The translations under genes and the position numbers were made by a program. DNA of 20,736 nucleotides from a virus. Positions 1-20,736 of this stretch are shown here, one piece after another. Every line of letters starts with the position of its first letter. Position 1 is the first letter of the stretch. Location of the stretch: positions 1-20,736 of IMG/VR virus record IMGVR_UViG_3300048586_000333; one strand, given 5' to 3'. Below the pieces are notes generated by a model. The model saw nothing but the letters and a program-made list of their open reading frames with translations. It did not search any database and was not told the origin of the DNA.

Positions 1-571
1 CGGCTTCGGCCTCGTTCACCACCAGCTTGCGATCCTGCACATCATAGCCGAGGGGCACATAGCCCCCCATCCAGATGCCGCGCTTGCGCGAGGCTGCCAC
101 CTTGTCGCGGATGCGTTCGCCGATGACCTCGCGCTCGAACTGGGCGAAGGACAGCAGAATGTTCAGTGTCAGCCGTCCCATCGATGTAGTCGTGTTGAAG
201 GATTGCGTCACCGAGACGAAGGTCACGCCGTTGCGGTCGAACACCTCGACCAGCTTGGAGAAATCCATCAGCGAACGACTGAGGCGGTCGATCTTGTAGA
301 CCACCACGACGTCGATCAGACCATCATCGATATCGGCAAGAAGCTGTTTCAGGCCGGGCCGGTCAAGATTTCCACCAGAAAACCCACCGTCGTCATAGCG
401 CTCGCGCGTGGCAACCCAGCCCTCGGAGCGCTGGCTGACGATATAGGCCTCGCAAGCCTCTCGCTGGGCGTCGAGGCTGTTGAATTCCATGTCGAGCCCT
501 TCCTCGCTCGACTTGCGGGTGTAGATGGCGCAGCGCAGGCGGCGTTTCGGGCGACTGTCCAGCTGCATCAT
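1..571 (-). CDS. Large serine recombinase (phage integrase), N-terminal part
   Basis: Incomplete at the left edge; 190 codons are visible and none is a stop. The protein has the serine resolvase/invertase catalytic domain: an [11 protein letters not shown] segment holding the nucleophilic serine (about Ser21), the KIDRLSRS segment with the conserved arginines, and the helix-E pattern [16 protein letters not shown] followed by the start of the linker to the DNA-binding recombinase domain. Large serine recombinases integrate and excise prophages and mobile islands between short att sites. Two start codons (571 and 568) follow GGAGG; 568 has the better spacing. The start overlaps the stop of the DUF2924 gene (ATGA), so translation is probably coupled. 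The position at the edge of a phage-like block suggests it is the integrase, but the C-terminal domain and att sites lie outside the window. Confidence 0.9.
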
Positions 572-1068
572 GCCTCCTCCCGCTTGCGCTCGCGCAGGCC
601 AAAGAAGCGGTACCCGTTCCAGCGCGTGCCGGTGATCTCGCGGGCGACGGCGGAGAGCGATTTGAACTTGCGCCCCTGCCAGTCGAAGCCGTCCTTCAGC
701 ACGGTCACGGTGTGCTCGACGCCGTCCCATTCGCGCAGCAGCTTCGTGCCCGCCACCGGATTGCGGGGATCGGCGATCTGATGTTTGCGCCGGGCGTGGC
801 CTTCGACCTCGTCGGCCAGCAAATCCAGCATACGCCGCGTGTCACGGTCGGGGCCGCCGTAGGTCAGCTCCTGCAGCCGATAGGCGATCCGCAGTTCAAG
901 AAACGCCCGGCTGTTGTTCGGTGCCGAGGTGCCGATGAGCTTTTCCCATTCGGCTTTCAGCTCCTTGACCGACATCTCCTTCAGGGCGGCCAGGCGTGAC
1001 AGCACCGTCTGGTCCAGGCTTGTGTCATTGCCCGGTTGGATAGAGACTATCTTATTGTGATGCTTCAT
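568..1068 (-). CDS. DUF2924 family protein
   Basis: A 166-aa basic protein of the DUF2924 family, which is typically encoded directly upstream of large serine recombinases in alphaproteobacterial prophages and islands. Recognisable family sequence includes [18 protein letters not shown] and [17 protein letters not shown] in the N-terminal half, and [37 protein letters not shown] and FFGLR towards the C-terminus. The ATG at 1068 is preferred to upstream in-frame codons because GGAGG sits 5-6 bases before it. It overlaps the recombinase start by a few bases. The function is unknown. The constant pairing suggests a role with the recombinase, such as a directionality or accessory factor; this is inference. 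Confidence 0.85.
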
Positions 1069-1243
1069 GAATTCCTCCGATGCGGATACGTTTTGCACGA
1101 CGACCACCGCTCTTTCGGGGCGAAAAGTCCACGAAACTGTCTCCGTCCTCGGCAGATAAACCGCTGGACTGTGCAGCGTTCAGCCGCATGATCCCAGCGG
1201 CTAGGATGCTGCCGATCTCGGCAAGGCGCGCCTCGGATGACAT
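1052..1243 (-). CDS. Small conserved-looking protein upstream of DUF2924
   Basis: A 63-aa reading frame (82 aa if translation starts at the ATG at 1300) whose end overlaps the DUF2924 gene by 17 bases. The sequence EARLAEIGSILAAGIMRL followed by a serine-rich part and FVDFSPRKSGGRRAKR resembles small proteins I associate with DUF2924/serine recombinase operons. I cannot confirm this by search. The start is uncertain, because neither ATG has a strong ribosome-binding site; 1243 is chosen because the recognisable part begins there. It would be the first gene of a three-gene minus-strand operon with the DUF2924 protein and the recombinase. Confidence 0.55.
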   Translation of the reverse strand: MSSEARLAEIGSILAAGIMRLNAAQSSGLSAEDGDSFVDFSPRKSGGRRAKRIRIGGIHEASQ

Positions 1244-1307
1244 GCGCTCAGGGCATAGGGGATTGGGCCCCGAAACCGGGCCTTCGAGAGTGGATGACAT
1301 GGCGACT

Positions 1308-1345
1308 TTTCGCGATTGGGATGATGGTCAAAAGGTATCGCGAAA
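1308..1345. promoter_or_regulatory. 9-bp perfect inverted repeat, candidate operator
   Basis: TTTCGCGAT (1308-1316) and ATCGCGAAA (1337-1345) are exact reverse complements separated by 20 bases, centre to centre 29 bases (close to three helical turns). Each arm also contains the palindrome TCGCGA. The pair lies immediately upstream of the recombinase operon, in the gap behind the ImmA gene, which fits a regulatory site. The binding protein is unknown; the sequence does not match the operators at 2736-2804. Confidence 0.45.
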
Positions 1346-1465
1346 TCCGGAAAACACAAGTCTTTCAATATCTTGTGGACAGTCTCGGCTTATGAGAAGC
1401 ACCGCGCAAATCTGCGCACGCGCTCCGTCGCCCCCATGGCTGACGTAGACTGTTTCGGGCGCGAA

Positions 1466-2383
1466 TCAGCGCGCTTCGTCGCCCATGAACTTGTCGAACG
1501 TGTCGAGTGTGGGCTCTTCCTCGAGCTCGGCCATCGCCCACCGCGATGGCGCGCGGTCGGGATAGAGCAGCAGCGAAATCGACATCTCGTTGCCGGGCGA
1601 GAACACGGTCATTTCACGCACCGGCTCGGAACCGGCCCAGACACCTGCCGGGTGGTGATGGCCGTGACGGCCCGTATCCCAGTCCACCTCCTGCGCGGCC
1701 AGAGAAGCCCGCGGCAACTCGGTCACGACCTGCCGTGCACGATAGAACACGCCGGATTTCAACAGCGGTTCGCTGGACCAGGCCCAATCGATGAAGCCTT
1801 CCTTGCCGAACACGATCATGGCGCGCTTGTCGGTGATGGTCATCCACTTCAGGATCGCCGCTGTCAGGGACACGGCATAGCGGTCCGACAACTCGGTCAT
1901 CACGTCGATGTCGATTACCCGTCCCTTGATCTGGGCGCGGAAATCGTCCAGCGGCATCAGCAAGTAGGAGGCGAAGGTATTGGCCTCACCTTCGATCTTG
2001 TTCCGCGCCTCATCCCAATCAGCCATGTTGCGGTTGGTGCATTTGAGGCCGCCGGGATGGGCGCGTCTGTGGAGCAAATAATGGCCCAGCTCATGCGCCA
2101 GCGTGAAGTTGCGCCGCCCCGGGGACCGGATGGTCTCATTGTAGATGATGCCCCATTCGCCTGATCCGCCCGGACGCGGCATCAACATGCCTTCGACGCC
2201 TTTGGAGAGATTCAGCCCCCCGACCATCGTGATCGGTGCGTCCGGAAAGACCTGCTGCGAGAAGTCCTTCGCCAGTGCCGCCACGTCGATGGGGAAGCGC
2301 GGGAGCCCGTGCACAGCCTGATGCACGGACAAGATCTTCGTCAGGCGGTTGGCCCAACTTTGAGGCGTGGTCGGCAGGCTCAA
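1466..2383 (-). CDS. ImmA/IrrE family metallo-endopeptidase
   Basis: A 305-aa protein with the zinc-peptidase signature LAHELGHYLLH (His97, Glu98, His101) and the downstream EGEANTFASYLLMP segment that supplies the third metal ligand. Both are typical of the ImmA/IrrE (DUF955) family. Family members cleave XRE-type repressors, for example ImmR of ICEBs1 and DdrO in Deinococcus, often after DNA damage. The gene is encoded directly after an XRE repressor gene and overlaps its stop by four bases (TTGA), so the start is a TTG used by translational coupling. An AAGAAGG stretch lies just before it. The C-terminal third (from about residue 200) is extra relative to minimal ImmA proteins and its role is not evident. 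Likely role: inactivating the neighbouring repressor. Confidence 0.85.
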   Translation of the reverse strand: MSLPTTPQSWANRLTKILSVHQAVHGLPRFPIDVAALAKDFSQQVFPDAPITMVGGLNLSKGVEGMLMPRPGGSGEWGIIYNETIRSPGRRNFTLAHELGHYLLHRRAHPGGLKCTNRNMADWDEARNKIEGEANTFASYLLMPLDDFRAQIKGRVIDIDVMTELSDRYAVSLTAAILKWMTITDKRAMIVFGKEGFIDWAWSSEPLLKSGVFYRARQVVTELPRASLAAQEVDWDTGRHGHHHPAGVWAGSEPVREMTVFSPGNEMSISLLLYPDRAPSRWAMAELEEEPTLDTFDKFMGDEAR

Positions 2384-2700
2384 TCCTTCTTACCCCACAT
2401 GTCGATCATCTGGTTGATCTTCTGTTGGTCCTCGGGGGCCAGCTTGCTGAATTTCCGGAAGAAGGCATCCTTCAGAACCTGGTCACTGGGCTCCTCGCTC
2501 TCGTCGAGCAGGTAATCGGTCGTGACCTCGAGGGCTTGGGCTATGCGGGTCAGCTTTTCTCCAGACGGTTTTCTGGTGTCTCGGTTCTCCAGTTCCCAGA
2601 TGTAGCTCTTGCTCGAGTCGGTCAGCTCGGCGAGCTTGTCGAGGGAGTATCCCTTTTCCTGGCGGTGGCGCTTGATCTTCGCGCCGAGGGACGTGGTCAT
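2380..2700 (-). CDS. XRE family transcriptional repressor
   Basis: A 106-aa protein with a lambda-repressor/Cro-type helix-turn-helix over about residues 5-62; the turn and recognition helix are around LDKLAELTDSSKSYIWELE. A short acidic and charged C-terminal tail follows. The ATG at 2700 is preferred over longer in-frame extensions because AAGGA lies 7-9 bases upstream and the HTH begins almost at once. It is the first gene of a pair with the ImmA-type protease, matching ImmR/ImmA-like switch pairs of mobile elements. It faces a divergent promoter region with two palindromes that are its probable operators (inference). Confidence 0.88.
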   Translation of the reverse strand: MTTSLGAKIKRHRQEKGYSLDKLAELTDSSKSYIWELENRDTRKPSGEKLTRIAQALEVTTDYLLDESEEPSDQVLKDAFFRKFSKLAPEDQQKINQMIDMWGKKD

Positions 2701-2735
2701 CGTTTCATCCTTGGTTTCCTTGGGTTCAGGACGTG

Positions 2736-2753
2736 CGTTCGATATGCCGAACA
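2736..2753. promoter_or_regulatory. Operator 1 (palindrome GTTCG-N6-CGAAC)
   Basis: GTTCGATAT on one side and GCCGAAC on the other form an inverted repeat with arms GTTCG/CGAAC. Read on the minus strand it is TGTTCGGCATATCGAACG, nearly the same as operator 2 apart from a two-base shorter spacer. It covers the -10 of the predicted leftward promoter of the XRE gene, which suggests autorepression. Confidence 0.6.
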
Positions 2754-2769
2754 AAAATGTGCCGCGCAA
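2741..2769 (-). promoter_or_regulatory. Predicted promoter of XRE-ImmA operon
   Basis: On the minus strand, TTGCGC (2769-2764) and CATATC (2746-2741) are separated by exactly 17 bases, a fair sigma-70-type match. It lies 41 bases upstream of the XRE start codon. Its -10 is inside operator 1. Confidence 0.4.
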
Positions 2770-2770
2770 G

Positions 2771-2799
2771 TAGACTCGGCAATTTGTTCGGTGTATATC
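2771..2799 (+). promoter_or_regulatory. Predicted promoter of the 408-aa/315-aa genes
   Basis: TAGACT (2771-2776) and TATATC (2794-2799) are separated by 17 bases, with four matches to each consensus hexamer. The -10 is inside operator 2, so the XRE protein could repress this divergent transcript. The start codon of the downstream gene is at 2861. Confidence 0.4.
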
Positions 2800-2804
2800 G
2801 AACA
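2785..2804. promoter_or_regulatory. Operator 2 (palindrome TGTTCG-N8-CGAACA)
   Basis: Perfect 6-bp arms TGTTCG and CGAACA flank GTGTATAT. This is the same motif as operator 1, in opposite orientation, with two extra bases in the spacer. The two sites are 49 bases apart. Together with the opposing promoters this is the layout of a bidirectional repressor switch. Confidence 0.6.
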
Positions 2805-2860
2805 CTAGCGTATCGCGCCGCGCTGATTCCCTCCTCCTCCCGGCCAAGAAAGGGCCCCGC

Positions 2861-4087
2861 ATGACCGCCATTGCTGCATTCCTCCGCAAGACCCCCGTTA
2901 CCCGTTTGCAGGACTACTTCAATGCCGGCGCTTTCACCTCGCTCGCGCCTGTCGATTGGACCAAGCCCGAGCCGGACGTCGTCGAGCCGCTGATCAAGGC
3001 CGTGGACGGCATGTCCGACGACGAAAAGCAGCGCGTCGTCCTTGATGCCGGCCGTGTCGCGGCTCTCGCTGATGAACCGGGGCAGAACGCCTTGCAGAAC
3101 GTCGTGCAAAACCGCGCTGTGTTCGACGCGCTGGAGGGGGCCAACAATCGCTCGCTGTGGGTTTTTTTGAAGGAGCCTGATCGTTTCCGTCTCGCGGAAG
3201 AGGTGCGCTACAACGACGAACGTCGCCGGACGCGGTCCTGGAGCGGGTTTGGCGTCGATGCCGATCTGGAGGTGAAAAAGGACCCGATCTCGCTCGCGGC
3301 GTTTACGGCGGCAATCCGGGCTCGGTTTGAGACGCCCAATGTCCATGTCGACATCTTCGACCGCCACCGGGTGATCCTCGATGGTGAAGAATGCGAACTT
3401 GTTCAGGTCGCGGTCTACCGGGAGGGGCGTCCTGAGGACATGCTGGGCTTCGATGCCAACAGCACCTTGTCACGCCGGATCGTGAAACCTGTCTTCGAAG
3501 CTGCGCTGACCTATGAAGCTGCGACTGGCGTGATCGAAGTTGTGGCTAAGACCCGCGAGGACCGGATCGATCTGACCCGGTTCATGGCGCGCGATCTGCT
3601 CGGGATCACCCTTGGTGAGGACCAGTCGCTGCCGCTGCGCGAATTCGACCTCAGCATGTTGCTGCGGCCGTTCGACTTCCCGACCGACCCTGCCGACGGG
3701 ATTGCCAGCGTGACAGTCAAGGAACTGCGTCTGATGGATCTCGGCGACGCAAAGGAGCGCATCACGCTTGAATCCATGTCCGGCGCCGACCGTACGATCT
3801 GGCAGATGGCGGAACACCGTATCGGACTGGACATCGGGGGCGGTGCCCATGTGTTCGGTCGCGCAGGTGACGTGCCGGAATGGGTGATTACCCGCGCACG
3901 CTTCACCATCAAGTTCCATCCGGGCCCCTCCGGCGGTCGTGGCAAGTCGCTGGCCCTCAACGTCACGATGCCGCACGGCTGCAATCTGAAGGACATGACG
4001 GCGCAAGAGCGCCTGATCGGCGAGAAGTATCTGCGCCTCTGGGGCATCCTGAAAGACGACAATGACGAAGGCGACGTCCTTGAGTAA
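2861..4087 (+). CDS. Unknown 408-aa protein (cargo block, first gene)
   Basis: I do not recognise a family. The protein is soluble, with no signal peptide or membrane segment. The N-terminal 130 residues are mostly helical (MTAIAAFLRKTPVTRLQDYF; repeated acidic and alanine stretches). The middle and C-terminal parts (about 150-400) look beta-rich with charged turns, e.g. VHVDIFDRHRVILDGEECELV, then GLDIGGGAHVFG near residue 325. AAAGGG lies 7-10 bases before the ATG. It is the first gene downstream of the operator-controlled rightward promoter and overlaps the next gene by 26 bases, so the two products probably act together. A run of seven T (3170-3176) interrupts otherwise GC-rich sequence without breaking the frame. 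The position beside an XRE-ImmA pair in a phage lysogeny region allows a host-benefit or phage-defence role, but nothing in the sequence proves it. Confidence 0.8.
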   Translation: MTAIAAFLRKTPVTRLQDYFNAGAFTSLAPVDWTKPEPDVVEPLIKAVDGMSDDEKQRVVLDAGRVAALADEPGQNALQNVVQNRAVFDALEGANNRSLWVFLKEPDRFRLAEEVRYNDERRRTRSWSGFGVDADLEVKKDPISLAAFTAAIRARFETPNVHVDIFDRHRVILDGEECELVQVAVYREGRPEDMLGFDANSTLSRRIVKPVFEAALTYEAATGVIEVVAKTREDRIDLTRFMARDLLGITLGEDQSLPLREFDLSMLLRPFDFPTDPADGIASVTVKELRLMDLGDAKERITLESMSGADRTIWQMAEHRIGLDIGGGAHVFGRAGDVPEWVITRARFTIKFHPGPSGGRGKSLALNVTMPHGCNLKDMTAQERLIGEKYLRLWGILKDDNDEGDVLE

Positions 4088-5009
4088 GCGGGCGATCGAC
4101 CTCCTGCTGCGGGCCATGGAAGCCCGCAGCACGTCTCTCCAGGCATCGGCGCTGCATCAGGTCTCGCGCGGTGCGACCGACGCATTGCTCGCAGCGAAGC
4201 TTCTGGTGCCGAGCGGGCATGTCCCAGTTGTTGCCAGGATGGACGATTACGAGGATGAACCGGTCGAGGCCACCTGGTCGGCCGAGCTGAAATCATACGG
4301 CTATCACGACAGCACGGGCCGCTGGATCAGCGTTGAAAATCGAGACATCGCGGTTTGCATGGTCGACTACGGTCTGGCCCTCGCCAAGATGCTGGTGGCG
4401 TTCGACCGTGCCGGGCCTTCACGCCCGACGCCCTTGATCTCTGATCTCGTATGGGACGTGGGAACCATCAAGTTCGCCGGAGCGAAGGCCCCAGTGCCCG
4501 TCTGGTTTGCCCGCCGGCTTGGGGATCCGGGGGGCTGGGCGCAACTCGAGGCGCTGATTGGGCGCAAACCGCCGCCGGAAATCCGCATTATCCTGACTTC
4601 CACGCCCGGTGAGCGCATCCCGGAGATCGCCCAGAAGCGCAACCACATCATCAATGTGGCGGATGTTGCGGGTGATCCGGCCAAGCTCGCAATCTCGCCG
4701 CAGGTCCTCGGTGCGCGGGTGTTCCCCGGTCAAGTCCAGCATCGTTTCCCGATCGATCATTCGGAAGATTGCGGACTCGTCTGGCATGGTGACGAGACTC
4801 TCATCTTCGGTGGCGACAAACAGCGGCTACTTCTCCAGCTCCTGTTTGCCGCCTACTGGTCCGGATCACCGGTTCTGCGGGTGGCAGCAGTGCTGGAAGA
4901 GGCAGGCTATGGTGGACAGGTGAACTCGCTCAAGAAAGCCTTCGGCCGGCGCAAGGATTGGCAGACCTTCATCAAGTTCGACGACGGAAATTGCTGGATC
5001 GAGCCCTGA
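4062..5009 (+). CDS. Unknown 315-aa protein with possible C-terminal winged helix
   Basis: It starts inside the end of the 408-aa gene (26-base overlap), indicating coupled expression; a TTG at 4080 is an alternative start. The N-terminus (about 1-50) is helical and may be a small HTH-like fold (RAIDLLLRAMEARS ... ATDALLAAKLLVPSG). The middle is of unknown fold. The last 65 residues (KQRLLLQLLFAAYW, then LRVAAVLEEAGYGGQVNSLK, then FIKFDDGNCWIEP) have the helix-helix-recognition helix-wing pattern of OmpR-like winged-helix domains. This is a visual judgement only. No catalytic motif is evident. It could be a DNA-binding partner or sensor for the 408-aa protein. Confidence 0.78.
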   Translation: MTKATSLSKRAIDLLLRAMEARSTSLQASALHQVSRGATDALLAAKLLVPSGHVPVVARMDDYEDEPVEATWSAELKSYGYHDSTGRWISVENRDIAVCMVDYGLALAKMLVAFDRAGPSRPTPLISDLVWDVGTIKFAGAKAPVPVWFARRLGDPGGWAQLEALIGRKPPPEIRIILTSTPGERIPEIAQKRNHIINVADVAGDPAKLAISPQVLGARVFPGQVQHRFPIDHSEDCGLVWHGDETLIFGGDKQRLLLQLLFAAYWSGSPVLRVAAVLEEAGYGGQVNSLKKAFGRRKDWQTFIKFDDGNCWIEP

Positions 5010-5043
5010 TTGTTGTTTCGCCGCAATCCGGCAGACCGCGCCA

Positions 5044-5072
5044 TTGAAACGAGAATGCGCCGCCTCTATGTT
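5044..5072 (+). promoter_or_regulatory. Sigma-70-type promoter upstream of structured leader
   Basis: TTGAAA (5044-5049; five of six consensus bases) and TATGTT (5067-5072; four of six) are separated by exactly 17 bases. Transcription would begin near 5079, at the base of the first RNA hairpin. This gives the 183-aa gene its own promoter rather than read-through from the 408/315-aa pair. Confidence 0.55.
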
Positions 5073-5078
5073 TGACGG

Positions 5079-5190
5079 GACGGTCGGGCTGCTAAGCCCG
5101 GGGTCATGCGTGAATGCCGGAAGGCTGCAGCGCTGCAGGGGAACCTGCGAAGAGCGGTGGCGCGAGCCATCAGAAACAGTTCTAATGGAA
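5079..5190 (+). ncRNA. Structured RNA: leader of the 183-aa gene or small RNA
   Basis: Between the predicted transcription start and the next ribosome-binding site the sequence folds into consecutive hairpins. CGGGCT/AGCCCG (5084-5101) makes a 6-bp stem with a tiny loop. CTGCAGCGCTGCAG (5125-5138) is a perfect 14-base palindrome. GCAGG-GGAA-CCTGC (about 5135-5148) has a GNRA tetraloop, and GGTGGC-GCGA-GCCATC (5157-5172) has another. Two GNRA-capped stems plus alternative pairings of the CTGCAG element are unlikely in plain spacer DNA. No known riboswitch or tRNA consensus fits. It could be a cis-acting leader or a trans-acting RNA. Confidence 0.4.
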
Positions 5191-5201
5191 AGGATACGAT
5201 C

Positions 5202-5753
5202 ATGCCCATGCATGACACCCCGAAATATTCTCCTCACCTTCACTGCATCTACGATGAGCCCGCTCCGACTGGGCACATCGGGCGCGGCACGCACTATTCC
5301 GTAGTCCAGGCGTTGTCTTGGCGTACAGAAACGGGAGAGTTGCGCCAACAAGCTGCTGTCCAGAACGTTGCGATCATCTGGGATGAAGACCACGATGATC
5401 GGATTATTCCCTGTGTGGAGGCGCTGCTCATGGCTGGCCTTTTGCACGCAGTTTCCATGATCGGCGAGCGGAAAGGCGGCGTGACCATCGTGTTCAACTC
5501 GATGTCTGCTGCCCGTCTCAGCGACAACCAGAAGCGCGCCTACCGGGAAGAGGTTACTCGGGTCATCAATGATGTGGTCGCCGCCAAGCACGAGGATTCC
5601 TGGTCGATTACCTTTGGCGAGATGACCGACACGCCTTCCTTGCGTTCGACAGGGCATGACATTTTTCATCAGTCCCTTATTCAAGACGGCGATGTGCAAA
5701 AGATCGAGACCTATGTCCGGAACATCAACTACCTCTGGGATATCGACGGGTAA
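5202..5753 (+). CDS. Unknown 183-aa protein
   Basis: I cannot assign a family. The ATG at 5202 has AAAGGA eight bases upstream, and earlier in-frame codons fall inside the structured leader. The protein has a histidine-rich N-terminus (MPMHDTPKYSPHLHCIY), an acidic segment IIWDEDHDDRIIPCVEAL (about residues 66-83), a hydrophobic helix LLMAGLLHAV, and GERKGGVTIVFNS. It is soluble and probably alpha/beta. It is followed by a strong intrinsic terminator, so with the promoter and structured RNA upstream it forms a self-contained transcription unit. The clustered D/E/H residues could bind metal, but no known catalytic motif is apparent. Confidence 0.75.
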   Translation: MPMHDTPKYSPHLHCIYDEPAPTGHIGRGTHYSVVQALSWRTETGELRQQAAVQNVAIIWDEDHDDRIIPCVEALLMAGLLHAVSMIGERKGGVTIVFNSMSAARLSDNQKRAYREEVTRVINDVVAAKHEDSWSITFGEMTDTPSLRSTGHDIFHQSLIQDGDVQKIETYVRNINYLWDIDG

Positions 5754-5842
5754 TCTGTCCGTTACAGAAAGCACGCGTCCAAGAAGGTCCTGGCACTGAG
5801 CCACTTCTGGAGGTGACGCCGAGCCGGCATGATCGTTGAAAG

Positions 5843-5869
5843 AGGCCGTCCTTTGGGGCGGCCTTTTTT
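5843..5869 (+). terminator. Intrinsic terminator after the 183-aa gene
   Basis: The stem AGGCCGTCC/GGGCGGCCT (nine pairs including one G-T wobble) with a TTTG loop is followed by a run of six T. It separates the lysogeny/cargo block from the replication block. Confidence 0.85.
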
Positions 5870-5904
5870 GATTTCGGCGCGAAGATCTTTCCGAACTCCC
5901 AGTT

Positions 5905-5933
5905 TGCCTCCCGGTTGCCTCCACGGTGCCTCC
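5905..5933. repeat. Three TGCCTCC direct repeats at 11-base spacing
   Basis: TGCCTCC occurs at 5905-5911, 5916-5922 and 5927-5933, an exact 11-base period (one helical turn), just upstream of the small HTH gene. In-phase repeats are typical of protein-binding arrays such as excisionase or regulator sites. The binding protein is unknown. Confidence 0.5.
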
Positions 5934-5990
5934 CACCCCCTCCGCCATGTTGATCCCGCAAGTGTTCGCGGAAATCCCAAGGAGGTTCAC

Positions 5991-6200
5991 ATGGCGACCA
6001 GGCACCTTTCCCAGATCGAGCTGGCGGCTCGCTGGAACATTTCGCACCGCACGCTGGAGCGCTGGCGGTGGACGGGTGAAGGCCCGAAATTCATCAAGCT
6101 CGGCGGCCGGGTGATCTACCGGCTGGAGGACGTCGAGGCATTCGAGGTCGAGCAGATCCGCGGCGCGGATCATGAACCCCATCGGCCGATGTCGGCGTGA
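5991..6200 (+). CDS. Small helix-turn-helix (excisionase/MerR-like) protein
   Basis: A 69-aa protein almost wholly made of a winged HTH of the HTH_17/excisionase type: LSQIELAARWNISHRTLERWRWTGEGPKFIKLGGRVIYRLEDVEAFE. It has the characteristic pattern of recognition helix, then the conserved glycine-proline turn, then the R-V-x-Y-R wing. A perfect AAGGAGG lies six bases before the ATG. Such proteins act as phage excision factors or early regulators. Here the gene heads the rightward replication operon and lies behind a triple 11-base repeat. It could serve as recombination directionality factor for the serine recombinase at the left edge, or as a transcriptional regulator. Confidence 0.8.
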   Translation: MATRHLSQIELAARWNISHRTLERWRWTGEGPKFIKLGGRVIYRLEDVEAFEVEQIRGADHEPHRPMSA

Positions 6201-6211
6201 GGGGGCAGGAC

Positions 6212-6697
6212 ATGACGATCTCCAATCACATCACCCTCGCCGATATCCACCGCATGCCGGTGGGCCAGATCGCGGCGCTGCCCGTCGACCAGCTCGCCCT
6301 GCTGAAAGGCATGGCGGACGAGCAGCTGACGCAGGCGAAGTCCATCTCGGATTGGCTCAATGGCGCCATCTCCGTGAAATACGCCGATCGCGCCGGTGAC
6401 TTTCGCCATGAGGCTGGCAAGGACACTGGCACGATCCGGTTCGATGATAATGGCGTCACCGTCATCGCCGAACTGCCCAAGCGCATAGATTGGGACCAGG
6501 CCAAGCTCGCCCAGATCGCTGCAAACATCGCATCGGCTGGCGAAGATCCGGCCGAGTTCATCGACACGAAGCTGTCGGTCTCCGAGCGCAAGTACGGTGC
6601 CCTTCCAGAAAGCTGGCGCAAGGGGTTCGAACCCGCCCGGACCGTCCGGACTGGCAAGCCCAAGTTCCGGCTGGTCTTGAACGAGGGGGCGAACTGA
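6212..6697 (+). CDS. Phage early protein of unknown function, 161 aa
   Basis: The ATG at 6212 follows GAGGGGGC at good spacing; a GTG at 6197 is possible but overlaps the previous stop. The N-terminal half is a helical, coiled-coil-like region (LPVDQLALLKGMADEQLTQAKSISDWLNGAI). The remainder includes FRHEAGKDTGTIRFDDNGVTVIAELPKRIDWDQ and SVSERKYGALPESW. It has no recognised catalytic motif. Its stop overlaps the ATG of the following ATPase gene by one base (TGATG), so it belongs to the recombination operon. Proteins of this kind commonly precede Sak4-like ATPases in Rhodobacterales-type phages; that is recollection, not verified. Confidence 0.75.
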   Translation: MTISNHITLADIHRMPVGQIAALPVDQLALLKGMADEQLTQAKSISDWLNGAISVKYADRAGDFRHEAGKDTGTIRFDDNGVTVIAELPKRIDWDQAKLAQIAANIASAGEDPAEFIDTKLSVSERKYGALPESWRKGFEPARTVRTGKPKFRLVLNEGAN

Positions 6698-7443
6698 TGG
6701 CCATTTCTCTCGCATCCCTGCGCATGACCTCGGCGCTGACGCCGCCGCGCATCCTGATCCATGGTGTGGCCGGAGTCGGCAAATCCACCTTCGCGGCCGA
6801 TGCAGACCGGCCGGTGTTCATCATGACCGAGGACGGGCTTGGCAAGCTTCAGGTGCCGCATTTTCCGCTGGCGACGAGCTATGCGGAAGTGGCCGGGGCC
6901 CTAGGTGCGCTGCTGACCGAGGGCCACGAGTTCGGAACGGTGGTCATCGACAGTGTCGACTGGCTGGAACCGCTGATCTGGGCCGAGGCCTGCCTGCGCA
7001 ACGGCTGGGCCTCCATCGAAACCCCCGGCTTCGGCAAGGGCTATGGCGAGGCGCTGAATGTCTGGCGCGAATATCTCGACAAGCTGAATGCGCTCCGGGA
7101 CCAGAAGGGCATGGCGGTCATCCAGATTGCCCATACCGACATCAAGCGCTTCGACAGCCCCGAGCACGAACCCTACGACCGGTATGTGATCAAGTTGCAG
7201 ACCCGCGCCTCGGCGCTGCTGCAGGAGCATTCGGACGTCGTGCTCTTCGCCAACTATCAGATCTCGGTCGCGAAATCCGATGTCGGCTTCAACAAGAAGG
7301 TGACCCGGGCGCTCGGGTCCGGTGCGCGCGTCATGCACACCGAAGAGCGCCCCGCCTTCCTCGCCAAGAACCGTTACGGCCTGCCGGACACGCTGCCCCT
7401 CAGCTGGGCCGAGTTCATGGCGGCCATGCCCCAATCCGAATGA
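6697..7443 (+). CDS. Sak4-like/AAA_24 phage ATPase
   Basis: A 248-aa RecA-fold nucleotide-binding protein with a Walker A GVAGVGKST (residues 23-31), a Walker B strand GTVVIDSVDWL (about 86-96), and IQIAHTDIKRFDSPEHEPYDRYVIKL further on. This matches the AAA_24 phage family, which includes Sak4 single-strand annealing ATPases. In phages these act with an SSB-like protein in recombination-dependent replication. That fits here, because the next gene encodes a DUF669 protein. It starts at the ATG overlapping the preceding stop. Confidence 0.85.
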   Translation: MAISLASLRMTSALTPPRILIHGVAGVGKSTFAADADRPVFIMTEDGLGKLQVPHFPLATSYAEVAGALGALLTEGHEFGTVVIDSVDWLEPLIWAEACLRNGWASIETPGFGKGYGEALNVWREYLDKLNALRDQKGMAVIQIAHTDIKRFDSPEHEPYDRYVIKLQTRASALLQEHSDVVLFANYQISVAKSDVGFNKKVTRALGSGARVMHTEERPAFLAKNRYGLPDTLPLSWAEFMAAMPQSE

Positions 7444-7464
7444 TCGCCCTGAAAGGACAAGACC

Positions 7465-7962
7465 ATGGCACGTTTCGACACGTCCTTTGACGCCACCAGC
7501 GTCGAACCCACCACCGCCCACGAGCTGCTGCCGGCGGGCAAATACCGCGCCCAGATCGTCGAAAGCGAGATGCGCGTCACCAAGAACGGCATGGGCCAGT
7601 TTCTCTGGCTGATGCTCGACATTCTCGAGGGCGAATACAAGGGCCGGAAGATCTTCGATCAGCTGAACCTCGTGAACCCGAATCCGACCACGGTGGAAAT
7701 CGCGCAGCGCACGTTGTCGGCCATCTGCCACGCGACGGGCAAGATGCATGTCAGCGATAGCGAGGAGCTGCACCTGATCCCGATGACGATCCAGGTGAAG
7801 GTCAAGCCGCCGAAGAATGGTTACGGCGAAAGCAATGCCGTCGCCTATCTGCCGCCCGACCGCGGCGTAGCGGCCCGTGCTGCCAAACCGACGCCCGCTG
7901 CGCCCGCCACACCTGCGGCCCCGCCCAAGATGGCGTCTGCGCCCTGGAACAAGAAGGGCTGA
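7465..7962 (+). CDS. DUF669 family phage protein (SSB-like)
   Basis: A 165-aa protein with the DUF669 pattern: LLPAGKYRAQIVESEMRVTK near the start, then LWLMLDILEGEYKGRKIFDQ, then a middle helix AQRTLSAICHATG, and VKVKPPKNGYGESNAVAYLP. The C-terminal 35 residues are alanine/proline-rich and end in PWNKKG, resembling the flexible tail of single-strand-binding proteins. DUF669 proteins are found with AAA_24/Sak4 ATPases in phage recombination operons. AAAGGA lies eight bases before the ATG. Confidence 0.85.
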   Translation: MARFDTSFDATSVEPTTAHELLPAGKYRAQIVESEMRVTKNGMGQFLWLMLDILEGEYKGRKIFDQLNLVNPNPTTVEIAQRTLSAICHATGKMHVSDSEELHLIPMTIQVKVKPPKNGYGESNAVAYLPPDRGVAARAAKPTPAAPATPAAPPKMASAPWNKKG

Positions 7963-8027
7963 TGCGCTGCGCCGCCCTGACCTGTTGACGGCCGGGGCGG
8001 TGCCCAACCCCATCTGAGGACACTCCC

Positions 8028-8402
8028 ATGACTGACATGACCAACGCGGCCGCCGAGGGAAACCTTGGGGCCGTGATCAGCACCGGCTTGCCTGATGATC
8101 AGCGCCGGTTGATCGAACTCGACGACGCTATTGCCAAGATCCGCACCCAGATCGCGACGGCCGATCTTGCCCGACAGCGCGGCCATAAGCCCATCGACCC
8201 GGACTGGTTCCATCGGGCCCGCACGGCACTCCGGCATCTGAGCCGTGAACGGGCGGAACTCCTGGCCAAAGGCACCGGCCGTCGCCGCCGGGAGAAGCTG
8301 AAGGATGCGCTGATCGGCGTCCTGCGCGAGCGCCATGATCCGGAGACTTGGAACGGCATTCTGGCTGAGGCACAGGCCCGCAGTGAACGGGAGGGTTTGT
8401 GA
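8028..8402 (+). CDS. Unknown helical 124-aa phage protein
   Basis: A small charged protein rich in Arg/Ala/Leu and predicted helical throughout (LIELDDAIAKIRTQIATADLARQRG; ARTALRHLSRERAELLAKG; GRRRREKLKDALIGVLRERHDPETW). TGAGGA lies 7-12 bases before the ATG. It overlaps the nuclease gene by one base at its stop. No family recognised. The coiled-coil-like character and position between an SSB-like protein and a nuclease suggest an accessory recombination factor (inference). Confidence 0.75.
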   Translation: MTDMTNAAAEGNLGAVISTGLPDDQRRLIELDDAIAKIRTQIATADLARQRGHKPIDPDWFHRARTALRHLSRERAELLAKGTGRRRREKLKDALIGVLRERHDPETWNGILAEAQARSEREGL

Positions 8403-9346
8403 TGGTCGAGATTCCCGAAGCCCCCACGCCAACGCTGACGGCGATCTATGCCGATTACGAGGCCCGCCAGGGCGATGGTTTTCGCGACCACCTTGGTGCC
8501 TCGATCATCGGCAAATCCTGCGCCCGCGCGCTCTGGTATGATTTCCGCTGGGTCACGCCTGCGCGCCATTCTGGCCGCCTGCTGCGCCTCTTCGAGACCG
8601 GCCAGCTGGAGGAGGACCGCCTCGTGCGCAATCTGCGCGCCACCGGTGCGACGGTGCTCGAGGTCGATCCCGAAACTGGCCGCCAGTTCCGCGTCGAGGC
8701 CCATGGCGGGCACTTTGGCGGATCGCTTGATGGCGTGGCCATCGGCATCCTCGAGGCCCCGAAGACCTGGCATGTGCTGGAGTTCAAGACCCATGGCATC
8801 AAGAGCTTCACCGAACTGACCTCCAAGGGCGTGGTGCTGGCCAAGCCCCAGCACGCCGCGCAGATGCAGATCTATATGCATCTGACGGGGATCACCCGCG
8901 CCCTGTACGTCGCGGTCTGCAAGGATACCGACGCGCTGCACATCGAGCGCATCGAGGCCGACAGCGCCATGGCAGGGCGCCTGCTGGAAAAAGCGGGCCG
9001 GGTTATCTTCGCCCAACACCCGCCCACGCGGATCAGCGAGGATCCGGCCTGGTTCGAGTGCCGGTTCTGCGATCACCATTCTGTCTGCCACGAGGGTGGC
9101 GGGGCGGCCGTTACCTGCCGGTCCTGTTTGCACTCAACCCCAATTGAGGGCGGCTGGCACTGCGTCCGCCACGACCGGACGCTGACACCTGCCGAGCAGC
9201 GTGTGGCCTGCACCCGCCATCTCCTCATCCCCGATCTCGTCCCGGGCGTGGTCATCGATGCGGGCGACGATGTCGTCACCTACCGCATGGCCGATGGCTC
9301 CACCTGGGCAAACGACGCCCGCACGACGGAGGCCGCGCCATGCTGA
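8402..9346 (+). CDS. RecB/Cas4-like PD-(D/E)XK nuclease with Fe-S cysteines
   Basis: A 314-aa protein with the nuclease core GGSLDGVAIG (Asp110), LEFKT (Glu127, Lys129) and the downstream helix AAQMQIYMHL (Gln154/Gln156), a RecB-type PD-(D/E)XK active site. Cys40 (KSCARALWYDF) plus Cys220, Cys223 and Cys229 (ECRFCDHHSVC) give the one-plus-three cysteine arrangement of Cas4/AddB/Fe-S exonucleases. After this, residues about 238-275 hold further cysteines and histidines (CRSCLHSTPIEGGWHCVRHD and ACTRH), suggesting an added zinc-binding module. Expected role: 5'-3' end resection in phage recombination. GGAGG precedes the ATG at 8402, and the gene overlaps the helicase gene by seven bases. Confidence 0.85.
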   Translation: MVEIPEAPTPTLTAIYADYEARQGDGFRDHLGASIIGKSCARALWYDFRWVTPARHSGRLLRLFETGQLEEDRLVRNLRATGATVLEVDPETGRQFRVEAHGGHFGGSLDGVAIGILEAPKTWHVLEFKTHGIKSFTELTSKGVVLAKPQHAAQMQIYMHLTGITRALYVAVCKDTDALHIERIEADSAMAGRLLEKAGRVIFAQHPPTRISEDPAWFECRFCDHHSVCHEGGGAAVTCRSCLHSTPIEGGWHCVRHDRTLTPAEQRVACTRHLLIPDLVPGVVIDAGDDVVTYRMADGSTWANDARTTEAAPC

Positions 9347-11076
9347 CCCTGCGCCCCTATCAACATGCCGCGATCACCGCGATCTACGGCTATTTCCAAT
9401 CCCACAAGGGCAATCCGCTGGTGGTCATCCCGACCGCAGGGGGCAAGAGCCTGGTCATGGCCGCTTTCATTGACGGCGTGCTGAAATCTTGGCCCGACCA
9501 GCGCATCCTGATCGTGACCCATGTCCGCGAGCTGATCGCCCAGAACCATGCCGAGATGATCGGGCTCTGGCCCGAGGCCCCGGCCGGCATCTATTCGGCG
9601 GGCTTGGGCAAGCGCGAGGCACAGGCCCGCATCCTCTTTGCGGGCATCCAGTCGATCCACCGCCGTGCGCAGGAGATCGGCCACACGGATCTCGTGCTGA
9701 TCGACGAGGCGCATCTAATTCCGGGCGACACGAGCACCATGTATCGCCGTTTTCTCGAAGGGCTGGCCCGGATCAACCCTGCGCTCAAGGTGATCGGGCT
9801 GACCGCCACGCCTTTCCGTCTCGACAGCGGCATGCTGCACGAGGGAAAGAACGCGCTCTTCACCGACATCGCCTACGAGGCCCCGGTGCGCGATCTGATC
9901 GATGCCGGATATCTCAGCCCGCTCGTCTCGAAGCAGCCCGCCACGCGGCTGGATGTCTCGAAGGTCGGCACCCGTGCGGGCGATTTCATCCAGCGCGATC
10001 TGGCGGCCGCGGTCGACAAGGAGGCCATCACGCGCGCGGCGGTCACCGAGATCATCGAACATGGGCGGGAGCGCAATTCCTGGCTGGCCTTCTGCTCCGG
10101 CGTCGAGCACGCCCGCCATGTCGCCGAGGAATTTGGTCGACAGGGGATCACCTGCCGCACCATCTTTGGCGACACGCCGAAGGAGGAGCGGGACGCGATC
10201 ATCGCCGCCTTCAAGCGCGGTGAAATCCGCGCGCTGGCCTCGATGAGCGTGCTGACCACAGGCTTCAACGCCCCTGCCGTCGATCTGATCGCGCTCCTGC
10301 GCCCCACCAAGTCCGCAGGCCTCTATGTGCAGATGGTCGGCCGCGGCACGCGCCTCGCCCTTGGCAAGAAAAACTGCCTGGTCCTCGACTTTGCTGGCAA
10401 TGTCCGTCGCCACGGGCCGATCGATCTGGTGCGGCCCCGACGGCCCGGCGAGGCCGGTGGTGGCGAGGCCCCGACCAAGGTTTGCCCGGAATGCGACAGC
10501 ATCATCTCGCTTTCGGCGACGGAATGCCCGGACTGCGGCTACGTCTTTCCAGCCCGGAAGGTGAAGATTGCCCCCACGGCGGCCACACTTCCCGTCCTGT
10601 CGCCGAAAGTGCAGTGGCTGCCGGTCCACGGCGTCTCCTACAGCCGGCATGACAAGCTTGGCGGGCTGCCCTCGCTGAAGGTCACCTATAGCTGCGGGCT
10701 GAAGTCGTACAGCGAATGGGTCTGCATCGAGCACCAGGGCTATGCCCGGCAGAAAGCTGCAGACTGGTGGCGCAAGCGCGCCCCGGAGTGCCCGGTGCCG
10801 CTCACCGTCGATCAGGCCATCGCGGAAGCCGCGCGGCTTGCGCGCCCGAGCGAAATCTCGGTCCGTCCCTCGGGCCGCTATCTCGAAGTCTCCGGCTACA
10901 GGTTCGACCCATGCGCCCAATTCACACCGGCCTCTGCGCCGTCTGCCACCGGCAACCTCGTGGGTTTGGCTGGTTCGACCGGGACTTCCGCATCTCCGAC
11001 CCGCGCCGCGATGCCAGCCGCAAGCACCTCTGCAGCCGAACCTGCCAGGACATCTGCCATGGGAGGAAGGGCATGA
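9340..11076 (+). CDS. SF2 DEAD/DEAH helicase with zinc ribbon
   Basis: A superfamily 2 helicase: Q-like N-terminus LRPYQHAAI, motif I PTAGGKS (residues 31-37), motif II DEAH (122-125), motif III-like LTATPFR (about 154), and a second RecA domain with LTTGFNAPAVD and motif VI QMVGRGTRLA (about 331-340). Two CxxC pairs follow (CPECDSIISLSATECPDCGY, about 384-403), forming a zinc ribbon. The core resembles phage helicases for DNA unwinding in replication or recombination. Residues from about 524 on (after GYRFDP) are low-complexity Ala/Ser/Pro/Thr and overlap the next gene by 166 bases in another frame, so this tail may be a recent extension. The start overlaps the nuclease gene. Confidence 0.9.
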   Translation: MLTLRPYQHAAITAIYGYFQSHKGNPLVVIPTAGGKSLVMAAFIDGVLKSWPDQRILIVTHVRELIAQNHAEMIGLWPEAPAGIYSAGLGKREAQARILFAGIQSIHRRAQEIGHTDLVLIDEAHLIPGDTSTMYRRFLEGLARINPALKVIGLTATPFRLDSGMLHEGKNALFTDIAYEAPVRDLIDAGYLSPLVSKQPATRLDVSKVGTRAGDFIQRDLAAAVDKEAITRAAVTEIIEHGRERNSWLAFCSGVEHARHVAEEFGRQGITCRTIFGDTPKEERDAIIAAFKRGEIRALASMSVLTTGFNAPAVDLIALLRPTKSAGLYVQMVGRGTRLALGKKNCLVLDFAGNVRRHGPIDLVRPRRPGEAGGGEAPTKVCPECDSIISLSATECPDCGYVFPARKVKIAPTAATLPVLSPKVQWLPVHGVSYSRHDKLGGLPSLKVTYSCGLKSYSEWVCIEHQGYARQKAADWWRKRAPECPVPLTVDQAIAEAARLARPSEISVRPSGRYLEVSGYRFDPCAQFTPASAPSATGNLVGLAGSTGTSASPTRAAMPAASTSAAEPARTSAMGGRA

Positions 11077-11297
11077 TCGATCCCACCCCGAACGAAGCCG
11101 AGGCGATGACCGTCGGCGGCCAACAAGGTGGAGAGTATCTCGAGAGCATCGGGAAGTCCGATCTCGCCACGCTGACCGAGACCGAATGGGACCGCTTCAT
11201 CGATGCGGTCGTCACCGGATATTGCGAACACCTGCGCGAGCTTGCAGCCAAGGACCGCAAACGCCTCGACGCCATGACCCCCGAGGTGCCCTTCTGA
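10911..11297 (+). CDS. DUF6511-like small zinc-binding phage protein
   Basis: A 128-aa protein with a cysteine-rich N-terminus (CAVCHRQPRGFGWFD ... HLCSRTCQDICHG) that can form a zinc knuckle. A helical part follows (MIDPTPNEAEAM, GGEYLESIGKSDLATLTETEWDRF, VVTGYCEHLRELAAKDRKRLD) ending in EVPF. This is the layout of a family I know as DUF6511, found next to phage helicase/primase genes. It starts inside the helicase frame, and the overlap (10911-11076) is in a different frame. The stop overlaps the primase ATG by one base. Confidence in the protein is good; the exact family label is from memory. Confidence 0.78.
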   Translation: MRPIHTGLCAVCHRQPRGFGWFDRDFRISDPRRDASRKHLCSRTCQDICHGRKGMIDPTPNEAEAMTVGGQQGGEYLESIGKSDLATLTETEWDRFIDAVVTGYCEHLRELAAKDRKRLDAMTPEVPF

Positions 11298-13576
11298 TGG
11301 CTGACACATCCTTCATGGCGCGCTTCGGCGCGCGGCTCGTCACCAATGGTTATGCCATCCTGCCCATCGGCCCGGGCACGAAAAAGCCCGGCCGCTTCCA
11401 GCGTGGGGCTTGGGCGGACTACCCGGAATGGAACCGCCATGCTGAACGCGGCACCACCGAGGTCGAGGTGTCCATATGGTCGTCCTGGCCGGATTGCGGC
11501 ATCGGGATCGTGGGCGGTGCCGTGGCGGCGGTCGATATCGACATTGCCGATGACGCGGAACTGGCTCTGCGGATCGAGCGCTTGGCACGTGAACGCCTCG
11601 GTGACACGCCAGCGCTGCGCATCGGCCGAGCTCCGAAGCGCATGCTGGTCTATCGCACCACCGAGCCCTTCCGCGGCATCAAACGCCATCCGCTGGAGGT
11701 GCTCTGCCTCGGGCAGCAGTTCCTGGCCTATGCCATCCACCCCGACACCGGCGCGCCCTATGCCTGGCCCGAGGAGGGGCTGGCGGACATCGACATCACC
11801 GACCTGCCGGAAATCTCGGCCGAGGTGGCGCTAGCGTTTCTCGACGAGGCCTACGCCTTGCTGCCAGAAACCCTGCGGCAGCGCGGGCTGGCTGCCATAT
11901 CGCCGCCAGCGGAAGTCTCGCGCGGTCACAGTCAGATCGGCACCTTGCCCGCGATAGAGGCCGCCCTCGCATGGCTGCCCAACGCCGAACTCGACTATGA
12001 CAGCTGGATGCGCATTGGCATGGCGCTGAAAGGTGCGCTTGGCGAGGCCGGGGCTGATCTCTTTGCTGACTGGTCAGCGCAGGCCGCCAAGGACGTGCCC
12101 GCAACCACGCTGAAGGCCTGGGCCAGCTTCAAGCCCGACCGGATTGGGGCTGGCACGATCTATCATCTCGCAATGGAACGTGGCTGGCAGCCTGATCCCG
12201 ACCTCCGCCTGGATGGCAGCCTGCCGGAGAACGGGGATCATCCTGCGGCGGGTCTGCTTGCAAGATTGGATGTAACCGCGAATTTTCCCTCTGTGGCCCC
12301 AGCCGCACCGCCGTTCTCGCTGGCCATCCCTGACGGGTTGGTGGGCGATCTGACGGATTACATGCTGTCCACCGCCCGGCGCCCGCAGCCGCTTCTGTCG
12401 CTTGGGGCCAGCCTCTGCGCCATCGGCGCGCTGATGGGGCGGAATTACCGCACCGAAAGCAACCTGCGCTCGAACCTTTATGTCGTGGGTATCGCCGACA
12501 GTGGATCGGGTAAGAACCACGCCCGCGAAATCATCAACGAGACCTTCTTCGAGGCGGGGCTGGCTCATCATCTCGGGGGAAACAAGATCGCCTCCGGCGC
12601 AGGGCTTTTGACCGCGCTGCACCGCCAGCCCGCGATCCTGTTCCAGATCGACGAGTTCGGCATGTTCCTGTCGGCTGCCGCAGACCGCAAGCGCAGCCCG
12701 CGCCACATCACGGAAATCCTCGACAACATGACCGAGCTTTACACCTCGGCTGGCGGGATCTTCCTCGGCGCGGAATATGCCAACCGGGACGGCACGAACG
12801 AGCGGCGCGACATCAACCAGCCCTGCCTGTGCGTCTACGGCACGACGACGCCGCTGCACTTCTGGGGGGCACTGCAGGGGGCGAACGTGGTCGATGGATC
12901 ACTGGCCCGTTTCCTGATCCTGCCCAGCGACGAAGATTACCCCGACGAAAATATCGCCGTGGGCATCCGGCAGGCCCCGCCTGCGTTGATCCGAGGACTG
13001 CAGATGATCGCGGCGGGCGGAGGCGGAAAGAAGGGCAACCTAACGGGCAAGACCGCTGATCAGAACACTGCCGTGAACCCGATGATCGTGCCCATGACCG
13101 AGGAGGCCCGGGCCCGGTTCCGCCAGCTCAGCATCGAGCTGACCGAAGAATTGCGGGCGGCGGCGGGCACGGCCTTCACGGCCATCCTCGCCCGCATCGG
13201 GGAAAACGCCCTGAAGCTTGCGCTGATCGTGGCGGTCGGGCGCGATCCGGTTCAACCCGAGATCGAGATCACTGCGGCTGACTGGGCGATCAGTTTCGTG
13301 CGGCATTACGCCCAGCGGACCATGGAAGCGGTTGAGCGGCATGTCGCGGATACCGAGACCGAGGCCCACCTGAAGCGACTGAAGGAGATCATCCGTTCAT
13401 CCGGGGCCAAGGGGATCACGAAATCCGAGATCACCCGGGCCTCGCAGTGGTTGAAATCGCGCGATCGCGACGAAATCCTGCTCACCCTGATCGAGAGCGG
13501 CGACATCACCACCGGCATGCGCGGGTCATCGACCAAGCAAGCCATGGTCTACAGGATGGCAAGGTGGGGTGAATGA
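11297..13576 (+). CDS. Bifunctional primase-polymerase / helicase
   Basis: A 759-aa protein. Residues about 10-190 form an archaeo-eukaryotic-type Prim-Pol domain (YAILPIGPGTKKPG, then VSIWSSWPDCGIGIVGG, and VDIDIADD with the catalytic acidic pair). Residues about 215-290 look like a PriCT primase C-terminal domain (IEAALAWLPNAELDYDSWMRIGMALKG). Residues about 330-680 form an ATPase/helicase of the DUF3987 type, with Walker A-like GIADSGSGKN (around 398-407) and ILFQIDEFG (around 450). The C-terminus (about 695-755) looks like a winged helix. It starts at the ATG overlapping the previous stop (TGATG). It is probably the replication initiator/primase of the phage. Confidence 0.88.
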   Translation: MADTSFMARFGARLVTNGYAILPIGPGTKKPGRFQRGAWADYPEWNRHAERGTTEVEVSIWSSWPDCGIGIVGGAVAAVDIDIADDAELALRIERLARERLGDTPALRIGRAPKRMLVYRTTEPFRGIKRHPLEVLCLGQQFLAYAIHPDTGAPYAWPEEGLADIDITDLPEISAEVALAFLDEAYALLPETLRQRGLAAISPPAEVSRGHSQIGTLPAIEAALAWLPNAELDYDSWMRIGMALKGALGEAGADLFADWSAQAAKDVPATTLKAWASFKPDRIGAGTIYHLAMERGWQPDPDLRLDGSLPENGDHPAAGLLARLDVTANFPSVAPAAPPFSLAIPDGLVGDLTDYMLSTARRPQPLLSLGASLCAIGALMGRNYRTESNLRSNLYVVGIADSGSGKNHAREIINETFFEAGLAHHLGGNKIASGAGLLTALHRQPAILFQIDEFGMFLSAAADRKRSPRHITEILDNMTELYTSAGGIFLGAEYANRDGTNERRDINQPCLCVYGTTTPLHFWGALQGANVVDGSLARFLILPSDEDYPDENIAVGIRQAPPALIRGLQMIAAGGGGKKGNLTGKTADQNTAVNPMIVPMTEEARARFRQLSIELTEELRAAAGTAFTAILARIGENALKLALIVAVGRDPVQPEIEITAADWAISFVRHYAQRTMEAVERHVADTETEAHLKRLKEIIRSSGAKGITKSEITRASQWLKSRDRDEILLTLIESGDITTGMRGSSTKQAMVYRMARWGE

Positions 13577-13581
13577 CCGGA

Positions 13582-13844
13582 GATCCTTCAAAGCCTCAAA
13601 AGGCGATCTTGAAGCAAGGAGTGGGGTCAAGCCCATGCTATGAAAGAGAGAAGAGGGATCCTTCAAATCTTTCAATCTTTCAAGAGGACCCCTTATCCCT
13701 GTAGGCGTGCGCGCGCGTTTTGAGATGAGGAGAGAGGTACCTATTGAAATATTGAATAATTGAAAGACTACATATTATATATACAGGACAACCACTTAGG
13801 GGCGGAAATCTTTCAAGAGACCCCTCTGACGGTTTTGAAGGATC
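13582..13844. repeat. AT-rich non-coding region with CTTTCAA-type repeats
   Basis: The 390 bases between the primase and resolvase genes hold no convincing gene. ATCTTTCAA occurs at 13667-13675, 13675-13683 and 13808-13816, and its inverse TTGAAAGA at 13760-13767. GATCCTTCAA occurs at 13582-13591 and 13657-13666, and inverted at 13835-13844. CTTTCAAGAG followed by GACCCCT or ACCCCT appears on both sides of a strikingly AT-rich centre (13741-13785) within GC-rich DNA. Iteron-like repeats around an AT-rich segment next to a primase gene fit a replication origin or a multi-site regulatory region; this is inference. Confidence 0.5.
13752..13781 (+). promoter_or_regulatory. Possible promoter in the AT-rich region
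   Basis: TTGAAT (13752-13757) precedes TTATAT/TATATA (13775-13781) by 17-18 bases. It may drive the resolvase operon starting at 13967. The region is so AT-rich that a chance match is quite possible. Confidence 0.35.
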
Positions 13845-13966
13845 TGCCGGGCGGCACGCTCGCCCCGCGCCTGACATGACCAGACCACCCTTCGGGGCCT
13901 GGCGAGACCGCAGCCTTCACCGGCCAGCCCTCCCGCCACGCTCGCCAAAGCGAAGAGGAGGTCTTG

Positions 13967-14455
13967 ATGACCCAGTCCGATAACACCCCGCGCTGCATGC
14001 TGGCGCTCGATCTTGGCACGACGACAGGCTGGGCCCTGCGTGGCCATGACGGTCTGATCACAACTGGCACGGCCAGCTTCAAGCCCGGCCGCTATGATGG
14101 CGGCGGGATGCGCTACCTGCGCTTCACCAATTGGCTGACGGAACTCGACCGGTTGTCCGGCCCGATCTCAGCCATCTGGTTCGAGGAAGTTCGCCGCCAC
14201 GCGGGAACTGACGCGGCTCATGTCTATGGCGGTCTGATGGCAACCTTGACCGCGTGGTGCGAACTTCGCGGCATCCCTTATCAGGGCGTCCCGGTCGGTA
14301 CGATCAAGCGCCACGCGACCGGCAAGGGCAATGCGCCCAAGGAGGCAATGATCGCAGCGGCCCGCGCGCGCGGGTTCAGCCCCGTCAACGACAACGAGGC
14401 CGATGCCATTGCGTTGCTGGTCTGGGCAATCGAGACGAATGGGGGTGTGGCATGA
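13967..14455 (+). CDS. RuvC-like Holliday junction resolvase
   Basis: A 162-aa RNase H-fold protein of the phage RuvC-like type. The first strand LALDLGTTTGWAL carries Asp15, IWFEEVRRH carries Glu73, and the C-terminal helix VNDNEADAIALLVWA carries Glu144 and Asp146, giving a complete acidic active site. The GTIKRHATGKGNAPKEAM segment before the last motif is typical. It would resolve recombination or replication intermediates before packaging. GAGGAGG lies five bases before the ATG at 13967. It overlaps the next gene by four bases. Confidence 0.88.
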   Translation: MTQSDNTPRCMLALDLGTTTGWALRGHDGLITTGTASFKPGRYDGGGMRYLRFTNWLTELDRLSGPISAIWFEEVRRHAGTDAAHVYGGLMATLTAWCELRGIPYQGVPVGTIKRHATGKGNAPKEAMIAAARARGFSPVNDNEADAIALLVWAIETNGGVA

Positions 14456-14652
14456 GGCTCTACCCCAAAGGCTACGGCGGCCAGCGCCGGGATCCCGAGC
14501 AGGTCAAACGGGACGGATGGCACGAGCAGCGCATGCTGGCCGTGTCGCTCGATGACCCGCGTCTCACCTGGCCCGAGCGCGAACTCGTCCACCAGTTGGG
14601 TGACAAGCTCTATGGCAAGCTTCCTGCGGTGAGGGAGGTGGGCCATGGCTGA
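14452..14652 (+). CDS. Small phage protein, 66 aa
   Basis: Starts at the ATG overlapping the resolvase stop (ATGA). The sequence is basic and starts MRLYPKGYGGQRRDPEQVKR; the second half is DDPRLTWPERELVHQLGDKLYG. It has no known motif. The overlaps on both sides (4 and 8 bases) and codon use consistent with its neighbours support it as a real gene. Confidence 0.65.
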   Translation: MRLYPKGYGGQRRDPEQVKRDGWHEQRMLAVSLDDPRLTWPERELVHQLGDKLYGKLPAVREVGHG

Positions 14653-15025
14653 TCGTGTCTGGACCGCCGACGACGTCGCCGATCATTTCGAGGAGGCGTT
14701 CCGTACCCTGCGTAGGCTGCCGCCGGTGAAGGCGAAGGGCTATTTCAACACTTGGCCCGACATCTTGCGCACCAGCCGTGAGATCGCGGCGATGGAACCG
14801 CAACCGATGCGCGTCTGGCCCTCGGCCAGCGCGATCACCCGGCTCGAACAAACCTTCGACTGGGTGCTGTGGATCGAGGAGGCCGAGCGCAAGCTGGTTT
14901 GGTCCCGCGCCGCCCGCGTGCCGTGGAAGCAGATCAGTGGCGAGTTGGGGGTGGATCGTACTACTGCGTGGCGGAGGTGGCAGCTTGCGCTGACGAAGAT
15001 CGCAGCAAGGCTGAATGCTATGTGA
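14645..15025 (+). CDS. DUF6362-like phage protein with C-terminal HTH
   Basis: A 126-aa protein starting WTADDVADHFEEAFRTLRRLPPVKAKGYFNTWPDI and ending with PWKQISGELGVDRTTAWRRWQLALTKIA, a clear helix-turn-helix (residues about 92-120). This layout matches DUF6362 proteins of alphaproteobacterial phages, as I remember them. The HTH suggests DNA binding, perhaps regulation of late genes or a packaging-site function. It overlaps the preceding gene by eight bases and is followed by a hairpin and non-coding DNA, so it ends the early operon. Confidence 0.78.
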   Translation: MADRVWTADDVADHFEEAFRTLRRLPPVKAKGYFNTWPDILRTSREIAAMEPQPMRVWPSASAITRLEQTFDWVLWIEEAERKLVWSRAARVPWKQISGELGVDRTTAWRRWQLALTKIAARLNAM

Positions 15026-15033
15026 CTCCAATG

Positions 15034-15070
15034 TGTTGCAACACTTTTGTGTTCGACACATGCAACATGT
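15034..15070. repeat. TGTTGCAACA palindrome and partner
   Basis: TGTTGCAACA (15034-15043) is a perfect 10-base palindrome directly after the DUF6362-like gene. TGCAACA recurs at 15061-15067 inside ACATG-CAA-CATGT, another inverted repeat, and AACAC-TTTT-GTGTT sits between them. It may be a binding site for the adjacent HTH protein (inference). Confidence 0.4.
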
Positions 15071-15091
15071 CCGTGCTATCCGAAGGGCATG

Positions 15092-15126
15092 ATGGGGAGA
15101 GTGCGTCGGGAGACGGCTCTCCCCAT
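15092..15126 (+). terminator. Hairpin terminator of the early operon
   Basis: ATGGGGAGAG (15092-15101) pairs perfectly with CTCTCCCCAT (15117-15126), a 10-bp stem with a 15-base loop, followed by TTTCGTTGT. The T-run is weak, so it may be an attenuator or rely on factors. It lies 67 bases after the DUF6362-like stop. Confidence 0.5.
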
Positions 15127-15155
15127 TTCGTTGTCGGAGTCCGCTAGACCCCGGT

Positions 15156-15436
15156 ATCCAGCGAGAGTCCGGCTAGGGTCCACCCCGAGACAGTTTCCGG
15201 TTCCTTCCTAGCGATATTCGTATGCTGGCGGGCGAAGCGCGGCGCATCGCTAGCGACAGGGCCGGATTTTTGGGAAGCCACCTGGAAGCCGGATCCACCT
15301 GACCCCGTGCAAACCCCAATAAAGGCTGGCCCTTGGGCTGGACACCCCGGACGCCACTGGACCCCTCGCGGAGTCCAGCGCGGCATCCAGTGTCCAGAAT
15401 CCGGCTGGCATCAACCATCACATCGGAAGCCACCTG
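15156..15436. repeat. Structured repeat region upstream of the ParB-methyltransferase
   Basis: No gene is supported between 15026 and 15439. CTGGACAC (15338-15345) pairs with GTGTCCAG (15390-15397), and nested inside it CTGGAC (15357-15362) pairs with GTCCAG (15373-15378). GGAAGCCACCTG occurs at 15273 and 15425, with a variant at 15284-15301. An imperfect ~30-base direct repeat, beginning ATCCAG and containing TCCGGCT, lies at 15156-15184 and 15385-15415. Such clusters fit a packaging, partition or regulatory site. The following gene has a ParB domain, but binding is untested. Confidence 0.45.
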
Positions 15437-15439
15437 CCC

Positions 15440-16783
15440 ATGACCCTTGCCTTCGCCCCCGAGCGGATCGAGATGTGGCCGCTTGCGCGCCTGCAGCCCT
15501 ACGCGAAGAACGCGAAGATGCATGGCGCGGACCAGGTGGCGAAGATCGCCGCCAGCATGGCCGAGTTCGGTTGGACGGTGCCCTGCCTCGTCGGCGAGGA
15601 CGGGGAGCTGATCGCGGGGCACGGCCGGGTGCTTGCCGCCACGCAGCTTGGACTGACTGAGGCGCCGGTGATCGTGCTCGGGCATCTAACCGAAGCGCAG
15701 CGGCGGGCTTATCGCATCGCGGACAACAAGCTGACCGAGCTCGGTACTTGGGACGAGGCGCTGTTGTCGGCCGAACTGAACGATCTGCTGGCCGAGGATT
15801 TTGACCTGTCGCTTGTCGGCTTCTCTGACGGCGAGTTGGACAAGCTCTTGGCCTTCGTGCCGGAGGGGGGCGGGGAAGAAGAAGGTGGTGCCGGGGGCTC
15901 CGTGCCGCCGGTGACCATCCCCGAACCACCCCGCAATCCGGCCTCTCGGACTGGCGATCTCTGGATTCTCGGCGACCACCGCCTGCTTTGCGGCGACAGT
16001 ACCAGTCATGACGATGTCCGCCGCCTGATGAACGGGGAGCGGGCAATCCTGTTCGCAACCGACCCGCCGTATCTGGTGGATTACGATGGCTCGAACCATC
16101 CAACGCGGAACAAGGACTGGTCGCAGTCCTATGGCGTAACTTGGGATGACAGCAGCCAGGGAGCCGAACTCTACGATGGCTTCATCGCCGCCGCCGTGGC
16201 GGAGGCGATCACCGATGACGCCGCCTGGTACTGCTGGCACGCCTCGCGCCGCCAGGCGATGCTGGAAGCCTGCTGGGAAAAAGCGGGGGCCTTCGTCCAT
16301 CAGCAGATCATCTGGGTCAAGGACCGCGGGGTTCTGACTCGGTCGCATTATCTGTGGAAGCACGAACCCTGCTTCATGGGCTGGCGCCGCCCGAACCGCC
16401 CGCCAAAGGTGGCCGAACAGACGCTTCCCTCGACATGGGAGATGCCGTCCTTCACGAAGGACGAACGCCCCGACCACCCCACGCCGAAACCCCTCGACGC
16501 CTTCGGGATCCCGATGCGCCAGCATGTGGCGCGGGGCGGCCTCTGCTACGAGCCGTTCTCCGGCTCGGGTTCGCAGATCATGGCGGGCGAGGCCAACGGC
16601 CGCCGCGTCTTTGCGATGGAAATCAGCCCGGCCTATGTCGATGTCGCCGTGGAGCGTTGGCAGGCTGAGACCGGCAAGGACGCGATCCTCGACGGCGATG
16701 GTCGAACCTTCGCGCAAGTAAGAACTGAGAGGCTGGGCGAAACCCCGGCCGCACCCGAAACCCTTCCCGAACCCGCCGCGTGA
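15440..16783 (+). CDS. ParB domain-DNA methyltransferase fusion
   Basis: A 447-aa two-domain protein. Residues about 8-100 are a ParB/Srx-like N-terminal domain (LQPYAKNAKMHGADQVAKIAASM; GELIAGHGRVLAATQLG; RAYRIADNKLTELG). A Gly/Glu-rich linker at about 140-152 leads to an amino-methyltransferase with motif IV DPPY (208-211) before motif I FSGSG (373-377), the beta-class order, for N6-adenine or N4-cytosine. Fusions of this kind are common in phages and prophages, where they modify phage DNA against restriction or mark it for regulation. The ParB-like domain may hydrolyse nucleotide or guide DNA binding. The ribosome-binding site is weak (GGAAG about 10 bases upstream). One base separates its stop from the next ATG. 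Confidence 0.9.
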   Translation: MTLAFAPERIEMWPLARLQPYAKNAKMHGADQVAKIAASMAEFGWTVPCLVGEDGELIAGHGRVLAATQLGLTEAPVIVLGHLTEAQRRAYRIADNKLTELGTWDEALLSAELNDLLAEDFDLSLVGFSDGELDKLLAFVPEGGGEEEGGAGGSVPPVTIPEPPRNPASRTGDLWILGDHRLLCGDSTSHDDVRRLMNGERAILFATDPPYLVDYDGSNHPTRNKDWSQSYGVTWDDSSQGAELYDGFIAAAVAEAITDDAAWYCWHASRRQAMLEACWEKAGAFVHQQIIWVKDRGVLTRSHYLWKHEPCFMGWRRPNRPPKVAEQTLPSTWEMPSFTKDERPDHPTPKPLDAFGIPMRQHVARGGLCYEPFSGSGSQIMAGEANGRRVFAMEISPAYVDVAVERWQAETGKDAILDGDGRTFAQVRTERLGETPAAPETLPEPAA

Positions 16784-16784
16784 C

Positions 16785-17966
16785 ATGCATGACCTGGCTT
16801 TACTTTCCTCCGGACGCGTTTCCGGGGCCGGAGACGCATGCCTGTTCGGCCTCTCCCTCTGCTCCGGCGCTGGCGGGCTCGACCTCGGCCTCACCATCGC
16901 CATCCCCGGATATCGTTCTGTGGGCCATGTCGAACGGGAAACCTTCGCCGCAGCCACTCTCGTGGCGCGGATGGAGGACGCGGCCCTGGATCCAGCGCCT
17001 GTCTGGGACGACGTTGCCACCTTCGACGGCCGCCCTTGGCGCGGCGCGGTGGATATCATCACTGCGGGCTATCCGTGCCAGCCGTTCTCGGTCGCGGGAA
17101 AGCGCCGGGGTGCCGAGGATCCACGCCACCTCTGGCCGCATGTCGCCCGCATCATCGGCGAGGTCGCGCCGCCCTTCGTTTTCCTCGAGAATGTCGCCCA
17201 TCATCTCCGCCTCGGCTTCCCCGAAGTCGCCAGCGGACTGGTCGGCATGGGCTACCGCCTTGCGGCAGGACTCTTCACGGCGGCGGAAGTCGGCGCGCCC
17301 CACAGACGTGAGCGGCTGTTCATCCTCGCCATCCGCGAGGCGGACGAGCTGGCCGACCCCGCGCGCCTGCTCTGGCACCCGGTCGAGTGGCGGGAACCGG
17401 ACGGAACTGCTGCGGCTCTGGCCGACACCGAGGGCCAGCGCCAACGAGAACCGGCAGACGAAACCCACGCCATCGCAGGAGGCGGGGCAGCACGGCATGA
17501 ACCTGGCGACGACAGCAGCACTTTGGCCGACGCCGCAGATCGACAGTTTCCGCAGCCGGGGCGGCGAGCGGAAGGACGAGAAGGGCCTGGACCGCATGGC
17601 GCGGGACTGGCCGACGCCGATGGCGAACGATGGCTGCAAGCCGAGTGCGGGCAATCGCCGGTCGGCCGATCTTACCCATGCGGCGGGGATGTGGATGACG
17701 CCGACGGCACGCGATCACAAGGACGGGGCGACGAGCCTTGCCAACACGCCGGTGAACGGCCTCCTTGGCCGCCAGGTCCTGGTGACGCCGATGGCTGGGC
17801 GCGATACCTCCGAGCCGCGCCGAACCTTGAACCCGCTGTTCGTCGAGGCGCTGATGGGCTGGCCCACCGGGTGGACCGGCTTCGCCTCTGTGGAAATGGA
17901 GTGGTACCGCTGGTTGCGGCGCATGCGCTACGAACTCTGGCAGCTGAACTGCTGGCCGATGGATGA
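16785..17966 (+). CDS. C5-cytosine DNA methyltransferase
   Basis: A 393-aa Dcm-type enzyme. Motif I is FGLSLCSGAGGLDLG (21-35), motif IV GYPCQPFSVAGKRRG with the catalytic Cys98, motif VI FLENV (Glu135), motif VIII RRERLFILA (about 178-186), and C-terminal motif X LRLCGNGVVPLVAAHALRTL (Gly370-Pro375). Between motifs VIII and X the target-recognition region is unusual: low complexity with repeated LAD-A/T/P units (LADPAR, LADTEG, LADAAD, LADADG). The same DNA is open in the +1 frame. The methyltransferase frame is intact at both ends and is the primary gene. It probably protects phage DNA together with the upstream methyltransferase. No clear ribosome-binding site, so translation is likely coupled. 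Confidence 0.9.
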   Translation: MHDLALLSSGRVSGAGDACLFGLSLCSGAGGLDLGLTIAIPGYRSVGHVERETFAAATLVARMEDAALDPAPVWDDVATFDGRPWRGAVDIITAGYPCQPFSVAGKRRGAEDPRHLWPHVARIIGEVAPPFVFLENVAHHLRLGFPEVASGLVGMGYRLAAGLFTAAEVGAPHRRERLFILAIREADELADPARLLWHPVEWREPDGTAAALADTEGQRQREPADETHAIAGGGAARHEPGDDSSTLADAADRQFPQPGRRAEGREGPGPHGAGLADADGERWLQAECGQSPVGRSYPCGGDVDDADGTRSQGRGDEPCQHAGERPPWPPGPGDADGWARYLRAAPNLEPAVRRGADGLAHRVDRLRLCGNGVVPLVAAHALRTLAAELLADG

Positions 17967-17982
17967 CGCGGTGCCAGCATGA
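16789..17982 (+). CDS. Candidate overlapping gene in the +1 frame of the cytosine methyltransferase
   Basis: A fully open frame of about 397 codons covers the methyltransferase gene. Its first half is Ser/Arg/Pro-rich and looks like a composition shadow. The second half (from about 17350) does not: it has W-x-T-P repeats (SWPTPRAC, LWPTPRAS, LWPTPQID, DWPTPMAN, MWMTPTAR), SLANTPVNGLLGRQVL, and near the end LNPLFVEALMGWPTGWTG. These are sequences I know from the C-termini of phage DNA methylases. It may be expressed from an internal start (e.g. the ATG at 17497), by frameshift, or not at all. Confidence 0.3.
   Translation: MTWLYFPPDAFPGPETHACSASPSAPALAGSTSASPSPSPDIVLWAMSNGKPSPQPLSWRGWRTRPWIQRLSGTTLPPSTAALGAARWISSLRAIRASRSRSRESAGVPRIHATSGRMSPASSARSRRPSFSSRMSPIISASASPKSPADWSAWATALRQDSSRRRKSARPTDVSGCSSSPSARRTSWPTPRACSGTRSSGGNRTELLRLWPTPRASANENRQTKPTPSQEAGQHGMNLATTAALWPTPQIDSFRSRGGERKDEKGLDRMARDWPTPMANDGCKPSAGNRRSADLTHAAGMWMTPTARDHKDGATSLANTPVNGLLGRQVLVTPMAGRDTSEPRRTLNPLFVEALMGWPTGWTGFASVEMEWYRWLRRMRYELWQLNCWPMDDAVPA
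17350..17703. repeat. Recurring TGGCCGAC-N-CCG units inside the methyltransferase gene
   Basis: TGGCCGACNCCG occurs at 17350, 17419, 17524 and 17608, with a variant TGGATGACGCCG at 17692. Each reads LAD(P/T/A) in the methyltransferase frame and WPTP (or WMTP) in the +1 frame. The spacing is irregular, so it is dispersed rather than tandem. Confidence 0.6.
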
Positions 17983-18215
17983 AGCAGTCCTGTTTCATGT
18001 CACTGGTCGAGGCCGTCGCCAATGTGATCGTCGGCTATTGCGTCGCGGTCGGCACGCAGATCCTGATCTTCCCGATGTTCGGGCTTCACACGACGCTGGC
18101 GCAGAACCTCAAGATGGGCGCAGTGTTCACCGTTGTCAGCATTGCGCGTTCCTTCGCCTTGCGGCGGGTGTTCGAGGCGATCCGTTGCGCGATGAACAAG
18201 GAACACCAGCGTTAG
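17979..18215 (+). CDS. Small membrane protein, DUF7220-like
   Basis: A 78-aa protein with two hydrophobic segments (LVEAVANVIVGYCVAVGTQILIF and LKMGAVFTVVSIARSFALRRVF) and a basic C-terminus. It looks like the DUF7220 phage proteins often found after methyltransferase genes. The label is from memory. It begins 12 bases after the methyltransferase stop, so it is in the same transcript. Function unknown, probably in the inner membrane. Confidence 0.72.
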   Translation: MKQSCFMSLVEAVANVIVGYCVAVGTQILIFPMFGLHTTLAQNLKMGAVFTVVSIARSFALRRVFEAIRCAMNKEHQR

Positions 18216-18242
18216 GCTGATCACCATCAAGCGGTTTCGAAG

Positions 18243-18271
18243 TTGCCGCTATAACACTCAGATCCTATGGT
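18243..18271 (+). promoter_or_regulatory. Predicted promoter of the HNH-like gene
   Basis: TTGCCG (18243-18248) and TATGGT (18266-18271) are 17 bases apart. This would give the cargo-like gene its own transcript, as expected for a moron. The predicted start of transcription, near 18278, favours the later start codon (GTG at 18335) or a very short leader. Confidence 0.4.
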
Positions 18272-18280
18272 TTCTCCGAG

Positions 18281-19111
18281 TTGGAGGCGGCGGCTAATCT
18301 AATTTGCTGCCCAGAGATTTGGATCGAGATTGTAGTGCTGCAGAACCAAGAAGAAGGAAAAAGCGACTCCGCCGACTTGCTTCCAGACGGCCTAGAGGCG
18401 TTACGGCGAGAGCTCGGCCTCAGGGATGTGATGGGGTTGATCGAGAGGACTGCGCGATGGGTCGATCCGCGAACATTCGAGTATCTTCCCGTCTGGTATC
18501 CAGAACACGCGCGACGCGCCCTTTTCTATAAGGCGAACTGGTCTGAGCCGCAGATGAACCGTAATCGGCAGACGGGCGCGATCATCCACAAATTCGAAGG
18601 AAACATTCACGCGAACAAGGCTCTAACGCTTGCACTGGGCCTTCGTGCCGAGGAAAGGCCGAACTGGTCATGTTGCCACATATGGGGTGTGGATGATGCC
18701 GCTTATCAGATCAGCAACGCCGTGGTGCAGGATCGGCGCTTCTTTTCCTGCGTGGCGAACATGGTCCTTCTCCCCACGCCGCTAAAGGCATTCACGGACG
18801 TCATGACCGAAGTAAAGATGATGCTGCGCGTATGCGCGTTGCAACTCTACGGTTGGTCTTGTGACCATGAGGAGGTCGCAGACAACGCGCGGCAGGTGGC
18901 GGAATGGTTGGATTGGGAGGCTTACCCGGAAAGCTGGCCGAAGCCTGATCGGCCCTCGCGCCCTCTCGGCATGGCCAGGTTCTCGGCGAGGATCAAGGAC
19001 GCGGCAGACCGCAGGAAGGCCGCCATTCGCAGCGATCTAGCATCTGCAGGCCCGCACTATCCTCGGGATGATGTCCGCAAGGTGCTCGACTACTGGAACA
19101 TCTCGCTTTGA
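18281..19111 (+). CDS. Candidate HNH-type endonuclease (cargo gene)
   Basis: Up to 276 aa from a TTG at 18281; a GTG at 18335 is an alternative start. The central part reads KFEGNIHANKALTLALGL, then NWSCCHIWGVDD (His in CHIW) and, about 25 residues on, VANMVLLPTPLKAFTD, then LRVCALQLYGW. The C-H-I-W ... A-N-M-V-L-L-P pattern is that of HNH/beta-beta-alpha-metal nucleases, and similar sequences occur in unclassified phage and plasmid proteins as I recall. The N-terminal 100 residues contain TFEYLPVWYPEHARRALFYK. Codon use is less GC-biased than its neighbours (TTA, CTA, AAT, TGC), and it has its own promoter and terminator, so it looks like acquired cargo. It may be a restriction or homing-type nuclease; this is not proven. 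Confidence 0.72.
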   Translation: MEAAANLICCPEIWIEIVVLQNQEEGKSDSADLLPDGLEALRRELGLRDVMGLIERTARWVDPRTFEYLPVWYPEHARRALFYKANWSEPQMNRNRQTGAIIHKFEGNIHANKALTLALGLRAEERPNWSCCHIWGVDDAAYQISNAVVQDRRFFSCVANMVLLPTPLKAFTDVMTEVKMMLRVCALQLYGWSCDHEEVADNARQVAEWLDWEAYPESWPKPDRPSRPLGMARFSARIKDAADRRKAAIRSDLASAGPHYPRDDVRKVLDYWNISL

Positions 19112-19120
19112 GACAAGGAG

Positions 19121-19144
19121 GCCGCCGCCCCGAGGGACGGCGGC
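19121..19144. terminator. Bidirectional hairpin between convergent genes
   Basis: GCCGCCG (19121-19127) pairs with CGGCGGC (19138-19144) around a 10-base loop. It sits ten bases after the HNH-like stop and before the end of the minus-strand DUF3489 gene, so it can serve both transcripts. The T-run is short. Confidence 0.55.
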
Positions 19145-19169
19145 ATTTCGACTTGCATGGCGCGCGGCG

Positions 19170-19742
19170 CTAGTCGCGCGGCAGGCTATAAACCCGTCCG
19201 CGCCCCTCGACCTTCTCCGAGGTCACCTCGAGTCCGAGCTTCTTCTTCAGTGCCCTGGCCATCGCGCCGCGCACCGTGTGCGACTGCCAGCCCGTGGCGG
19301 CGATGATCTCCTCGATGGTCGCGCCCTCTGGCGCACGCAGCATGGCGATCAGCGTGGCCTGTTTGGTGCCCTCGCGCAGCGTGCGCGCCTTGGGCGTGGC
19401 TTCGGGCGCGGTGGTGGTGTCCGTCGCGGACACACCCCTCGGCGCCTCGTCGGTGCCCGTGCGCGCGCTGTGCGTGTCGTCGGGCTCGATGCCGATGGCT
19501 GCAAGCCCTGCGTCGGTGGCAATCAGCGTTACGCCATGGCCGTCGCCGGTTTCGCGCCACATGGGTTCGCCCTTGCGAAGGTCGGCGTCGACCTCCTGCA
19601 GCAATCCCTTGCCGATCATCGCGCCGACCACCTTTGCAGCGGCACCGCCGCGCAGGCTCTCGGGCAGCGGCAGGGCGATATGTTCAGGTCGCTGAGAGGC
19701 AGCGCTCAGGATCAGGGCTTGGGTGTCGGAAAGCTGTGTCAT
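19170..19742 (-). CDS. DUF3489 domain protein
   Basis: A 190-aa protein. The N-terminal part (about 1-85) includes LSDTQALILSAASQRPEHIALPLP and VVGAMIGKGLLQEVDAD. The middle (about 88-125) is a low-complexity Thr/Ala/Asp linker. The C-terminal 65 residues match DUF3489: REGTKQATLIAMLRAPEGATIEEIIAATGWQSHTVRGAMARALKKKLGLEV, a winged-helix-like fold, followed by GRVYSLP. This family is common in alphaproteobacterial prophages and is presumed to bind DNA. GGGAGA lies seven bases before the ATG at 19742. It is transcribed leftwards with the 74-aa gene upstream, against the surrounding phage genes. Confidence 0.85.
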   Translation of the reverse strand: MTQLSDTQALILSAASQRPEHIALPLPESLRGGAAAKVVGAMIGKGLLQEVDADLRKGEPMWRETGDGHGVTLIATDAGLAAIGIEPDDTHSARTGTDEAPRGVSATDTTTAPEATPKARTLREGTKQATLIAMLRAPEGATIEEIIAATGWQSHTVRGAMARALKKKLGLEVTSEKVEGRGRVYSLPRD

Positions 19743-19831
19743 TGTCGTCTCCCGTATCGGGGCGCGCGGAATGCGGACCCTTCTACAAGGCCGAGCCCCG
19801 CAGGGCGGAGCTGGCGCAATGAATGCGTTGG

Positions 19832-20056
19832 TTATTCGGCTTGCTCGCCTTCCTTGAACGCGCTGTCGGTGATCTCGCGCAGACGGTCGCGGTAGTGATG
19901 CAGGGTACCGACATGCCCCCAGTTGATCTCGTCGGGGCTGGTCTCGAAATGGTCCGCGCTGAGGGCGGCGAGGCGTTCCAGCATCGCGTTGATCTCGGCC
20001 TTGGCGGCGATGAAGGCGTGGATGGCTTTCGTGTTGTCGGTCGCGCGGTGGGTCAT
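19832..20056 (-). CDS. Small phage protein, 74 aa
   Basis: A helical, acidic small protein: AIHAFIAAKAEINAMLERLAALSADHFETSPDEINWGHVGTLHHYRDRLREITDSAF. No catalytic motif. GGAG lies eight bases before the ATG. With the DUF3489 gene it forms a two-gene minus-strand unit, and such pairs recur in Rhodobacterales-type prophages (from memory). The composition suggests a helical bundle; the role is unknown. Confidence 0.72.
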   Translation of the reverse strand: MTHRATDNTKAIHAFIAAKAEINAMLERLAALSADHFETSPDEINWGHVGTLHHYRDRLREITDSAFKEGEQAE

Positions 20057-20117
20057 CTTGGTGGCTCCGAGGTGAGTTGCATCGTCCTTCTGGAAACACG
20101 TTCCCTCTGTCCGCGAT

Positions 20118-20136
20118 GCTTATCAACGAGATAAGC
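20118..20136. promoter_or_regulatory. GCTTATC/GATAAGC inverted repeat
   Basis: GCTTATC (20118-20124) and GATAAGC (20130-20136) are exact reverse complements with a five-base spacer. They lie between the divergent 74-aa gene and the terminase gene, where a late operator or promoter element is expected. Confidence 0.45.
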
Positions 20137-20167
20137 GCATGATTTGGATTGATAATCGGAGCGAACG

Positions 20168-20728
20168 ATGCAGGGCATGAGTGAGCGCCAGTATGCCGCG
20201 CATGTCGGGCTGTCCCGTGGCGCGGTCCAGAAGGCAAAGCTTGCCGAACGGCTGGTCCTCTATCCCGACGGCAGCATCAACGCGGCCGCCAGCGACGCAC
20301 GGCGGGCAGACACCACGGACCCGTCCAAGACCCGCAAGCCGCCCGAACCGAAGCTGAAACCCGTCCCCGAGGCGGCGGTCGCCTCAGTCGGCGAAACCCT
20401 GCGCGAGGAGGGTCTGCCCGCCCCGGTCGCGGCCGGTGGGACCACCTTCCTGCAGGCGAAGACCGCCAACGAGGTGCTGAAGGCGCAGGAACGGCGTATC
20501 CGGCTGCAAAAGCTGAAGGGGGAATTGATCGAGCGGGCGCGCGCGCTGGCGCTGGTGTTCCGCCTGGCCCGCGAGGTCCGGGATGCATGGGTGAACTGGC
20601 CCGCGCGGTCAGCGGCGCTGATGGCGGCCGATCTCGGCGTGGAGCCCGCTGTGATGCAGAAGGTTCTGGAAACACATGTACGCGCCCACCTCGACGAGCT
20701 TGCCGAGGTCCGGCCCGACTTCCGGTGA
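20168..20728 (+). CDS. Terminase small subunit-like protein
   Basis: A 186-aa protein. The N-terminal HTH is MSERQYAAHVGLSRGAVQKAKLAERLVLYPDGSI (residues 4-37), followed by a Pro/Ala/Thr-rich linker (about 40-85). The C-terminal helical part is TANEVLKAQERRIRLQKLKGELIERARALALVFRLAREVRDAWVNWPARSAALMAADLGVE. The layout (HTH, linker, oligomerisation helices) and the sequence resemble phage small terminase/Nu1-like packaging proteins of alphaproteobacterial phages. It would recognise the packaging site and load the large subunit. GGAG precedes the ATG at 20168. Its TGA overlaps an ATG at 20728 (another at 20731) where the large terminase probably starts, but only a few bases remain in the window. 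Confidence 0.8.
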   Translation: MQGMSERQYAAHVGLSRGAVQKAKLAERLVLYPDGSINAAASDARRADTTDPSKTRKPPEPKLKPVPEAAVASVGETLREEGLPAPVAAGGTTFLQAKTANEVLKAQERRIRLQKLKGELIERARALALVFRLAREVRDAWVNWPARSAALMAADLGVEPAVMQKVLETHVRAHLDELAEVRPDFR

Positions 20729-20736
20729 TGATGAAG

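Follow-up and report, generated by a model that had tools for sequence, protein, structure and literature searches.

The locus considered here raises the question of what is encoded by bases 5044-5201 of a viral DNA, an interval that separates the gene for a 315-aa protein from the gene for a 183-aa protein: does it specify a structured RNA, and if so, does that RNA act on the gene behind it, and what reads it? The initial annotation had taken the interval for a regulatory leader or a small RNA. We analysed the window (the whole stretch of DNA, a 20.7 kb IMG/VR virus record) together with homologue loci, which carry L-numbers (L003 etc.). The features of the window are collected in Table 1.

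Table 1. Features of the window, with strand and basis of assignment
Feature	Position	Strand	Evidence or remark
capP and capH homologues	1466-2700	-	PADLOC E 2e-70 and 3e-32
Overlapping two-gene operon, 408-aa (phrog_37634) and 315-aa proteins	2861-5009	+	faces capP/capH
Candidate promoter TTGAAA-17-TATGTT	5044-5072	+	9/12 match; -35 and spacing kept in L003, L004, L006, L013
First helix (GAC/GUC and UCGGGCU/AGCCCGG)	5079-5105	+	4/10 pairs compensated
Hairpin HI: GCGU/GCGC outer stem, internal loop, GCC-GGAA-GGC tip	5108-5133	+	fold and homologue alignment; tip in L013 is CGAAA
Hairpin HII, GCAGG-GGAA-CCUGC	5135-5148	+	invariant in window clade; nearly identical in L007
Alternative helix, AGAGC (5151-5155) with GUUCU (5179-5183)	5151-5183	+	consensus fold; excludes anti-Shine-Dalgarno pairing
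Extra hairpin GGUGGC-GCGA-GCCAUC	5156-5171	+	homologue tips GCGA, GCAA, GUGA, UUGA
HIII: anti-Shine-Dalgarno UUCU (5180-5183) with AGGA (5191-5194)	5180-5194	+	fold; pair probability 0.18
Shine-Dalgarno GGAAAGGA	5187-5194	+	sequence
Start-codon hairpin UCAUGC-CCAU-GCAUGA	5200-5215	+	stem kept in window clade; loops CCAU, CUGC, CUCA, UUCA
Gene for 183-aa protein, undescribed family	5202-5753	+	motifs GRGTHYS, WDEDHDxR, GERK, YxxNIxxLW
Intrinsic terminator of the unit	5836-5871	+	-24.2 kcal/mol, z -4.1, U6 run

The transcription unit

The well-spaced promoter claimed in the initial annotation exists as a site, and its position and the TTGAAA are retained in L003, L004, L006 and L013, with a weak -10 (TACNTY); L005 has TTGCTG at the -35 position. 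The match alone, however, is at chance level, as the promoter scan gives an expectation of 0.8 such sites in 3 kb. The ribosome-binding site ahead of the ATG at 5202 and the strong terminator behind the gene were both as described (Table 1). A simple scan found no terminator-like site on the + strand of the leader, i.e. between the RNA and the gene, although the same scan also missed the real terminator at 5836-5871; in the window sequence no U run lies downstream of any leader hairpin.

The possibility that the leader is itself coding, as part of a longer open reading frame from 5106, was rejected because this frame contains stops in L004, L005, L006, L010, L012 and L013. With the gene frame closed by stops in six homologues, the conservation of the leader is left without a coding explanation. 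In the Vibrio plasmid homologue L027 the annotated start lies inside the hairpin leader (2932-3001), so that the leader has been annotated as coding; the true start there is probably the ATG at 3001.

The protein family and its genomic context

Searches with the 183-aa protein gave no family match of weight in Pfam, PHROGs, NCBIfam, PADLOC (a defence library) or PDB. One member had a PADLOC match, which was weak and absent in ten members scanned singly, and was discarded. The predicted fold of the window protein (pLDDT 84.8) gave no Foldseek match at E < 0.001. The best structural match (VIA) of model m511154f3e4f6 was the uncharacterised integron cassette protein Hfx_cass1 (3fuy), a weak match (Z 5.8, rmsd 7.0, 111 aligned) that lies below the level of kinship. 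A KH-like likeness, to parts of S3 and a Jag-type protein, was likewise weak and at the level of common arrangements, and kinship with DUF3800 was rejected at an hhalign probability of 0.8%. Depending on which alignment is used, 15 to 28 positions never vary within the family, those of the four motifs in Table 1 among them. The charged residues at such positions, acidic and basic, suggest an enzyme. All members are acidic, with pI values of 4.7-6.0 and net charges of -3 to -14.

Proteins 84-98% identical to that of the window occur in five alphaproteobacterial genomes (Pararhodobacter, Defluviimonas, Marimonas, Ciceribacter and Paracoccus). Further homologues are found in viral contigs and on 94 plasmids, the latter at about 31-38% identity (Klebsiella, Escherichia, Enterobacter, Vibrio, Cupriavidus, Paraburkholderia, Rhizobium and others). 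The family therefore spans alpha-, beta- and gammaproteobacteria, with members standing singly in prophages, plasmids and a Vibrio array, and the gene is rare and patchy: it was present in 2 of 198 genomes of the bacterial family of the L003 host (Defluviimonas) and in 2 of 398 of its phylum. A strongly diverged relative, similar mainly in the WDEDHDxR region, lies at L016:4914-5291 with two GAAA hairpins ahead of it, which suggests that there may be a wider superfamily.

The gene usually stands alone. In L044 and L053 it is flanked by tail genes that run in the opposite direction; in L014, L015, L043 and L052 it follows an integrase gene; the plasmid copy L017 lies near a SIR2-family gene, and the Vibrio copy L027 beside the resistance genes of an integron-like stretch; in the window it follows the operon that is divergent from capH and capP. 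Such surroundings fit a moron or a defence gene, a role that we regard as putative. Two observations on the neighbouring DNA stand apart from this. The 408-aa/315-aa operon is probably an uncharacterised DNA-damage-controlled defence operon of this prophage. In L043, a DUF3800-VII RNA (Rfam; 2279-2365, - strand) overlaps, in antisense, the end of a DUF3800-like gene (1446-2288, + strand), and its immediate neighbour is a member of the present family; two RNA-linked mobile genes are adjacent here.

Hairpins in the window leader

Bases 5074-5201 were predicted by RNAfold to fold at -49.6 kcal/mol, compared with -41.7 +/- 3.3 kcal/mol for shuffles (z -2.40), and the antisense strand of the same leader gave a z of -1.59. 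From the single sequence, the leader fold is only modestly better than chance, and this value is what can be said for the view that a GC-rich intergenic stretch simply happens to fold well. The hairpins and GNRA tips of the initial annotation are present, with GGAA at 5140-5143 and GCGA at 5162-5165, and there is a third GNRA tip, GGAA at 5119-5122, within HI. In the extra hairpin 98% of cells are paired, with one-sided changes only. The start-codon hairpin has a fold z of only -0.5, and codon constraint could also account for its stem.

A 14-base palindrome, CTGCAGCGCTGCAG, is present at 5125-5138 as had been reported, but the alternative pairings that it was thought to offer found no support: base 5134, a T in the window, is G or A in every homologue, and the palindrome is therefore private to the window sequence and was rejected as a switch. 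A different alternative pairing, AGAGC/GUUCU versus UUCU/AGGA, is conserved and has support. A long-range pairing of 5100-5112 with 5207-5219 (13-nt arms, 85% complementary), which could clamp the leader onto codons 2-6, was also rejected because 5107 is changed to C in L005, L006 and L011 without compensation. No tandem or direct sequence repeats were found in the leader.

Comparison with known RNA families, which had been proposed as a check, matched neither the window nor the leaders of its relatives to any Rfam family. With the Rfam 15 covariance models nothing in the window rose above the gathering threshold and the best permissive matches were at chance level; matches to c4-a1b1 and isrK were dismissed, being on the opposite strand at E 0.8-2.5. 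The relatives' leaders gave no Rfam family match either; the families compared included riboswitches, thermometers, abiF, DUF3800 and C4. We noted what we take to be a resemblance between HII, with its GGAA tip (5135-5149, GCAGGGGAACCUGCG), and helix 45 of 16S rRNA, whose GGAA tip is methylated by KsgA/RsmA; this likeness gave no match in the genomes searched.

Capped hairpins precede the gene throughout the family

We examined the leaders of 36 members, scoring the last 120 nt before the start codon for hairpins with GNRA or [C/U]GAAA tips. At least one such capped hairpin was found in 33 of the 36, and the strict test gave none in L008, L039 and L054. The 36 leaders together contain 60 capped hairpins, compared with 2.8 +/- 1.6 in dinucleotide shuffles (maximum 9 in 500 shuffles), counts that are not blind, as the tip classes were chosen after viewing the leaders, and that do not represent 36 independent cases, as several of the leaders come from close relatives. 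The upstream 120 nt of 241 control ORFs averaged 0.033 capped hairpins. Tips were borne by 43 of 67 hairpins in the leaders, by 3/212 in coding sequence, 3/45 downstream, 2/67 further upstream and 1/46 in antisense; the antisense count indicates that the feature belongs to the sense-strand RNA and not to the DNA. Despite the non-blind tip classes, the size of the effect leaves little room for chance. Nearly all of the distant homologues have two or three such short hairpins upstream; their ends lie about 45, 25 and 8 nt from the start codon, with a spacing of ~20 nt.

The leader is also tied to the gene. When the pattern CGAAA...CUCYCGAAAGGAG was searched for across 2.9 million viral contigs, the upstream stem was present only before this gene. 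The window-type leader occurs only before genes of the 183-aa type in the viral contigs and genomes searched, and no leader without the gene was found by model R1 in 293 genomes. Within the window clade the intergenic region can be aligned from the promoter through the ATG, and conservation is not confined to the protein: L005 (Ciceribacter) has both leader and gene in common with the window clade despite having different upstream genes, which indicates that the leader travels with the gene.

Covariation and covariance models

Compensatory changes were found at two levels. In the window clade, 4/10 pairs of the first helix have changed with compensation (C-G/U-A, G-C/A-U and U-A/A-U), while the remaining helices are nearly invariant and so speak neither for nor against pairing. 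In the wider family, an alignment made from sequence only recovered the inner stem of HI, with double changes in 4/4 of its pairs. When the arms of HI were anchored on the CGAAA loop alone, pairing was 88-96% at the first three positions, compared with 49-60% when the arms were shuffled; the peak of 96% compares with 49% (maximum 77%) for shuffled arms, and many pair types contribute.

When a covariance model built from 8 leaders (R2) was run on 219 kb, its best-scoring matches were the leaders of 11 other members, each at the correct place and on the correct strand, and the second-round model (R3) added L017, L048, L008 and L022, with L039 weakly. A scan with R3 for leaders lacking the gene was empty but carries no weight, as it detected no positive control. 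In the R2-based alignment 18/19 pairs have double changes (60 cells, compared with 18 +/- 4 in shuffles), a count that leans towards structure because the alignment was fitted to the model. Covariation and a leader conserved beyond the protein thus bear out the initial reading of a regulatory leader or small RNA. The alignments indicate that the stems change with compensation whereas the loops are fixed. Evidence for more structure than expected by chance is weak from the single sequence and overwhelming when judged from the homologues. The covariation, the counts of capped hairpins and the covariance-model searches refute the view that the stretch folds well by chance, and we give it next to no credence.

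The window leader is predicted to be a divergent version of the family-wide [C/U]GAAA leader. Models R2 and R3 gave no match to it even with filters off; its position, its GNRA tips and two intermediates make common descent with the wider family likely, though not proven. HI of L013 (71% identical protein) contains GC-CGAAA-GC in place of the window's GCC-GGAA-GGC. In L007 (34-37% identical protein), a CGAAA-containing HI goes together with an HII, GGGGAACC, that almost matches that of the window. The first helix (5079-5105) and the hairpin at 5156-5171 are extras of the window clade.

Control of translation and the reader of the tips

About half of the members have a last hairpin that extends into the Shine-Dalgarno, and such overlap is possible in the window. 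In L022, L047, L049, L053 and L055 a third hairpin, CUCYCGAAAGGAG (or a version with UGAAA), has the Shine-Dalgarno as its 3' arm; its counterpart in the window is UUCU (5180-5183) with AGGA (5191-5194). Together with the lack of a terminator between RNA and gene in the simple scan, this placement of the Shine-Dalgarno leads us to favour a leader acting in cis over an independent RNA, although the sequence does not separate the two. A conserved, covarying structure linked to one gene family, as the alignments suggest here, is what would be expected of an autogenously controlled leader.

We tentatively prefer the reading that the locus is a self-contained, single-gene mobile unit, in which a promoter and a structured 5' leader control translation of the downstream gene and the tips are read most likely by its own protein. 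The unit would comprise promoter, leader, gene and terminator. Its leader is a series of short hairpins that share one kind of tip, GNRA or, in most relatives, [C/U]GAAA, and the last of them can hide the Shine-Dalgarno; the fixed tips would be contact points for a protein. Most likely the product of the gene itself would bind them and, by holding the leader closed, restrict how much of it is made. For the window, pairing of GUUCU with AGAGC would correspond to the open state and pairing of UUCU with AGGA to the closed state, and the start codon could also be held in UCAUGC-CCAU-GCAUGA. The neighbours of the protein hint at a phage-related accessory role.

Recognition by a protein is suggested by the fixed tips on free stems. 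The encoded protein is the leading candidate because, in the viral contigs and genomes searched, the leader is found only before this gene, and, as the hosts span alpha-, beta- and gammaproteobacteria, it is the only partner common to all leaders, universal host factors aside. Several observations count against this preferred reading. The hairpins end ahead of a free Shine-Dalgarno in L017, L020, L038, L039, L048 and L051, so masking is not the whole story. In the predicted ensemble of 5079-5201 the closed pairing is a minority form (about 0.18, compared with about 0.5 for AGAGC/GUUCU), and both values drop when the gene start is included. The failure of R2 and R3 to recognise the window leader, and the three members without a strict capped hairpin, also weigh on this side. 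The acidity of the family is unusual for an RNA-binding repressor, and the predicted fold has no known RNA-binding match.

Hairpins near a Shine-Dalgarno are common, and both the start and the Shine-Dalgarno can be masked here, as they could be in a leader whose hairpins do no more than stabilise the mRNA or determine the basal level of translation, or in an RNA thermometer, with no dedicated reader. Such a passive leader does not explain fixed tips with variable stems, leaves the regular series of two or three hairpins unexplained and finds no Rfam thermometer match; we consider it decidedly improbable.

The acidity of the protein would fit better with a reader supplied by the host or by a phage. 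On the host side this might be a ribosomal protein or one that modifies RNA; on the phage side, a protein by which the leader is opened upon infection. GNRA tips often serve as contact points, and the presumed resemblance of HII in the window clade to 16S helix 45, for which the searched genomes gave no match, also points this way. As cited in PMC12373285, the abiD1 5' UTR is opened by a phage protein, which provides a precedent. The hairpins of the other members, however, are unlike helix 45, and the hosts are very diverse, yet the association is with one protein family only, which makes an outside reader unlikely.

A further explanation, and the main rival, is that the co-transcribed leader holds the protein in an inactive state by binding it, or else acts as its cofactor, in a type III-like manner as in ToxIN, AvcID or AbiF/RCd22, and that loss of the short-lived RNA during infection would free the protein. 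The architecture is the same: in prophages, plasmids and arrays, one accessory gene has a structured RNA immediately upstream; the leader holds several copies of one hairpin type, and the protein has enzyme-like invariant residues. In the published precedents the RNA antitoxin inhibits its protein directly, as shown for AvcI (PMC10511110), which likewise has no predicted terminator before its gene, and for RCd22 of AbiF (PMC12373285). Against this stand the lack of tandem or direct repeats, the lack of a terminator-like site between leader and gene in the simple scan, and the position of the Shine-Dalgarno, which in roughly half of the members lies within the last hairpin and argues for control in cis; there is also no evidence of toxicity. 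We rate this role of the leader as an RNA partner as somewhat unlikely.

Significance and comparison with known systems

The locus carries a new RNA element on an undescribed protein family, in an arrangement of a known kind. None of the libraries searched describes either the RNA or the protein family, and the two evolve together on mobile DNA in three classes of proteobacteria. It is possible, though we put it forward with some doubt, that they form a ribonucleoprotein-type mobile system, in which the activity or synthesis of an undescribed, probably enzymatic protein would be governed by tandem GNRA/[C/U]GAAA hairpins in its own mRNA; prophages, plasmids and integrons would spread the system one unit at a time, and its role would probably lie in conflict with phages. 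The strict rule that tips are fixed and stems free makes direct predictions for a simple binding or reporter experiment, and because plasmids of Klebsiella and E. coli carry members, common laboratory strains are suitable for testing leader and gene. Such work could reveal a new RNA-binding fold or else a new accessory system under RNA control, possibly one directed against phages.

Type III toxin-antitoxin systems of the ToxIN/CptIN/TenpIN kind differ from the present unit in that its leader has no tandem sequence repeats, in that no intrinsic terminator was found between its RNA and gene (by the simple scan, which missed the real one at 5836-5871), and in that its protein matches no known type III toxin family in Pfam, PADLOC, NCBIfam or PHROG. 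AvcI-AvcD is similar in that its structured RNA immediately precedes a lone mobile accessory gene and no terminator is predicted between the two (PMC10511110); however, AvcD is a dC deaminase, a family that the 183-aa protein does not match, and the present leader overlaps the Shine-Dalgarno in many members. The resemblance to AbiF/Abi_2 and RCd22 (the abiF RNA motif) lies in an RNA with recurring motifs ahead of a prophage gene (PMC12373285), whereas the present leader has no Rfam match and the protein no Abi_2 match. DUF3800 RNAs and proteins also combine structured RNAs with an uncharacterised mobile gene, and one adjoins a family member in L043, but the present leaders are without an Rfam match and the protein profiles are unrelated by hhalign (probability 0.8%).

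Phage coat-protein operators and boxB are short protein-binding hairpins with a fixed tip and a free stem, located near the ribosome-binding site in the coat-protein case. The present protein family is unrelated to theirs and acidic, and binding is here only proposed; like them, the hairpins of the leader are short, with the tip fixed and the stem free.
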